Origin: Candidatus Zixiibacteriota bacterium
GTDB lineage: Bacteria > Zixibacteria > MSB-5A5 > GN15 > PGXB01
Direction: 5' to 3'
Assembly (NCBI GenBank): GCA_016933955.1
Contig: JAFGTT010000027.1
Span: forward strand, 62,001-126,000
DNA length: 64,000 nucleotides
Shown: positions 1-64,000 of the stretch, piece by piece
How the letters are laid out: every line of letters begins with the position of its first letter
Numbering within the stretch: the first letter of the stretch is position 1
Notes under the pieces: model-generated
The model's input: the letters and a program-made list of their open reading frames with translations, nothing else
What the model was told of the DNA's origin: nothing
Database searches by the model: none
Translations under genes and position numbers: made by a program

Positions 1-2
1 TC

Positions 3-2276
3 GTCTTCAAATATTACGATAATACGATTACCTTCGGCGGCCGGATGGATTATCACGGATTACTCGAAATCGCCGGTCATGCCGCCTTCAAAAACCTGTC
101 GGTATTCAACGGGCAGATTTTCATCGCCAGGATGGGCGGACGGGGGGAAGCCGATTTTCGTCTTGGCGGCCTTCTCAGGAACCCTGATTTACAGGGTATT
201 TTCCAATCCGATTCCCTCTGGCTATATGATTTTTATTCATCGCATTCTCAATTCGATGTCAATGTCAGAAGATTTCTGTACGATCGGGAAGGTTATGTCA
301 ATATGACCCTTCTGGATGGTTCGGCCTATAATATTCCGTACGATACTATCGCTCTGCTGATGACCCTCGATTCTCAGTACGTTTTTATCGACAGTTCCCA
401 TGCTTACAACAGGTACGCCGATATCCGGGTCGGGGGAAAGTTGGATTATTATAATTACCCTCAATGTTTGGCCCTTGATGATGTCCGGGTCGATATCCTC
501 GGGCTGGATTCCCATAATGCCGATACCATGGTGATCGAGATCGACAGTCTGGGATACGATATCAGGCAGGGACGGCTGGATCGTGAGGAAGGATATATCG
601 ATGGGCGGGGGAGAATCAATTATGATCAGTCGATGAATTTTCAGATTAAGGCCGCCGGTGTCGAGATCGGTCCCTGGGTGGCCCTGTTTAATGATCAGTA
701 CAATATCACCGGCAGGATTTACGGTCAGGCCCGGCTAGGCGGGAATTTCGATAAACCTCTGATAAAATACCGGGGCGGGATTGATTCCCTGGGTTACCAG
801 GGTTTAAATCTGGGAAATCTTTTTGCCGATTTCGATTATGGAGAACAACGGGTTGCATTCGATTCGGTCACTCTTAAAAGCCGGGAAGGATATTATCATG
901 CCGTCGGATATTATCCTCTGGACCTGGCATTTGCCCGTATTGATGACCGTTTCCCCGACTATGATCAGAATATCGATATATTGATTTATGATAATCGTTT
1001 CGATCTGGTCAGCCTGCTTCTAAACGAGGTCGAGGACTTGACCGGCGAGTTTAAGGCCCAGTTCAAGTTGACAGGAACCCCTCTGAAACCTAAAATCGAT
1101 GGCGAGGCTTCGATCCGCAAGGGTCGGTTAAAGCTGTATGACCTGGTTCAACCGCTTGAGAATCTCCGGGCCGATATGAAAATGATTAATCATACGGTTT
1201 ATCTGGATTCGCTCTCGGCCATGTGCGAAAACGGTTCCGGAAGCATGGGTCATGTTGGCGGTAACGGCATAATCCAGATTAATTCCATCGACAGGTTCGA
1301 CTATGACGTGATGATTACGGCCAAAGAATTCCCGATAAAATATGAACTGGGAGACATTACCGGATCGGTCAATGCCGATCTGGCGGTGAGGGGAGAGACC
1401 CCGCCGACGGTTGAGGGCGATGTCGAAATCATCGCACTTACTTATCGCGAGAATTTCGCCGCTGAGAATGAGGGTTGGAGTGTCCTTTCGGCCCTCCAGA
1501 GTGAAAACAGCTGGGATCTTAATCTTAATGTCGAAGCCATTTCAAATTTATGGATCAAGAATGATGATATTGATGCCGAATTCTCGGGCAATCTCAATTT
1601 CATCAGGGAGCAGGGGAAATATCGTTATATCGGGCAGATGGAAATTCTTCGGGGTAAAGGCTACTGGGCCGATCGAACTTTCCGAATCGAACCCGGGGCG
1701 ACCATCAATTACGAAGATATCGAATATCCCAATCCCACCCTGGATATTTATGCATCGACCAGGATCAGGGCAACGGCACCATCGGCGGCCGGCGATGAGA
1801 AACTGGAGACCACCAATATTGATCTAATGGTTCATGTTACCGGCACCCTTGAAGAGCCGATAATCGCCACAGCCGAGGGTTCGCAATACTCTACGGAAGA
1901 ACTCCTTTCTATTATTTTTCTAAATGATTATCAGACCGGAACCAATACGGAACAGAGAATCGGCGATCGGCTGACAGCGGGACTGGCGGAATATGTCGGA
2001 TCGCAGGTGGGCCGGATCGGTTCAAGAACTCTGGGCGTGGAGACATTTGAGATCGATCCGGTTTACGGCGATAAATTCGATCCCCTGGGAACTCAACTGA
2101 CCCTGGGGGTTTATACCTTGCCGAATCTGTATATCTACGGCAAATCATCTCTTTCTCTGGAAACCGGGCGGGAATTCGGTTTTGAGTATCGGTTGCAGAA
2201 ATTTCTGATGATGGAAGGGCGGATTGAGGAAAATAACCTGTATCGCTTAATCTTAAACTTTAACTGGAACTATTAA
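3..2276 (+). CDS. TamB-like translocation/assembly module protein (DUF490), 5' truncated
   Basis: The reading frame is open from the window edge, so the true start lies upstream; the first in-frame ATG (45) is probably internal. About 757 residues are visible. The protein is almost all beta-strand-like repeats with regular aromatic/Gly/Asp patterns, as in the long periplasmic beta-helix of TamB/AsmA-clan proteins. The last ~250 residues resemble the conserved TamB C-terminal domain: strands such as GKYRYIGQMEILRGKGYW, then YSTEELLSIIFLND, and a final aromatic-rich strand ending FNWNY. TamB-family proteins bridge inner and outer membranes and act with an Omp85 partner in outer-membrane protein or lipid delivery. 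The Omp85 gene starts 2 nt after this stop, which supports a functional pair. Family assignment is by recognition of pattern and context; substrate is unknown. Confidence 0.8.
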   Translation, partial: VFKYYDNTITFGGRMDYHGLLEIAGHAAFKNLSVFNGQIFIARMGGRGEADFRLGGLLRNPDLQGIFQSDSLWLYDFYSSHSQFDVNVRRFLYDREGYVNMTLLDGSAYNIPYDTIALLMTLDSQYVFIDSSHAYNRYADIRVGGKLDYYNYPQCLALDDVRVDILGLDSHNADTMVIEIDSLGYDIRQGRLDREEGYIDGRGRINYDQSMNFQIKAAGVEIGPWVALFNDQYNITGRIYGQARLGGNFDKPLIKYRGGIDSLGYQGLNLGNLFADFDYGEQRVAFDSVTLKSREGYYHAVGYYPLDLAFARIDDRFPDYDQNIDILIYDNRFDLVSLLLNEVEDLTGEFKAQFKLTGTPLKPKIDGEASIRKGRLKLYDLVQPLENLRADMKMINHTVYLDSLSAMCENGSGSMGHVGGNGIIQINSIDRFDYDVMITAKEFPIKYELGDITGSVNADLAVRGETPPTVEGDVEIIALTYRENFAAENEGWSVLSALQSENSWDLNLNVEAISNLWIKNDDIDAEFSGNLNFIREQGKYRYIGQMEILRGKGYWADRTFRIEPGATINYEDIEYPNPTLDIYASTRIRATAPSAAGDEKLETTNIDLMVHVTGTLEEPIIATAEGSQYSTEELLSIIFLNDYQTGTNTEQRIGDRLTAGLAEYVGSQVGRIGSRTLGVETFEIDPVYGDKFDPLGTQLTLGVYTLPNLYIYGKSSLSLETGREFGFEYRLQKFLMMEGRIEENNLYRLILNFNWNY

Positions 2277-2277
2277 G

Positions 2278-4188
2278 TTGAACAGGCCATTCGGTATATT
2301 GGTTCTCGTGATTCTGGTAATCTGGTTTGTACCAGGTCGGGCGCAGACCCTTGAGGATATGAACCAGTTTCGCTGGCAACGCAAGAAGCCGGTTATCGAT
2401 TCGATTAAAATTGAAGGAAATCATTATTTCAGCGATGGGAAAATTAAGAGCGTGTTGTTTTCCAAAAGAACCAATATTATCAGAGCTATCAAGGCGGACC
2501 GTGCCCGCCGTATCCAGCGTGAGACCATCATGCGCGACACTTCGGAGGTCAAATACCTATATCTATCCGAGGGATTCCTCGGTATCAGGATCAAGGAAAA
2601 CTTTGTTCCCCTGCCGCCTGATTCCAACGCCATGGTCAAAATAAGAATCGATGAAGGACGACAATTCTTCTATGGGACGACCAATTTCACCGGTCACTAC
2701 AACCGTGGCATGTTTCAATCCGATTTTACCAAAATCATGAAGGATTTTAAAATCGGGAATCCCGAAAAGCCGGTCAATCCTTTTAACCTGCGTCAGGCCG
2801 CCTATGATATCAAATCCGTCCTGGCCAACAAGGGTTTTCCTTATGCCATCGCTGAGTTTAACATTGATACTTCATTGAGTCATAATTTCGGAGATATCAC
2901 TTTTCATATTGAATCCGATTCGCTGGTGCATTTCGGAAACGTTCTGATAACCGGGGCGAGTAATTTTAGGCCATCCCTGGTTCAACGCGAACTGGCCTTT
3001 AAGACGGGTGATGTTTATCGACGCGATGATATTATTGAATCTCAAAAGAGACTGCTTAATACCGGCTATTACCTGACATTGAGATTGAGCAGTATGGATC
3101 CCGATACGGTCAGTATGATGAAACGGTTGAATCCCGAATTTATCCTGAGTCTCAAAGAACGCGAACCCCACTATGTATCCATAAAAACCGGTGCCGCCCA
3201 GGATTCTATCAAGGACTTGATCTGGTCTCTATCGGGTTCCTGGGGTAAACGGAATTTCCTCCGTTCACGGCTGCTGGAACTGACTGCCCAGACTTCGTTT
3301 GTGATTTTCAGTGAATGGCGACTCATGGAACACAGTTACCGGATACGAATCACGGAGCCCTGGTTTCTGGGAATTCGCATGCCTCTTACCCTGACCGCCC
3401 AGTTTGAACCGGGAGTCAGATCGTTACTTCAACCATATCGTAAACAAACCTGGTTTATCTCTATAACTACCACCTGGTACGTTAATGATCGTCTTAAAAC
3501 CGTAACGGGCCTGCAGTTCGAAAACATCAATATCTATGGTTTGAGCGGCGAAGCCGAGGAGCAACTCCGGCAGGAAGAGGGCATCTCGGTCAGGCGCAAG
3601 TTGTACATCAATTTTGTCCGTGATACCCGAAACAGCATCTTTATTCCATCGCGCGGATCGGTGACATCATTACGGTACGATTATGTCGGTGGATTTATGG
3701 GCGGGGACGATTCCTTTTATCTTCTGGAAGGAAGCTGGTCGCGTTATCAGAAAATCTGGCCGGGATGGATTTCAGCCACCCGTTTCAAGGGCGGTTTTGT
3801 CCAGGAAACAAGAGACGGAAAACCGGTCCCGACTGACGACCGTTTTTATATCGGCGGGGCCAACACAGTGCGCGGTTTTTCCGAGGGTGAACTGAGCCCC
3901 GAATCCGATCTGGGTAATCCGGTCGGAGCCGATATTATAATTATCATGAACCAGGAGTTTCGTTTCCCCATCATCGGAAAACTATGGGGATCACTGTTCT
4001 GCGATGCCGGTAATGGCTATCGGTACCGCAATGATATCAAGTGGAATAACCTGGCGGTTTCGTATGGCGCCGGAATCCAATTCATCTCACCCGCCGGTCC
4101 GATTCGGCTCGACTATGCCCGCCGGGTGCGGGTTAAAGGCATCGAACCGGGGTACCGTTATCATTTTACGATTCTTTACGCTTTCTGA
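2278..4188 (+). CDS. Omp85/BamA-TamA family outer-membrane assembly protein
   Basis: 636 residues. A TTG start gives a signal peptide (ILVLVILVIWFVPGRAQ), followed by POTRA-like repeats over roughly residues 35-310 (for example IDSIKIEGNHYFSDGKIKSV and VLITGASNFRPSLVQRELAF). The C-terminal half is a surface-antigen beta-barrel containing the Omp85 loop motif RGFSEGELSP and ending in Phe (FTILYAF), as expected for a BAM substrate. The barrel also contains RDTRNSIFIPSRGS, typical of the family. The gene directly follows the tamB-like gene with a 1-nt gap and is co-transcribed with it. Length is nearer TamA (about 580) than BamA (about 800), and the TamB partner argues for a TamA-like role, but FCB-type genomes often use BamA-like proteins here, so no symbol is assigned. 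Confidence 0.88.
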   Translation: MNRPFGILVLVILVIWFVPGRAQTLEDMNQFRWQRKKPVIDSIKIEGNHYFSDGKIKSVLFSKRTNIIRAIKADRARRIQRETIMRDTSEVKYLYLSEGFLGIRIKENFVPLPPDSNAMVKIRIDEGRQFFYGTTNFTGHYNRGMFQSDFTKIMKDFKIGNPEKPVNPFNLRQAAYDIKSVLANKGFPYAIAEFNIDTSLSHNFGDITFHIESDSLVHFGNVLITGASNFRPSLVQRELAFKTGDVYRRDDIIESQKRLLNTGYYLTLRLSSMDPDTVSMMKRLNPEFILSLKEREPHYVSIKTGAAQDSIKDLIWSLSGSWGKRNFLRSRLLELTAQTSFVIFSEWRLMEHSYRIRITEPWFLGIRMPLTLTAQFEPGVRSLLQPYRKQTWFISITTTWYVNDRLKTVTGLQFENINIYGLSGEAEEQLRQEEGISVRRKLYINFVRDTRNSIFIPSRGSVTSLRYDYVGGFMGGDDSFYLLEGSWSRYQKIWPGWISATRFKGGFVQETRDGKPVPTDDRFYIGGANTVRGFSEGELSPESDLGNPVGADIIIIMNQEFRFPIIGKLWGSLFCDAGNGYRYRNDIKWNNLAVSYGAGIQFISPAGPIRLDYARRVRVKGIEPGYRYHFTILYAF

Positions 4189-4213
4189 TTATCCCTTCGT
4201 ATTATTCAGTGTC

Positions 4214-4241
4214 TTGACAATGTGAGAAAGTTGACTATATT
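4214..4241 (+). promoter_or_regulatory. Sigma70-type promoter for the cysteine desulfurase gene
   Basis: TTGACA at 4214-4219 and TATATT at 4236-4241 with a 16-bp spacer, in the 99-bp gap upstream of the cysteine desulfurase start at 4288. The distance leaves a leader of about 40 nt ending in a good ribosome-binding site (AAGGAG at 4277-4282). Confidence 0.5.
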
Positions 4242-4287
4242 TATTCACTTTTTCGTTGAATTGGTTTTCTAATCTTAAGGAGTTGTT

Positions 4288-5454
4288 TTGAAGCAGGTAT
4301 ATCTCGATAACAACAGCACCACTGCTCTTGATGCCCGGGTTCTGGAAACCATGTTACCGTATCTCAAAGATAATTACGGCAATGCCAGTTCGGTCCATCA
4401 ATTCGGGCGGGTTGCCAAAACGGCTCTCGAAGAATCTCGTGAAAAAGTGGCCGCCTTAATCGGCGCCGAACCATCGGAAATTTATTTCACCTCGGGCGGA
4501 ACTGAGTCTGATAATATTGCGGTTAAAGGAGCGGCCTACAATAATCGCAAGAAGAAAAATCATATTATCACTTCGGCCATCGAGCACCATGCCGTTCTGG
4601 AATCCGTTAAATTTCTGGAAAAGGAAGGTTTTCAGACCGATTATCTGGGGACCGATCGTCTCGGGATTGTATCTCCGGATTCGCTTAAAGAGAAATTGAC
4701 CGATAGCACCTCCCTGGTATCGATCATGCATGCCAATAACGAGGTTGGCACGATTCAGGACATCGCCGCGCTGGCCGAATTATCTCATGAGAGAGGGGCG
4801 CTGTTTCATACCGACGCGGTTCAGGCGGCGGGTAAGATCAGGGTCAATGTCCGGGAACTTAAGGTCGATTTACTGTCGATGTCGGGACATAAAATTTACG
4901 GACCGAAAGGCAGCGGTATTATTTATATCCGGCGCGGGACACGATTGACGCCGCTCATTCACGGCGGCCATCATGAAAAGAAACGCCGGCCGGGAACCGA
5001 GGATATCCCGGCCATTGTCGGTTTTGCCAGGGCGCTGGAACTGGCCGAAGAATGTCGCAAGGAGGAATATGGCCGCTGGAAGGATTTGTCCGGGCGGTTG
5101 ATCGATGGTATCACGGAGAAAATATCGGAAGTCTTCCTGAATGGTCCCGGCGATGAACGGCGGATTCCTTCGACCGTCAATCTCTCCTTCAAATATATCG
5201 AGGGTGAATCAATTATCCTGTCGCTCGATATGAAAGGTATTGCGGTCTCGTCGGGTTCGGCCTGCACTTCCGGATCGCTTGATCCCTCGCATGTTCTGAT
5301 GGCCATGGGGGTCCCGGTGGAACTGGCCCAGGGATCGATCCGGTTTTCACTCGGGCGTTTTACCACCCGGGATGACATCGATTATACCATTTCGGTTCTG
5401 CCGGAAATTATCGAGCGATTGCGCCAGATGTCGCCGCTTTACGACAAGGGCTGA
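4288..5454 (+). CDS. Cysteine desulfurase (NifS/IscS family)
   Basis: 388 residues, PLP-dependent enzyme that removes sulfur from cysteine to give alanine and an enzyme persulfide for Fe-S clusters and tRNA thiolation. Seen: N-terminal YLDNNSTTALDARV, the PLP-lysine motif SGHKIYGPKG (Lys near residue 202), HTDAVQAAGK, and the mobile-loop catalytic Cys in SSGSACTSGSLDPSH. The long loop and SGSACTSG sequence fit the group I (IscS/NifS) type. The TTG start is chosen because AAGGAG lies 5 nt upstream and the protein begins exactly where family members do. It sits just upstream of mnmA, a known recipient of IscS sulfur, with a terminator-like hairpin between them. No IscU or IscR gene follows. Confidence 0.93.
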   Translation: MKQVYLDNNSTTALDARVLETMLPYLKDNYGNASSVHQFGRVAKTALEESREKVAALIGAEPSEIYFTSGGTESDNIAVKGAAYNNRKKKNHIITSAIEHHAVLESVKFLEKEGFQTDYLGTDRLGIVSPDSLKEKLTDSTSLVSIMHANNEVGTIQDIAALAELSHERGALFHTDAVQAAGKIRVNVRELKVDLLSMSGHKIYGPKGSGIIYIRRGTRLTPLIHGGHHEKKRRPGTEDIPAIVGFARALELAEECRKEEYGRWKDLSGRLIDGITEKISEVFLNGPGDERRIPSTVNLSFKYIEGESIILSLDMKGIAVSSGSACTSGSLDPSHVLMAMGVPVELAQGSIRFSLGRFTTRDDIDYTISVLPEIIERLRQMSPLYDKG

Positions 5455-5482
5455 TGAGAAATAATCGCAGGAATTGTGGAGG

Positions 5483-5506
5483 GGGTCGGGTTACCGACCC
5501 TTTTTT
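5483..5506 (+). terminator. Intrinsic terminator hairpin between cysteine desulfurase gene and mnmA
   Basis: A perfect 7-bp stem (GGGTCGG, loop GTTA, CCGACCC) is followed at once by six T residues (5501-5506), 28 nt after the desulfurase stop and 8 nt before the mnmA ATG. It has the form of a Rho-independent terminator, and may act as an attenuator because no promoter is visible between it and mnmA. Confidence 0.75.
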
Positions 5507-5514
5507 ATAAAGTT

Positions 5515-6615
5515 ATGGCCAAAAAGGTTCTGGTAGCTGTATCCGGAGGGGTCGATTCCACAACAACCATGGTACTGCTTCAAAGGCAGGGTTACGAAGT
5601 GGCCGCGGCCCATATGAAATTATGGGATTATGAAGAAGTCGGCGGGGATAACTACCGCGACGGCCGGTGCTGTTCACTGGAGGCAATTAATGACCTGCAT
5701 TCGATATGCAATAGATACAACATTCCTTTTTATGTCCTCGATTTTACGATTCGATTCCGTGAATTGGTGATCGAAAATTTTATCTCAGAGTACCGAGCCG
5801 GACGGACACCCAATCCCTGTATTCTCTGCAATACTCATTTGAAATGGACCGAACTGCTTAACAAGGCTCGTCAGATCGGTTGTGATTATATCGCTACCGG
5901 TCATTATGCCACCATCGAATACAGCCCGAAATTCAGGCGTCATGTTATCAGGCAGGGGGTGGATCCCGGCCGCGATCAGTCCTACGCTCTCTGGGGTCTT
6001 TCTCAGGATGCCCTGGCGGCAACCATTCTGCCGCTGGGACGATATCGGAAAAATGAAGTGCGGAATCTGGCTCGGGAACTGAAATTGAAAAATGCCGAAC
6101 GTCCGGAATCACGCGAAATCTGTTTTGTTGCCGATGATGACTATCATCGCTTTTTGACCGAATGGGAAAAACAACGGGGAAGAGAATTTAAACCGGGGAA
6201 AATAGTCAAATCCGGCGGGGAAGTGATCGGGGAGCACAAAGGAATCGCCTTTTACACCATCGGTCAGCGTAAAGGTATGGGCCTGGCCCATCCGACTCCG
6301 CTTTATGTCAACCGGCTGGATCCCGAAACTGAAACGGTGGTGGTCGGCGGTAATGAAGAACTCTACAGCAGTAATATGGATATCAGCGATATCAACTGGG
6401 TGGCTTTATCGGAACCCTTCGAACCTTTCAAAGCATCGGTGAAAATTCGCTATCAGCATCGGGCTGCCCCGGCGGGGGTTACCCCGGTCGGCCCATACTC
6501 GGCCCGGGTTGTATTTGATGAAGCTCAGAGGGCCATTACCCCGGGTCAATCAGCCGTATTTTATGATGCCGATATTGTGTTGGGCGGGGGCCTGATACAA
6601 AGTTCAAAAAAATAG
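5515..6615 (+). CDS. mnmA: tRNA-specific 2-thiouridylase MnmA
   Basis: 366 residues from ATG 5515. Adenylates and thiolates U34 of Lys, Glu and Gln tRNAs using sulfur relayed from a cysteine desulfurase. Seen: PP-loop VAVSGGVDSTTT near the N terminus, AGRTPNPCILCN with the catalytic Cys, CDYIATGHYA, GRDQSYALWGL, and SREICFVADDDYHRF with the second catalytic Cys. The C-terminal portion has YTIGQRKGMGL and a beta-barrel domain. ATG 5515 (MAKKVLVAVSGG) is preferred because it matches family starts; an in-frame GTG at 5476 would add 13 residues and read through the terminator hairpin. ATG 5515 has no clear ribosome-binding site. The upstream desulfurase is its likely sulfur donor. Confidence 0.93.
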   Translation: MAKKVLVAVSGGVDSTTTMVLLQRQGYEVAAAHMKLWDYEEVGGDNYRDGRCCSLEAINDLHSICNRYNIPFYVLDFTIRFRELVIENFISEYRAGRTPNPCILCNTHLKWTELLNKARQIGCDYIATGHYATIEYSPKFRRHVIRQGVDPGRDQSYALWGLSQDALAATILPLGRYRKNEVRNLARELKLKNAERPESREICFVADDDYHRFLTEWEKQRGREFKPGKIVKSGGEVIGEHKGIAFYTIGQRKGMGLAHPTPLYVNRLDPETETVVVGGNEELYSSNMDISDINWVALSEPFEPFKASVKIRYQHRAAPAGVTPVGPYSARVVFDEAQRAITPGQSAVFYDADIVLGGGLIQSSKK

Positions 6616-6679
6616 TTGAACTTGCCCGCGTTCTTATTAGTTTAACTCATAAATGTGAATTATTCAGGGAGAGAATACC

Positions 6680-7360
6680 ATGTTAAAAGCCACTTTTCTG
6701 GGTCATAGTTGTGTTATGGCCACTGACGGTAAGCACAATATCATAATCGATCCTTTTCTGACGGGTAATCCCCAGGCCAAAATGAAACCAGAGCAGATCA
6801 AAGTCGATTATGTCCTGGTTACCCATGGTCACGGCGATCATCTCGGTGATGCCGTGCCGATCGCCAAGGCCAATGATGCCACCATCATTGCCCCCAACGA
6901 ACTGGCCGTATATGTCTCCAAGCAGGGCGCCAAAACCCACAATATGCATATCGGGGGCGCTTACGATTTTCCTTTCGGCCGGGTCAAATTGACCATCGCT
7001 CATCATGGTTCCGCGGCCGGCGACGGTCTCGAATACACCGGTAGTCCCTGCGGTTTCCTGGTTACCATGGGTGGAAAAACCATGTATCACCCGGGCGATA
7101 CGGGGCTTTTTTACGACATGAAATTAATCGGAGACATGAATAAAATCGATCTGGCTTTCCTGCCGATCGGCGATAATTTCACTATGGGAATCGATGATGC
7201 CGCCAAGGCGGTGGAATTTTTGCATCCGAAAAAAGTGGTCCCGATTCATTATAAGACATGGGAAGTCATTGCCACCGAACCCAAAGAATTCGCGGAAAAA
7301 CTTAAAGGGTCATCGACTAAAGTGGAAATAATCAAACCGGGCGAATCGGTCGAAGCCTGA
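6680..7360 (+). CDS. UPF0173-family metal-dependent hydrolase (metallo-beta-lactamase fold)
   Basis: 226 residues, the usual length for UPF0173. The N terminus reads LKATFLGHSCVM, followed by the metal-binding motif VTHGHGDHLGD (HxHxDH) around residues 50-60, then HHG (about residue 112), YHPGDTG with a metal-ligand Asp, and a C-terminal VPIHYKTW His. These are the ligands of a di-metal centre. UlaG-like relatives open lactone rings, but the substrate here is unknown. Soluble, with no signal peptide. GGGAGAG lies upstream of ATG 6680. The gap from mnmA is 64 bp with no convincing promoter. Confidence 0.88.
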   Translation: MLKATFLGHSCVMATDGKHNIIIDPFLTGNPQAKMKPEQIKVDYVLVTHGHGDHLGDAVPIAKANDATIIAPNELAVYVSKQGAKTHNMHIGGAYDFPFGRVKLTIAHHGSAAGDGLEYTGSPCGFLVTMGGKTMYHPGDTGLFYDMKLIGDMNKIDLAFLPIGDNFTMGIDDAAKAVEFLHPKKVVPIHYKTWEVIATEPKEFAEKLKGSSTKVEIIKPGESVEA

Positions 7361-7388
7361 TAGCCGAAGAATATTCAAATTTAACCAT

Positions 7389-7412
7389 CGACCCCGGTCT
7401 CTTCGGGGGTCG
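7389..7412 (+). terminator. Possible terminator hairpin after the UPF0173 gene
   Basis: A 7-bp stem (CGACCCC at 7389-7395 pairing with GGGGTCG at 7406-7412) lies 28 nt past the stop of the hydrolase gene. There is no good T-run after it, so it may be only a stabilising 3' hairpin or a weak terminator. Confidence 0.4.
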
Positions 7413-7435
7413 AACTACTTAGAGTGATAGTTTAA

Positions 7436-9889
7436 ATGAAAAAGCTCAAGAAGTTAATTATGTGGGCCTTAATTATAGGCCTTTCAGTCGTAATAGTCGG
7501 CGTTGCGGGAATCATGATTTTCTTCCCCAAGGAGAAAGTCAAGCAGATGGCAATTGATAAAATTTCCACCTCGCTCGACCGAAAGGTTACGATTGATGGA
7601 ATTTCCGTGTCAATCTGGGGCGGTATCGGGGCGTATTTGAAAGGGATAAGAATTGCCAATCCCGAGGGTTTTAAAAAGGATTATTTTCTGGAAGCCGAAG
7701 CTCTCGATATCAAACTGCAGTTCTGGCCGTTGCTGAAAAAACAGGTCCTGGTGGACCGCCTGATTCTGGTCAGCCCGAATATCGATATGGAGAAACTGCG
7801 GAACGGACGAATTAATTACAAGTTCGGGGTTATCGATTCGCTGGCTCCTGAGGCAGTAAAAGAAAAAGTGCCGGAAGAATCGAAACTGGCTGTTTCGGCG
7901 ATTTCATTCGATAACCTTGAAATCAAAGACGGCGTTTGCAATTATATCGATGATTCATCAAAGATGGCTATCTCGGCCGGCGGGATTGCTTTGGAATCGA
8001 AAGTGATGACACCGAAACCGATGGTATTTGAGGCGACCGGCAGGATTAATATCGGCGCTCTTGATATCGCCACCGATTCACTGGTTTTGCCAACGATTAA
8101 ATTAAGTGCCCCCTACGCCGTCGTCTTCGATCAGCCGGGCGATAAAATCGTGCTGAATGAATCGAATCTTGAGGTAAACGGAATAGTATTAAAAACCGCC
8201 GCTGAGATACCCAAATTCTCGGAACTCAATCTGGCCCATATTTCGATAGCTATGGAAGAGACCGACTTCAACCGCCTATTGACCCTGGTTCCCGAAGCTT
8301 ACAAACCAATGCTTGAGGGATACACTATCAGCGGCCCGCTGTCTTTGAAGGCAAGCATTGATTATAACACCACGATCCCGGATACTCTGCAATATGGTGT
8401 AAGTGTCGATCTGTCGGGTCTCAGTGTCGGAATGGCGGCTCTTCCCGGCGAGGTGATGCTTAAAGAAGCCGCGTTAAACCTTACCAAAAACCGTGCCGAC
8501 CTGAATATCAATCAAGCCAACTTTCTCAACAATACCATTCAGGCCAATATCAGGGTGAATGATTTCGAGCATCCGAAGGCCGACGGTCGGGCCAAAGGGA
8601 ATATCGACCTGGCCGGGTTGGAGGCATTTTTGCCCAAAATCGGGGAACCGAAACTGGCCGGGAAAATGGATTTTGATTTCAAATTCAAGGGTCCGATCAA
8701 AACTCCGGCAGATATTCAATTAACAGGAAAACTGAATATCAGGGAAGCTTCATATACCGCGACCACTCTCCCGGAACCGATTCAATCATTCAATCTCGAG
8801 ACTCGAATCGACAATCGGGATATTATGATCGACAATTTCGATGTGACGTTTCCCTCAACCGATTTTACTCTCAAGGGCAAACTGGCCGACGCCCTGCCGT
8901 ATTTTCTCCCGGGTTATGCCGAGAAATCGAAGAAACCATTTTTATCCTTTGAATTGACATCCAAACGCTTCAATGTCGATAAGCTGTTCCCCGAGGTGGC
9001 ACCCGGTCAGGGGAGCAATCTGGCCGATTTACCAATCGATTCTCTGCCGCCGATTATTTTGCCGGACATCGATGGCCGCGGGACGGGAAGGGTCGGCACG
9101 ATGGTATATTCCGGGGTGGATTTTACGAATATCACGTCGGATATAACGATTGCCGATCGCAAGATCAAATTAACCGATGTTGTCGGTAATGTTTATACCG
9201 GCCAGGTGACCGGAGAGTCGGAAATCGATTTGAACGATTTCGAAAATCCGAAATACGTTGGGACCTTTGATGCCAAACAGATTGAAGCCAATGACTTTTT
9301 AAGCCGGTTTACTAAATTCGGCGGTCATCTTTATGGTAAATTGAATATGAGTGGATCATTTGCGGCGGCCGGACTGGAACCCGAAGATATAATCAAGACG
9401 CTGTCTATGAACGGAAATGCTCTTTTTAATGAAGCTAAACTGGTTAATTTCGATCTTATCAACACCCTGGCCCAGAATTTCAATTTCAAGTCGGTCGATG
9501 AGGAAAAAATCCGCGATCTGGCCAGTAAATTCGCCGTCAATAATGGCCGGGTGGAATTCGACAAGCTGAATTTTAAAAGCTCTTTCGGCGACTGGGATGT
9601 GACCGGGTCGATTGGTTTCGACGGGACATTGAATTACAGCGGCGATGTCTTACTTTCGGAAAAAATGACCACCGAACTCAGTTCCAAATCGGGCCTGGTC
9701 GGAAGTTTGGCCGGTTTCATGACCGACAGCCAAACGGGCCGGGTCAAGGTGCCTTTCAAGCTAGGCGGTACCTACAGCAAACCCAGCCTCTCGGTGGATC
9801 TCAAACCGGCCGAGGAGAAGGCCACCGACCAACTTAAAGATAAAGCGGTGGATGCTCTTCAAAACCTGTTGCAGAAGAAAAAGAAATAG
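7436..9889 (+). CDS. AsmA-family protein
   Basis: 817 residues. Lys-rich N terminus, one membrane segment (about residues 9-31, IMWALIIGLSVVIVGVAGIM), then the AsmA-like opening: ISTSLDRKVTIDGISVSIWG followed by LKGIRIANPEGF. The remainder is repetitive beta-structure with many FxxxKFKGPI-type strands, and the C-terminal AsmA-like part ends with FKLGGTYSKPSLSVDL and a Lys-rich tail. AsmA-clan proteins are inner-membrane-anchored periplasmic bridges implicated in phospholipid transport and outer-membrane homeostasis. Together with the TamB-like gene at the start of the window, this gives two AsmA-clan members within 10 kb. Specific role unknown. Confidence 0.82.
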   Translation: MKKLKKLIMWALIIGLSVVIVGVAGIMIFFPKEKVKQMAIDKISTSLDRKVTIDGISVSIWGGIGAYLKGIRIANPEGFKKDYFLEAEALDIKLQFWPLLKKQVLVDRLILVSPNIDMEKLRNGRINYKFGVIDSLAPEAVKEKVPEESKLAVSAISFDNLEIKDGVCNYIDDSSKMAISAGGIALESKVMTPKPMVFEATGRINIGALDIATDSLVLPTIKLSAPYAVVFDQPGDKIVLNESNLEVNGIVLKTAAEIPKFSELNLAHISIAMEETDFNRLLTLVPEAYKPMLEGYTISGPLSLKASIDYNTTIPDTLQYGVSVDLSGLSVGMAALPGEVMLKEAALNLTKNRADLNINQANFLNNTIQANIRVNDFEHPKADGRAKGNIDLAGLEAFLPKIGEPKLAGKMDFDFKFKGPIKTPADIQLTGKLNIREASYTATTLPEPIQSFNLETRIDNRDIMIDNFDVTFPSTDFTLKGKLADALPYFLPGYAEKSKKPFLSFELTSKRFNVDKLFPEVAPGQGSNLADLPIDSLPPIILPDIDGRGTGRVGTMVYSGVDFTNITSDITIADRKIKLTDVVGNVYTGQVTGESEIDLNDFENPKYVGTFDAKQIEANDFLSRFTKFGGHLYGKLNMSGSFAAAGLEPEDIIKTLSMNGNALFNEAKLVNFDLINTLAQNFNFKSVDEEKIRDLASKFAVNNGRVEFDKLNFKSSFGDWDVTGSIGFDGTLNYSGDVLLSEKMTTELSSKSGLVGSLAGFMTDSQTGRVKVPFKLGGTYSKPSLSVDLKPAEEKATDQLKDKAVDALQNLLQKKKK

Positions 9890-9923
9890 ATTTAACCAAT
9901 TGATGGATCAAGCCGATACGTAA

Positions 9924-9944
9924 TAATAATCATTATGATTATTA
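9924..9944. repeat. Perfect 10-bp palindrome overlapping the cysE start codon
   Basis: TAATAATCAT at 9924-9933, one T, then its exact reverse complement at 9935-9944. The right arm contains the proposed cysE ATG (9935). It could be an operator or an mRNA hairpin that hides the start codon; AT-rich chance palindromy is also possible. Confidence 0.5.
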
Positions 9945-10507
9945 AAACGATTATCGCGGACATAAATAGCATCTACCGCAATGACCCGGCGGCAAAGAAT
10001 ATCGAATTCCTTCTTTACCCCGGATTCCAGGCGATTTTCATGCATCGCCTGATTCATCCGTTGTACCGCTGGCGGATTCCTTTTTTCCCGCGTCTTTTAT
10101 CCCAGATTTCAAGGTTTTTGACCGGGGTGGAGATTCATCCCGGGGCGCAGATCGGCCGGGGATTCTTTATCGACCACGGGGCCGGGATTGTGATCGGCGA
10201 GACGGCTCAAATCGGGGACAATTGCGTTTTATTCCACAACGTTACTCTGGGTGGAACCGGTCACCATACCGGCAAACGTCATCCCACTATCGGCAACAAT
10301 GTTCTGATCGGGACCGGGGCGACTTTACTGGGGCCGCTGACGGTCGGCAATGATGTTCGAATCGGGGCCAATACTTTTTTATACATGGTTGATATTCCCG
10401 ATAACTGCACGGTGGTGGGCACTCCCGGGCATATCACCCGGTTGGACGGCGAATCGGTGAGTATCAAACCGAAACCGACCGAGGTCCCGATTCGCAACAG
10501 CGTTTGA
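9935..10507 (+). CDS. cysE: Serine O-acetyltransferase
   Basis: 190 residues, the short CysE type. Transfers acetyl from acetyl-CoA to serine, the first step of cysteine synthesis. An N-terminal helical segment (ADINSIYRNDPAAKN, FLLYPGFQAIFMHRL) precedes a left-handed beta-helix of hexapeptide repeats. Diagnostic motifs are VEIHPGAQIGRGFFIDHG, GIVIGETAQIGDN, LGGTGHHTGKRHPTIG and TVVGTPG. Substitution of the usual MVxxDVP by FLYMVDIP is minor. ATG 9935 has no Shine-Dalgarno sequence and lies inside a perfect palindrome, so initiation may be regulated or the start may be slightly different. Cysteine made here would also feed the nearby desulfurase, though the genes are not adjacent. Confidence 0.9.
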   Translation: MIIKTIIADINSIYRNDPAAKNIEFLLYPGFQAIFMHRLIHPLYRWRIPFFPRLLSQISRFLTGVEIHPGAQIGRGFFIDHGAGIVIGETAQIGDNCVLFHNVTLGGTGHHTGKRHPTIGNNVLIGTGATLLGPLTVGNDVRIGANTFLYMVDIPDNCTVVGTPGHITRLDGESVSIKPKPTEVPIRNSV

Positions 10508-10567
10508 CAAAAAAATAACGTTAAACACTCTCTCTCGAAAACCCATTTCATCACCCAATCTTTTTGA

Positions 10568-10595
10568 TTGACAAAAAGATATAAACCGGTATCTT
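10568..10595 (+). promoter_or_regulatory. Candidate sigma70-type promoter for proS
   Basis: TTGACA at 10568-10573 and TATCTT at 10590-10595 with a 16-bp spacer, in the 131-bp gap between cysE and proS. The expected transcript would have a leader of about 37 nt. Confidence 0.45.
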
Positions 10596-10638
10596 TTTCG
10601 ATTAACTTTTTTTCCTTGGGATTTTTTAAGAGGTTAAA

Positions 10639-12360
10639 ATGCGCTGGACGCAAACATATATACCGACTCTACGAGAAATTCCGGCCGAGGCCGAGCTGAT
10701 CTCCCATCAACTACTCCTGCGGGGCGGTTTTATCCGCAAACTGGCCGCCGGGGTGTATATTTATCTTCCATTGATGCAACGGGTTATCGAAAAATTCGCG
10801 AATATTGTCCGGGAGGAAATGAACCGCGCCGGAGCTATCGAGATTACTATGCCGGTTTTGCATCCGGCCGAAATATGGCAGGAATCCGGCCGGTATAATA
10901 CCGTTGGCAAAGAACAGATGCGTCTGAAAGACCGACACCTACATGAGATGGTGCTCGGCGGCACTCATGAGGAAATCGTTACCTTCCTTCTCAGGGGTGA
11001 ACTTAAAAGTTATAAGCAGTTGCCCATAAACCTGTATCAGATCCAGGTCAAGTTTCGCGATGAAATCCGCCCGCGTTTCGGACTGATGCGGGGCCGCGAA
11101 TTTATCATGAAGGACGCTTATACTTTCGATGCGGATGAGAAATCCTTTGATGTTTCCTATCAAAAGATGGTCGATGCTTATTTTGCCATTTTCAAGCGGG
11201 CCGGTCTGGATACTCGCAAGGTGGAGTCGGACACCGGGGCTATGGGCGGCAAGGCGGCTCATGAATTTATGCTGATTGTCGATACCAGCGGCGGCGAGGA
11301 AACAATCCTGTTCTGCGATAAATGCGACTATGCCGCCAATGTCGAAAAAGCGACTTTCAGGGAAATTAATCCTCCGGCTGCGGATACCGCGATGAAGACG
11401 CGGGCCGAGGTGAATACTCCGGGGGCCTCGACTATCGAGCAGGTTACCGCTTTTTTGAAGGTTAAAGCCAGTCAGTTGGTCAAAACCCTGATTTATATTG
11501 CCGATGGCAAACCGGTGGCGGCCATGATTCGCGGGGACCGGGAATTAAACCTGGTCAAACTTAAAAATCACCTGAAAGCGATCGAGATTGACAGCGCTCC
11601 GGCGGCCGTGGTTGAAGAGGTTACCGGTTGTCCGGTCGGTTTCGCCGGGCCGGTCGGAATGGCCACCGAAATCCCGATCGTGGTCGATCCCGAAGTTACC
11701 CTGCTGAAAAATATCATTGTCGGCGCCAATAAAAATGAGAAACACCTTATCAATGTTAATCCGGATCGCGATTTCAAGGCTTCCTCGGTAGCTGATATAA
11801 TTAACGCCGTCGAAGGGGAAGGTTGCCCGGTTTGCGACGGCCGCCTGGTAGCCCGCAAGGGAATAGAGGTCGGTAATACTTTTATGCTGGGCACCAAATA
11901 TTCGGAATCCCTGGGGGCCAAATTTCTTGATGCCGCCGGCGTTGAAAAGCCTTTTATTATGGGCTCTTACGGAATCGGAATCACCCGGACGCCGCAGGCC
12001 GCTATCGAGCGGTACCATGATGAAAAAGGCATTGTCTGGCCCCAAAATATTGCCCCTTATACGGTCGAAATTATCCCGCTAAATTATGAAAAAGACGACC
12101 ACCGACGGGCCGCGGAACAAATTTACGGCCGACTCGTTAATGATGGTATTGACTGCCTGCTGGATGACCGACCGGAACGGGCCGGGGTCAAATTCAACGA
12201 CGCCGACCTGATCGGAATTCCTGTCCGCGTTATAATCGGTGACAAGTCGTTGAAACAGGGGAAGGTCGAGCTCAAAGGGCGGGGCGGCGACGAGGTTTTA
12301 CTGGTGGATATGGACCATGTTTTGGAGGAGGTTAAAGCTCTTCTGGAACGGCTGAATTGA
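10639..12360 (+). CDS. proS: Prolyl-tRNA synthetase (bacterial type, with editing domain)
   Basis: 573 residues, a full-length bacterial ProRS. Class II core motifs are present: RKLAAGVYIYLPL, then motif 2 FRDEIRPRFGLMRGREFIMKD and motif 3 GSYGIGITR. Between motifs 2 and 3 lies the INS editing domain (roughly residues 230-400), which deacylates mischarged Ala-tRNA. The C-terminal anticodon-binding domain contains LLDDRPERAGVKFNDADLIG. The ATG at 10639 matches the usual N terminus (MRWTQTYIPTLREIPAEAE). A promoter-like sequence lies upstream and the rimP operon promoter begins soon after the stop, so proS is likely its own unit. Confidence 0.95.
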   Translation: MRWTQTYIPTLREIPAEAELISHQLLLRGGFIRKLAAGVYIYLPLMQRVIEKFANIVREEMNRAGAIEITMPVLHPAEIWQESGRYNTVGKEQMRLKDRHLHEMVLGGTHEEIVTFLLRGELKSYKQLPINLYQIQVKFRDEIRPRFGLMRGREFIMKDAYTFDADEKSFDVSYQKMVDAYFAIFKRAGLDTRKVESDTGAMGGKAAHEFMLIVDTSGGEETILFCDKCDYAANVEKATFREINPPAADTAMKTRAEVNTPGASTIEQVTAFLKVKASQLVKTLIYIADGKPVAAMIRGDRELNLVKLKNHLKAIEIDSAPAAVVEEVTGCPVGFAGPVGMATEIPIVVDPEVTLLKNIIVGANKNEKHLINVNPDRDFKASSVADIINAVEGEGCPVCDGRLVARKGIEVGNTFMLGTKYSESLGAKFLDAAGVEKPFIMGSYGIGITRTPQAAIERYHDEKGIVWPQNIAPYTVEIIPLNYEKDDHRRAAEQIYGRLVNDGIDCLLDDRPERAGVKFNDADLIGIPVRVIIGDKSLKQGKVELKGRGGDEVLLVDMDHVLEEVKALLERLN

Positions 12361-12372
12361 GAATAAAAAGGA

Positions 12373-12401
12373 TTGTTTTAAAAACCCAATATTATTATAA
12401 T
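12373..12401 (+). promoter_or_regulatory. Sigma70-type promoter for the rimP-nusA-infB operon
   Basis: TTGTTT at 12373-12378 and a perfect TATAAT at 12396-12401, spacer 17 bp. It lies 52 nt upstream of rimP. The leader contains a short hairpin (CACCG...CGGTG at 12427-12443). Confidence 0.55.
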
Positions 12402-12453
12402 ACAAGGTTATTTTATGGAGTTGGGCACCGGTTAAAACGGTGAAGATTTAAAG

Positions 12454-12894
12454 ATGTCGCTGAAGGAGAAAATAACGGGGTTAATCACGACTCCGATTGA
12501 GAATGAAGGGTTTGAATTGGTCGAGTTAAAACTGGCCCAGTACAAAAAACAGCATCGCCTGCGAGTCTTTGTCGATTCCGATCACGGGGTGACAATCGAT
12601 GATTGTGTCCGCCTGACCAAGGCTATCGACCCGATCCTGGAGGAGAATAATGTTTTTCGGTACGGCTATGTGATTGAAGTATCATCGCCCGGCCTGGATC
12701 GGCCGCTTCAAACCGCCCGTGATTTCCGCCGGCGTATCGGTGAACGAATCAGGATACAGTTTATCGATCCGGCCACTCCTTCATTGGAAGGAGAACTGGT
12801 CGGTGCCGATGACAGATTTCTGGAAATCCAAACGGGAGACGATCTCAGCAAAGTCGATCTGGTACAGGTCAAATGGGGAAAAATCATTTTTTGA
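12454..12894 (+). CDS. rimP: Ribosome maturation factor RimP
   Basis: 146 residues, normal for RimP, which assists 30S subunit maturation. Seen: ENEGFELVELKL, RVFVDSDHGVTIDDC, and the highly conserved YVIEVSSPGLDRPL, followed by the C-terminal SH3-like domain. First gene of the classic rimP-nusA-infB arrangement; 13 bp from nusA. An upstream promoter with a consensus -10 box is visible. Confidence 0.93.
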   Translation: MSLKEKITGLITTPIENEGFELVELKLAQYKKQHRLRVFVDSDHGVTIDDCVRLTKAIDPILEENNVFRYGYVIEVSSPGLDRPLQTARDFRRRIGERIRIQFIDPATPSLEGELVGADDRFLEIQTGDDLSKVDLVQVKWGKIIF

Positions 12895-12907
12895 CGGAGA
12901 TAGATAA

Positions 12908-14320
12908 ATGTCTTACAATATAGTCGAGGCCCTGACTCTGATTGCGCGGGAGAAAAATATCGATCTGGACACGGTGGTTTCCAAGGTCGAGGAATCTCTG
13001 CTGGCGGCCGCCAAAAAGAGGTACCCCGAGGCCGAAAATTTATCCTTCAAACTCAACCGATCCACCGGTGAGATCACCATGATCGCAGTCAAGAAGGTGG
13101 TTGAAAAGGTGGCCGATAATCTGACGGAAATATCATTGACGGATGCCAAGGAACTCGATGACGAGGCTGTAATCGGCGATGAGATGGAGATGTTTCTGGA
13201 GGTCGATGAGGAATTCGGCCGCAATGCCATTGCCACCGCCAAGCAGGTCCTGATTCAAAAAGTACGAGAGGCGGAACGGGATAAAATCTACGATGAATAT
13301 ATCACCCGGGTCGGAAGCCTTATTTCGGGAGCCGTTCAACAGGTAGATAAGGGAAATATTATCGTCAATCTGGGGAAGGCCGAGGCTATTTTACCGATCA
13401 AGGAACAAATCCCCCGCGAAAAGTATCGCCAGGGCGACCGTATTCGGGCGTTGATACTGGATGTCCAGAAATCGCTTTCAGGACCACAGGTCATTCTGTC
13501 GAGGGTCAGCCATGATTTCCTGCGTTGTCTGTTTGAACTGGAAGTCCCGGAAATCTTCGAGCGGGTGATCGAGATCAGGGCAATCGCCCGTGAACCCGGG
13601 GAAAGATCCAAGATAGCGGTTTATTCGGCCGATGAACGTATCGATCCGGTTGGCGCCTGTGTCGGAATCAAGGGTGTCCGGGTACAGTCGATTGTCAGGG
13701 AATTGAATAATGAGCGAATTGATATAATTCCCTATACTTCCAATCCGGAATTGTTTGTCACCCGGGCGCTGGCCCCGGCCAAGGTGGTGCATATAGATAT
13801 TTTCATCAGCGAGCAGGCCATGACGGTTGCGGTCGAGGATGACAAACTTTCGCTGGCGATCGGCCGGGCCGGTCAGAATGCACGGCTGGCTTCCAAACTG
13901 ACCGGTTGGAAAATAAATATCATGTCCGAAACCGATTATAATGAGATGAAGCGTCGCGAAGCCGAGGAGATGGTTCCGGTTGGAAGCCTGGAGGGGATCG
14001 GAACCAAGATCGAAGAACGGCTGGTAGAAGCTGATATCAATACGGTTCAGCAGTTGGCCCGGGCCAGTGAAGAGCAGTTGACGAAACTGGACGGGATCGG
14101 ACCGAAAACGGCCGAATCACTTCTGGAGAAAGCACGCTCCTTTGTTGCGGAACTTGAAGCCAAACGCAAGGAAAAAAAGAGACTGGAACAGGAAATGGCG
14201 GCCGAGGAGCAGAATGAAGCAGGAGCTGTTGATGAGGCCGGCGGCGGGGCGGTGGAATCCGGTGATGATGATACCGGTTCCGATGAGAATGCAATAATCG
14301 AGGAAGCCAAGGATAATTAG
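12908..14320 (+). CDS. nusA: Transcription termination/antitermination protein NusA
   Basis: 470 residues. Binds RNA polymerase and controls pausing, termination and antitermination. Domain order: N-terminal polymerase-binding domain (1-125), S1 domain (about 130-200, VGSLISGAVQQVDKGNIIVN), two KH domains (about 200-345, with VGACVGIKGVRVQSIVREL and LAIGRAGQNARLASKLTGW), then a helix-hairpin-helix region (about 355-415, GSLEGIGTKIEERL and LDGIGPKTAESLL) and a Glu/Asp-rich tail. The C-terminal hairpins are an extra compared with minimal NusA. Between rimP and infB as usual, but the small ylxR and ylxQ genes found in many operons here are absent. Confidence 0.95.
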   Translation: MSYNIVEALTLIAREKNIDLDTVVSKVEESLLAAAKKRYPEAENLSFKLNRSTGEITMIAVKKVVEKVADNLTEISLTDAKELDDEAVIGDEMEMFLEVDEEFGRNAIATAKQVLIQKVREAERDKIYDEYITRVGSLISGAVQQVDKGNIIVNLGKAEAILPIKEQIPREKYRQGDRIRALILDVQKSLSGPQVILSRVSHDFLRCLFELEVPEIFERVIEIRAIAREPGERSKIAVYSADERIDPVGACVGIKGVRVQSIVRELNNERIDIIPYTSNPELFVTRALAPAKVVHIDIFISEQAMTVAVEDDKLSLAIGRAGQNARLASKLTGWKINIMSETDYNEMKRREAEEMVPVGSLEGIGTKIEERLVEADINTVQQLARASEEQLTKLDGIGPKTAESLLEKARSFVAELEAKRKEKKRLEQEMAAEEQNEAGAVDEAGGGAVESGDDDTGSDENAIIEEAKDN

Positions 14321-14336
14321 ACCAGGAGGGATATTG

Positions 14337-16553
14337 ATGCCTAAACAAAGAATATATGAAATTGCCAAGTTCTATCGAATATCCTCGAATGCCCTCCTGA
14401 AGATACTTCGAGAACTCAATTTCCAGCCCAAATCGCATATGTCGGTAGCCACCGATGAGATGTTGCTGGCTATCCAGAGGAAATTTGCGGCCGAAAAAGA
14501 AGCGGCGAAAAAGGATATTGAGCAAAAGAAAAAGCCCAAAGGACAGATCAAAAAAGAGGGTCCGGAGACGGTCGGGAAAACGCTGGATGAACGTCTGGCC
14601 AAACTCTCCAGCGCCCTGAAAAAACATGACAAGGGCAAAAAAAAGAAATTCGACAAGAAAAAGAAGAAAAGCAAAGACGCCCGTCGGGTCGATAAAAAAG
14701 CGGTGGTGAAAAGTTTCCGGGCCACCATGGCTACCATGGGTGGCGGTAAAAGGACCAAAAAATATAAAAAGAGGAAAGCCGACGGAACCGAAGTAATCGT
14801 TGATGAAAACGTCATTGAAGTCAACGAATTCATGACGGTGGCCGAATTGGCCAAGGCCATGGATATCAAACCGGCGGAATTAATCGCCACCTGTTTCAAG
14901 CTGGGTCTGATGGCGTCAATCAATCAGCGCCTTGATATGGAAACAATCGAGACTCTGGCCCTGGAATGCGGTTTCAGCATCAAAGAAAAAGAGGAGATCG
15001 GGATTGAGGCGCGCGAGGAAGAAGTCGAAGAAAATCTGGCCAGGCGGGCACCGGTGGTAACGGTAATGGGCCATGTCGATCATGGCAAAACATCATTACT
15101 TGATTTTATCCGGAAAACCAATATTGCCGCCCGCGAAGCGGGGGCCATTACCCAGCATATCGGAGCCTATGAGGTCGCCGCACCGAACGGACGAATTGTA
15201 TTCATTGACACTCCCGGTCACGAGGCTTTTACAGCCATGAGGGCGCGCGGAGCCCAGATCACTGACATTGTTGTCCTGGTGGTAGCGGCCGATGATGCCG
15301 TAATGCCGCAAACGATTGAGGCTATCGATCATGCCCGGGCCGCCGGTGTTCCGATTGTGGTGGCCATCAATAAGATCGACAAGCCGACCGCCAATCCCGA
15401 TATGATTCGCCAGCAGCTGTCGGCCCAGAATTTGATGCCTGAGGAGTGGGGCGGTAAAACCATAATGGTTGAGGTTTCTGCTAAAACCGGTCAGGGCGTC
15501 AACACTCTTCTCGAAATGATTCAGCTTCAGGCCGATATGCTTGATCTCCAGGCCGATCCAACCATCAGGGGACAGGGTGTGGTGGTAGAATCAAACCTGG
15601 AAAAAGGTCGCGGTCCAACCTGTACTGTCATTATCCAAAAAGGCCGGGTCTTTGTCGGTGATCCGATTGTCGCCGGACCGTTCTATGGACACGTAAGAGT
15701 GATGTTGAATGATCGCGATCAATCGCTTCGGGAAATCGGTCCTTCGACTCCGGCCCGAATTACAGGACTCGGGGGCGTTCCTCAGGCTGGCGATTCCTTT
15801 ATCGTCGTTCAGGATGACCAGGAAGCGCGTGAAATTGCAACCAAACGAACCCAGTTGAAACGTGAACAGGAAATTCGGCGGGGCTATGGCCGGGCTACCC
15901 TTGAAAAAATCTATGAGCAGATCAAGGAAGGCCAGGTTAAAGAATTAAGCCTGGTTATCAAGGCCGATGTCGATGGTTCGGCGGAAGTCCTGGGCGAGAC
16001 CCTGGGTAAAATTGCCGGGGATCAGGTTCGGACAGTCATCATCCATAAGGGCGTCGGGGCGGTTAATGAATCCGATGTGCTTCTGGCCGCGGCATCTAAC
16101 GCTATCATAATAGCTTTCAATGTCAAACCGGATGCCCGGGCCCGTGAGGCGGCCTCCCGCGAAAAGGTTGAGGTTAAGCAGTATTCCATTATTTATGAAG
16201 TAGAAAGCGATATTCGCAAAGCCCTGGAAGGTATGCTGGCCCCGGATATATCCGAGGAGTTTATCGGCGAGGCGGAGGTCCGCCAGATTTTCCGTGTTCC
16301 AAAAGTGGGCGTGGTGGCCGGTTGTTTCGTGAAGGAAGGCGCCATCCACCGCAATGATGCCGTGCATCTGGTCCGGGATGGCCGGGTAGTCCATATCGGC
16401 AAACTGAGTTCCCTGAAACGATTTAAGGATGATGCACGGGAAGTTTCCAGCGGATACGAATGTGGCATTGGAATCGAAAATTTCAACGACATTAAGGTCG
16501 GTGATTCCATTGAGGTTTATAAAGTTGTTGAAACAGCCAAAAAATTGGGCTGA
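14337..16553 (+). CDS. infB: Translation initiation factor IF-2
   Basis: 738 residues. GTPase that places fMet-tRNA on the 30S subunit. An N-terminal IF2-N helix ([20 protein letters not shown]) is followed by a Lys-rich linker (about 60-145). The G domain has P-loop [15 protein letters not shown], switch [17 protein letters not shown] and NKID. Domains II-IV follow, ending in [20 protein letters not shown] 14337 is chosen over TTG 14334 because AGGAGG (14324-14329) is 7 nt upstream. The linker is short compared with E. coli IF2 (890 residues). Confidence 0.96.
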
Positions 16554-16563
16554 CGGGTGAAGG

Positions 16564-16845
16564 TTGGTTATCGGATCAGTTGTGGTGGATTTGAATCTCC
16601 CGGGAGTGAATTCGCTTAAAGAAAAAAGAAGAATTCTCAAACCGCTTATATCGAGACTGCAAAGCCGGTTTAATGTCTCTATCGCTGAAGTGAATTTCAA
16701 CGACAGCTTAAGAAGGGCCCAGATAGGATGTGCTGTTGTCAGCAATGATAGAATTTTCGTCGACCAGGTTCTGGCTAAAATCGTTCGGGCCATCGAGGCA
16801 ATCCCGGAAGTGATTATGATGGATTACAGGGTCGAATTATTATAG
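16564..16845 (+). CDS. DUF503 (YlxP-like) protein
   Basis: 93 residues, the family length. Typical features: VVVDLNLPGVNSLKEKRRIL near the N terminus, RFNVSIAEV, and QIGCAVVSNDRIFVDQVL. YlxP-like proteins lie between infB and rbfA in many bacteria and have been connected with 30S ribosome biogenesis; biochemical role unclear. A TTG start at 16564 is used; it gives the standard family N terminus although the upstream ribosome-binding site is weak. Lies 10 bp after infB and 10 bp before rbfA. Confidence 0.88.
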   Translation: MVIGSVVVDLNLPGVNSLKEKRRILKPLISRLQSRFNVSIAEVNFNDSLRRAQIGCAVVSNDRIFVDQVLAKIVRAIEAIPEVIMMDYRVELL

Positions 16846-16855
16846 GATTGTTTAT

Positions 16856-17224
16856 ATGCGTCAGTACAAGAGATCGGATCGAGTCCGCCAGCAGATTCTG
16901 CGGGACGTCCAGCAACTTCTGGAACATGAATGCGCCACCAATTTGAAAGGGATGGTGACGTTCACCGAAGTGGCTCTGACCGATGACCTGAAATACGCTA
17001 CCATATATTATTCCGTCCTGGGAAATGATCATCAGAAGGATGAAGCCTCGGAATATTTCGACCGGATTCGAAACCGGGTCAGATCGCAACTGGCCCGCCT
17101 GATAAGATTGAAACAGACACCGGAGATAAGTTTTAAATACGACCCGTCCATTGAACGGGGAATGAGGATCGAGCAATTACTTAACGATATTTCCAGCGAA
17201 CATGACAGCGATGATGACGATTAA
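16856..17224 (+). CDS. rbfA: Ribosome-binding factor A
   Basis: 122 residues. Cold-shock-associated 30S maturation factor with a KH-like fold. Seen: RSDRVRQQILRDVQQLLEHE, VTFTEVALTDDLKYATIYYSV, and the C-terminal RLKQTPEISFKYDPSIERG, all family hallmarks, then an acidic tail (DSDDDD). The end overlaps the start of nrnA by up to 23 nt, indicating translational coupling. Confidence 0.93.
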   Translation: MRQYKRSDRVRQQILRDVQQLLEHECATNLKGMVTFTEVALTDDLKYATIYYSVLGNDHQKDEASEYFDRIRNRVRSQLARLIRLKQTPEISFKYDPSIERGMRIEQLLNDISSEHDSDDDD

Positions 17225-18191
17225 TAAAGATATAGAACGGTGTATCCAGAAGGCTGAATCGATACTGGTTACCGCCCATGTTGATCCGGATGGCGATTCC
17301 ATCGGGACCCAGCTGGCTTTCAGGCGATATCTGACTGGTCTATCCAAAAAGGTAAGTGTTATCAACGATGGCGTCATTCCCGAGAAATACACCTTCCTGC
17401 CGGATATCGATAAGATTCTGAATGCGGACAATTACCGGGGGAGAAGCGTGTTCGATCTGGCCATCATCCTGGAATGCCCCCGACCGGATAGGATCGGTCT
17501 GGTATCAAGATTTATCACTGAAAATACAACGGTTATAAATATCGATCATCACCCGGATAATACCGGATACGGCGACGTTGTTCATCTCGACAGCCGGGCC
17601 TCGGCCGTGGGTGAAATATTGACCGAATATTTTCTTGATGTCGGGTTTACTCTCGATACCGACACGGCCACTCTCCTGTACACGGGGATACTTACCGACA
17701 CCGGTCGCTTCCGCTACGATTCGACCACCCGCCGGACGATGGAAATCGCCGGTCTGTTGATCGAGGCCGGAGCCGACAGCCGCCGCATCTGTGACCGGAT
17801 TTACTATTCCATGAGTGAAGCGACCCTGCATTTGACGGCCGAGGTTTTCTCAAGGATAAAATTACACGATAATAATCGAATTTGCCTGATAAATCTCGAT
17901 CACAATCTTCTCCGGAATCCGAAATACGACTGTGCCGATATTGAGGGGATGGCTGAGTACACCCTGTACGGCCGGGGTGTTCTGGCCGGGGCACTACTCA
18001 AAGAAATCAGGCAGGGACAAACCAAGGTGTCCCTCAGATCCCGGGATATAATCAATGTCTCCCGGATTGCCGCGGGGTTCGGCGGCGGCGGCCATATCAA
18101 TGCCGCCGGATACACTGTTGACCTGCCGGCAGATAAGGCCGCCAGTGATCTTCTGAATGTTTTAAAGGAGGCCGTCCATGATTCAGTATGA
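17202..18191 (+). CDS. Bifunctional oligoribonuclease/PAP phosphatase NrnA-like (DHH family)
   Basis: 329 residues. DHH/DHHA1 phosphoesterase that degrades very short RNAs and, in some members, pAp. Seen: ILVTAHVDPDGDSIGTQLAF (metal-ligand Asp cluster), VINIDHHPDN (DHH motif), TGILTDTGRFRYD, and the DHHA1 substrate motif FGGGGHINAAGY. The order rbfA-nrnA-truB-ribF is common. The start overlaps rbfA; ATG codons at 17202, 17211 and 17214 are all possible and none has a strong ribosome-binding site. It ends 14 nt inside truB. Confidence 0.9.
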   Translation: MTAMMTINKDIERCIQKAESILVTAHVDPDGDSIGTQLAFRRYLTGLSKKVSVINDGVIPEKYTFLPDIDKILNADNYRGRSVFDLAIILECPRPDRIGLVSRFITENTTVINIDHHPDNTGYGDVVHLDSRASAVGEILTEYFLDVGFTLDTDTATLLYTGILTDTGRFRYDSTTRRTMEIAGLLIEAGADSRRICDRIYYSMSEATLHLTAEVFSRIKLHDNNRICLINLDHNLLRNPKYDCADIEGMAEYTLYGRGVLAGALLKEIRQGQTKVSLRSRDIINVSRIAAGFGGGGHINAAGYTVDLPADKAASDLLNVLKEAVHDSV

Positions 18192-19116
18192 CGGAATCCT
18201 TTTATGCGATAAACCGTATGGCATGACCAGTCACCGGGTAATCGATATCCTCCGCCAGACAATCGGTCAGAAAAAAATTGGTCATACCGGCACACTTGAT
18301 CCCCGGGCGATTGGGCTTCTGCTTATCTGCCTGGGGCGAGCCACCAAAATCTCCCAGTTCCTCGGCGATCTCGATAAAACCTATGAGGCTGAAATTACTC
18401 TGGGCGTGCGTTCTTCGACCTATGATTCGGAGGGCATTATCCCCGATGAAAATCCGAAACCGGTTCCGTCGCTGACATCGAATGAAATAGAGAAGATTCT
18501 TTCGGAATTTAAGGGCCTTATCCGGCAGAAAGTGCCGGCTTTTTCCGCGGTCAAGGTTGACGGCCAGAAATTGTATAAACTGGCGCGTAAAGGCAAGAAG
18601 ATCAATCCGCCGGAAAAAGAAATTGAAATAAAGGATATCAGTCTCACGCGGTGGATATCGCCGCTGATAACCTGCCGGGTAACCTGTTCCAAGGGAACTT
18701 ACATACGCTCTCTGGCCAATGACATTGGAGAGAAAATTGGTTGTGGAGCTTATCTGTCCCGCCTGTCGCGAACCCGGATCGGCACCTATGGCTTAAAAGA
18801 AGCTTTAACGCTTACTGAAATAAAGCATTACCGCGAGGCCGGGGCGTTAAAAAAACATCTCAGGCCTATTGAAGATGTCCTGTCATACCCGTCATTAAAG
18901 ACGGATGAAACCTTTAGCGCCGGCATTGTTTCCGGGCGACCTTTGCATCGGGCCAATATAATCGAATTCCAGGGTGATTTCGAGGCCGGGCAATTGATCT
19001 GCCTGAAAGATCACGGCGGCAGAATTATGGCGGTGGGCAAATCGGATATTAATTCCGGTGAATTACGAAATCATGACGGTGCCAATTTTTTTAATTATGT
19101 CAGGGTCCTAAATTGA
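18178..19116 (+). CDS. truB: tRNA pseudouridine(55) synthase
   Basis: 312 residues. Makes pseudouridine 55 in the T-loop of tRNAs. Catalytic motif HTGTLDPRAIGLL with the nucleophilic Asp near residue 44, KPYGMTSHRVI upstream, PAFSAVKVDGQKLYKLARKG, and CSKGTYIRSLANDIG with a substrate-binding Arg; a PUA-like C-terminal region follows. AAGGAGG (18165-18171) lies 6 nt before ATG 18178, within the 3' end of nrnA. It overlaps ribF by 4 nt. Confidence 0.95.
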   Translation: MIQYDGILLCDKPYGMTSHRVIDILRQTIGQKKIGHTGTLDPRAIGLLLICLGRATKISQFLGDLDKTYEAEITLGVRSSTYDSEGIIPDENPKPVPSLTSNEIEKILSEFKGLIRQKVPAFSAVKVDGQKLYKLARKGKKINPPEKEIEIKDISLTRWISPLITCRVTCSKGTYIRSLANDIGEKIGCGAYLSRLSRTRIGTYGLKEALTLTEIKHYREAGALKKHLRPIEDVLSYPSLKTDETFSAGIVSGRPLHRANIIEFQGDFEAGQLICLKDHGGRIMAVGKSDINSGELRNHDGANFFNYVRVLN

Positions 19117-20042
19117 GTCTGAATATAATCAGAGGAATCGAAAATTTCCATAAAAACGATCATAAAACCGTGGTAACCATCGGAACCTTCGATGGTGTAC
19201 ATCGGGGCCATCAGGCTATTTTGAAAAAACTGGCCGATACGGCTTCAAAGCGTAATCTTCCGCCGCTGGCGATAACTTTCGAGCCTCATCCCAGGGTGCT
19301 GGTCACGCCGGACTCGCCACCTCCGTTGCTGACCTGCCTGAATGAGAAAATCAGGTTGTTCACGAAATATTTCGAGGGGACTTTTCTTGTTCTCAATTTT
19401 AACGATCACCTGAAAAATCTCAACGCCGAGGAATTTACCACCGAATACCTGGTGGAGAAAATGAACCTGGCTAAGTTAATCGTCGGTTACGATCATGCTT
19501 TCGGCAAAAATCGCTCCGGGACGATCAACGATCTCATGAATTTGAGCCGCCGGTATTCATTTGAACTGGAGATTGTCGATCCGGTTATCGTTGACGGCCG
19601 CCCGATTTCATCGACCCGTATCAGGAAAGCCATGGCCGGGAATAATTATTCGCAGGCCTTAAGCCTCCTGGGACATCCTTATCCGATCGGCGGCAGAGTC
19701 ATCCGCGGAATCGGACTGGGCAAGAAAATCGGTTATCCCACGGCCAATCTGGAAGTCAGTTCCCGAAAACTTCTGCCTGCCGACGGGGTTTATTCCTGCC
19801 GGGCGGAAATGGGAAAGCAGACATTCGACGGGATGATGTTTATCGGCAAGAATAATTTCAATCCCGGCGCCGAGCGATCGGTGGAGGTTAATCTGTTTGA
19901 TTTCAACGAGGATATTTATGACCGGGAGATTTTCTGTTATCCCGAAATCTTTATTCGGGAAAACCGTAAATATACCGAAACCTCGGAACTTATCAGGCAG
20001 CTGGAAATTGATAAAAAGAATGTATTAATGTCGAAGGAATAA
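19113..20042 (+). CDS. ribF: Bifunctional riboflavin kinase/FMN adenylyltransferase
   Basis: 309 residues. Converts riboflavin to FMN and then FAD. The adenylyltransferase domain (about 1-180) has the nucleotidyltransferase motif [15 protein letters not shown] and [13 protein letters not shown]. The kinase domain (about 185-305) has [15 protein letters not shown] and a Glu-containing [19 protein letters not shown] start at 19113 overlaps the truB stop (4-nt overlap). Next gene is rpsO, 14 bp away, completing the common truB-ribF-rpsO-pnp string. Confidence 0.94.
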
Positions 20043-20056
20043 AGGAGAAAAAGAAA

Positions 20057-20326
20057 ATGACTCTGAACAAAGAACGTAAGGAGCAAATCATTTCGGAATA
20101 CCGGTTGCATGATAAGGATACCGGTTCCCCGGAAGTCCAGATTGCCATTCTGTCCGATGAAATCAACGGGCTGACGGAGCATCTGAAAATTCACCGTAAG
20201 GATTTTCACTGCCGCCGCGGGATGCTCAAGAAAGTCGGTCAGAGAAGACGGCTGCTGGATTATTTGAAGGATCGTGATATTGAGAGTTATCGTCATTTAA
20301 TCACGCAACTGAATATCAGACGATAA
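20057..20326 (+). CDS. rpsO: 30S ribosomal protein S15
   Basis: 89 residues, exact family length. Binds the central domain of 16S rRNA. Recognised from [23 protein letters not shown], the conserved [12 protein letters not shown] and [12 protein letters not shown], plus Tyr/Leu C terminus. AAAGGAG precedes ATG 20057. Located immediately before pnp, as in most bacteria. Confidence 0.97.
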
Positions 20327-20346
20327 CCGGGAAGAAGGATTTATTT

Positions 20347-22428
20347 ATGTATCATGTTGAATTGGAACTGGATGGAAAAACGCTGAGCATTGAGACCGGT
20401 AAGATGGCCAAACAGGCCAACGGGGCGGTGTTGGTACGTCTCGGCGACACAATAATCATGTCGGCCGCGTGTGCCAGCGAAGAACCCCTTGAAGATCGGG
20501 ATTTCTTCCCGCTGACGATTGACTATCGCGAGAAAACCTATGCCGCCGGAAAAATACCCGGCGGATTTTTCAAGCGCGAGGGACGGCCCTCCGAAAAAGA
20601 AATACTCTCCATGAGAATTATCGACCGGCCTATCAGGCCGCTTTTCCCCGATGGATTTCGCAACGAGGTTCAGGTTCATAATATCGTCCTATCCTCAGAT
20701 CTTGAAAACGATGCCGATGTTTTGGGCGTTACGGGTACTTCGGCGGCCCTGGTCGTTTCCGACATTCCCTTTACCACCACCATTGCCGGGGTCAGGGTCG
20801 GTCGAGTCGATAAGCAATTGATCGTCTTCCCGACTTTCGCCCAGATCGAGGAATCGGATTTCAATATCACCATCGCCGGATCGGCGAATTCGATTACCAT
20901 GGTGGAAGGGGGTGCCAGGGAAATCTCCGAAGCCGATATGCTCGAGGCTCTTGAATTCGGCCATCAATATATTAAAAAAATCGTGGCCAAAATCGACGAA
21001 TTGAAAGCCATGTGCGGTAAGCCGAAATTCGAATTCACTCCCATCATGATTAACGAGGCTCTCAAAAGCCGCGTGACGGGGATGATTGAAACCCGCCTGA
21101 ATGAGTACAATCGTATCGCCGACAAAGACGAACGGCGCAGCAAAAAACATCAACTCTCCGAAGAAGTCAAAGAGAATCTGGCCGAGGAATTTCCCGAAAA
21201 GCAAGGCGATATCGCCACCATCATCCATGATGTCGATGCCGCTATCATGCGTCGGATGATTGTGGCGGAAGGTCTCCGAATCGACGGCCGGGGAACCGAT
21301 GAGGTTCGTCCGATCACGGTCGAAGTGGGCGTTCTGCCGCGGACTCACGGTTCGGCCCTGTTCACCCGGGGACAAACCCAGGCTTTGGTGACCATGACCC
21401 TGGGAACCAAAATCGATGAGCAGAGAATCGATGATCTGGAAGGTGAATCGACCAAGAGCTATATGCTGCACTATAACTTTCCGCCTTTTTCAGTCGGCGA
21501 GGTGCGTCCGATTCGCGGTGTCAGCCGTCGTGAGGTCGGTCATGGGGCTCTGGCGGAACGATCCCTGCAACCGATTATTCCCAACGAAACGCGTTTCCCG
21601 TACACCATCCGGATCGTTTCCGACATTATGGAATCCAACGGTTCATCCTCGATGGCGTCCGTCTGCGGCGGTTCGCTGGCGTTGATGGACGGCGGTGTCC
21701 CGATCAAGGCGGCCGTGGCCGGAGTGGCCATGGGATTGATCAAGGAAACCGACAAGGTTATCATCCTGACCGATATTCTCGGGGATGAGGACCATTTCGG
21801 CGACATGGATTTCAAGGTGGCCGGGACGTCCGAAGGCATTACCGCTTTCCAGATGGATATCAAGATTACCGGGATCGATCTTCAGACCATGGCCATGGCT
21901 ATGGATAAGGCCCGCCAGGGACGGTTACATATCCTGGGCAAAATGAATGAGGTTATATCCCAGCACCGGGAGAACCTTTCCAGTTATGCCCCAAGGATTA
22001 TCACCATTAAGATCAAGCCGGAAAGAATCGGTGAGGTTATCGGCCCGGGCGGTAAGATTATTCGCTCCATCGTCGAAGCAACCGGTGCCAAGATCGATAT
22101 CAGCGACGATGGGACTGTCCTGATCGCTTCGGTTGATGCCGCGGCCGGCATGAAGGCCAAAGAAATGGTGGAGGCGATTGTCGAGGAACCGGAGATTGAT
22201 AAGATATATAACGGAAGCGTGCGCCGGATTACCAATTTCGGCGCCTTTGTGGAAATTCTCCCCGGGACAGACGGTCTCTTACATATATCCGAAATCGATC
22301 ACAGTCATGTGGCCAAGGTTGAGGATTTCTTCAAGGTCGGTGACCGGGTCGAGGTCAAGGTGATTGCCATAGATCCCGAGGGAAAGGTCAAACTTTCCCG
22401 CAAGGCTATCTTGAAAAAGAATCACTGA
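20347..22428 (+). CDS. pnp: Polyribonucleotide nucleotidyltransferase (PNPase)
   Basis: 693 residues. Phosphorolytic 3'-5' exoribonuclease, a core RNA-turnover enzyme. Two RNase PH domains: the first (about 1-210) with EKTYAAGKIPGGFFKREGRP, the second (about 310-540) with RTHGSALFTRGQTQALVT and ILGDEDHFGDMDFKVAGT (catalytic Asp pair). The KH domain holds IGEVIGPGGKIIRSIVEATG and the C-terminal S1 domain NFGAFVEILPGTDGLLHISE. Ends in SRKAILKKNH. Nothing is missing. 20 bp after rpsO. Confidence 0.97.
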   Translation: MYHVELELDGKTLSIETGKMAKQANGAVLVRLGDTIIMSAACASEEPLEDRDFFPLTIDYREKTYAAGKIPGGFFKREGRPSEKEILSMRIIDRPIRPLFPDGFRNEVQVHNIVLSSDLENDADVLGVTGTSAALVVSDIPFTTTIAGVRVGRVDKQLIVFPTFAQIEESDFNITIAGSANSITMVEGGAREISEADMLEALEFGHQYIKKIVAKIDELKAMCGKPKFEFTPIMINEALKSRVTGMIETRLNEYNRIADKDERRSKKHQLSEEVKENLAEEFPEKQGDIATIIHDVDAAIMRRMIVAEGLRIDGRGTDEVRPITVEVGVLPRTHGSALFTRGQTQALVTMTLGTKIDEQRIDDLEGESTKSYMLHYNFPPFSVGEVRPIRGVSRREVGHGALAERSLQPIIPNETRFPYTIRIVSDIMESNGSSSMASVCGGSLALMDGGVPIKAAVAGVAMGLIKETDKVIILTDILGDEDHFGDMDFKVAGTSEGITAFQMDIKITGIDLQTMAMAMDKARQGRLHILGKMNEVISQHRENLSSYAPRIITIKIKPERIGEVIGPGGKIIRSIVEATGAKIDISDDGTVLIASVDAAAGMKAKEMVEAIVEEPEIDKIYNGSVRRITNFGAFVEILPGTDGLLHISEIDHSHVAKVEDFFKVGDRVEVKVIAIDPEGKVKLSRKAILKKNH

Positions 22429-22455
22429 TACCCGGTCCTGCGAATTTAAGAATAT

Positions 22456-23742
22456 ATGACCGCTATCAGGGAGAACGCCCTATATAATAAGACAATCCTG
22501 ACCAATGGGCTCAGGATTGTCTCGGAAAAGATTCCTTATACCCGCTCGGTGGCAATCGGAATCTGGATCGATATCGGTTCCCGCGATGAGAGCGCCGAAT
22601 TAAACGGCATTTCTCATTTCATCGAACATATGCTGTTCAAGGGAACCCGGAATCGAACGGCCCAGAATATTGCCTTTTCGCTGGAATCGCTGGGTGGTTC
22701 TCTAAACGCTTTCACTTCACGCGAGCAAACCTGCTATCATGCCGTGGTGCTCGATGAACACCTGGATCAGGCGGTCGATGTTCTGGCCGATATCCTGATG
22801 TATTCCACTCTCACCCCGGCCAATATTGAACGCGAAAAGCAGGTGGTGATCGAAGAAATCAGGGAAATCGACGAAACCCCGGCCGATCATATTCACGAGT
22901 TGTTTTCCAATTCCTTCTGGTATGGTCAATCGCTGGGAAGACCAATTATGGGAACCGAGGCAATTGTCCGCTCTTTCAGCCGTCCGATTGTTAAAGCTTA
23001 TATGAATAGACATTATCGCGGCGGCCGGGTGGTGGTGTCCGCGGCTGGAAATGTATCGCATCGGAAACTGGTCAATCTGATCAAAGACAAACTCGATTTC
23101 CCGGCCGGATGCGAAAACAGGGGAGAGCCGGCTGTTTATCCGGGCGGTTTTACCGCTGATTTTTTCCGCAATGATTCCAATCAAACGCATATTTGTGTCG
23201 GTTTTCCCGGTATCTCCTATGCCGATTCAAGGCGCATTACCCTCCTCGCCCTGAATAATTACCTTGGCGGCGGGATGTCATCGATCCTGTTTCAAAAAAT
23301 CCGAGAGGATAAAGGTATTGCCTACACGGTCTATACCTTTGCCGATTTTTATCGTGATTGCGGTATCCTGGGCGCCTATCTGGCTACTGATCGCTCGCGG
23401 TTGAATGAGGCCCTGGAAACCATGTTGCGGGAATTCCACAAAATGAAAACCAGAAGATTATCCCGAACGACTATCGAGAAAATCAAAGATCAACTTAAGG
23501 GCAGTTTGCTTCTCGGACAGGAATCGACCCAGGGACGGATGAATCGGCTCGGCCGCCAGGAAACCCTGACCGAGAGCTATTTTTCGCTTCGCGATGCCAT
23601 CAAAGCTATTAACAGCATCACGGCCGATGATCTGATCGAAATTTCGAGAATCATATTTGATTCCAATAATGCCACCGTTACTGCTCTTGGTTCGGCCAGC
23701 CGGAAAGATCTCAACCAGGTAAATTGGTCGATCCTTGCCTGA
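22456..23742 (+). CDS. M16-family zinc metallopeptidase (processing-peptidase-like)
   Basis: 428 residues, single-chain M16 of the size found next to pnp in many bacteria. The inverted zinc motif HFIEHMLFKGT (HxxEH, near residues 54-58) and the downstream Glu in VIEEIREIDETP form the active site. The second half is the structural non-catalytic domain, containing NYLGGGMSSILFQKIREDKG, which includes the conserved R-x-K substrate region. No signal peptide, so likely cytoplasmic. 27 bp after pnp. Substrate unknown. Confidence 0.9.
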   Translation: MTAIRENALYNKTILTNGLRIVSEKIPYTRSVAIGIWIDIGSRDESAELNGISHFIEHMLFKGTRNRTAQNIAFSLESLGGSLNAFTSREQTCYHAVVLDEHLDQAVDVLADILMYSTLTPANIEREKQVVIEEIREIDETPADHIHELFSNSFWYGQSLGRPIMGTEAIVRSFSRPIVKAYMNRHYRGGRVVVSAAGNVSHRKLVNLIKDKLDFPAGCENRGEPAVYPGGFTADFFRNDSNQTHICVGFPGISYADSRRITLLALNNYLGGGMSSILFQKIREDKGIAYTVYTFADFYRDCGILGAYLATDRSRLNEALETMLREFHKMKTRRLSRTTIEKIKDQLKGSLLLGQESTQGRMNRLGRQETLTESYFSLRDAIKAINSITADDLIEISRIIFDSNNATVTALGSASRKDLNQVNWSILA

Positions 23743-23770
23743 TTATTGAATATCATTTATAATATATTCC

Positions 23771-24544
23771 ATGACCATTCTGGCTTTTCATAATATTGAT
23801 CCGGAAATTATTCTGGATATGAATAATTATCAACCGCACCGACTAAGAAAACTCCTGATCAATATCCAAAGATGCGGATATCGATTTGTTTCTCTTGATG
23901 AATTTATCAAATCCGGGGGAGAGGCCGGGGATGTCGCCATTACTTTCGATGACGGTTTCGAAATGATATATATGCAGGTTTACCCGATCCTGGCGGAACT
24001 TGGAATCCCGGCGGCCATCTTTATCCCGGCCGGTTTTATCGGTAAACCGGCTTCATGGGATTATTCTGCCGTTTTCCGCACCCTGAGACACCTTAACAGA
24101 GAGCAATTGGCGGAAATGTCGCGTAATAATATTATAATCGGTTCTCATGGAATGACCCATACCGATTTGACCGGGATTTCAGACAGGCTAATTCGACTGG
24201 AATTGAAACAATCGAAAGAAGAACTGGAACGAATTATCGGAACAAAGGTCCGCTACATCAGTTATCCCTTTGGGCGCTTTGATGAAAGGATTGAAAGCCT
24301 GGCCCTGGAAACAGGCTATGAACGGGGATTTTCAATGTCGTTTTTCAAAAAAAGCCGTTACGGTTTCAGCCTTCCCAGACATGCCGTCTATGCCATCGAT
24401 ACCACCTACTCGGTATTAAATAAATTCGGGGGCGGTTTCTTAGGCGGTATCGAAAAAGTAAAGGGAGCGGTAATGAATTCATATTCGAGCGGTACCATTT
24501 TACTAAACCGTTTCCGTTTCTCCGATCTCACCCGGGAACATTAA
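23771..24544 (+). CDS. Polysaccharide deacetylase family protein (NodB domain)
   Basis: 257 residues. The NodB fold motifs are present: MT1 VAITFDDG (about residues 56-63) and MT2 SHGMTHTDL (HxxxH zinc ligands, about 121-125), then ISYPFGRFDE as MT3. These enzymes remove acetyl groups from chitin-like or peptidoglycan sugars; some remove acyl groups from cell-surface glycans. No signal peptide is evident, so it may act on a cytoplasmic-side or lipid-linked substrate. ATG 23771 lies 28 bp after the peptidase gene, with a weak ribosome-binding site. Its place between an M16 peptidase and leuS is unusual. Confidence 0.85.
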   Translation: MTILAFHNIDPEIILDMNNYQPHRLRKLLINIQRCGYRFVSLDEFIKSGGEAGDVAITFDDGFEMIYMQVYPILAELGIPAAIFIPAGFIGKPASWDYSAVFRTLRHLNREQLAEMSRNNIIIGSHGMTHTDLTGISDRLIRLELKQSKEELERIIGTKVRYISYPFGRFDERIESLALETGYERGFSMSFFKKSRYGFSLPRHAVYAIDTTYSVLNKFGGGFLGGIEKVKGAVMNSYSSGTILLNRFRFSDLTREH

Positions 24545-24571
24545 GAACTTCACGGCCATAACCGAAAATTC

Positions 24572-24600
24572 TTGATAAACAGGCGGATTTTATATACATT
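24572..24600 (+). promoter_or_regulatory. Candidate promoter for leuS
   Basis: TTGATA at 24572-24577 with TACATT at 24595-24600 (17-bp spacer), or TATACA at 24593-24598 (15 bp). Immediately downstream is a leader hairpin: ATTCGG at 24598-24603 pairs with CCGAAT at 24612-24617, ending 19 nt before the start codon. Confidence 0.4.
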
Positions 24601-24635
24601 CGGTTTTTCGGCCGAATAGAGAATGGATATTTAAA

Positions 24636-27128
24636 ATGAAAAGTGAAACGACAAGACCTATAATCTATGATTTTAAGAAGATAGAGAATAAATGGCAGGA
24701 AATCTGGAATGAAAAACGGGTTTACAAATCTTCCGATCTGCCGCATAAAGATAAATATTACATGCTGGTTATGTTCGCCTATCCCTCCGGCGACATTCAT
24801 ATGGGGCATTTCCGCAATTATATCCTGGGGGATGCTATTGCCCGATACCAGATGATGAAAGGCCGTGATGTTTTGCATCCATTCGGATGGGATGCTTTCG
24901 GATTGCCGGCTGAAAGGGCCGCCATTCTGCGCGGATTGCATCCTGCCGAATGGACCAACAAGAATATTGCGGTCTCGAGGGCGACTTTGCAAAAAACCGG
25001 GATATCATTTGATTGGTCACGGGAAGTGGCTTCATGTGATCCGGATTATTATAAATGGACTCAGTGGATGTTTATCCAGTTGTTCAAAAAGGGATTGGCC
25101 TACCGCAAGAATGGCTGGGTCAACTGGTGCCCGGAAGATAAAACGGTGCTGGCCAATGAGCAGGTGGTCGATGGCAAGTGCGAAAGGTGCAAAACGCCGG
25201 TCGAGAAAAAAGAACTCAACCAGTGGTATTTCAAAATTACTGATTACGCCGACCGGCTGATCGATGGCCTGGAGGCTCTTCCCGGCTGGCCGGAAAACGT
25301 TAAAACAATGCAGCGGGAATGGATCGGCCGTTCCTATGGGGCCGAAATAGATTTCACGATTGAGGAAACGGGCGAGAAACTGCCGATTTTCACCACCCGC
25401 CCGGACACTATTTTCGGGGTTACTTTTATGGCAATCGCCCCGGAATCACCTTTGGTGGATGAGCTTAATCTTGCCGGTGAAGATAAAGAAAAAGTCGAGG
25501 AATATCGGCGTAAGGTGATGATGCGCTCGGAGATAGAAAGGGTGGCCGTTACTGATGATAAAGACGGGGTCTTTACCGGTAAATACGCCATTAATCCTTA
25601 CAATGGTGAGCGGGTTCAGCTCTGGGTGGCCGATTATGTTCTGTCCGGATATGGCACCGGGGCGGTTATGGCCGTTCCGGCTCATGACAGCCGGGATTTC
25701 CTTTTCGCCCGAAAATATAATATCCCGATAAAAATAGTCATTCACCCGGACAAAAATACCATTCTCAACCTTGATGAAATGACTGATGCTTATACCGAAT
25801 ACGGAGTAATGGTCAATTCCGATAAATTCAATGGTCTGGCGGGAAAAAGGGCTATCGAAGAAATCACCCGTTTTGCCGAGCAAAATGGTTTTGGCCGCGG
25901 TAAAGTTAATTACAAATTGCGCGACTGGCTGATTTCGCGCCAGCGCTACTGGGGCGCACCTATCCCGATTATTCATTGTGACCATTGCGGTCCGGTAGCG
26001 GTCCCGGAAAAAAACCTGCCGGTTCTGCTTCCCGAGGTGGAAAGTTACCTGCCCAAAGGGCGCTCGCCGCTGGCAGATGTGTCGGCCTATATGAATGTCA
26101 AATGCCCGTCATGCGGAGGAAAGGCTCAGCGCGACCCCGATACCATGGATACTTTCGTCTGTTCCTCATGGTATTATTTGCGCTACACCGATCCCAACAA
26201 TGACCGGGAGCCATTTGGCAAGCAGAAAGCCGCGGCCTGGATGCCTATCGATAAATATATCGGAGGTATTACCCACGCCACCGGCCATTTGATTTATTTC
26301 CGATTCTTCCAGAAATTCCTTAAGGATCTGGGCTGGGTGAACGATGAAGAACCGGCCCGGGAGCTGTTTAATCTGGGCATGGTTTGTGATGCTCGAGGCG
26401 AAGTCATGTCGAAATCAAAAGGCAATGTGGTTTCACCGATTGACTTGATGGACAGTCGCGGGATTGATATAACCCGCTTGAGGATGTTTTTCACGGCCCC
26501 GGCTGAAAAGGAAGTTATCTGGACCGAAGAAGGCCTGGTGGGAATGGAAAAATTCGTTAAAAACCGTTTCTTCCCGCTGGCCGGATATTATCGCGGCTCG
26601 AAACCGGACTTAAAGTCATACTTTAAATCCGATAATATGACGACCTATGAAAGCGAGATATATACCAAACTGAACCAGACCATAAAAAGAGTCAGCGAGG
26701 ATATTGATCGTCTTCAGTTCAACACGGCGATTGCGGCTCTTATGGAATTGGAATCGGCCTATAAATCGGAACAAATAAATAATGACAATCTTAATGATTA
26801 TATCATTCTGAAAACCATTCAACTAATAGCGCCGCTGGCACCGCATCTGGCCGAGGAAATGTGGCAGATTTGTGGTGGTGAGGGTTTTGTGGTTAAATCG
26901 AGATGGCCCGAATTCGATCCCAATTCGGTTGAATTTGATAATGTGACCATTGCTATTCAGATTAATGGTAAACTTCGGACCGATATGGTTGTCAAAAGAG
27001 ACACTGATCAGAAAAAAGTGGTGGCCAAGGCTCTGGAGTTGCCGCGTGTAAAGAACTACACGGATAATGGCAGAATTGTTAAAGAGATTTATATTCAAAA
27101 TCGCCTGTTAAACCTGATTGTAAAATAA
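24636..27128 (+). CDS. leuS: Leucyl-tRNA synthetase
   Basis: 830 residues, slightly shorter than E. coli LeuRS (860). Class I synthetase: HIGH-type motif in SGDIHMGHFRNY, KMSKS-type motif VMSKSKGNVVSP, and the CP1 editing domain (about residues 220-420) with TTRPDTIFGVTF, GYGTGAVMAVPAHD. A Cys4 zinc-like element CERCKTP plus NWCPEDKTVLA, and another CPSCGGKAQRDPDTMDTF, are present. Anticodon-binding C-terminal domain ends LNLIVK. A short decayed copy of the final codons follows the stop (27127-27185). Confidence 0.96.
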   Translation: MKSETTRPIIYDFKKIENKWQEIWNEKRVYKSSDLPHKDKYYMLVMFAYPSGDIHMGHFRNYILGDAIARYQMMKGRDVLHPFGWDAFGLPAERAAILRGLHPAEWTNKNIAVSRATLQKTGISFDWSREVASCDPDYYKWTQWMFIQLFKKGLAYRKNGWVNWCPEDKTVLANEQVVDGKCERCKTPVEKKELNQWYFKITDYADRLIDGLEALPGWPENVKTMQREWIGRSYGAEIDFTIEETGEKLPIFTTRPDTIFGVTFMAIAPESPLVDELNLAGEDKEKVEEYRRKVMMRSEIERVAVTDDKDGVFTGKYAINPYNGERVQLWVADYVLSGYGTGAVMAVPAHDSRDFLFARKYNIPIKIVIHPDKNTILNLDEMTDAYTEYGVMVNSDKFNGLAGKRAIEEITRFAEQNGFGRGKVNYKLRDWLISRQRYWGAPIPIIHCDHCGPVAVPEKNLPVLLPEVESYLPKGRSPLADVSAYMNVKCPSCGGKAQRDPDTMDTFVCSSWYYLRYTDPNNDREPFGKQKAAAWMPIDKYIGGITHATGHLIYFRFFQKFLKDLGWVNDEEPARELFNLGMVCDARGEVMSKSKGNVVSPIDLMDSRGIDITRLRMFFTAPAEKEVIWTEEGLVGMEKFVKNRFFPLAGYYRGSKPDLKSYFKSDNMTTYESEIYTKLNQTIKRVSEDIDRLQFNTAIAALMELESAYKSEQINNDNLNDYIILKTIQLIAPLAPHLAEEMWQICGGEGFVVKSRWPEFDPNSVEFDNVTIAIQINGKLRTDMVVKRDTDQKKVVAKALELPRVKNYTDNGRIVKEIYIQNRLLNLIVK

Positions 27129-27185
27129 GAAGAACTTATACTGATTATGGCAGAAGGATAGTAGAATCAATATATAAGTTAACAT
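27127..27185 (+). repeat. Decayed duplicate of the leuS 3' end
   Basis: Directly after the leuS stop, a frame reads YTDYGRRIVESIYK, closely matching the leuS C-terminal residues YTDNGRIVKEIY encoded at about 27057-27092. At the DNA level AAGAACT and ATGGCAGA are shared with matching codons between them. It seems to be a diverged partial tandem duplication, non-coding now because no start precedes it. Confidence 0.5.
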
Positions 27186-27418
27186 AATATATCTTTAGAG
27201 ACACCGCATTGTTAGTATTATATGTTTCCCCTGTCTGTTATTCCCTTTATTCATTAACCATTATATGACCCGAGCAAAATATCTTGGGCTATTATCCCGT
27301 AAAGCCAAAACAAAATCCCCAACGTCCCATATCCTATTCTCAAACTGATGTGGCGGTAATATTTAAATTATCGTAGCCTAGAATACCCTTCAATCGGTCC
27401 CGTTTTTAAAGTAATCCT
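27186..27418. other. Convergent intergenic region with no recognised gene
   Basis: AT-rich spacer between the ends of leuS (plus) and the DD-peptidase gene (minus). I see no clear terminator hairpin with a T-run, tRNA or coding frame. Confidence 0.5.
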
Positions 27419-28366
27419 TTAATTTGAATCAGCCAGCGATTGCAGCCGTTGGAAAGCATGATTGGCCAGACGGCGGGCCTCACGAAAACGGGTTTGCGGT
27501 CCCGGCGCCCCTAATACAACCACCGTAACCTGTCGGCCGGCGCCGTTTTCCAATATGGTCGCAAGGCAGTAATCCGATTTGATAATGTATCCGGTTTTAC
27601 CCGCTTTGACCCGGTATTTGGAGAAAACCATTTTATTGGTATTGACCAGTCTTTTGGATCGTTTACGATTAACCGGAGTAATAGTGTATTTCTTGAGACT
27701 GGTAATACGCGAGATTTCGGGGTAATTCAAAATAGCGGCATTGATTAGACGCGCACAATCAGCCGCAGTCGAGCGATTGCGTTCATCAAGTCCGGTAGGC
27801 TCATACATTTTGGTGTCTTTTAAACCGATTTCGTCGCCCTTTTTATTCATTAGGTCCGCGAAATCTTCATAATTTCCGGCCACCGAACGAGCCAGTGCTC
27901 TGGCGGCTCGATTATCCGATTGCAGAAGAGCGGCATGGAGCAAATCCCCGGCTCTGACCTTATCCCCTACCCGAAATAATGAACGGGCCGAACTTCGACC
28001 GTCTTCCCTGGTTATGGTCAGAACGCTGTCGGGACGGTAATGGTCAAGAACTACCATAGCCGTCAGGAGTTTGGAAATCGAGGCAATCGGCCGGATTTCA
28101 TCGGCATTATAGCAATAGAGGACTTCTTTGGATTTATTGTCAATGGCTATGGCTGATTTAAGATTGAGATACAATGACCGCGAAATATTACTGTCCGGCA
28201 GTTCAAAATCGAAGCAGGCTGACTTTTTAAGCTGAGGAATATCAAAAACCGGTTTTGATTCTGAAACCTTGACAACCACGTTTTCGATTATCAAATAAAG
28301 GGCAAACAGCCCCAGAAGCGACATAATAATTACGCCCGGCTTTCTATGTATCCGGTATGATTTCAT
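27419..28366 (-). CDS. D-alanyl-D-alanine carboxypeptidase-like serine peptidase (S11 family)
   Basis: 315 residues from ATG 28366. Penicillin-binding S11 fold: SxxK in PIASISKLLTAMV (Ser about residue 95), SxN in LLQSDNRAARAL, and KTG in VKAGKTGYI. One N-terminal membrane segment (VIIMSLLGLFALYLIIENVV) anchors it with the catalytic domain in the periplasm. It trims peptidoglycan stem peptides (DD-carboxypeptidase or endopeptidase, PBP5/PBP7-like); the short length and lack of the C-terminal amphipathic region fit the PBP7 type better than PBP5. ATG 28366 overlaps the upstream permease stop (ATGA) and has GAGGT 4 nt upstream; an alternative start at 28381 is less likely. Confidence 0.88.
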   Translation of the reverse strand: MKSYRIHRKPGVIIMSLLGLFALYLIIENVVVKVSESKPVFDIPQLKKSACFDFELPDSNISRSLYLNLKSAIAIDNKSKEVLYCYNADEIRPIASISKLLTAMVVLDHYRPDSVLTITREDGRSSARSLFRVGDKVRAGDLLHAALLQSDNRAARALARSVAGNYEDFADLMNKKGDEIGLKDTKMYEPTGLDERNRSTAADCARLINAAILNYPEISRITSLKKYTITPVNRKRSKRLVNTNKMVFSKYRVKAGKTGYIIKSDYCLATILENGAGRQVTVVVLGAPGPQTRFREARRLANHAFQRLQSLADSN

Positions 28367-29664
28367 TTGTACCTCATCCATCTTAAAATTTCCGGCAAAG
28401 TCGGTCGTTTGCCGTACATCAGAATTCCTATTCTAAAAACCCGTGAAGTGATCCAGGTCACTATCAATATTGTTATTATCGTCAGGATCACCCCAAGAGT
28501 GGCCTGAAAAATGATCGGTTCCGAAAAGCTGAAATGATCCACCCCGATAATATTCAATCGAAGAATCATCATGGTCGGCGTGAAAAAAGGAATCAATGAT
28601 AGGGTCGTAGCCAGAGTGGAATCCGGTTCCTGGACAACATTCATGGCAATCAGGACCGGCAGCAACAATATCATGGTAATCGGGAAAATGAAATTCTGAG
28701 CCTCTTTGTCGGAATTGACTATCGATCCGATGAAAGCAAAAAGGGTTGAAAACAGCAAATACCCCAGAATTAAGTAAATAACAAAATAGACAATCAGAAC
28801 CGGATTAAAAATGACTCCGGATATATCGGCATTAATATTCAATGTGCCTTTGAAATTATAAATGACCGCCCCGATTAAAATCCAGATTCCCAGCTGGGTC
28901 AGGCTGGCCAGGCCCATCCCGATTATTTTTCCGGCCATCAACTGAAACGGTGAAATGGAAGAAACCAGGACTTCGATTATCCGGGAATTTTTCTCCTCGA
29001 TAACGGCCCGCATTAAAATCTGACCATAACCTATCACGGTCATGAAAATGATCATGACAAACACAATCCCGGCCAAATAGAGTGTCAGAAAATCTCTTTT
29101 CTTCCCCCCCGGCGCCTCCATGGTAAATTCAACACTACGAGCCAGGTGTAAAACCGAATCCACGGCCAGATTGATATTCGATTTTTCCAGTCTTCGGCCT
29201 GCCAGAATCCTGGAAATACCCCGATCGAGACGAGAACCGGTCACAAACCCGAAAGACTTGGCCACCATAATGCATGAATCATTATTCTCAATCCCCCGAT
29301 TCAGAACAAGGTACATCTTCAACTCTTTGGCATTAATCAGAGAATCAAGCTCCCGCCGAATCGAGGCTATTCCGGAGGAATCTTGGGGATCAGCGTAATA
29401 GATCTCCCTGACATCATATGCCGGTCTGCCATCATCGATTTTATATTCGGCCAATACTTCTCGAAATCTCTCCCCTATTCCCTGATTATCTAAATCTATA
29501 ATGGCGATGTTTTCGGTACTGCTTGATTTTTTCTGCGCCAGAAGAGCCGGTAAAATGGTTACCATAATCATGAATATCGGGGTAAGAAAAATACCGACCA
29601 GGAATGATTTTTTCTTAACCACCTGAGCATATTCACGGGAGATAACAATCCACAACTTGGACAT
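28363..29664 (-). CDS. ABC-2 type exporter permease (NatB-like)
   Basis: 433 residues. One N-terminal membrane segment (SFLVGIFLTPIFMIMVTILPALL), a large extracytoplasmic domain (about residues 45-185), then five or six membrane helices (GIVFVMIIFMTVIGYGQILM onward). The EEKNSRIIEVLVSSISPFQLM motif is typical of ABC-2 permeases. NatAB-like exporters move Na+ or other small cations and peptides; substrate here unknown. ATG 29664 overlaps the ATPase stop (TGATG) and has GGAGG 7 nt upstream, so it is preferred to GTG 29667. The Cys-less extracytoplasmic domain does not match anything else I know. Confidence 0.88.
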   Translation of the reverse strand: MSKLWIVISREYAQVVKKKSFLVGIFLTPIFMIMVTILPALLAQKKSSSTENIAIIDLDNQGIGERFREVLAEYKIDDGRPAYDVREIYYADPQDSSGIASIRRELDSLINAKELKMYLVLNRGIENNDSCIMVAKSFGFVTGSRLDRGISRILAGRRLEKSNINLAVDSVLHLARSVEFTMEAPGGKKRDFLTLYLAGIVFVMIIFMTVIGYGQILMRAVIEEKNSRIIEVLVSSISPFQLMAGKIIGMGLASLTQLGIWILIGAVIYNFKGTLNINADISGVIFNPVLIVYFVIYLILGYLLFSTLFAFIGSIVNSDKEAQNFIFPITMILLLPVLIAMNVVQEPDSTLATTLSLIPFFTPTMMILRLNIIGVDHFSFSEPIIFQATLGVILTIITILIVTWITSRVFRIGILMYGKRPTLPEILRWMRYK

Positions 29665-30593
29665 CACTTCTCCTCCGGCTCGGGAAATTCTCCTGGTTTT
29701 CCTCCAGCCACATCGATAAAAATATTGTACAGCGATGGTTCCATAATTTCGTATCGTCTGATTTTAACGCGGCCGGATATTTCATTTAAAATTTGTTGAG
29801 AATCGGCCTTATCATCCAGTTTTAATTCGATATAATTGTTGAACTCGATAACCCTATCGACTCCCGTGATATTCGAAACAAAGCCGCCATCACCTTCAAT
29901 TTCAATCTGAATGGAATTAGTCCCGAATCTGGATTTAACATCCGCCAGCCGACCATCAAGTACCTTCCTGCCACCGTTGATCAAGCAGATATAATCACAC
30001 AACTTCTCGGCCTGCTCCATCACATGGGTGGAGAAGAGAATTGTAGTACCATTACGCTTTTCCTCAAGGAGAATATCCTTAATAAGTTCGATATTGATTG
30101 GGTCGAGCCCGGAAAACAGCTCGTCGAGAATAATTAGCCGGGGCTGATGAATCATGGTGGTGATAAACTGCAGCTTTTGCTGCATCCCTTTGGAAAGTTC
30201 CTCGACCTTCTTTTCCTTATACTCCAGTAGTGACATTTTCTCGAGCCAGGAATCGATCGACTCCATGATTTTTTTTCGAGGAAAACCTTTTAATTGAGCG
30301 AAAAAAGTGATAACCTCGATCAGGCTCATTTTTTTATATAGCCCCCGCTCCTCGGGTAAATAGCCAACCATATTTTGAAAATCGGCGCCGATTTTATGGC
30401 TATCGATTAATATTCGCCCGGAATCGGGCGCAATTATATCCATAATCATTCTAATGGTGGTAGTTTTACCGGCCCCGTTGGGTCCGATAATGCCGTAAAT
30501 TGAACCGCGGGAAACCGACAGGCTTAGATTATCGACCGCCATCTTGCCATCATAGGCTTTGCTAATATTTTCCAAACGTAGATATTCGCCCAT
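29664..30593 (-). CDS. ABC transporter ATP-binding protein (NatA-like)
   Basis: 309 residues. Walker A GPNGAGKTTT, Q-loop region VGYLPEERGLYKKM, signature ELSKGMQQKLQ, Walker B LIILDELFSGLDP and switch His in STHVMEQAE. The C-terminal extension (about 230-309) is the DUF4162-type domain common in ABC-2 ATPases. Energises the permease encoded next, with which it overlaps. Located 55 bp after the DUF72 gene on the same strand. Confidence 0.93.
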   Translation of the reverse strand: MGEYLRLENISKAYDGKMAVDNLSLSVSRGSIYGIIGPNGAGKTTTIRMIMDIIAPDSGRILIDSHKIGADFQNMVGYLPEERGLYKKMSLIEVITFFAQLKGFPRKKIMESIDSWLEKMSLLEYKEKKVEELSKGMQQKLQFITTMIHQPRLIILDELFSGLDPINIELIKDILLEEKRNGTTILFSTHVMEQAEKLCDYICLINGGRKVLDGRLADVKSRFGTNSIQIEIEGDGGFVSNITGVDRVIEFNNYIELKLDDKADSQQILNEISGRVKIRRYEIMEPSLYNIFIDVAGGKPGEFPEPEEK

Positions 30594-30648
30594 ATAGCCT
30601 CAATAGATGGCAATAATCCGAAATATTTCCAGTCCGGTCAACAAAAAT

Positions 30649-31416
30649 CTAAGACTCGAAAAGTTGTATCATCTCCCGGGCGTTCTTGACGGCCTGTCCC
30701 AGGTGGCAGTTGTTGAAGAAAATAAAAACCTTTCCCGCCTTGCCCTCCAGCTTGCTTATTTTCTCTTTCCATTCCCGAAGTTCTTCGGGGCTGTAATTAT
30801 AATCATAACGAAGCGGTCCGCCCGTCCACCATTTTTCCGCATTGCGTCCATGTAAACGGATATAGGCGGTATCGGTGGTGTTAAAGAGATCCTGTTTGAG
30901 CATACCCTTCAACTGCGGCTCATCAACCGCCACATAACCGATCTCCCCGGCCTTGAAGGTATCATACATCACCCGGTTAACCCAGCTGTCGTGGCGAAAT
31001 TCGACAAATAGCGAATATGGTTTCAAGCGTTCCCGACAATCGGTGATATAAGCCAGATTATCGGGCGAATATTTGAAAGAGAAGGGAAACTGGGCCAGCA
31101 GGCCCTTTAACTTACCGGCTTCAGCTATCGGACGAATGCTGTCGTTAAAGGCTGGAATGGCTTTCTCGATATCCTGCCGACGATGAGTCAGGGTATCCGG
31201 AGTTTTGATTATAAATTCGAAATTGGCCGGGGTCTTTTTTTCGATATTGGCCATGACAGCTGGATGCGGGATACGATAGTAAGTCGAATTGATTTCTACG
31301 GTGTTAAAATGCCGGACATAAAAATCGAGCATTTTACCTTTTTTGATATCGGGCGGATAAAATTCTCCTTTCCAGTCATCAAAGCTGTATCCCGATGTGC
31401 CAATCTTTATTTCCAT
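30649..31416 (-). CDS. DUF72 (YecE-like) protein
   Basis: 255 residues. TIM-barrel-like family of unknown function, recognised from the N-terminal IKIGTSGYSFDDWKGEFYP, the YVRHFNTVEINSTYYRIP block, FVEFRHDSW, and the C-terminal KVFIFFNNCHLGQAVKNARE. ATG 31416 matches the family start; a TTG 15 nt earlier is also in frame. It lies 24 bp after the zinc-ribbon gene and 55 bp before the ABC ATPase gene, so probably shares their transcript. Reaction unknown. Confidence 0.9.
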   Translation of the reverse strand: MEIKIGTSGYSFDDWKGEFYPPDIKKGKMLDFYVRHFNTVEINSTYYRIPHPAVMANIEKKTPANFEFIIKTPDTLTHRRQDIEKAIPAFNDSIRPIAEAGKLKGLLAQFPFSFKYSPDNLAYITDCRERLKPYSLFVEFRHDSWVNRVMYDTFKAGEIGYVAVDEPQLKGMLKQDLFNTTDTAYIRLHGRNAEKWWTGGPLRYDYNYSPEELREWKEKISKLEGKAGKVFIFFNNCHLGQAVKNAREMIQLFES

Positions 31417-31440
31417 AATATTCCCGACCAAAATCTATTA

Positions 31441-31563
31441 TCATTTTGGTTTTTTACTTTCCTGAAAACGGACCCGGCCGCATCGGGGACAAATCCATTT
31501 ACGCTGTTTATGAAACGAACGTTTCTGCTCGACCATCTTTATTTTGCATTTGGGACAAATCAT
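31441..31563 (-). CDS. Small zinc-ribbon protein (40 residues)
   Basis: A 40-residue frame with two CPxC knuckles: MICPKCKIKM at the start (Cys3, Cys6) and WICPRCGRVRF (Cys25, Cys28), separated by a Lys/Arg/Gln-rich stretch. This is a complete zinc-ribbon. The ATG overlaps the stop of the upstream membrane-protein gene in an ATGA arrangement, strong support that it is translated. The basic character could suit nucleic-acid or protein binding. No known family is recognised; likely part of the membrane cassette encoded upstream. Confidence 0.72.
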   Translation of the reverse strand: MICPKCKIKMVEQKRSFHKQRKWICPRCGRVRFQESKKPK

Positions 31564-32171
31564 GACAGTATATGCAGGAAATCGGTCAGCAGGAAATCTA
31601 TCCGTCCGATGAAAGTCGACATCCGCGACATGACCGTATATCCAAAAGTGGCCCCGAAGAAAATCATCAGGAAGTAAGTGCCCAGTTTGGCCAGTTTTCC
31701 CATTGGACCTTTATGTTCACGGCTGAAATAGAAATAAGCCAGAGTCGCGATCAATCCAATCATAACCACCAGCGCCTCGAAATTAAATCCGCCCTCATCC
31801 CAAAGAGGCATCACCGTGGCCGACATCTGCTTGAGAGTCCGGGCATAAAGCATGGCCGGAATCGCTACCCCGGCCCCGGTCCCGATCATGAAGGCAATCG
31901 GAATTCTCGACAACCATGATGATTTTCCGGTGAAACGCGAAAACATCAGAAGCCCCAGGACCAGGGGAATAATCAGCCACAAGTGTCCATCCTGAAACAG
32001 CGGCACCAGGAGAAGTCCAACTACCGCTTTCTGCCAGTTGATAACCAGGATATAACCGATTGATAGGCCGATCAGCCATGATTCAGCCGCCCGGTAAAAC
32101 GGGTTATCGCGATATAAGAACGAATATATAGCCAAAGTCAGAATACCGGCAATGAGAACACCCATTTCCAC
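31560..32171 (-). CDS. Multi-pass membrane protein of an uncharacterised cassette
   Basis: 203 residues, about six predicted membrane helices: VLIAGILTLAIYSFLY, SWLIGLSIGYILVI, LWLIIPLVLGLLMF, IPIAFMIGTGAGVAIPAMLY, ALVVMIGLIATLAYFYF, and LGTYFLMIFFGATFGYTVM. I do not recognise a named family. GTG start at 32171 has AGAGG 7 nt upstream and lies 2 nt after the previous stop; ATG 32165 is an alternative. It overlaps the zinc-ribbon gene by 4 nt. The tight spacing of five genes from 34479 to 31441 implies one complex or pathway. Confidence 0.75.
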   Translation of the reverse strand: MEMGVLIAGILTLAIYSFLYRDNPFYRAAESWLIGLSIGYILVINWQKAVVGLLLVPLFQDGHLWLIIPLVLGLLMFSRFTGKSSWLSRIPIAFMIGTGAGVAIPAMLYARTLKQMSATVMPLWDEGGFNFEALVVMIGLIATLAYFYFSREHKGPMGKLAKLGTYFLMIFFGATFGYTVMSRMSTFIGRIDFLLTDFLHILS

Positions 32172-32173
32172 TG

Positions 32174-32980
32174 TCAGCCTCTCCCCTTCCGCATCCTGAA
32201 ATAAACAATATTACCGATTATGATCATGGCAATCACATATATATGAGCCGAGGTCTGGGCCAGAATCCCGCGATTCCCGGCCGCGCGCGTCCCCAGCAGG
32301 ATTTCATACTCGGCCGCCCCGACCAGTCCCCCAACCACCGAATAGAGTTGACCTGAGGCCAGATAGGGATCGTACGAGGTTATCATGGCCGAAGTAATCC
32401 CACCCATTATTTTCTGATGATAGCGGGCCCCGGCGTATTCCACCCACTGGGTGGTCCGATCACCATCGGCAATGGAGATGACCATATCGATATCATCATA
32501 ATTATCGACTGCCCGCATCATGGGGATGGTATCAACTCTGTTGCCGAGATAATCGAGTGGAAAGGCATGGCTGATCGATTCACCCATGGCCAGAAAAACC
32601 GAAATATGTTGCGGACGGAAACCAAGGAAGACATAATCACGACCGTATTCCCGGCCATACTCCTGAGCCGTTTTTGTCATCAGCATATAACCGATGGCGG
32701 TTCCCTCGGCAAAGGTGGACAGGCCGATAATTTTGAGATTTTTCCTGATAGCGTGACGTAACATGGCCAGCGCAATCGGTTTTATCTCAGGCAGCGACGA
32801 AGCCTCATGATCGAAACAGAACATGACCACCGTGGATTCCGGGAGAGACTCAATATAATCATATGATTTCTGTACCAGAGGCGATGGTTTAGTATCAAGA
32901 TCAATCCGAATAATATATGAAATAATAATAACCAGGGCCAATCCCGCGAAAATAATCCATCTGATCTTAAGTCGATTCAT
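32174..32980 (-). CDS. Membrane-anchored protein of an uncharacterised cassette
   Basis: 268 residues. N-terminal membrane segment (IIFAGLALVIIISYIIRI), a large soluble domain outside (about 30-235; ESLPESTVVMFCFDHEASSLPEI... and KIIGLSTFAEGTAIGYML), and a C-terminal membrane segment (HIYVIAMIIIGNIVYF). The alternating hydrophobic strands suggest an alpha/beta fold; no catalytic motif is recognised. ATG 32980 overlaps the previous stop (TGATG). Function unknown; a partner for the other cassette proteins is inferred from spacing. Confidence 0.73.
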   Translation of the reverse strand: MNRLKIRWIIFAGLALVIIISYIIRIDLDTKPSPLVQKSYDYIESLPESTVVMFCFDHEASSLPEIKPIALAMLRHAIRKNLKIIGLSTFAEGTAIGYMLMTKTAQEYGREYGRDYVFLGFRPQHISVFLAMGESISHAFPLDYLGNRVDTIPMMRAVDNYDDIDMVISIADGDRTTQWVEYAGARYHQKIMGGITSAMITSYDPYLASGQLYSVVGGLVGAAEYEILLGTRAAGNRGILAQTSAHIYVIAMIIIGNIVYFRMRKGRG

Positions 32981-33597
32981 CACTCACCGCTCAAATAAGT
33001 TCGTTCGATTCCCAGGATAACCCGCAGAGCTGTGGTCATGGAACCCAGACCGATTCCGATCAGGATGGCCCTCCGGGCGGCCATCGAAGGATAATTCTGC
33101 ACCCAGAAGGTTATTTTGGGAAACGATTCGGAAATCATCTCGGCAATCGGAACCCGACCGATAAGGACAATGACCGCTGTCACCAGAAGGATGGCCGCCG
33201 GTATGGAACGAGCATGGAACCCCCGGTATGAGGCTGAGGCGACAAAGAAAGCCAGAAGTGAAAAAACGGTGGCCTGTAGCGGAGCCAGCATATTTTCAAA
33301 AGCCCAAAGAAACGGCGAACCGAATTCAGTCCCGCCGATCAGAGCCAGAACAGGCATCAGGATCAGGCCCGACAGGGCAATCAATCGGTAGGGCCGGTCC
33401 TTTTTCCGGCTGATGGATTGCAGGTTGATTTTTATAAAACCAGCCACCCCAATAAACAGCGTAAAAGCGAAAATTATCTGCCACCAGTCCAGGATACTGC
33501 TATAAATCGAGATCGCCACTGGATGAGATAAAAAATACTGGACAAACATAATCACCCCGGAAATCAGGCAGACAGCCAGTGGTATTTTGGTTTTCAC
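32980..33597 (-). CDS. Multi-pass membrane protein of an uncharacterised cassette
   Basis: 205 residues, five to six hydrophobic segments (IPLAVCLISGVIMFVQYFL, IIFAFTLFIGVAGFI, IALSGLILMPVLALIGG, AAILLVTAVIVLIGRV, and a Gly-rich last segment AILIGIGLGSMTTALRVILG). The GTG start directly follows the upstream TAG stop, with GGAGG 9 nt before it. No family recognised. The last segment followed by IERTYL is similar in style to regulatory ends of complex subunits but offers no function. Confidence 0.72.
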   Translation of the reverse strand: MKTKIPLAVCLISGVIMFVQYFLSHPVAISIYSSILDWWQIIFAFTLFIGVAGFIKINLQSISRKKDRPYRLIALSGLILMPVLALIGGTEFGSPFLWAFENMLAPLQATVFSLLAFFVASASYRGFHARSIPAAILLVTAVIVLIGRVPIAEMISESFPKITFWVQNYPSMAARRAILIGIGLGSMTTALRVILGIERTYLSGE

Positions 33598-34479
33598 CTA
33601 AAACCTCCACCATGTCGAGGACGGGTCCAGTGTTGCCCAGATAGTCGCCAAAATGACAAAGACAGCAATAACGATCTTTATGATATCCTGGGCCTTGACC
33701 GAGGAGAGAATTTCTTTATTTCGCGACAGGTAACCCGAGGCGGCGAAAAGCTCCTCACCAATCAGGGTGTAATCGCAGGCAACAATGAAGAAGGCCAGCT
33801 GAATGGTCGAATCGGTTCCGGCTATCTGAATTGCCCCGATAGAATTCCCGGTTTCAGCCAAAATGAGTGATTCGGCTTCGAATGTCCCCAGCAGAAAAAT
33901 CGAAGCCGGTTTTTCGCGGCTGATAATACCATCCACTGCCGCGGCATAGCCGAATTGAGACGATGAAATATAAAATATATCATCGGGTCGATAGCGATCG
34001 GGATGACCGGCCTTTATACAACCCTCGCGGACCACTTCCTGCGCCACGGCCATTATAACCGGGTCGTGAGTCGGATAGATCAGTCGGCAATCATATTCGG
34101 CCGTCTTTTCGGCGACCGTAGAAAGAATATTCATGGAGGCTATGGTAGTCGGACGTTGAATATCGCCGCCATAGCCGGGGGTATATAGAAGGGATGAACC
34201 CATTTCAGTAGCCCGTCCGACGGCCTCCTCAACCGCCCTCAGGCCGGGAATTTCGCGAATATTGAATTTTCTGCCGGACTTTACCCACCAGATGGCATAT
34301 AAGACTATAATAAGCGAGATAATGGAAAACAGAAGGGTGGGAATGGTTTCATATTTCAGCCAGCCGGGATCAGAATTCGGTTCGACGGCCAAGGCAACAT
34401 CGAAAACCAAACCGAAAAGAATAATCTGGATTAATAACCGGCGATATCGTAGCTTGGTAAACACAAATAGAGTTAACAA
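33598..34479 (-). CDS. Membrane protein with conserved soluble domain (possibly DUF6754-like)
   Basis: 293 residues. Two N-terminal hydrophobic segments (LLIQIILFGLVFDVALA; IPTLLFSIISLIIVLYAIWWV), a soluble domain (about 75-230), and a C-terminal anchor (IIKIVIAVFVILATIWATL). The stretch AVEEAVGRATEMGSSLLYTP is very conserved-looking and recalls, from memory, DUF6754. The soluble domain has Rossmann-like alternation (IFLLGTFEAESLILAETG). TTG 34479 is a guess; GTG 34464 is also possible and neither has a clear ribosome-binding site. First gene of the cassette, divergent from the sugar ABC operon. Confidence 0.7.
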   Translation of the reverse strand: MLTLFVFTKLRYRRLLIQIILFGLVFDVALAVEPNSDPGWLKYETIPTLLFSIISLIIVLYAIWWVKSGRKFNIREIPGLRAVEEAVGRATEMGSSLLYTPGYGGDIQRPTTIASMNILSTVAEKTAEYDCRLIYPTHDPVIMAVAQEVVREGCIKAGHPDRYRPDDIFYISSSQFGYAAAVDGIISREKPASIFLLGTFEAESLILAETGNSIGAIQIAGTDSTIQLAFFIVACDYTLIGEELFAASGYLSRNKEILSSVKAQDIIKIVIAVFVILATIWATLDPSSTWWRF

Positions 34480-34512
34480 TAACCGAACTTCAAGATCAAC
34501 AAAAAGTTTGAC

Positions 34513-34541
34513 TTGACATCAATCAAAGGGAGTGATATCCT
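34513..34541 (+). promoter_or_regulatory. Sigma70-type promoter for the sugar ABC operon
   Basis: TTGACA at 34513-34518 and TATCCT at 34536-34541, spacer 17 bp. The expected start point falls at or within a base or two of the ATG at 34548, so the transcript may be leaderless. The only Shine-Dalgarno-like sequence (AAGGGAG, 34526-34532) is 15 nt from the ATG, too far to be usual. Confidence 0.5.
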
Positions 34542-34547
34542 CGGACT

Positions 34548-35789
34548 ATGAAAAAACTAATACTACTCGCAGTTATTGTAATACTGGCGGTCATGATCAG
34601 TTTTGGCTGCACCGGCAAAAATAAAACATCGGATAAAGTCACCCTGGATTGGTGGCAATTCTGGACCGATCCGGCTATCAGGCCGACCATCGAAAAAATG
34701 GTGGCCGATTATGAAACAGCTCACCCTGATGTTAAAATAAACATTACGGACTTGACCTGGGCTGACGGCCATGAGAAAATCGTCATTGCTTTTTCATCGG
34801 GATCTGCCCCGGATATAGTCGAACTTGGTTCCGACTGGGTGGCGGAATTTTCTTCAGCCGGCAAACTGGCCGATCTTGGCCTGTCCGTGATTACCGATAC
34901 GGCTGATTATATCGGCTGGTCCCCGGGAATCTGGAATGATTCAATATACGCTTTCCCCTGGATTCTGGGAACGCGAGTGTTATTCATAAATCAGGATCTG
35001 ACTCAAAAGGCCGGTCTTGACGAAAATTATGTCCCCCTCAACTGGGATCAAATGAAAGAGGCCTGTTATAAAATCGATTCGCTGGGTAAAGGTATTCATG
35101 GATTCGGTTCCAATGCCGCCGAGAAACATCGCTTGTACAAGAAATTCCTGCCGTTTTTCTGGGCGGCCGATGGGCGGATTGTCAGCAAAGATGGTAAGTA
35201 TGTCGTTTTCGCCAGCGACAAGGCCTACACGGCCCTGAAATTTTATAAGGAACTGACCGATAGTTGTTCCCTGGTGGACACCCAGCGTCGGCTTGAGGAT
35301 GCCTTTCTGGATGGCAAAATCGGCATGATTATATCCGGCGACTGGTTATTAAAGCGGATAAAAAACGAAAAACCGAAGATTAATTTCGTCACCACTTTTA
35401 TTCCGGGCCCCAAATTCCCGGGTAAGAGCTTTGCCGGAGGCGAATATCTGGCGGTCAGTCAATCATCGCCAAACAAAGCCGCGGCCATAGATTTTATTAA
35501 GTATCTTGCCTCACCGGAGAACCAGGTTCTTTTCTGTAAAGCCAATTATTCGGCCAGTCCCTCAAGCAAAAGTGCGGCATCCGATGAGTTTTTCACCTCC
35601 GATATTAATTTGCAGACATTTATCAAGCAGTTGAGTCTTTCGGAGATGACTCCGGCCACGCCCAACTGGGTTTATATCGAGGATATTATTGAGACGACTC
35701 TCGAAGATGTTCTTTTTAATGATGCCCCGATTGCCGAATCGCTCTATGAGGCAAACCAGAAGATAAAAAAATTGATTTTTGAAGAATGA
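34548..35789 (+). CDS. ABC transporter substrate-binding lipoprotein (sugar type)
   Basis: 413 residues. Signal peptide with lipobox-like end (VILAVMISFGC, Cys21) gives a lipid-anchored periplasmic binding protein. Solute-binding family 1 features include TLDWWQFWTDPAIRPTIEKM, VADYETAHPDVKI, SGSAPDIVELGSDW and FAGGEYLAVSQSSPNKAAAIDFIKYL. Likely binds a sugar or oligosaccharide; exact ligand cannot be told. The stop overlaps the first permease gene by 4 nt. Confidence 0.9.
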   Translation: MKKLILLAVIVILAVMISFGCTGKNKTSDKVTLDWWQFWTDPAIRPTIEKMVADYETAHPDVKINITDLTWADGHEKIVIAFSSGSAPDIVELGSDWVAEFSSAGKLADLGLSVITDTADYIGWSPGIWNDSIYAFPWILGTRVLFINQDLTQKAGLDENYVPLNWDQMKEACYKIDSLGKGIHGFGSNAAEKHRLYKKFLPFFWAADGRIVSKDGKYVVFASDKAYTALKFYKELTDSCSLVDTQRRLEDAFLDGKIGMIISGDWLLKRIKNEKPKINFVTTFIPGPKFPGKSFAGGEYLAVSQSSPNKAAAIDFIKYLASPENQVLFCKANYSASPSSKSAASDEFFTSDINLQTFIKQLSLSEMTPATPNWVYIEDIIETTLEDVLFNDAPIAESLYEANQKIKKLIFEE

Positions 35790-36649
35790 AATCGCGCCAG
35801 TTAGCCGGCTACCTGTTTGCATCGCCGTGGATTACCATCCTGCTGGCATTCTGGCTGTTTCCTCTTCTCTATTCGCTGGTTCTCGGATTTACAGATTACA
35901 GATTGATGAAACCGACCTTCGACTGGGTCGGCTTTGATAATTATATCCGGCTGTTTTCCGATCAGGGATTCCTTACCGCCTTGAAAAACACTTTTATTTT
36001 CGTTCTGGGGACAATTCCGATTACCACTGCTATCTCGCTGGTTTTCGCCTTATTGTTGAACAGAAACTTCCCCGGCCGAACAATTTTCCGCTCGGGCTAT
36101 TTCATGCCCTCGATCACCTCGCTGGTCGTTATCGCCCTTATTTTTAGCAATCTTTATTCGCGGGACGGTTACCTGTATCTACTGGCCGATATGCTTGGAA
36201 TCTCCCCGCCGGAGAACGGGTTTCTGCTGTCTAATAGGACTTCGCTGGCCGCTATAATGGCCATGGATATCTGGATGTCGGTCGGATACTATATGTTGCT
36301 GTTCCTGGCGGGCTTGAAATCGATTCCCGAGGAGTTATATGAGGCGGCGGAGGTGGCAGGAGCCAGTGCCAGAAGGAAATTCTTCAGTATCACCCTGCCC
36401 TTGTTAAAACCGGTCCTGCTTTTTATTATAGTCATCAACACCATTAAATCCTTCCAGGTTTTCATTGAAATATTTGTCATGACAAGGGGGCGTTATGGCA
36501 GTTCAACAGCCGTTTATTTTATTTACGAGACCGGCTTGAGTCGATTCGAATTCGGTTATGCTTCAGCCGCGGCCTATATTCTGTTTTTTATCATCGCCGT
36601 GTTTTCCGTGGTGCAACTGGGATTATTAAAGCAACGGGGGATTCAATGA
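35786..36649 (+). CDS. ABC sugar transporter permease, MalF/UgpA type
   Basis: 287 residues, six membrane helices, first at FASPWITILLAFWLFPLLYSLVLG. The inner-membrane coupling motif is EELYEAAEVAGASARRKFFSITLPLLKP (EAA loop), about residues 181-208, which docks to an ATPase. The protein overlaps both neighbours by 4 nt (binding protein upstream, second permease downstream). With the second permease it forms the membrane pore of a carbohydrate importer. Confidence 0.92.
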   Translation: MKSRQLAGYLFASPWITILLAFWLFPLLYSLVLGFTDYRLMKPTFDWVGFDNYIRLFSDQGFLTALKNTFIFVLGTIPITTAISLVFALLLNRNFPGRTIFRSGYFMPSITSLVVIALIFSNLYSRDGYLYLLADMLGISPPENGFLLSNRTSLAAIMAMDIWMSVGYYMLLFLAGLKSIPEELYEAAEVAGASARRKFFSITLPLLKPVLLFIIVINTIKSFQVFIEIFVMTRGRYGSSTAVYFIYETGLSRFEFGYASAAAYILFFIIAVFSVVQLGLLKQRGIQ

Positions 36650-37449
36650 AAATCCTCAGATATTTATTATTGATCGCCATTTTGTTGGTAATGGTTTTTC
36701 CGCTTTTCTGGATGTTCAGGGTTTCACTTCTTCCGACCGGCTCCGGCCTTACCCCGAAAGACCTGATCGGCCCATCAATTACAATGTCAATATATTATGA
36801 TATAGCTACTTCCGGCAATATGTTAAAGTATTTTATTAACTCAACAGTCGTCGGTATGATCGTAACCGGCGGGAATATTCTGTTTTGTTTTATGGCCGGA
36901 TATGCCTTTTCAAGATTCAAATTTATCGGCAAAAACATCCTGTTTTATTCGGTGATTCTGGTCTTGATGATCCCCGCTCATATTTTAATTATACCGCTTT
37001 ACCTTCTTATGTTTCATCTTGGCTTATATGATACCTATGCCGCCCTGATATTGCCTTTTCTGGTCAATCCTATCGGGATTTTTCTTATAAAGCAGTATAT
37101 TGACACTCTTCCATCCTCAATGGAGGAGGCGGCACGTATTGACGGCGCCGGGGAATTTCATATTCTGTTACGGGTAGTTATGCCTCTCTGCAAACCGGCC
37201 CTGGCGGTTCTGGCTATTCAGGTTTTTTTGACTAATTGGAATTCGTTCCTGTTTCCTTTTATTCTGACGGGTTCCGATTCGGTGCGGACTCTACCGGTCG
37301 GGCTGGCTCTATACCAGGGTCATCAGGCGATTGACTGGCAGCATTTGATGGCCGGATCGGCACTTGCGGTTATCCCGGTTTTGGTTATTTTCCTCTTCTT
37401 TCAAAGACAGATTGTTTCCGGCATCACCGCCGGAGCCATCAAACAGTGA
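36646..37449 (+). CDS. ABC sugar transporter permease, MalG/UgpE type
   Basis: 267 residues, six membrane helices. The EAA loop is MEEAARIDGAGEFHILLRVVMPLCKPAL (about residues 161-188). N-terminal FPLFWMFRVSLLP is typical for the MalG subfamily. Last gene of a binding-protein/permease/permease operon. No ATPase gene is present on either side; as in many sugar importers, a shared MsmX/UgpC-type ATPase elsewhere in the genome is likely. Confidence 0.92.
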   Translation: MKILRYLLLIAILLVMVFPLFWMFRVSLLPTGSGLTPKDLIGPSITMSIYYDIATSGNMLKYFINSTVVGMIVTGGNILFCFMAGYAFSRFKFIGKNILFYSVILVLMIPAHILIIPLYLLMFHLGLYDTYAALILPFLVNPIGIFLIKQYIDTLPSSMEEAARIDGAGEFHILLRVVMPLCKPALAVLAIQVFLTNWNSFLFPFILTGSDSVRTLPVGLALYQGHQAIDWQHLMAGSALAVIPVLVIFLFFQRQIVSGITAGAIKQ

Positions 37450-37471
37450 ACCAAAAAAGTCTATTTTGAGC

Positions 37472-37500
37472 TTGACTTCAATATCAATTATCTTTATATC
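37472..37500 (+). promoter_or_regulatory. Candidate promoter for the Pal-like lipoprotein gene
   Basis: TTGACT at 37472-37477 and TATATC at 37495-37500, spacer 17 bp, in the 100-bp gap before the gene; the leader ends in AAAGGGAG 6 nt before ATG 37550. Confidence 0.45.
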
Positions 37501-37549
37501 ATAAGCCAAATTGAAGTAAACATTTGTAACATAAGGAAAGGGAGAACGT

Positions 37550-38143
37550 ATGAGGCTTAGATTATTACTGCTTCTGGCGGCAGTGGCGGCGTTCCTGATT
37601 TCGGGATGTGCCAGCAAAGGTTACGTTGACGAGAAAATGACGGAAATGCAGGCCAAAGTCGATGCCGATATCAATAAGGTGAAAGCCCAGGCGGTGATGA
37701 ATTCCGATGAGATCAAGAAACTTCAGACAACCACCGCCGAGATTTCCGCCAAAGCCGATAAAGCTCTCAACGAAGCAAAGGGATTTGAGAATTATCAGGT
37801 TATCTGGGAAGGCGTTGTCAATTTCGATTTCGACAGCTTCGTCCTGACTCAGTTGTCCAAGGATAATCTTGAGGGTTTGGGACAAAAGATGATTGATTAT
37901 CCCAAATCGCTTCTCGAAGTGGCCGGACATACCGATAAAGCCGGAACCAGTTCCTATAACATGGTCCTGGGCATGAAAAGAGCAGAATCGGTCAAGAGGT
38001 TTCTTGCCGACCAGTACGGCGCGGCTCTTTATCGTATGTACACTGTCAGCTACGGCGAAACCAAGCCGGTGGCGATGCCCGATGAGAAAAATGCCAACGC
38101 CAAAAATCGTCGCGTGGTTCTTAAGCTGTGGGGTGAATTGTAA
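37550..38143 (+). CDS. OmpA/Pal-like peptidoglycan-associated lipoprotein
   Basis: 197 residues. Lipobox LISGC (Cys20). A coiled-coil segment (about 30-85, DEKMTEMQAKVDADINKVKA) recalls Lpp-like spacers. The C-terminal OmpA-like domain (about 90-195) has NFDFDSFVLTQ, then the peptidoglycan-binding core LLEVAGHTDKAGTSSYNMVLGMKRAESVKRFL and ends with NRRVVLKLW. Anchored in the outer membrane by lipid, it would bind the diaminopimelate of the wall. Own promoter and a strong terminator suggest a single-gene unit. Confidence 0.92.
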   Translation: MRLRLLLLLAAVAAFLISGCASKGYVDEKMTEMQAKVDADINKVKAQAVMNSDEIKKLQTTTAEISAKADKALNEAKGFENYQVIWEGVVNFDFDSFVLTQLSKDNLEGLGQKMIDYPKSLLEVAGHTDKAGTSSYNMVLGMKRAESVKRFLADQYGAALYRMYTVSYGETKPVAMPDEKNANAKNRRVVLKLWGEL

Positions 38144-38164
38144 TTTTCACCGCCTGCGAATTTC

Positions 38165-38195
38165 AACGGGGTCGGAAAATCGATCCCGTTTTTTT
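38165..38195 (+). terminator. Rho-independent terminator of the Pal-like gene
   Basis: A 10-bp stem (AACGGGGTCG with CGATCCCGTT, one G-T pair) around a 6-nt loop, followed by T residues through 38195, 21 nt after the stop. Confidence 0.85.
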
Positions 38196-38294
38196 ATTCC
38201 ATTTTTTAATACTACCGATTGTCAAATAAACTATCAGTCATTAACTTGAAAACACTGATCGTAAACCATTGAAATAATACAAAGGCGGATATTC

Positions 38295-39281
38295 ATGCGC
38301 GCAATGATACTTGAAAAACAGGGTGAAAGGCTGAAAGAAACAAATCTGCCGGACCCCGCGCCCGCACCAAATCAACTCCTGATAAAGGTTCATGCCTGCG
38401 GAGTATGTCGAACCGATCTGCATGTGGTCGATGGCGATCTGACCGAACCGGTCCTGCCGATCGTTCCGGGTCATCAGATTGTTGGCACGGTAATCGGGGC
38501 CGGACGGGATTGCCGGCGATTCAAACCCGGTGATCGAGTCGGGGTACCATGGCTGGGTTCCAGTTGCGGAGAATGCCGCTACTGCCGTTCGGGACAGGAA
38601 AATCTGTGCGGTCTGGCTAGATATACCGGATACCAGATCAACGGCGGTTTTGCCGAGATGTGTACTGCCGATGAGCAGTTCTGTTTTTCGGTTCCCAAGG
38701 GCTATCCCGACCTGCAGGCGGCGCCGCTTCTGTGTGCCGGCCTGATCGGTTACCGCGCTTACCGGATGACCGGAGATGCACACCGTATCGGATTGTACGG
38801 TTTCGGCGCGGCCGCCCATATTTTAATCCAGGTGGCGCGTCATCAAAAGCGCGAGGTTCTGGCTTTCACCCGGACCGGAGACGAATCGAGCCAGATCTTT
38901 GCCCGCGGACTGGGGGCGGTATGGGCCGGTGCCTCGGAGGACACACCACCCGATGAACTGGATGCCGCCATCATTTTTGCCCCGGTGGGTGAGCTGGTTC
39001 CGCTGGCATTGAAGGCAGTTGCCCGGGGCGGACGGGTTATCTGCGCCGGTATTCATATGAGCGATATCCCCTCTTTCCCCTATTCGATTCTCTGGGGCGA
39101 ACGCCAGATAAAATCGGTGGCCAATCTGACCCGCCGCGACGGCGATGAGTTTATGGCTGTCGCGCCGAAAGTGCCGGTTGAAACCGAGGTTCATTCCTAT
39201 CCTCTGCGCCGGGTAAACGAGGCTCTCGATGATTTGCGAGCGGGTAGATTCAATGGTGCGGCTGTGATTGTACCGGACTGA
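38295..39281 (+). CDS. Zinc-dependent alcohol dehydrogenase family protein (MDR superfamily)
   Basis: 328 residues. N-terminal GroES-like domain with the catalytic zinc Cys in HACGVCRTDLHVVDGDL and His in VPGHQIVGTV. Structural zinc Cys cluster SSCGECRYCRSGQENLC. The Rossmann domain has IGLYGFGAAAHILIQVARH (GxGxxA-like). An NAD(P)-dependent alcohol or aldehyde reductase of the AdhA-like group; substrate unknown. Starts at ATG 38295. Stands alone, convergent with the Ig-like lipoprotein gene. Confidence 0.9.
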   Translation: MRAMILEKQGERLKETNLPDPAPAPNQLLIKVHACGVCRTDLHVVDGDLTEPVLPIVPGHQIVGTVIGAGRDCRRFKPGDRVGVPWLGSSCGECRYCRSGQENLCGLARYTGYQINGGFAEMCTADEQFCFSVPKGYPDLQAAPLLCAGLIGYRAYRMTGDAHRIGLYGFGAAAHILIQVARHQKREVLAFTRTGDESSQIFARGLGAVWAGASEDTPPDELDAAIIFAPVGELVPLALKAVARGGRVICAGIHMSDIPSFPYSILWGERQIKSVANLTRRDGDEFMAVAPKVPVETEVHSYPLRRVNEALDDLRAGRFNGAAVIVPD

Positions 39282-39312
39282 TAAATAAGCGGGATAAACC
39301 GATAGGCAGTCC

Positions 39313-41010
39313 TTATCGGAATTCGAATTCTACCCCGGCAGTCTCAAAACGAGCCCGGACCCTGACCGTATCGGGATACCGGGCCGTAGTTTCGGCATAG
39401 CTGAACGGGAAAAGACTTCCGAAATCAAGGTTACCGTTCTCGTTCCTGTCAAGAAAACCAGAGATAATATAATTCCCCGGCGGGATATTGAGACTGAAGG
39501 CTGATCCGGTGAAACGTTGTTTCAGGATTACCTTTTGCTGGGAAGTAAAGATCAAATATTTCGATCCCTGGCTTTCCAGGGCCGTATTGATTCTCACCGA
39601 TCCCGAAATGGTCCCCAGAGAATCCGGATCATAAGTAGAAAAGCCATATTGGCTGAGCGAATCTCCCATAAGGTTACCGGCATAATCGCTGAATACGGTT
39701 TCATCGACGGTTACCGAATATTTCCTGCCGCCATTCAGCCCCCCTGCCGTTAACTCGAGATTAAAAGCATCCGGCCACCGGTACCGACAGGCATAGGTGG
39801 TACTATCGAGATCTATAACGGTAATCTGGCTGTCATTATTATTAATCCTTTCAATCGGCTCTGAAAACGAGAAAGTAAGGATGCTGTCATCGGCGAAAAC
39901 TGTTTTATCCTGATGCGAAAAGGATTCTATCTTCGGCGGCTTGTTATCGACATTAAGTTCTATGGTCATGGTTTTGCCGGTGATCTCGGTTCCTCCGGAA
40001 ATAGAAGCCCACTTATCGCCGGACATTTCAAACCGATACTCTCCATTTTGAAGATTCCGGAAAAAGAAATTAAAAGTGGAAAAGTTCTCGTCTTTGTTCT
40101 CCTTGACGGCCAGAGGATTAATTGGCGTCAGGAGTGAATCGGCGGGAATAAGAAAAATCCGGTCGAGGTTGTCATATATCAGATGACCGGGGATATTCCT
40201 TGAGAATCTGACTTTAATCAAATTTTCATCGGTGAGGGATATTGAAACAATCGAGACTTTTGAGGTATCCTGTTCGATCAGGTTAAAATCGATTATCTCC
40301 TGCCTTGATTCCGGCCGAAATGATACCGGGCGATCCGAAATTCCAAAAGATTCTTTGCCGAAATCGAACAACTGGTTCCGGTTTTTATCGTCGAAAGCCA
40401 GAACAAAATACTGCCCGTCGGGAAGATAATCGAGTTTATACTCGCCTGTTTTGCCGGATATTGTCAAGTACGGTGCATAGGTCGAATCAAACCGGATGGA
40501 ATCAGGCGATTCGAAGGCCTGATATAGGCCGACTGTCATTCCCGATACTGGATTCCCCCCCTGGAATATTCTCCCGCTAATATTGCCCGAGGAGATTTGT
40601 TCCCCTGTTGAAAAGGCGAAGATATGAGAGTTATCCATTTTATTTTTGCGCAGGTCAGTGATTTCCGCCCCGACATTAATGACATAAGTGATATCCGGGG
40701 CAAAGGAATCCGGCAGGGTGATAATAAGATCGTTTTTCTTCCACTTATATTCCAGGGGGCCATCGAATCGAGGTGAAATGAAAATGGCTCCGGCAACAGT
40801 TTTTTTCTCAATTCCTTCGGAAAATTGGATACTGATTTTATTATCGGGGATAACGCCAATGGTATTGCCGGATGGGCAGGTCTCCAGAACGACCGGACCG
40901 GTTTTATCCTCCGGTCCGCCCGGCGGTGCCATAACCTTGGCGCAGTTAATCACCAGCGGCAAAAGACAAAGAGGTATCAATCCGATGGCGATCCATCGCC
41001 GGATTTTCAT
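39313..41010 (-). CDS. Lipoprotein with Ig-like (Big_5-type) domains
   Basis: 565 residues. Lipobox-like VINCAKVMAPPGGPEDKTGP; the CA...PPGGPxDxTGP start is a signature I know from Bacteroidota/FCB lipoproteins with N-terminal Big_5 Ig-like domain (about 40-140). A further central Ig-like repeat (PPKIESFSHQDKTVFADDSI) and several SusE/carboxypeptidase-regulatory-like beta-sandwich repeats (GKTGEYKLDYLPDGQYFVLA; GNYIISGFLDRNENG) follow. Probably an outer-membrane surface or periplasmic lipoprotein of unknown role. Overlaps the upstream TPR lipoprotein gene by 4 nt (ATGA). Confidence 0.83.
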   Translation of the reverse strand: MKIRRWIAIGLIPLCLLPLVINCAKVMAPPGGPEDKTGPVVLETCPSGNTIGVIPDNKISIQFSEGIEKKTVAGAIFISPRFDGPLEYKWKKNDLIITLPDSFAPDITYVINVGAEITDLRKNKMDNSHIFAFSTGEQISSGNISGRIFQGGNPVSGMTVGLYQAFESPDSIRFDSTYAPYLTISGKTGEYKLDYLPDGQYFVLAFDDKNRNQLFDFGKESFGISDRPVSFRPESRQEIIDFNLIEQDTSKVSIVSISLTDENLIKVRFSRNIPGHLIYDNLDRIFLIPADSLLTPINPLAVKENKDENFSTFNFFFRNLQNGEYRFEMSGDKWASISGGTEITGKTMTIELNVDNKPPKIESFSHQDKTVFADDSILTFSFSEPIERINNNDSQITVIDLDSTTYACRYRWPDAFNLELTAGGLNGGRKYSVTVDETVFSDYAGNLMGDSLSQYGFSTYDPDSLGTISGSVRINTALESQGSKYLIFTSQQKVILKQRFTGSAFSLNIPPGNYIISGFLDRNENGNLDFGSLFPFSYAETTARYPDTVRVRARFETAGVEFEFR

Positions 41011-42614
41011 TGCTCGAGTTTCTCCTTCAGATTCCGGTTTTCGGGATCAAGGTCGAGGGCCAGGTTCCAGTACAGGGCGGCGTTTTTTCGATCACCCATG
41101 GCGGCATAGACATCTCCGATATGCTCCGTCACCACCGGATCGTTTTTTTCGGATTGGTAGGCTTTTAAAAGCTGTTCCAGGGCCTGGTCATAATCGCCCA
41201 GCCGGTAAAGCACCCAACCATAGCTATCGAGATAGGCCGCATTATCCGGCATAATTTCCAGGGCCCGCTCTATCAATTTCCGGGCATAATCCAGACGTAT
41301 CCCCTTATCAGCCAACATATAACCCAGATAATTCAGAGCCGGGCTGTGGTCGGGATCAAGGCCAATCACCTTTTCGAAAGCCTCGACCGCCGAATCAAAA
41401 CGGTTATGGCGTTCACAGGTCACTCCTTCGGCAAACAGCAGGCGCGCCGAATCGGATCCATTTTTCACATATTTCATACCGGAGCTGTATGTGGCTAATT
41501 CGAGATCGACCGAATCCTGGAGACGATAAACCAATCCCAGACTCAACCAACCATCCACCACGGAATCGGCCAGAATAGTCAACTGGGCAAAATCGGCCTT
41601 GGCCCGTCCAAAGTCCTCATTAATCAGGGCAATCCGGCCGGAATAATAAAAATCCACCAGATTCTGTTCGCCATTATCGATCAGGACGGTGAAAATGGAA
41701 TCGGCTTGATTAATACTATCGGCCTCGAAATAAATCATGGCCAATCGGCGGGCCATACCGGTATTATCGGGCGAGTATTGCAGGATTTCATGCGCTTTAT
41801 CAATAGCCCTGGGGAAATCGTTGCCTTCCTGATAAAAATCCAGCAATTTTTCTTTTATAACCAGATCCTGTGGCGATAAATCTTCGGCCTTTTCCAGATA
41901 TTCCTTCGCTCTCTCAAACTCACCCCGGCTCTCCAGCAGGGTTGCCAGACCAAGATAAGCGCGGATATTTTCTTCACTGGCATCCTGCCTGATTGATTCC
42001 AAATAACTGCTTTCGGCCTTGTCCAGATTTCCGGCTTGTATCTGAAGGGAAGCCAGTTGCAAATAGACAATGCTCGAAGGTGAAATCCTGGCGATATTTT
42101 CAAATCCCCAGAGAGCGGAATCGATATTGCTGTCCTGCTGATAATAAGTAGCCAGACGATAGTAGGCCTGAATATTGTCACGATTCTGATCGAGAACCTG
42201 ACCGTAGGCCAGCATGGACGAATCCTTGATTCCCAGCATCCGATAGCAATCTGCCATAAGAGACCAGATTTTAACATCTTTATCCGGAATTTTGTTGGCT
42301 TCGATGATAGCCTGATCGAATAGTCGCATATTCATGAAAGTTGATGCATAAGCGTAGCGGATTTCCCGAGATTCCGGTTGACGTTTCAAAGCTTCGGCAT
42401 ATTGCCGGTTGGCCATCTGTATCTCACCCATCATTTCAAAAATTGAGCCATTGACGAAATAATTATATGCCGCGGCGCTCACGGAATAATGATCGGGCAG
42501 ATTCGCCTGCGGGAATTCCCGTTCATTTATTCCTTTGATATTCCTGCCGCCGCCGCATCCGGCAACCATCAGTACCGGAAATAACAAAAATATGACGATA
42601 AATTTATATTTCAT
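41007..42614 (-). CDS. TPR-repeat lipoprotein
   Basis: 535 residues. Lipobox VLMVAGC (Cys20). From about residue 50 to the C terminus it is built of some ten to twelve TPR units (for example ANRQYAEALKRQPESREIRYAYA; SPALNYLGYMLADKGIRLDYA; DYDQALEQLLKAYQSEKNDP). The last repeats (LNYLGYMLADKG..LDSYGWVLYRLGDY) match a widespread TPR arrangement. A scaffold for periplasmic or outer-membrane partners is likely; the co-translated Ig-like lipoprotein is a candidate partner. 37 bp downstream of tyrS. Confidence 0.88.
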   Translation of the reverse strand: MKYKFIVIFLLFPVLMVAGCGGGRNIKGINEREFPQANLPDHYSVSAAAYNYFVNGSIFEMMGEIQMANRQYAEALKRQPESREIRYAYASTFMNMRLFDQAIIEANKIPDKDVKIWSLMADCYRMLGIKDSSMLAYGQVLDQNRDNIQAYYRLATYYQQDSNIDSALWGFENIARISPSSIVYLQLASLQIQAGNLDKAESSYLESIRQDASEENIRAYLGLATLLESRGEFERAKEYLEKAEDLSPQDLVIKEKLLDFYQEGNDFPRAIDKAHEILQYSPDNTGMARRLAMIYFEADSINQADSIFTVLIDNGEQNLVDFYYSGRIALINEDFGRAKADFAQLTILADSVVDGWLSLGLVYRLQDSVDLELATYSSGMKYVKNGSDSARLLFAEGVTCERHNRFDSAVEAFEKVIGLDPDHSPALNYLGYMLADKGIRLDYARKLIERALEIMPDNAAYLDSYGWVLYRLGDYDQALEQLLKAYQSEKNDPVVTEHIGDVYAAMGDRKNAALYWNLALDLDPENRNLKEKLEQ

Positions 42615-42651
42615 ATATATTATAATATCCCGCGCAGGCGATTGGTTCCAA

Positions 42652-43872
42652 TCAGCTCGGGCATCGCAGTTTTAAAAACCTTCGTTTTCCCACCTTGAGA
42701 AGCATATCATCTCCGATAATGATCTCCAGATTCTCATCGGAAATTTTTTCATTATCCAGGCTGACGCCGCCTCCCTTTATCAAACGCCGGGCTTCGCCAT
42801 TGGAAGAAGCCATACCGGAATCGGTCAGGAGTTTGATTATCCAGACTTTGCCTCCATAGGATCGGCAATCGAAATCGGGAATCTCATCGGGCAGTTCCTT
42901 ATGCCGAAACATTCGGATAAATTCGTCCCGGGCCCGAATCGCTTCATCGCGCGAATGGTACATACCGACAATGGTTTCGCCCAGTTCCATCTTGAGGTCA
43001 CGGGGATTAACCGTATCATTTCTGAGAGCCTCTTTGATTTCTTTGAGCTTATCGGTTGGGACATCGGTAACCAGCTCGAAATAAGAATATATCAGGTTGT
43101 CCGGAATCGACATGACTTTCCCGAACATATCGCCCGATGCTTCATCGATACCGATATAATTGCCCAGGGATTTGGACATGCGGTTGTGACCATCGACTCC
43201 GACCAGAACGGGGATGGTCAAAACCAGTTGCGGCTCCAGACCGTAGTCCTGCTGGATTTCGCGCCCCGTCAGGAGATTGAATTTCTGTTCGGTGGCTCCG
43301 ATTTCGACATCGGCCTTGATGGCCACCGAATCATACGCCTGCATCAGAGGATAAAGCAACTCATGAATAGATATGGGAACATTGGATTTGAACCGCTTCT
43401 CGAAATCATCCCGCTCCAGCATCCTGGCCACGGTGAATTTGGCGGTCAATTCCATTATTTCCTGAAAATCCATTTTCTTGAACCAGTCGCCGTTATAATG
43501 GATTTCCGTCTTATTTTTATCGAGAATTTTGAAAAACTGCTGCTGATACGTCTCGGCGTTGGCCACTATCTGATCGTAGGATAGTCTGGGGCGGGTGGCG
43601 GAACGACCCGAGGGATCGCCGACCATGGCGGTATAATCGCCGATTATCAGGACTATCGTATGCCCCAGTTCCTGGAACTGCTTCAGTTTGCGGATTCCGA
43701 CGGTATGGCCAAGATGAATATCAGGCGCTGTGGGATCGAATCCCTGTTTGACCCGCAATGGTTTATTCTGGTTGATGGATTTTTTCAGGCGCTGCCGGAA
43801 TTCTTCCTCGGGGAGGATATCGACCGCACCGCGCGCAATTATTTCAAATTGTTTTTCGAATTCGCTTAGCAT
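42652..43872 (-). CDS. tyrS: Tyrosyl-tRNA synthetase (TyrZ-like type)
   Basis: 406 residues. Class Ic synthetase: HIGH motif DIHLGHTVG, KMSKS-type NRMSKSLGN, and the Tyr-binding VMLMQAYDSVAI region (here PLMQAYDSVAIKADVEIG). The C-terminal S4 RNA-binding domain (about 340-400) reads SGMASSNGEARRLIKGGGVSLDN. The DIHLGH/QFxxLGH spacing and length fit the second bacterial TyrRS group. First of three minus-strand genes; divergent from the PBP gene. Upstream 224 bp contain no obvious T-box or other leader RNA. Confidence 0.94.
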   Translation of the reverse strand: MLSEFEKQFEIIARGAVDILPEEEFRQRLKKSINQNKPLRVKQGFDPTAPDIHLGHTVGIRKLKQFQELGHTIVLIIGDYTAMVGDPSGRSATRPRLSYDQIVANAETYQQQFFKILDKNKTEIHYNGDWFKKMDFQEIMELTAKFTVARMLERDDFEKRFKSNVPISIHELLYPLMQAYDSVAIKADVEIGATEQKFNLLTGREIQQDYGLEPQLVLTIPVLVGVDGHNRMSKSLGNYIGIDEASGDMFGKVMSIPDNLIYSYFELVTDVPTDKLKEIKEALRNDTVNPRDLKMELGETIVGMYHSRDEAIRARDEFIRMFRHKELPDEIPDFDCRSYGGKVWIIKLLTDSGMASSNGEARRLIKGGGVSLDNEKISDENLEIIIGDDMLLKVGKRRFLKLRCPS

Positions 43873-44064
43873 TATTATGTCTTTTCCTAATGTTATCGGT
43901 CTCCTTCGATTTCAGTTAAGGCATTTATTTCCAGCCTCTTACGAGAATAAATAAATCATCGATAAAAGGCAAGGACTAATATTTTGCGCCGCTGTCAGGC
44001 AAATTGTTGTATAACACATAAATACACTTTTAAGACCGTAATGGATCAGGTCTTTTTGCTTGAC
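43873..44064. other. Divergent intergenic region between tyrS and the PBP gene
   Basis: 192 bp of non-coding DNA upstream of both genes. No RNA gene or leader structure recognised. A terminator-free, AT-rich stretch with no clear tyrS promoter. Confidence 0.4.
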
Positions 44065-44092
44065 TTGATTCATAAAAAGGGCAAATTATAAC
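44065..44092 (+). promoter_or_regulatory. Possible promoter for the class A PBP gene
   Basis: TTGATT at 44065-44070 and TATAAC at 44087-44092, spacer 16 bp. The predicted start point is at the annotated ATG (44097), with a second in-frame ATG at 44103; either the message is leaderless or this is not the promoter. No Shine-Dalgarno sequence is visible near 44097. Confidence 0.3.
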
Positions 44093-44096
44093 GCCA

Positions 44097-46250
44097 ATGA
44101 ATATGAATGTTACGAAAAAAACCATCAATAAGAAATCCATCAGAAATTCCCTGATTATCATAGGAATTCTTATCTGTGTTTTTATCGCAATTGTCTCATA
44201 TCGGACTATCAGGATTTACCAGAAAGATCTCCCCTCTTTCGAACGCCTGCATAATATTGAACCATCCCTGAAAACCAAGATTTATTCTGCTGATGGGACG
44301 CTTCTTCAGGAATATTTCAACGAAAACCGGGTTTTGATACCTTATGACCAGATTCCGAAACAAATGGTCGATATGTTGCTGGCGGTTGAAGATCGGGATT
44401 TTTTCAATCACTGGGGCCTTAATCCCCGCCGGTTGCTAATAGTCTCATTGAAGAATCTCGCTCATATGAATATCGAGGCCGGCGGAGCTTCGACCATAAC
44501 CCAGCAACTGGCCAGAATGCTTTTCCTGACCCGTGATAAAACTCTGGAACGAAAATTCAAGGAGGCTCTGACCGCGATCAAGCTGGAACGGACTTATTCC
44601 AAAGAAGAAATTATCCAGATGTATCTCAATCAGTATTATTTTCACCGGGCTTATGGAATATCGGCGGCGGCCCGGGCCTTTTTCGATAAAAATGTCGATG
44701 AACTGACAATCAATGATTGCGCCATTCTGCTGGGTATGTTGCGAGGGCCGACCATCAATTCGCCCTTTAATAATCCCGATAAATCGTTAACCGCGCGCAA
44801 CCGTATTTTGTATGCTTATTATTCCAATAGTGGTATTACCAAAGAACAATACGATTCTCTTCGGTCCGAACCGCTTCATATTTCGCCCCCGGTAGAGCAA
44901 CTGGGTAAGGCCCCATATTTCACCGAGGAAATTCGGAAATATATTCAGGATAAATATGGCGATGAGGTCCTGTACTCCGGCGGTTTGAAAGTCGTTACCA
45001 CTCTGGATTGGAAACTTCAGCAGGCGGCCGAAGCGGCGGTTAAGGAACGCCTTGATTCCATCCAGGCCCGAATTGAACGTACCTACGGTCTGGATAATCC
45101 CTTTTACACCATAGTCATCCCGGACACTACCGACAGCATGTCCGATTCCACCCGGATATACAAGCAGATTCAGGGAGCGGTGGTATCAATCGATAATGCC
45201 ACCGGTAATGTCCTGGCAATGGTCGGCGGCAAATCTTTTGAGATGACTAAATTCAACCGGGCCACCCAGTCACTCCTTCAACCCGGTTCCTCATTCAAAC
45301 CATTCGTTTATACAGCCGCTATGGATAATGGCTTCAATCCCAGCGATCTTTTTTATGACAACTCCATCAAACTGGAAATTCCCGGAACCAAAGATTGGCG
45401 TCCACACAATTTCGATAATAAATTCCTTGGCGAAATGACGCTCCGTGACGGTCTCAAACTTTCACGTAATCTGGTGGCTATTAAACTACTTTTGCGTATC
45501 AAGCCGGAGCAGGCGATTTTCTATGCCCATAAGATGGGTATCACTACCCCCCTGCGGCCGGTCGCATCCCTGGCCATCGGAACCGAGGTCGTCCATTTGA
45601 TTGAGATGGTCTCGGCATTTACGGTATTTCCCAATGGCGGGATCAAAGTGCCGTACCGATTGATATCGCGAATCTATGACCGTTACGGCAATGTAATTGA
45701 GGATAATACCATTGCCCAGAAGGAAGAGGTTCTTTCCGCCCAAACCGCTTATATCATGGTTAACATGATGCAGTCGGTAATCGAAAGCGGTACTGGACGA
45801 GGAGTCCGATGGCGGGGATTTACCCGCCCGGCCGGAGGAAAAACCGGAACTTCGGATAACTTCTGCGACAACTGGTTTATCGGATATACTCCCCAGATTA
45901 CCACCGGAGTGTGGGTGGGATTCGATGATAAAACCTCGATTGGCAGAAACCAGACCGGATCGACCAACGCTCTGCCGATCTGGACGGGAATCATGAAAGC
46001 GGCTCATGATTCCCTGCCGATTATGGATTTCGAGGTACCGGAAGGAATCGAATTCGTCGATATATGTCTGGAATCGGGGAAACTGGCGACCGACCGATGT
46101 GTCAATGTTCGGCGCGAGGTTTTTCGGACCGAGAGTGTCCCCCAGGAAACCTGTCCGCTTCACCCCTCCAAGGGTCTTTATGTCGGGCCGGGAACCGAGG
46201 AAAACAATTTCCTGAACCCCGAGGATACGTCCGACATTTACAATTTCTAG
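44097..46250 (+). CDS. Class A penicillin-binding protein (PBP1A type)
   Basis: 717 residues. N-terminal membrane helix (SLIIIGILICVFIAIVSY). Glycosyltransferase 51 domain (about 65-240) with LLAVEDRDFFNHWG (catalytic Glu) and GGASTITQQLAR. Transpeptidase domain (about 370-680) with SxxK in LLQPGSSFKPFVY, SxN in LSRNLVAIK, and KTG in AGGKTGTSDNF. It polymerises and crosslinks peptidoglycan on the outer face of the inner membrane. Length is that of a short PBP1A with no OB insertion as large as E. coli's. Divergent from tyrS. Confidence 0.93.
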   Translation: MNMNVTKKTINKKSIRNSLIIIGILICVFIAIVSYRTIRIYQKDLPSFERLHNIEPSLKTKIYSADGTLLQEYFNENRVLIPYDQIPKQMVDMLLAVEDRDFFNHWGLNPRRLLIVSLKNLAHMNIEAGGASTITQQLARMLFLTRDKTLERKFKEALTAIKLERTYSKEEIIQMYLNQYYFHRAYGISAAARAFFDKNVDELTINDCAILLGMLRGPTINSPFNNPDKSLTARNRILYAYYSNSGITKEQYDSLRSEPLHISPPVEQLGKAPYFTEEIRKYIQDKYGDEVLYSGGLKVVTTLDWKLQQAAEAAVKERLDSIQARIERTYGLDNPFYTIVIPDTTDSMSDSTRIYKQIQGAVVSIDNATGNVLAMVGGKSFEMTKFNRATQSLLQPGSSFKPFVYTAAMDNGFNPSDLFYDNSIKLEIPGTKDWRPHNFDNKFLGEMTLRDGLKLSRNLVAIKLLLRIKPEQAIFYAHKMGITTPLRPVASLAIGTEVVHLIEMVSAFTVFPNGGIKVPYRLISRIYDRYGNVIEDNTIAQKEEVLSAQTAYIMVNMMQSVIESGTGRGVRWRGFTRPAGGKTGTSDNFCDNWFIGYTPQITTGVWVGFDDKTSIGRNQTGSTNALPIWTGIMKAAHDSLPIMDFEVPEGIEFVDICLESGKLATDRCVNVRREVFRTESVPQETCPLHPSKGLYVGPGTEENNFLNPEDTSDIYNF

Positions 46251-46277
46251 GCCCGGGAATCATCACTTAGATAAATC

Positions 46278-46305
46278 TTGACAGCCTTATGGGGATCGCT
46301 ATATT
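46278..46305 (+). promoter_or_regulatory. Promoter of the tRNA-Leu gene
   Basis: TTGACA at 46278-46283 and TATATT at 46300-46305, spacer 16 bp, placing the transcription start about 9 nt before the tRNA 5' end. Confidence 0.6.
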
Positions 46306-46320
46306 TGGTTTTTGTGATAT

Positions 46321-46404
46321 GCCGGAGTGGTGAAACTGGTAGACGCAGGGGACTCAAAATCCCCCGATGGCAACATCATGTCGGTTCAAGTCCGACCTCC
46401 GGCA
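46321..46404 (+). tRNA. tRNA-Leu (anticodon CAA)
   Basis: Acceptor stem GCCGGAG/CTCCGGC, D-arm with GGTAGACGC, anticodon stem GGGGA/TCCCC with loop CTCAAAA (anticodon CAA), a long class II variable arm (CGATGGCAACATCATG), and T-arm GTCGG-TTCAAGT-CCGAC. The 3' CCA is not encoded, so CCA is added enzymatically. It lies 70 bp after the PBP gene with its own promoter. Confidence 0.95.
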
Positions 46405-46518
46405 TAAATTCAGTTTAAGCAATTCAGGATAACCGGCAACGGCAGCGTTCCAGTGATTTTAAAAGATAATACCGCGCCATTTAATTGATGATTTGGGCTG
46501 GTACAACTCGTCCTGGAT

Positions 46519-48807
46519 TTATTCGGAATTGTTTTTTCGGGGTCGTTCACCCTTCCAGATACCCCGGTGGAATTTATAAGCCCGGTATAAAATAGATTCG
46601 GATTTATCCAGTTCATAATCAAGAGTCGGCTTAACCTTGATGACTTCGATCAGGGGACACGGATTCTCATCCGAACCGGCATGAGCCTTTTCATATGCCG
46701 CGGCCACGGCGTTGGTGGCATTTCGGAAGAAATTCCTTTCCCCTATTCGCTCATACAGACGGGTCCGTTTGAGGGCATCGATAACCGAATCATTCAACCC
46801 GCTCAACGAAAAATCAAACCCCAGCTCGTGCATCCTGGTCACCAGCAAAGACAACATTTCCTCTCCCGAGGCATCCAGTTCGTTGATTCCATTGCCAACC
46901 AGAATAACATGTTTCAGTTCCGGCATAGCGGTAATTCTATCCAGTAACTGCTCCTCCAGGTAGTTGACATTGGCAAAGAAAAGAGAGCCGTTGTATCTGA
47001 TAAGGGCGATATGCCGGCACTGGGCCAGCCCGAATCGGCGCCGGTTCCGGAAGGAACCGTCGGGATGCTTGGACAGCATGGCGATATCCGGTTTCATGCC
47101 CCGGAGCAGATGAAGAATCAAGGCCAACCCGACCCCGATCATAATGCCATAGTCGAGATGCGGTGCGAAAACAAGAGTGAAAATAAAGGCGATAATGCCG
47201 ATGACACCATCATATTTCTGGGCCTTCCAGGCATGTACAAATCCTTTGACATTGACCAGTCCGATCACAGCCATCATGATAATTGCCGCCAGAACCGCCT
47301 GGGGCAGATGATACAAAAGAGGCGTAAAGAAAAGCAGAGTGAGAACCACCACCATACTGCTGAAAACGTTGGAGAGCCCGCTGACCGCACCGGCCTGGAT
47401 ATTGACGGCCGACCGTGAAAACGAACCTGACACCGCATAACTCTGGTTGAAGGCACCGACCATATTGGCCAGCCCCTGCCCGATCAATTCCCGATTGGGA
47501 TCAAGTCTTTGCCCGGTTTTCGAAGCCATGGCCTTGGCGATGGAAATTGCTTCCATAAAGCCCAGCAGCGATATAATAATCGCCATCGGAAAAAGATTAA
47601 GGCCAATACTCCAGTTGAATTGGGGGATCTTAAAGCCGGGCAAGCCTCGCGGAATATTACCGACAACGGCCCCGCCGCCCATGAAAAACACCGCATTGGT
47701 ATCAATCGGATTATTTCCGACCTTAATTCTCCAGATTCTTCCGTCATATTCCAGATTATCCTGCGCATTACCGCGATTATGAAACTCCAACTGGTCGCCG
47801 ATACCCCTGGTCGCGAGAAATTGCATTCCTCTCAGCTTTTCCCGAAGCCAGCGGGCATCGCCTTTGGATTCCTCGATTTCCAGGTTCAGCAAACATAGTC
47901 TATTTTGAAGCTCCACATGTTCGACCGATTGAAGCCCGTAACGTTCCCCGATCTGTTCGCATTCAGTTCCGAGTTGGACTCGCCTTTCGCTCTTCTCATT
48001 AATCCTGGCAACCGCGCTATTAAAATCCCCGATTGTCTCAATGGCCCTGCTATCCTCAATATGTCCGATATCGGTTCGGTAATTATACTCATATCCAATC
48101 GCCCAGGAAATGATTGTTGTGATCAGAACCGCAACCAGCACATTGGGAATGCGCGGATTAAACCGCTTCAGACTTATCATTACGGCAAAAGCCAGAATGG
48201 CAATGGCCAGGGTCGGCCAGTGAGTATATGATATGGTGGCCTTTATAACATTATAGACCGTCATATAATGATGTTCCGCATTATCGACATAAACGCCGAA
48301 TAACTTCGACAGCTGAGAAGTGGCGATAATCAGCGCGGCGGCATTGGTAAAACCATTGACCACCGGGTGGGAGAGAAAATTGACCACCAATCCGAGTCTG
48401 AATACGCCCAGCATAAACTGGAAAAGGCCAACCAGAAGGGCCAGTAAAATGGCATAAGCAATAAAACTCCCGCTTCCCGCCGTCGCCAGCGGTTCCAGCG
48501 TGGCCGCCGTCATAAGCGAAACCACCGCAACCGGGCCGGTGGCCAGCTGGCGGCTGGAGCCGAAAAGGGAGGCTATCAGGGGTGGCAAAAAGGCAGCATA
48601 CAGGCCATAATAGGCCGGCAGACCGGCCAGCTGTGCATAAGCCATCGATTGCGGAACTAAAACCAGCGCGACGGTCAAACCGGAAATAAAATCGGCCCGA
48701 AGACTACCGGTATTATAATTCTTGAACCACCTGAGAAAGGGAAACAGGACAGAGAGTATATTGGCCGCCCGGCCTCTCATTTCGTTATTCTTGTCTCTAC
48801 CAGGCAT
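46519..48807 (-). CDS. SulP-family inorganic anion transporter with STAS domain
   Basis: 762 residues, longer than usual SulP (about 550-600). Starts ADFISGLTVALVLVPQSMAYAQLAGLPAYYGLYAAF, the SulP signature. Membrane core about 30-245 and 375-560; the second part has VGNIPRGLPGFKIPQ, LLGFMEAISIAKAMASKTG and QSYAVSGSFSRSAVNIQAG. The cytoplasmic STAS domain (about 590-715) holds INELDASGEEMLSLLVTRM with the Ser/Asp turn. Between residues ~243 and ~378 an unusual soluble insertion, partly coiled-coil, splits the membrane core. Transports sulfate, bicarbonate or another anion. Divergent from a signalling operon. Confidence 0.9.
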   Translation of the reverse strand: MPGRDKNNEMRGRAANILSVLFPFLRWFKNYNTGSLRADFISGLTVALVLVPQSMAYAQLAGLPAYYGLYAAFLPPLIASLFGSSRQLATGPVAVVSLMTAATLEPLATAGSGSFIAYAILLALLVGLFQFMLGVFRLGLVVNFLSHPVVNGFTNAAALIIATSQLSKLFGVYVDNAEHHYMTVYNVIKATISYTHWPTLAIAILAFAVMISLKRFNPRIPNVLVAVLITTIISWAIGYEYNYRTDIGHIEDSRAIETIGDFNSAVARINEKSERRVQLGTECEQIGERYGLQSVEHVELQNRLCLLNLEIEESKGDARWLREKLRGMQFLATRGIGDQLEFHNRGNAQDNLEYDGRIWRIKVGNNPIDTNAVFFMGGGAVVGNIPRGLPGFKIPQFNWSIGLNLFPMAIIISLLGFMEAISIAKAMASKTGQRLDPNRELIGQGLANMVGAFNQSYAVSGSFSRSAVNIQAGAVSGLSNVFSSMVVVLTLLFFTPLLYHLPQAVLAAIIMMAVIGLVNVKGFVHAWKAQKYDGVIGIIAFIFTLVFAPHLDYGIMIGVGLALILHLLRGMKPDIAMLSKHPDGSFRNRRRFGLAQCRHIALIRYNGSLFFANVNYLEEQLLDRITAMPELKHVILVGNGINELDASGEEMLSLLVTRMHELGFDFSLSGLNDSVIDALKRTRLYERIGERNFFRNATNAVAAAYEKAHAGSDENPCPLIEVIKVKPTLDYELDKSESILYRAYKFHRGIWKGERPRKNNSE

Positions 48808-48910
48808 AAAGTTTATCGGTGGTGCGTCCCGCCCATATACCCCCCTACCAGAACAAAACCACCCATTTACAAAACCGCAATTTCAGCAGTCTTTATCAAA
48901 TGAGATTTTT

Positions 48911-48939
48911 ATTATCAGCCATATATCCAACAAGGCCAA
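48911..48939 (-). promoter_or_regulatory. Candidate promoter for the SulP gene
   Basis: Read on the minus strand: TTGGCC (complement of 48934-48939), 17-bp spacer, GATAAT (complement of 48911-48916). It would give a leader of about 100 nt. The rest of the 339-bp divergent region shows no gene. Confidence 0.4.
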
Positions 48940-49073
48940 GTTATGAGATTGACCGGACTATTGCAAGACTTATTTGCTTATACGGATTCATGGTTTTTAT
49001 CGAAAATATCACGGGCGTATTATAAATTTTTGACTTGCCGTGCCTGTTGTTAATACATAGCTTACATATAAGC
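48940..49073. other. Divergent regulatory spacer between SulP gene and signalling operon
   Basis: Part of a 339-bp divergent region; AT-rich, no coding frame. Probably carries the control sites for one or both units. No operator motif could be named. Confidence 0.4.
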
Positions 49074-49102
49074 TTGTCCAAATGGTGTGGTCATGTTATT
49101 TT
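49074..49102 (+). promoter_or_regulatory. Candidate promoter for the signalling operon
   Basis: TTGTCC at 49074-49079 and TATTTT at 49097-49102, spacer 17 bp; a weak match. The leader ends in a hairpin ACGGA-GGATA-TCCGT (49131-49145) that partly includes the GGAGG ribosome-binding site (49133-49137). Confidence 0.33.
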
Positions 49103-49146
49103 ATAAAAGAAATTATTGTTGAGAATATAAACGGAGGATATCCGTA

Positions 49147-50373
49147 TTGGCTATTATTGCAATCTTCGGCGGCTCCTTCTGCGAGGCCGATATCATTGCC
49201 GGGAAAACAGCCGTAACCCTTGGTTATGAATTCGTTGAAAAGGAGCTATTGACCAGAACGGCGCAAAGGTTCGAAATACCCGAAGAAAAACTCCTGAAAT
49301 CGATTAACGGCCCGGTACCGATGTTCAACCGCTTTACCAGGGCCAGAGAAAAACACATCGCCTGCCTCAAGGTCGTTCTCAGTGAAATAATGGCCGAGGA
49401 TAACAAGGTTTTCTTCGGCTTTGCGACCCATCTGTTTCCTGCCCACATTCCGAATGTTTTAAAAATTTGTATTATTGCCAATCATGATTACCGTATCAAA
49501 CAGGCCATGCTTAAGCATTCGCTGTCCGAGAAAACGGCCGAAAAACTCATCCATGAAAATGACAATCTCAACCTTCAGTGGACCGGTTTCCTTCACAACC
49601 GGGAACCGTACGACGAAAACCTGTACGATATTGTTATTCCGATGCATTCCTCGAATATCGATCAGGCGGTGGGGACGATTATAAAACACGCCGGGAGCGA
49701 TCAGGTGGCCTCGGACGAGAGATCGACGCAGATGGCCCGCGACTTCATTTTATCCGCCCGGGTCAATCTGGCCCTGACCGAAGAGGGCCACGATGTCGAT
49801 GTATTTTCTGAAACAGGGCGGGTTATCCTGACCATCAATAAGGAAGTCGTCCGCATGAAACAATATGAACAGGAATTGAAAAAAATCACCGGCAAAGTCA
49901 GCGGCGTTAATGACGTTCAAACGAAAATAGGCCCGGATTTCAAGGCCTCGGCGGTCAACCCCTGGGCGAATATCGAGGTTCCTCCCAAGGTTCTTCTGGT
50001 TGATGATGAAAAAGAATTCGTGCATACTCTCTCGGAAAGACTGCAAACCCGGAATATCGCCTCATCGGTGGTGTATGACGGCGAACAGGCTCTTGATTTC
50101 GTCAGCAAAGATGCGCCCGATGTCATGGTCCTCGATCTGATGATGCCGGGCATTGACGGTATCGAGGTATTAAGGCGTATCAAACGTGATCATCCCCGGG
50201 TGGAAGTAATTATTCTGACCGGTCACGGCTCGGACCGGGAAGAAAAAATGGCCGAGGAACTGGGAGCCTTTGCTTATCTGCAAAAGCCGGTTAACATCGA
50301 TGTTCTGGCGCAGGTTATGAATGAGGCTTATCAGAAACTTGCCGGATCGGGTGCGAATAGCAAGGAAGAATAA
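49147..50373 (+). CDS. Cytidylate-kinase-like/BON-like/response-regulator fusion protein
   Basis: 408 residues. N-terminal domain (1-185) resembles the cytidylate-kinase-like AAK_13 family (GYEFVEKELLTRTAQRFEIP; VLKICIIANHDYRIKQAM; NLYDIVIPMHS), but the expected glycine-rich P-loop is replaced by GGSFCEADIIAGKTA, so nucleotide binding is doubtful. Residues ~195-265 look like a BON-type domain. Residues ~281-400 are a receiver domain with VLLVDDEKE, phospho-acceptor Asp330 in VLDLMMPG, and Lys in LQKPVN. TTG start with GGAGG 9 nt upstream. First gene of a five-gene signalling operon; no DNA-binding output domain. Role is inferred to be protein-protein signalling linked to the neighbouring SulP. 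Confidence 0.85.
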   Translation: MAIIAIFGGSFCEADIIAGKTAVTLGYEFVEKELLTRTAQRFEIPEEKLLKSINGPVPMFNRFTRAREKHIACLKVVLSEIMAEDNKVFFGFATHLFPAHIPNVLKICIIANHDYRIKQAMLKHSLSEKTAEKLIHENDNLNLQWTGFLHNREPYDENLYDIVIPMHSSNIDQAVGTIIKHAGSDQVASDERSTQMARDFILSARVNLALTEEGHDVDVFSETGRVILTINKEVVRMKQYEQELKKITGKVSGVNDVQTKIGPDFKASAVNPWANIEVPPKVLLVDDEKEFVHTLSERLQTRNIASSVVYDGEQALDFVSKDAPDVMVLDLMMPGIDGIEVLRRIKRDHPRVEVIILTGHGSDREEKMAEELGAFAYLQKPVNIDVLAQVMNEAYQKLAGSGANSKEE

Positions 50374-50453
50374 AACCGATTGGAAACCGGGGCAATCAAT
50401 GGCGGCCTTGATTTATTTATGGAAATAACTGGCTGTTTGAAGGAAAGATTTTT

Positions 50454-52181
50454 ATGACTCTTTCGGGCGATAATCCGGAGATATTACTGGAATCGCAGGA
50501 TTTATCGGCGTCCGGGGGACTTCCCCGGTACCGGAGGTTGAAACGTCTCTCGATAATCCTGACCTCACTGGTTGCGCTTATCCCCCTGGCGGTACTGGTC
50601 ATAATCAATTACTACCAGGATCAGGATGCTTACCACGCCGAAACGATGTATGCCATCTCGAGAGTCCTGGGTAATACTCAGAAAACTCTTGAATTCGTCA
50701 TTCAGGAGCGGCGCTCGGCTCTCTCATTAATGATCGATGAGCGTTCCTATGAGGAGTTGAGCAGTCAGGAGGGATTGAAATCGGCTCTTCAGAATCTTAA
50801 AAACGCTTTCGGCGGTTTTGTCGATATTGGCCTGATCGAATCCAATGGTGATCAGAATTATTATGTCGGCCCGTACGATCTGAGAGGCAAGAAATACAAG
50901 GATCAGCAGTGGTTCAACGAAGTCCTGGTCAGGGGCGTTTACGTAAGCGATGTCTTCCTGGGACATCGGAATCTCCCCCATTTTATTATCGCCTTCAAAC
51001 ACGAAAAACCACAGGGTGACTTCTATGTGATAAGAACCACCATCGATATGGAACTTGTCAATCGACTGATATATTCTCTCGACCTCGAAAAAAATACGGA
51101 TGCTTTTATAATTAACCAGGAAGGGATTCTCCAGACCGCATCCCGTTTTTATGGCAATGTTCTGGATAAGGTGTCGATTAGAGTCCCGGAGCGTTTCCGG
51201 CATCGCGAAGTTGTCGATGAGTACCATGAAAACGGTAAATGGCTGACCTCCGGTTATGCTTTTATTGGGGATTCTCCCTTTATCCTCATGGTCATCAAAC
51301 AACGGGAAAACCCGTTTCTTCACTGGTTTTACCGCCGCACCGGGCTGTTGTGGTTCCTGGCTCTGAGTGTTACCCTGATCCTGGCAGCGGTAATATACGG
51401 ATCCAGTCATACCGTCAAGCGCTTGAGAGAACTGGATAAAAGGCGGGCCAAGATATTTCATAATATCGAATATACCAATAAAATGGCCACCATCGGACGT
51501 ATGGCGGCCGGAGTGGCGCATGAAATCAATAATCCCCTGGCCATTATCAATGAGAAAGCCGGACTCCTCAAAGATCTGGCTCATCATACCGAGAATTTCC
51601 CCAATAAGGAAAAGGTGACCAAATTGGCCGAGTCGATTATCGGTTCCGTTGAACGATGCAGCAAAGTCACACACCGCCTGCTGGGTTTTGCCAAGCGTAT
51701 GGATGATAATTTCGAGGTTGTCGATCTCAAGATTTTACTCGAAGAAGTTGTCGGGTTTCAACAGAGTGAAATAAACCATCGTAATCTGAATATCAGCTTG
51801 AATTTCCCGGAAAATCTGCCGGCCATCGAAAGCGATCGCGGCCAGCTGCAACAGGTTTTCTTGAATATCGTCAGCAACGCCCTGGCCGCCGTTGATGACG
51901 GAGGCAATATCGATGTTTCGGCGGCGCCATGTTCATCAAAGGAGATCGCCGTAACCATTATCGATAACGGTATGGGAATATCCGAGGATAATCTTCGCCA
52001 TATCTTCGAACCATTTTATTCAACCAAAGGAAAATTCGGAACCGGTTTGGGATTGTCGATTACTCTCGATATCGTGCAAAAGCTTGGTGGAAATATCAAT
52101 GTGAACAGCGAACTCGGAAAAGGTACGAGTTTCGTCGTTAAACTGCCCTGCCTCTGCCGGCGGGTTGCCTTTCAGGAGTGA
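50454..52181 (+). CDS. Membrane sensor histidine kinase with extracytoplasmic Cache-like domain
   Basis: 575 residues. TM1 about 31-52, a Cache-like periplasmic sensor (about 55-290; GFVDIGLIESNGDQNYYVGPY, QWFNEVLVRGVYVSDVFLG), TM2 about 297-317. HisKA dimerisation region with phospho-His356 in GVAHEINNPLAIINEKAG. HATPase: N-box NIVSNALAAV, G1 DNGMGISEDN, F-box IFEPFYSTKG, G2 GTGLGLSI. The resemblance to dCache ligand sensors suggests detection of a small solute. ATG 50454 with AAGGAAAG upstream. Overlaps the next receiver gene closely (stop 52179-52181). Confidence 0.92.
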   Translation: MTLSGDNPEILLESQDLSASGGLPRYRRLKRLSIILTSLVALIPLAVLVIINYYQDQDAYHAETMYAISRVLGNTQKTLEFVIQERRSALSLMIDERSYEELSSQEGLKSALQNLKNAFGGFVDIGLIESNGDQNYYVGPYDLRGKKYKDQQWFNEVLVRGVYVSDVFLGHRNLPHFIIAFKHEKPQGDFYVIRTTIDMELVNRLIYSLDLEKNTDAFIINQEGILQTASRFYGNVLDKVSIRVPERFRHREVVDEYHENGKWLTSGYAFIGDSPFILMVIKQRENPFLHWFYRRTGLLWFLALSVTLILAAVIYGSSHTVKRLRELDKRRAKIFHNIEYTNKMATIGRMAAGVAHEINNPLAIINEKAGLLKDLAHHTENFPNKEKVTKLAESIIGSVERCSKVTHRLLGFAKRMDDNFEVVDLKILLEEVVGFQQSEINHRNLNISLNFPENLPAIESDRGQLQQVFLNIVSNALAAVDDGGNIDVSAAPCSSKEIAVTIIDNGMGISEDNLRHIFEPFYSTKGKFGTGLGLSITLDIVQKLGGNINVNSELGKGTSFVVKLPCLCRRVAFQE

Positions 52182-52183
52182 TT

Positions 52184-52549
52184 ATGGCCGAATTCAGAGT
52201 CCTGCTTGTCGATGATGAAGAAGAACTGGTCACCACGCTGGTTGAAAGGCTTCAGTATCGTGGTATTGATGCCGCCTACAGTCTTAACGGTGCGACGGCG
52301 ATCCAGGAAATGCGCGAAAAGGAATATGATGTGGTTATCCTGGATCTGAAACTTCCCGGAATAAGCGGTCTGGAGACCATGAGAGTAATCAAAAAGGAAC
52401 ACCCGGATACGCCGATTATATTGATCACCGGTCATGGTTCGCCATTGAATATGGAAGATATTCCCCGGGGGGCTTTTGATTATTTACCGAAACCGATTGA
52501 TCTTGATATCCTTGTCAAAAAGATGCGGGAGGCGGTCGAATCGAAATGA
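52184..52549 (+). CDS. Single-domain response regulator
   Basis: 121 residues, a stand-alone receiver: VLLVDDEEE acidic pocket, phospho-acceptor Asp54 in VVILDLKLPG, Thr in LITGHGS, and Lys in YLPKPID. No output domain, so it must act by protein contact or as a phosphorelay shuttle. ATG 52184 has AGGAG 5 nt upstream and is preferred to GTG 52178, which overlaps the kinase stop. Overlaps the next gene by 4 nt. Confidence 0.9.
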   Translation: MAEFRVLLVDDEEELVTTLVERLQYRGIDAAYSLNGATAIQEMREKEYDVVILDLKLPGISGLETMRVIKKEHPDTPIILITGHGSPLNMEDIPRGAFDYLPKPIDLDILVKKMREAVESK

Positions 52550-53220
52550 CTCATGATAGAAACGCCATCGATGGAACCGAACCGGGTCATGATGCCGTGG
52601 CCTTTTTCGGCGCTATAACGGCCTCGGTCTCTCACGAGTTGAACAATGTCATTTCGATTATTGACCAGTCGGCCGGCCTTCTGGATGACCTGTTGGTCGG
52701 GGCTATCCAGGGACGACCGATAACCGAGGAGCAGCTCCAGCGCGTTTCAGAAAAGATCGCTCGACAAACCGAGCGCGGAATCAAAATTATCAAACGCCTC
52801 AACCGATTTGCCCACAGTGCCGATTACCCGACAACTGCTTTCGAACTCAACGACTTGCTCGAGAATCTCACTTCTTTGATTGATCGGCTGGCCAAAATCA
52901 AAGGCGCGGAGATTAAAATTGATTTCTATAATGAACCCATGGAAATCAAAGGCAATCCGTTTATTGTCCAGCAGATTGTTTACCTGGTTGTAAAACGGAT
53001 TCTGGCCGCTTCCGGCAAGAATGATGCGGTGCAGATACAAATCGGTCGTGAGGATAACATGGCCCTTATAGAAATACACGGACCGGAAGGATTCGGCGGC
53101 GAGCGGGGCGAGATCGAACATATCAATATGTTGGTTGACGATCTCAGGGGTAATGTGCAATTTGAATTCGAAGACAATATGACCAAAATAAAAATATTAA
53201 TTCCGGGACTGAAGGATTGA
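52546..53220 (+). CDS. Histidine-kinase-like protein with degenerate ATP-binding domain
   Basis: 224 residues, soluble. N-terminal HisKA-like helices with phospho-accepting His30 in ASVSHELNNVISIIDQSAG, the same His-Glu-x-Asn-Asn box as the upstream kinase. The region expected to be a HATPase lacks a normal N-box (YLVVKRILAAS instead of NLLxNA), G1 box (EIHGPEGFGGE instead of DxGxG) and G2 box. It ends in KIKILIPGL, like a HATPase C-terminal strand. Likely a phosphotransfer protein or pseudokinase, not an active kinase. Overlaps the preceding receiver gene by 4 nt (ATGA); 51 bp before a second receiver gene. Confidence 0.8.
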   Translation: MTHDRNAIDGTEPGHDAVAFFGAITASVSHELNNVISIIDQSAGLLDDLLVGAIQGRPITEEQLQRVSEKIARQTERGIKIIKRLNRFAHSADYPTTAFELNDLLENLTSLIDRLAKIKGAEIKIDFYNEPMEIKGNPFIVQQIVYLVVKRILAASGKNDAVQIQIGREDNMALIEIHGPEGFGGERGEIEHINMLVDDLRGNVQFEFEDNMTKIKILIPGLKD

Positions 53221-53271
53221 TATCCTTCGGCCGGTAGTATATGCGTAATTAATTTTATCGGGGAGATACAA

Positions 53272-53703
53272 ATGGCAAAAGCCAGAGTATTATTGGTTGA
53301 TGATGAGCAGGATTTTCGCGACGTTCTATCCGCGCGAATCGAAACCCGTGGATTGGAGGTTGAAACCGCCGCTAACGGCCCCGAGGCTCTTGAACGAATA
53401 GAAAGACAAAATTATGACGCCGTTATTCTTGATCTCGTCATGCCCGAAATGGATGGTATCGAAACCCTTAAAAGAATGCTTATGAAACAGCCATCCCTCC
53501 AGGTTATTGTGCTGACGGGTCATGCCACCGTTCAGGACGGTGTTCGAGCGGTCAAACTGGGCGCTGTTGATTTCCTTGAAAAACCGGCGGACCTGGCCAC
53601 CCTGGTGGCCAAAATCGAGGAGGCGCAATCCAAGCGGGTGTCGCTTTTTGAAAACCAGCTCGATGAAAAAATATCCGGGATCCTGAAGAAAAAAGGCTGG
53701 TAG
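53272..53703 (+). CDS. Single-domain response regulator
   Basis: 143 residues. Receiver with VLLVDDEQDFR, Asp54 in VILDLVMPEMDG, Thr in VLTGHATVQDG, Lys in FLEKPADL. Slightly longer C terminus (KRVSLFENQLDEKISGILKKKGW) than the other stand-alone receiver. GGGGAG upstream of ATG 53272. Last gene of the signalling operon; followed by an inverted repeat. It is a receiver without output, so the operon encodes three receivers and no DNA-binding domain. Confidence 0.9.
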   Translation: MAKARVLLVDDEQDFRDVLSARIETRGLEVETAANGPEALERIERQNYDAVILDLVMPEMDGIETLKRMLMKQPSLQVIVLTGHATVQDGVRAVKLGAVDFLEKPADLATLVAKIEEAQSKRVSLFENQLDEKISGILKKKGW

Positions 53704-53724
53704 GCTGTATGTCGTCATACAATT

Positions 53725-53789
53725 CGGACACTCCTTTTGTTAAGACCAAATTACCAAAACTAGGTCTTAACTAAAACCATTCGTGTCCG
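53725..53789. repeat. Nested inverted repeat after the signalling operon
   Basis: Outer arms CGGACAC (53725-53731) and GTGTCCG (53783-53789); inner arms TTAAGACC (53740-53747) and GGTCTTAA (53763-53770). It follows the last receiver gene by 21 bp. It could be an RNA hairpin, a weak bidirectional terminator, or a mobile-element remnant. Confidence 0.5.
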
Positions 53790-53799
53790 CTTTCTGCTG

Positions 53800-54411
53800 A
53801 ACCGACACATTTGGGAGATTGCTCATATTCAACCACGACGGGCGCCGGAGAAGGTGCGTATGTACCACCAGGTGGATTAGTTGAAGTGATTTTGATAGTG
53901 TTTTGCAGGATGGAAATACAGAAGTATTAATATCTGATACTGGCCCTTCATCTGCAGATTTCATAATAACGCCGGTTGATAATCCAGCTTAATATTATAT
54001 AACATCAACCGCCACATTGCGCGGATTAATTCAAACATGTATAAATTATAACGAGGAAATTTTAGATACTATAAGCGAGGAATCTCTGTTGCTATTACAT
54101 TACAATGCGGACGATTGAGCCGATATATCTACTTCATTAGATGCCATAAACAATTTTATTTGCGGGCAAGCCACTTCGTTGTCGCCCTTCGGTATAGGAA
54201 TTCAAATGCCTTTCATGTGCGGTGACGCCAATGGAAATGGCTCAATTAATATCCTCGATATTACGTATTTAATTGCTTATATAAAGGAGGTTCAGATCCT
54301 GACCCTGAAGAAACCGGAGACGCTAACGGTAACGGGGGCATCAACATTCTTGATGCCACTTATCTTATAAGTTGCCTGTACAAATCCGGACCGGCCCCGA
54401 TCTGCCTCTAA
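53800..54411 (+). pseudogene. Decayed secreted protein with C-terminal dockerin-like modules
   Basis: The frame ending at 54411 shows interrupted coding: DTGPSSADFIITPVDNPA, then a stop near 53990, then LRGLIQTCINYNEEILDTIS, a second stop near 54118, and two dockerin-like modules. The first (from 54218, CGDANGNGSINILDITYLIAYI) needs a frameshift near 54280-54286, in a TATATA run, to join the second (GDANGNGGINILDATYLISCLYKSGPAP), which ends at TAA 54409-54411. Upstream parts of the gene are not recognised and it has no start or signal peptide. It is the relic of a paralogue of the intact dockerin genes downstream. Confidence 0.7.
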
Positions 54412-54433
54412 ATGGCAGTGATGTATGTGGTAA

Positions 54434-54461
54434 AGAGCGGCCTTCCGGCCGCGCTTTTGTT
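54434..54461 (+). terminator. Terminator after the dockerin pseudogene
   Basis: GCGGCC (54437-54442), loop TTCC, GGCCGC (54447-54452), then a T-rich tract, 23 nt past the pseudogene stop. The relic has kept its terminator. Confidence 0.75.
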
Positions 54462-54492
54462 TTTATCGAATATTACCCGCCAACTTATACTG

Positions 54493-54520
54493 TTGACAGA
54501 TTTATATTATTAATTATTTT
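54493..54520 (+). promoter_or_regulatory. Promoter for the C39-like dockerin protein gene
   Basis: TTGACA at 54493-54498 and TATTTT at 54515-54520, spacer 16 bp. Leader of about 48 nt; GGAGAGG lies just before ATG 54575. Confidence 0.5.
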
Positions 54521-54574
54521 AATTACATACTTCCACAACGCATCGAGTCCTGCCGCAACAGGACTGGAGAGGCC

Positions 54575-56737
54575 ATGACGAGGTTAAATTTTTCGTTAAT
54601 AACGCTCCTTTTAATATTATCCCTGCCCCTTCAATTCGCTTATGCCCAGCAAAGCACTTCCGGACCGATTCCTCCCCCCGGCACCGATCGCGGCCTGGTC
54701 CCCGAAAAACGATCACAGATGGTTATCCCGGATTTCCCCGCCTATATCTGGCACCACGGTTGCGGTCCGACGGCAACCGGAATGGTTATCGGATTCTGGG
54801 ATATGGTCGGTCCCGATCTTATCCCTGGCGACGCCTCGACTCAGACTGCCGCGGTCAATGCCATGATTGCCGATGACGGCAACAGCCCCATATGCGGAGG
54901 GTCATCTTTGGATCATTACCAGGATTATGCCTGCCCGATCGACTACTCCCCCGACCTTTATACCGATCGCTCGGAAACAGGAGGGGCCCATCAGGATAAT
55001 TGTCTCGCCGACCATATGAAAACATCGCAGAGTGCCTACTGGAATCGTTATGGCTGGAGCTGGTTTACCGACATTTCCGCTGGTTTTCTGGGCTATATCA
55101 ATCAGGTCGCTCCCGGACTTGATCCCGACGCCCAGGACCATGTTTTCACCTCCTTTTCTTTCGAAGATTATAAAACCGAAATAGACAATCTTCGCCCGGT
55201 CGTCTTGCTGGTCGATACCGATGGCGATGGTGAAACCGATCATTTCGTGACTGGAATCGGTTACGACGACGAGAATATGCTTTACGGCGTTCGCGATACC
55301 TGGGATCAGGGCCTTCACTGGTATGCCTGGCGCGGCCTTGGTTCCGGGATAACCTGGGGAATTTATGGTGTCACGACTTTCGGGAATATCGACTGGGCCC
55401 GCCCATACTGTATTGATGATTCGATCCTGATAATAAACACCTCTCTCGATGGATTCAATGATCCCGGCGACACTCTCGAGGTCTATTTCTTTATAAAGAA
55501 TTACGGCAAGGATGCGGAAAATCCGACAGTTACGCTCACCAGCGATAATCCCAATATTACCTATGGTACCCAGTCCGTATTCTATCCGATATTGAATGGT
55601 TCCGGGGCGCAAACAAATAATCTCGGACAGCCATTAACTTACATTATCCCCGAAATAACCAATCCCACTTTTGATTCGATTTTTATCACCATCGAGTCCG
55701 ACAACGGATCATACAGTAAAACCTTCGGCCGTGAGAATATCACCGGCCGGACAAGAATACTTATTGTGGATGATGATCGTGGTGACCTGTATGAGGATTT
55801 CTATCAGAGCGACTTGTATGAGAAAGATGTTCCCTATCATCGCTGGGAAAGCATTGTCTCGGGTTCTCCTTCTCTGTCGACCTTGGACCAGTACAGCATG
55901 GTTATCTGGTATACCGGTGACAGCACCGAAGATTTTCTTCAATCGGAAGATATCACCGCCATGATGGGGTACCTTGATAGCGGCGGGAATTTGTTTCTCA
56001 CCGGGCAGGGCTTACCGGAAGAATTACATGCCGAGGATTCCGCTTTTATGCATGACTATCTCCATGCCGATTACGATGGAATCCTGTTCTGGTATAAACA
56101 CATTGGGATAGATGGTTCGCCCATCGGAGATGGTATGTCCATTCGTTACTCCAGCGGCTCCAATCAGGTTTTTTCATTGTCGCAGCAGATTCTGGCGGCC
56201 GACGGTGCGCTTCCGGCCTTCCGTTTCAATAAGACTGGCGGAGGATATTCGGCCCTCAGTTTTGAGGGAGATTATAAAGTTGTCTTTTTTACTTTTGGTT
56301 ATGAAGCCATCGAGAACGATTTGCCTCAGTACAATTCCCGGAAGGAAGTGATGACCAGGATATTGCTTTTTCTTGATGGCTGGGTTGATCCCCCATGCTA
56401 TGATTCGGATTTCGATGGATATGGCGATCCCGGACATCCTGAAAATGCCTGCGCTACCGATAATTGCCCGGATATCTATAATCCCGATCAGACCGATAGC
56501 GATGGCGATGGAATCGGCGATGCCTGTGAAGGATATGTCTGCGGCGATGCCAATGCCAGTGGGTCGGTTAATATTCTCGATGTCACCTATCTCATTAATT
56601 ATCTGTATAAGGCCGGACCGGCACCGCTTCCCCCTGAGGCCGGTGATGCCAACGGGAATGGCGCCATCAACATTCTCGATGCCACTTATTTAATTAATTA
56701 TCTTTACAAATCCGGGCCGGCGCCGGTATGTCCCTGA
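54575..56737 (+). CDS. Secreted C39-like cysteine-peptidase-fold protein with TSP3-like repeat and two dockerin-like modules
   Basis: 720 residues. Signal peptide ending FAYAQ. Papain-like C39 region (about 50-280): HHGCGPTATGMVIGFWD (Cys63), TDHFVTGIGYDD (His223) and RDTWDQ (Asp241) could form a catalytic triad. Residues ~300-390 are an Ig-like beta-domain; ~395-615 resembles a class I glutamine-amidotransferase-like or DUF4350-like fold (RILIVDDDRGDLYEDFYQS). A calcium-binding TSP3-type stretch (NPDQTDSDGDGIGDACEG) and two dockerin-like modules (from 56540: CGDANASGSVNILDVTYL and GDANGNGAINILDATYL) end the protein. Secreted or surface-attached; substrate unknown. Promoter upstream; no terminator was found. 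Confidence 0.85.
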   Translation: MTRLNFSLITLLLILSLPLQFAYAQQSTSGPIPPPGTDRGLVPEKRSQMVIPDFPAYIWHHGCGPTATGMVIGFWDMVGPDLIPGDASTQTAAVNAMIADDGNSPICGGSSLDHYQDYACPIDYSPDLYTDRSETGGAHQDNCLADHMKTSQSAYWNRYGWSWFTDISAGFLGYINQVAPGLDPDAQDHVFTSFSFEDYKTEIDNLRPVVLLVDTDGDGETDHFVTGIGYDDENMLYGVRDTWDQGLHWYAWRGLGSGITWGIYGVTTFGNIDWARPYCIDDSILIINTSLDGFNDPGDTLEVYFFIKNYGKDAENPTVTLTSDNPNITYGTQSVFYPILNGSGAQTNNLGQPLTYIIPEITNPTFDSIFITIESDNGSYSKTFGRENITGRTRILIVDDDRGDLYEDFYQSDLYEKDVPYHRWESIVSGSPSLSTLDQYSMVIWYTGDSTEDFLQSEDITAMMGYLDSGGNLFLTGQGLPEELHAEDSAFMHDYLHADYDGILFWYKHIGIDGSPIGDGMSIRYSSGSNQVFSLSQQILAADGALPAFRFNKTGGGYSALSFEGDYKVVFFTFGYEAIENDLPQYNSRKEVMTRILLFLDGWVDPPCYDSDFDGYGDPGHPENACATDNCPDIYNPDQTDSDGDGIGDACEGYVCGDANASGSVNILDVTYLINYLYKAGPAPLPPEAGDANGNGAINILDATYLINYLYKSGPAPVCP

Positions 56738-56836
56738 TCGGGGATATTGGAATATATATTGCCGGAGTTCATCCGGTTGTGGTGTCAAGCATTTTTAAAT
56801 TAACTCAATCCTGACAAGCTTAAAATATTATTTCCT

Positions 56837-56865
56837 TTGACGAAATCTGTCTTTCGGATTATATT
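56837..56865 (+). promoter_or_regulatory. Promoter for the 56986 surface-protein gene
   Basis: TTGACG at 56837-56842 and TATATT at 56860-56865, spacer 17 bp. Long leader of about 114 nt with a small CGGG-CCCG hairpin before ATG 56986 (GGGAG upstream). Confidence 0.55.
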
Positions 56866-56985
56866 CCATTATCATTTGAAGGTTCGCCTATACCGGGTTT
56901 TATCCCGAAGACTCATTACATGTTTGCCGCTTGCTGTCAGAAAGTCATATGATAAAATCATTAATCTCTAACAGGGAGTAATTCT

Positions 56986-58449
56986 ATGTGTCAGTCAAAG
57001 GGAATTATCGGTTTTCTGGTCCTTGCCATAGCTCTCTATGGCCTATCTGCATTTGCGCAGGTACCCCAGACCATCAACTATCAGGGACATTTACTCGATG
57101 ACCTGGGGAGTCCTGTCAGCGGCTCGGTTGCCATGACCTTCTCGATTTATGACGAGGCCAGTGGCGGCACTCAGATCTGGACACAATCTTTTCCGGCTGT
57201 CAATGTCGTCGAGGGCGGGTTTACGGTTATATTGGGTGATGGCGACCCGATCGAACCCGACGTTTTCAACTCATCCGACCGCTGGCTGGAGGTAATCGTT
57301 GATGGTCAACCAATCAATCCCCGGGTCAAATTGACCTCAATGCCCTATGCCCAAAAGGTGGCCACTATCGAGGGTGCTCAGGCCGGATCAATCACCGGGA
57401 CTTTTAAGATAACCCCGGGGACCAAAAGTGATATGATGGCTCCCCTGCATACGGGGACACCGCTTGTCGAAATCGGTCCCAATTTTACGGTTGATGCCAC
57501 CAATGGCCGGCCCGGTTCATTGCATTTGCTTGACATTAATTCCAATATCGCCATTGACATCGACGGCCAGGATACCACCATCGGAATCGGCCTTCCTCTT
57601 CCCGCCGCCAATCTTCATGTCAATGGTGATATATATACTCTGGGAGGTAATGGTGATATTACGAGTGACGGAAACATTAACGCTCTGGACCTGATCAGGT
57701 ATGTTGATTATCTGGAACATGCTGCCGTTCTTACCGAGGAGCAATATGCCAATGGCGATATGGATGGCGATGGACGGGTCACCTATGATGATATGGCAAT
57801 TTTAATGGGTATCCAATATGGCGCCCTTTCCAAAACCGAATCAATGAGACAAACCCACAGAATATATGGTACGGTATATACCGGTTCAACCACCGGAGAT
57901 GCCTTTTTCATTCAACCCAAAGCCGGTATAGCCACCAGTTCTCCAAAGGCATCATTGCATGTCAATGGTGACATTTACACTCTCGGCGGTGATGGCGATA
58001 TTGACCTGAGTACCACCCTCGATATTGCCGATTTGACGGTTTATGTCAATTATCTATATATGGGTGGATCACTTACCAAAGAGGCTTATGCGCACGCCGA
58101 TGTCGATGGCGACGGCAGAGTCACACCGGACGATATGTCCCTGGCAACACTGATATTCGGCGGGGATACCAAGGATAACGCCATTCGCAGGGTTCATGGT
58201 TCATGCGGCGCAATCGTCGATGCCGGAACCGATGCATTCTATGTTCGGGGTGATCTGGGAGTCGGAACGGCGGCCCCGGCGGAAAAAGTGCAAGTATTTT
58301 GGGCCAATAATGTCGATGCCGAGGTCGGCCGCGGGACTACTAATACCAGCATTACCTTTTTATCTCTCAGAAACGCCAATGGAACCAAGTGCTATATATA
58401 TCCCGATCCGACCGGAACCGTTCTTATGGTTTCCACAACCAAACCATAA
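56986..58449 (+). CDS. Secreted fibre-like protein with two internal dockerin-like insertions
   Basis: 487 residues. Signal peptide (LVLAIALYGLSAFAQ). The N-terminal VPQTINYQGHLLDDLGSPVSG domain (about 25-120) is a family I know from FCB-type surface and tail-fibre-like proteins. After it the chain repeats LHVNGDIYTLGG: at about residues 208 and 323, each time followed by a dockerin/EF-hand-like stretch (DGNINALDLIRYVDYLEH..NGDMDGDGRVTYDDM and TLDIADLTVYVNYLYMGG..HADVDGDGRVTPDDM). The C-terminal part (GVGTAAPAEKVQVFW) looks like fibre/peptidase-S74 preceding repeats, without the S74 itself. A surface protein of unknown role. Its stop (58447-58449) overlaps the ribosome-binding site of the next gene. 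Confidence 0.8.
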   Translation: MCQSKGIIGFLVLAIALYGLSAFAQVPQTINYQGHLLDDLGSPVSGSVAMTFSIYDEASGGTQIWTQSFPAVNVVEGGFTVILGDGDPIEPDVFNSSDRWLEVIVDGQPINPRVKLTSMPYAQKVATIEGAQAGSITGTFKITPGTKSDMMAPLHTGTPLVEIGPNFTVDATNGRPGSLHLLDINSNIAIDIDGQDTTIGIGLPLPAANLHVNGDIYTLGGNGDITSDGNINALDLIRYVDYLEHAAVLTEEQYANGDMDGDGRVTYDDMAILMGIQYGALSKTESMRQTHRIYGTVYTGSTTGDAFFIQPKAGIATSSPKASLHVNGDIYTLGGDGDIDLSTTLDIADLTVYVNYLYMGGSLTKEAYAHADVDGDGRVTPDDMSLATLIFGGDTKDNAIRRVHGSCGAIVDAGTDAFYVRGDLGVGTAAPAEKVQVFWANNVDAEVGRGTTNTSITFLSLRNANGTKCYIYPDPTGTVLMVSTTKP

Positions 58450-58459
58450 GGAGGAATCG

Positions 58460-58918
58460 ATGAATTATAAAATAATAAATCACGCGGCCATAATCCCGCT
58501 GGTTATAATATTTATGATGCTTCTGCCGGTATCAGGAGTGAACGCTCAGGATATTGACTGGCAGGTCGTTTCTTCCGGCGGCGTTATCGATGCCGCTTCG
58601 ACCGGTTACCGGTTAAGCGCCACGGTCGGACAAACCGCCATCGGCAGTGGATTTTCCACTGATTACAGCCTCAGTCATGGTTTCTGGCAGTATTTCGGCG
58701 AACCGGGATGTTGCGATTTACCGGGAGATGCCAACAACAACGGGGCGGTCAATATCCTCGATGTCACTTACTTGATCTCATACCTGTATAAATCCGGACC
58801 GCCGCCGCCGTGTCCTGAGGAAGGTGACGCCAACGGCAATGGCGCCACCAACATTCTCGATGCCACCTATCTGATAAGCTATCTATATAAGTCCGGACCG
58901 GCACCGATCTGTCCGTAA
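58460..58918 (+). CDS. Small secreted protein with two dockerin-like modules
   Basis: 152 residues from ATG 58460 with AAGGAGG (58448-58454) 5 nt upstream. Signal peptide MNYKIINHAAIIPLVIIFMM.. ending NAQ. A short domain (IDWQVVSSGGVIDAASTGY..LSATVGQTAIGSG..YSLSHGFWQYFG) is a small repeat domain I associate with Zixibacteria secreted proteins; function unknown. Two dockerin-like modules follow (GDANNNGAVNILDVTYL; GDANGNGATNILDATYL). The frame is open further upstream within the previous gene, but the ribosome-binding site supports 58460. Probably co-transcribed with the fibre-like gene. Confidence 0.82.
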   Translation: MNYKIINHAAIIPLVIIFMMLLPVSGVNAQDIDWQVVSSGGVIDAASTGYRLSATVGQTAIGSGFSTDYSLSHGFWQYFGEPGCCDLPGDANNNGAVNILDVTYLISYLYKSGPPPPCPEEGDANGNGATNILDATYLISYLYKSGPAPICP

Positions 58919-58936
58919 AGGGCAAGTATGGACAAC

Positions 58937-58969
58937 AAAGGGACACCGGTTATCAGGTGCCCCTTTTTT
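58937..58969 (+). terminator. Terminator after the dockerin gene cluster
   Basis: Stem AAAGGG(A)CACC with GGTG(C)CCCTTT around a short loop, then six T residues ending at 58969. It lies 18 nt past the last dockerin gene and between convergent units, so may also block transcription from the minus strand. Confidence 0.8.
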
Positions 58970-58998
58970 ATAGTAAAACGACTTTATAATCTTAATCG

Positions 58999-60483
58999 TT
59001 ATTTAAAAAGAAACTTGCCCTCAATCTCGGCCCGTTCAACCAGGTACGCTTTATATTCCTCGAGATATTTGTCCCTCGATTCCAGATAAAAGGCCTTGCT
59101 CTCCTGATAGGTAATTTCCGAAATCTGACCATCCTTGAAACGAGATTCGGCGATATCAAGGCGGCTTTTGGCCAATTCAATTTGCTTTTTCATAATATCA
59201 AGGCGGCGATAACTGACATCGAGCTGATTGATCAAATTGATAATCTCGGCGCGGCTGCTTTGTCGAGCGCGGTTGTATTCCAGCCGGGCCTGATCGGCCT
59301 GAAGCCGGGCGGCTTTGACCTCGGCCCCCGATGAACCGCCGTCCCAGATCGGGTACGAAAAGTTCAACGATACCCCCCATCCCCGGGTATTTATATCATC
59401 TTTAACCCCATCGACCTTCACATTGCCCTGTCCGGTTGAATAATCGGCCGTCAGGTCGCCGGTCAGTCCATGCCCTGAGGCCTTATAATCGGCCTCTCGT
59501 TTCGCCCGGCGGTATTCCAGCCCGGCCTTCTGGACCGGAATACTTTCATCCCATGAATTGAGCATCTGCTCCCTGATTTCAGGTTTGATATGTGCGATAA
59601 TATCCGGTTCTACAGGATCCAGGGGTTGAGTGACATCACGGTCAAGATGAATCGCCAGTTGCCGCTTCATTTCCTCGGCCTGGTTATTGATATCATGCAG
59701 ATTCAATTCGGCATCAAGGCGGGCCGAGGCCGACAGCAACCAGTCTTCCTCGGATATAACACCATCCAGGAATTTAAGCGAATCGATTTCAGCCGTCAGA
59801 CGGGCCGCTTCATACATGCTCTTATAATATTCGGATTTGACGTTTAATTGCAAAACACCCATATAGCTTTCAACCACTTCCTTTTTAAGAGCGGCCTCTT
59901 CTTCCACTTTAACAAACCGGGCGATTTCGAAATCATCGCGGGTGTTTTTCAGGTTGTTTTTGGAATCCGACGGCTTTAACAGGGGTTGCGTATAACTGAC
60001 CGTAAAATACCCCCTTCGGGTTTCTTCCTGGATAAAAGTACCCTCGGGGATATCCAGACGGGTATTGGGATAACGGTTATCGGAGGCCAGTAAATTGGCC
60101 GTGATTGTCAAATCGCCCCCTGTCAACAGGTTCTGATTCAGTTCAATGAAAGAATTGAAACCCAGATCTTTTGTTTTGTACAGCCTTTTTTCGGTAGCTC
60201 CCCCGAAAAAGCGGTACGATTCATCGACCGAATAAGCCGGAACCGAGCCGTTGATGGATATTTCGGGAAGGTAAAAATTCACTCGCCGGGCGTAATAATT
60301 CTGCTCGGCCACTTCCAGATTTCCCCGAACCATACTTCCGCGGGCGGTCTGATTGAGAGCAATATCCACCGCCTCGTTCAGCGTAATCACGGTTGCGGAT
60401 GATATTTGGCTGGATATCAGAAATACTGAAAAAATAGAAATATAGAATATCCCTCTTATCGAATACTGTACTCTGTTAGACAT
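58999..60483 (-). CDS. TolC-family outer-membrane efflux protein
   Basis: 494 residues from ATG 60483. Signal peptide IRGIFYISIFSVFLISSQISSA. Two OEP repeats typical of TolC channels: TLNEAVDIALNQT..GNLEVAEQNYYARRVNFYLPEI and, in the second half, NLSFPIWDGGSSGAEVKAARLQADQARLEYNRARQ; coiled-coil helices between. The end SEITYQESKAFYLESRDKYLEEYKAYL is typical. GGGGA upstream of ATG 60483; in-frame starts at 60516 and 60540 would overlap the permease gene. Forms the outer-membrane duct for the adaptor and permease encoded upstream. Confidence 0.88.
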   Translation of the reverse strand: MSNRVQYSIRGIFYISIFSVFLISSQISSATVITLNEAVDIALNQTARGSMVRGNLEVAEQNYYARRVNFYLPEISINGSVPAYSVDESYRFFGGATEKRLYKTKDLGFNSFIELNQNLLTGGDLTITANLLASDNRYPNTRLDIPEGTFIQEETRRGYFTVSYTQPLLKPSDSKNNLKNTRDDFEIARFVKVEEEAALKKEVVESYMGVLQLNVKSEYYKSMYEAARLTAEIDSLKFLDGVISEEDWLLSASARLDAELNLHDINNQAEEMKRQLAIHLDRDVTQPLDPVEPDIIAHIKPEIREQMLNSWDESIPVQKAGLEYRRAKREADYKASGHGLTGDLTADYSTGQGNVKVDGVKDDINTRGWGVSLNFSYPIWDGGSSGAEVKAARLQADQARLEYNRARQSSRAEIINLINQLDVSYRRLDIMKKQIELAKSRLDIAESRFKDGQISEITYQESKAFYLESRDKYLEEYKAYLVERAEIEGKFLFK

Positions 60484-60508
60484 AAGAAATCCCCGAGAAT
60501 GGAAATAT

Positions 60509-61813
60509 TTATTCATAGCGCAGGGCCTCGATAACATCAAGTTTGGAGGCTTTATGCGCCGGAAAACTGCCGAAAATCACACCCACTGCCGTGGAAACAC
60601 CGATGGCCAGGATTATGGAGAAAATCGACACAATCGTCGGCCAACCGGCATAAAAGGCAATCGCTTTCGAAATAACCAGTCCCAGCGCAATACCGATGAC
60701 ACATCCCAGCAAACAGATGGTTATTGCTTCGATCAGAAATTGCCGCAGAATGTCAGTCCGCCGGGCTCCCATTGCCCGCCGGATACCGATTTCACGGGTC
60801 CGTTCCAGAACCGAGGCAAGCATGATATTCATGATTCCGATCCCTCCCACCAGAAGAGATAATCCGGCAATGGCACCCATAACGATATTAAAAATCTGCT
60901 GGGTTTTTTGCGATTGGCGCAGGAGCGACTCCGGAACAACGATTTCATAATCATCGATTCCGGCATGGCGGCGGCTTAAAATCCGCTCCACCAATTTGCT
61001 CACGGCCGGAACGAATTTCAGGTCTGTCACGGTGATAGTTAACTGATCGATTTCGGGTGTATTGTAGGCCTGTTCGGTCTCGCTGGTAATACTGACAAAG
61101 TACCCTATGGAAGCCTCGGCCATACTCGGCGCCGACCGCTCTATTTTCTTCTGGGCGGTGGTCAGCGGAATATAGACATCTTCGTTGAAATTCTTCAATT
61201 CCAGGCCTTCGACTTTTCCGCGGCCGATGTACTTGTCAGCCATAACACCGATGACCATAAAATCGAGGTCGCCGATACGAACCGTCTGACCGATAGGATC
61301 GTCGAAAGCGAACAATTCCCGCTTGGCCTTGGATCCCAACACACAGACCTGGCTGAAATCCTGCATATCCAGATCGCTGATAAACCGCCCGTATTCGACT
61401 TCGATGGATGAGGAATATATGAACAGCGGTATTGTGGCTACTACCCGAACCGCCGCTTCACTGGAAAAATACGATATTTTTTTTATCATTTCATAGCGCT
61501 GGGGCACAACATTCTTGACCAGTTCCGAAAATCGAGAAATATTATCGCCGTCTTCAAGCGATAATCCGGGGGAACGCTGTAATCCCACATCACTGCTGCC
61601 ATCAGTCTTGGGAGCTTTGGCATTGATAATGACATTATTGATCCCCAGTATGGAAATCTGCTCCATCGCCTCCTGTTTGGCCCCTTCCCCGATCGACAGC
61701 ATCGCTACCACCGCCGCAACCCCGATAATAACACCCAGCATGGTCAGGAAAGTACGCAACTTGTGGATGCCCAGAGATTCGAAAGAAATCCGGAAAAGAA
61801 AACTCGATTCCAT
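60509..61813 (-). CDS. MacB-type ABC permease (FtsX domain), no ATPase domain
   Basis: 434 residues. N-terminal helix (ESLGIHKLRTFLTMLGVIIGVAAVVAML), the MacB periplasmic core domain (about 45-280), and a C-terminal FtsX block of three helices (VMGAIAGLSLLVGGIGIMNIML; IEAITICLLGCVIGIALGLVI; IFSIILAIGVSTAVGVIFG). The ERTREIGIRRAMGARRTDIL coupling helix contacts an ATPase. Only the permease half is here: E. coli MacB carries the ATPase in the same chain, and no separate ATPase gene lies between the adaptor and permease genes. Separated by 4 bp from the adaptor gene. Confidence 0.9.
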   Translation of the reverse strand: MESSFLFRISFESLGIHKLRTFLTMLGVIIGVAAVVAMLSIGEGAKQEAMEQISILGINNVIINAKAPKTDGSSDVGLQRSPGLSLEDGDNISRFSELVKNVVPQRYEMIKKISYFSSEAAVRVVATIPLFIYSSSIEVEYGRFISDLDMQDFSQVCVLGSKAKRELFAFDDPIGQTVRIGDLDFMVIGVMADKYIGRGKVEGLELKNFNEDVYIPLTTAQKKIERSAPSMAEASIGYFVSITSETEQAYNTPEIDQLTITVTDLKFVPAVSKLVERILSRRHAGIDDYEIVVPESLLRQSQKTQQIFNIVMGAIAGLSLLVGGIGIMNIMLASVLERTREIGIRRAMGARRTDILRQFLIEAITICLLGCVIGIALGLVISKAIAFYAGWPTIVSIFSIILAIGVSTAVGVIFGSFPAHKASKLDVIEALRYE

Positions 61814-61817
61814 CGGC

Positions 61818-63083
61818 CTATCTCCCCCGAGGGGTGCGACCCCGAGGAGGTGTCCCGGTCTGGCCGCCGTTCAGCTGCCGTCCCTTATTAAGTTCCGGTT
61901 CGGTGGCTTTATCTCCCGGAAGTCCCTGCTCTTCCAGAGTCGGATCGACCAGGCAGACCCGTTCGCCGCCTTCAAGACCGGATATGATTTCTATAACCTT
62001 ATCGTTACGCCTGCCGACCTCGACCTTTCTTTTCTTCTTGTTATCGAGATAAACCAGAATCTCCCCCTCTTTTTCAAACACTGCTTCCAACGGCGCCGAG
62101 ACCACATCAGGAAGACGATCCATTATTATCCGGCAGGAAGCCGACATCCCCGGCTTGATTTGCTTATCCTGAGAATTGATGGCGATTTCGACATCGAATA
62201 CATTGATTTTCGATCCCGGCTCCTTGCGCCTCGCCAGTGTCCCTTTGTTAATGACGGCGCCGTCATATACTATTTCAGGAAAGGCATCGAGAACGATTTT
62301 AACAGCCTGTCCCGAATCGACTTTGGCCGCATCGACCTCTGATACAGCGGCATTGACCACCATTTCCGATAAATCCGGGATATTTATAAGTCCCTGGCCG
62401 GGCCACGGTGAATCTCCCTCCTGGACTTTGCTCATCGAACTTCCCTTCCAGATATCCAGATAAACAATCATACCCGGAAGAGGGGCATTTATCTGAGTTT
62501 GATCCACCTCTTTTTGGGCTCGGTCGACCCGATCCTGGGCACGCTGAACTTCAAGCTCCGCTTTGGCAACATCGGACTTTATCTGGTCGAGCTTCGCCTT
62601 GAAATTTAATTCGGCCAGATCAAGCTCAATTTTGGCCTCCTCGGCTAGCTTGGGAGCGTCATGTTTCTTTTCATCATAATTACGCTCGGCTTTCTTCAAT
62701 TCCAGGGTCAGTTGCTTTTCCTGAATGGTAAATTCCTGGTTGGTTCGCTCCAGCGTGGTCTGGGCGATTTTAAGGCTCGATTCATAATCGGCCAGCTCGG
62801 CCAGTTGTTCCGAGGCATCGAATTTAACCACCGGATTGCCCTTTGAAACCATCGACCCCTCGGGAGCCAGCCAGGTAATTTGCAATCCCCGAATTCGGGG
62901 CGTGGTTATGGTAAAAGCCCGCTTGGCATCGACACTGCCGTTGGCGTTGAGCGAAATCACAAATTCACCGCGTTCCACCAGGGCCGTTGGGATCTCCGTG
63001 GATGTGGAAAAAATGGCGCTGACACTCATGTAGCCGCCAATTATTATGACTGCCAGAATCACCGGATATAGTATTTTTTTCAT
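61818..63083 (-). CDS. Periplasmic adaptor protein (HlyD/MacA family)
   Basis: 421 residues. N-terminal membrane segment (ILYPVILAVIIIGGYMSVSAIF), a lipoyl-like half (GSVDAKRAFTITTPRIRG..WLAPEGSMVSKGNPVVKFD), a coiled-coil of about 100 residues (LKIAQTTLERTNQEF.. to AQDRVDRAQKEVDQ), second lipoyl half (INAPLPGMIVYL), beta-barrel and membrane-proximal domain, then a Gly/Arg/Thr-rich tail. It links the permease to the TolC channel. First gene of the operon. Upstream a weak promoter-like TGGACT-17-TATTTT is visible on the minus strand. Confidence 0.9.
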   Translation of the reverse strand: MKKILYPVILAVIIIGGYMSVSAIFSTSTEIPTALVERGEFVISLNANGSVDAKRAFTITTPRIRGLQITWLAPEGSMVSKGNPVVKFDASEQLAELADYESSLKIAQTTLERTNQEFTIQEKQLTLELKKAERNYDEKKHDAPKLAEEAKIELDLAELNFKAKLDQIKSDVAKAELEVQRAQDRVDRAQKEVDQTQINAPLPGMIVYLDIWKGSSMSKVQEGDSPWPGQGLINIPDLSEMVVNAAVSEVDAAKVDSGQAVKIVLDAFPEIVYDGAVINKGTLARRKEPGSKINVFDVEIAINSQDKQIKPGMSASCRIIMDRLPDVVSAPLEAVFEKEGEILVYLDNKKKRKVEVGRRNDKVIEIISGLEGGERVCLVDPTLEEQGLPGDKATEPELNKGRQLNGGQTGTPPRGRTPRGR

Positions 63084-63361
63084 CTCAATTCCTGTTGCCT
63101 TATTTCTTTCACCAAAGTTACAAAAATACCGTCCGTAACATAAAAAGTCCAGACGGTTGATTAGAAATTCCCATATTTATTATTACCATGCCCCATTTAA
63201 AAAGTTGCTTTTTTTTACCGGATATAATAATCTTGAGTAGAAACCTGTTAGAATAGACCATTGGAGACGGGCCTGGATTCAATATGCGGCCAGGAGCAAA
63301 ACCAAAAATCGACCGCCTGTATCGGGCCGTTTTCTGATTGATCCTAAGTGATGAGGGTATA
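63084..63361. other. Divergent intergenic region
   Basis: A 278-bp gap between the adaptor gene (minus) and the gene at 63362 (plus). It has a perfect TATAAT at 63223-63228 but no well-spaced -35 element, and an inverted pair CCGTC/GACGG near 63130-63160. No gene seen. Confidence 0.4.
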
Positions 63362-64000
63362 ATGGATAGCAGTCTGAGATATAATATCGCTGATCAGCGG
63401 ATTGTTTACAATGGCAGACAGGATCGGGAGCCCTTTACTGCCGACCAGCTGGTCGAATTCAACCAGCGACACAAAGCGGTTTTGGCCTTCTATGATATCA
63501 TCCTGGAATCATGTGAAATAACTACTCTCGGCGGACAGGTGAATTATAAATCGAACCTGGGCGCCCTGAGAAACCGGCAATTACGTCAGTCGGTAATCCT
63601 TTCGGCGGCTCTTCCTGCCATGGCCGTCGGGATTCATGGACGGGCCAGCGTCAAGCGCTATTCGGAAAAGGAACTGACCTCGGATATAAAGAACGATCTC
63701 AAACGGACCAATGACCGCACTGCGGCTCAGATCATGGCCGAGGTTCTTCAACTGACAACCGAGACTTTCCCGCCCGGCGAGGAAATCCTGATAGAATCAA
63801 CCATTACCGAGGGTGTTCGGGTAAAACCGGGCAAAGAACCCGGCGGCAATCCAACCATTGCCGTCGGCGCGGTTTTCGGGAAAAAGCAGCATCGCATGCA
63901 GTACGGTCTGATGATGCCGCGCGATGTCACTTTATTATCGATGGGGTCGGATGTTGTCGAGGGAACGACCAAATCAATTATGGGGACACATTCCAGTATG
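63362..64000 (+). CDS. Unidentified protein, 3' truncated (possibly sugar-phosphatase-like)
   Basis: 213 residues visible, open to the window edge. ATG 63362 preceded by GAGGG 5 nt upstream. The N terminus (MDSSLRYNIADQRIVYNGRQ) is not a signal peptide. The stretch GSDVVEGTTKSIMGTHSSM near the cut resembles the D-x-x-EGT substrate motif of GlpX/SBPase-type class II sugar-bisphosphatases (there DPIEGT), but the rest does not give a clear family match. Soluble, Thr/Arg-rich middle. The call is weak. Confidence 0.35.
   Translation, partial: MDSSLRYNIADQRIVYNGRQDREPFTADQLVEFNQRHKAVLAFYDIILESCEITTLGGQVNYKSNLGALRNRQLRQSVILSAALPAMAVGIHGRASVKRYSEKELTSDIKNDLKRTNDRTAAQIMAEVLQLTTETFPPGEEILIESTITEGVRVKPGKEPGGNPTIAVGAVFGKKQHRMQYGLMMPRDVTLLSMGSDVVEGTTKSIMGTHSSM

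Follow-up and report, generated by a model that had tools for sequence, protein, structure and literature searches.

In type IV pilus and type II secretion systems an ASKHA-fold cytosolic protein (PilM/FtsA or GspL) is coupled to bitopic membrane proteins. The barrel-sandwich subunits of the RnfC/NqrA type are peripheral partners of membrane complexes, and the diol dehydratase reactivase is a chaperone of a B12 enzyme. GlmL/MutL (PF13941) has been described as a chaperone that reactivates glutamate mutase (PMC4682846). DUF6754 (PF20539) is itself a domain of unknown function, and no paper on DUF6754, PF20539 or PF13941 was found among the open-licence papers searched.

Here we analysed a gene cassette that begins with a clear DUF6754 member and lies in a window of 64,000 nucleotides (the whole stretch of DNA analysed) from a Candidatus Zixiibacteriota bacterium. 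The five genes are called P1 to P5 in the order of transcription, and AY designates a partner protein starting with (M)AHAYTPGL. The ATPase that accompanies the cassette is, like the glutamate mutase accessory, a clear PF13941 member. It differs from GlmL in falling below the equivalog cut-off and in having AY and P1-P4 as its constant partners; glutamate mutase genes were not seen among its annotated neighbours. AY weakly resembles the barrel-sandwich domain of RnfC/NqrA (PF13375, PF05896; best E 2.3e-4, all matches under the curated cut-offs) and may likewise be the peripheral partner of a membrane complex, whereas no Rnf/Nqr family of Pfam is matched by P2 or P4. Molybdenum-cofactor carrier/LOG Rossmann proteins are among the better fold matches of P1 and P3 (TM about 0.5 by target length), but with E of 1e-3 or worse, high rmsd and 10-14% identity, and the domains of P1 and P3 are flanked on both sides by transmembrane (TM) helices. 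The likeness of the MutL-P1-P4 set to PilM/FtsA/GspL is offered as an idea; here the partner ATPase is MutL (PF13941) and no pilus or secretin genes recur nearby.

The cassette and its copies

A previous interpretation of this DNA, made without database searches (the sequence-only reading), had described five tightly packed genes. All five open reading frames were confirmed on the minus strand from 34479 to 31441, successive genes being separated or overlapping by 0, 1, 2 and 4 nt (Table 1). P3 starts with the ATG at 32980 and overlaps P2 by 1 nt; an alternative GTG lies at 32983. DUF6754, which that reading had suggested for the first protein, proved right, as P1 matches PF20539 over positions 4-249 of the 257 of the profile with an E of 2.3e-101 and 338.7 bits (gathering cut-off 27). 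The division into two polytopic and two anchored soluble-domain proteins, the lack of a known catalytic motif and the idea of a conserved multi-subunit membrane system are all supported. The five genes had also been taken as one unit. This holds for P1-P4 but not for P5, which is not a constant member, and the unit is also larger and includes genes elsewhere in the genome. Neither the repetition of the cassette nor the MutL, AY and small-protein partners described below had been noticed in the sequence-only reading.

Table 1 Genes of the cassette in the window and other cassettes of the same genome
Feature	Location	Coordinates	Strand	Details
P1, DUF6754 protein	window	33598..34479	-	293 aa, TTG start
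P2, polytopic, with about 6 TM helices, no known family	window	32980..33597	-	205 aa, 0-nt gap after P1
P3, TM, Rossmann-like domain (likely extracytoplasmic), TM, no known family	window	32174..32980	-	268 aa
P4, polytopic membrane protein, no known family	window	31560..32171	-	203 aa, 2-nt gap after P3
P5, zinc ribbon with two CxxC pairs	window	31441..31563	-	40 aa, 4-nt overlap with P4
Three cassettes head to tail	L021	5862-17050		window's genome
One solitary cassette	L022	6784-9955		window's genome

Two other regions of the window encode secreted-looking proteins with terminal dockerin-like repeats (54575-56737 and 58196-58918; GDANxxGxxNILDxTYLIxYLYKxGPxP). Sugar ABC importer genes (a binding protein and two permeases) lie at 34548-37449, divergent from the cassette and without an adjoining ATPase gene.

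The window's genome (Zixibacteria) carries DUF6754 five times, each time with P1-P2-P3-P4 complete and in order. The five copies must be old because their pairwise identities are low (46-61% for P1, 35-51% for P2, 29-39% for P3 and 38-51% for P4). DUF6754 was found in 132 of the 132 sampled genomes of the phylum (Candidatus Zixiibacteriota), mostly in several copies, and in none of 14 control genomes. Among the matches listed (80 of at least 578) the record titles also name WOR-3/Stahlbacteria, Latescibacterota, Eisenbacteria, Fermentibacteria, Cloacimonadota, Poribacteria, Edwardsbacteria, Armatimonadota, Planctomycetota, Bdellovibrionales, Mcinerneyibacteriota and others, and lineages missing from this sample of 80 loci are not to be read as absences. 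DUF6754 was not found in plasmid or viral collections.

The survey of gene neighbourhoods that the sequence-only reading had proposed, looking for the same order across genomes, was passed by P1-P4. Among the matches listed, 84 P1 copies from other genomes had the at least 2.6 kb of downstream sequence that makes a copy testable, and in 79 of them, from about 15 named lineages, the order is P1-P2-P3-P4. The five exceptions comprise a single swap of P3 and P4 (P1-P2-P4-P3 on a TA06 contig, L064:759-3031), one copy without P2 (L137) and three without any of P2-P4. Since 79 of 84 copies elsewhere, and four further complete copies in the genome itself, keep P2-P3-P4 after P1, the conserved order is not due to chance, and the core unit is P1-P2-P3-P4 rather than five genes. 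Distances between cassettes correlate from one subunit to another (r 0.53-0.77, to which shared phylogeny contributes). Whichever of the four subunits is compared, a given position in the tandem trio of G000 is mostly paired with the same cassettes of L110 and L133; the four genes are therefore duplicated and inherited together. In two related species (G007 and G013; L176/L177) P1 of the solitary cassette type is duplicated in tandem next to the panC-like gene. An in-frame TGA of P1 in these two genomes was considered as a selenocysteine codon and rejected, the TGA being a stop upstream of the start codon.

P5 had been proposed as an accessory; as a general accessory it is not supported by the survey. 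A zinc ribbon of this type lies downstream of P4 in nine of the loci listed (L061, L062, L065, L066, L069, L072, L075, L079 and L122), which are zixibacterial or group with zixibacterial loci and all have a window-type cassette; none was found behind the other cassette types in the loci listed. The nine proteins share the core HKxRKWxC and conserve the two CxxC pairs, as expected of a zinc ribbon, and P5 shows many zinc-ribbon resemblances but none above any Pfam or NCBIfam cut-off. P5 is a local accessory of the window-type cassette only. The L065 contig is titled Ignavibacterium sp.; its window-type cassette shares 60-77% identity with that of the window and is accompanied by the zinc ribbon and zixibacterial neighbours. 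The contig is probably a mislabelled Zixibacteria MAG.

Families, folds and topology of the subunits

P2, P3 and P4 of the window belong to no Pfam or NCBIfam family. When their homologues were scanned one by one, those of P2 (n=62) and P4 (n=59) gave stray weak Pfam matches only and those of P3 (n=86) a single weak match. Searches of PDB sequences with P1-P4 profiles returned nothing meaningful, and the PADLOC and PHROGs models gave no match at E 0.01 to P1-P4, MutL, AY or the small partner protein described below, so that nothing marks the set as defence or phage genes. Conserved motifs are present in the polytopic subunits, with YRxFRAR and a C-terminal GIERxxLG in P2, and LY(K/R)DN, FSxEHxG and FGYTVMxRxS in P4.

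P1 and P3 were modelled with AlphaFold2, each from an alignment of 86 sequences (pLDDT 89.1 and pTM 0.81 for P1, pLDDT 95.8 and pTM 0.90 for P3). Both models show a TM helix, a helix, six alternating strand-helix units and a TM helix, and this identical order of secondary-structure elements suggests that P1 and P3 may share a common fold. Profile comparisons of P1 with P3, and of P2 with P4, detected no sequence homology. A fold search of the PDB gave generic Rossmann matches for both proteins, with a best E of 3.7e-3 (TMt 0.51) for P1 and LOG/Moco-carrier-type matches at TMt 0.45-0.52 and E of about 0.01-0.02 for P3; a viral structure library gave nothing for P3. Assignment of P1 and P3 to the LOG/Moco-carrier superfamily was rejected, the PGGxGT signature being absent from the P1 consensus and the E values not significant.

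P1 comprises a signal-anchor or short outside segment, a TM helix at about 46-64, the Rossmann-like domain and a C-terminal TM helix at about 269-287. In most P1 homologues elsewhere the N-terminal part outside the cell is longer, and the examined ones have an FN3-like domain there; the P1 paralogues of the window's genome have such an extra FN3-like part, and the L092 homologue matches Pfam fn3 just under the cut-off. From hydropathy and positive-inside reasoning the DUF6754 domain is likely cytosolic, because the FN3-like part precedes the first TM helix of P1 and a basic segment comes after it. By the same reasoning the domain of P3 likely lies outside the cell, because both ends of P3 are basic.

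Partner proteins outside the cassette

Beyond local synteny, clustering of the neighbours of DUF6754 (80 loci of at least 578) brought out three recurring families: an ATPase of about 600 aa, AY of about 375 aa and a protein of about 100-150 aa. In many genomes the small protein, MutL and AY lie upstream of P1, and the operon small-MutL-AY-P1-P2-P3-P4 recurs in several phyla, for example at L096 and, in Planctomycetota, at L160, L164 and L165. The ATPase is a MutL above the PF13941 gathering score (414 bits and E 9e-124 for the L139 copy), and the window's genome has two copies (438.8 and 351.9 bits). AY, a barrel-sandwich protein of 375 aa, belongs to no Pfam family and stays below threshold for RnfC_N (21.6 against 25.6), NQRA_N (19.1 against 25) and biotin_lipoyl. 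Neither AY nor MutL gave a significant match to PDB sequences.

MutL and AY are adjacent in the window's genome, on another contig and not beside the cassettes. In the region L146:10706-15314 the pair is followed by ExbB-, ExbD-, TonB/TolA-, TolB-, Pal- and YbgF-like genes. ExbB/ExbD was considered as a cassette partner and set aside as too rare for evidence, being near the set in two of about 96 loci (L139, L160) besides this AY locus. On contig C26 of the same genome (L147:7563-10355) a protein of 931 aa consists of a MutL-family ATPase fused to an AY-like part. AY-like matches also lie in open frames of about 900-1030 aa in several other lineages, and a fused second version of MutL-AY is therefore common.

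Co-occurrence extends these links to genomes in which the genes are scattered. Among 149 Planctomycetota genomes P1 and P4 share 40 of 41 (Fisher 5e-34), P1 and AY occur together in 36 (P1 only in 5, AY only in 1, neither in 107; Fisher 6e-28) and P1 and MutL together in 36 (P1 only in 5, MutL only in 5, neither in 103; Fisher 1e-23), and in Bdellovibrionota P1 (above cut-off) and AY are found in the same 3 of 144 genomes (Fisher 2e-6); these tests count genomes and not independent gains, so that the p-values overstate independence. Genomes from other lineages that bear a cassette also encode AY in 38 of 41 cases. In G338, G419 and G451, P1-AY is distant from P4 and all are retained, with MutL separate too in G338 and G451. 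That the genes are kept even where they are unlinked speaks most strongly for a joint function, and P1-P4 with MutL/AY are well supported as a joint set. Odd Planctomycetota genomes, such as G381 with AY, MutL and P4 but not P1, are probably incomplete assemblies.

Proposed mechanism, alternatives and significance

From the gene set, its order and co-retention, the folds and the likely topology, all obtained by computation, we infer a physical complex, docking and ATP coupling. P1-P4 would form an inner-membrane complex working with a cytosolic ATPase module of MutL (ASKHA), AY and the small adaptor, a proposal whose chances of being right we consider about even. P2 and P4 would make up the membrane core. 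The AY-MutL module would dock on the cytosolic Rossmann-like DUF6754 domain of P1, since AY is the nearest neighbour of P1 and the two remain linked when P2-P4 move away. The other side of the membrane would carry the Rossmann-like domain of P3 and, exposed to the periplasm, the outer FN3-bearing part that most P1 homologues possess. By consuming ATP, MutL would drive or reset a cycle of conformational changes, which would be transmitted through the membrane to P3 and FN3; our guess is that envelope transport or assembly could be the output of this cycle. Where a genome has several cassettes, these would be paralogous versions of the membrane unit that share one or two MutL-AY pairs. The fusion of MutL and AY in the window's own genome counts for the complex, while the location of MutL-AY away from the cassettes in that genome counts against it, as does the fact that the sequences name no substrate. 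The description of GlmL/MutL as a reactivating chaperone of glutamate mutase (PMC4682846) weakens the engine role; MutL may maintain the complex instead of powering it.

MutL-AY might accordingly be an assembly or reactivation chaperone of P1-P4, which would run otherwise or be passive. Two or more cassettes being served by one or two MutL-AY pairs would fit such a role, as would the description of MutL as reactivating glutamate mutase (PMC4682846) and the neighbouring PF13941 protein, whose best NCBIfam matches (L139 copy) are GlmL-type. However, that copy misses the equivalog cut-off of NF040745 (217.5 against 475 bits), and no glutamate mutase subunit or B12 enzyme was recognised among those recurrent neighbours that were annotated. 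We regard the chaperone role as a real but minor possibility.

P1-P4 could also be a membrane enzyme or sensor, with a Rossmann-like domain on each side of the membrane to bind small ligands, which we think unlikely. P1 has 27 residues that are invariant among 86 homologues, many of them charged (R89, E92, R188, E209, D236, E242, E243, D265 and K268), P3 has invariant E66, Q212, E227, H247 and N258, and several of these residues follow directly after strands, as in a ligand pocket. Yet no cofactor motif is present, the best PDB matches are generic Rossmann proteins (E of about 1e-3 to 4e-3, TM at most about 0.5), and for P3 a domain outside the cell would make a nucleotide cofactor improbable. 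An accessory role of the window cassette for the divergent sugar importer genes is very improbable. Such neighbours are kept at many zixibacterial window-type loci, but the other four cassettes of the genome and most of those in other phyla are not beside importer genes.

To return to the proposed membrane complex with its MutL-AY module, it might represent a new class of transenvelope machine, with four new protein families, related Rossmann-like domains on both faces and several paralogues in each cell, powered by a MutL-type ASKHA ATPase through a barrel-sandwich adaptor and belonging to the core of a whole phylum; we advance this broader claim as doubtful. No description of a DUF6754 system was found among the open-licence papers searched, and we rate the system as new because no membrane subunit belongs to a characterised family. 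Four of the seven proteins of the set (P2, P3, P4 and AY) are without any family, and DUF6754 is without an assigned role.

The cassette looks like a widespread cell-envelope machine. For a domain present in every sampled genome of a phylum and scattered in Planctomycetota, Bdellovibrionota and many candidate phyla, a basic role in the cell envelope would ordinarily be expected. The near-perfect co-retention of scattered genes gives a short list of partners, with which the roles of DUF6754 and of a MutL that does not serve glutamate mutase become testable, also in the sampled Planctomycetota with single-contig genomes.
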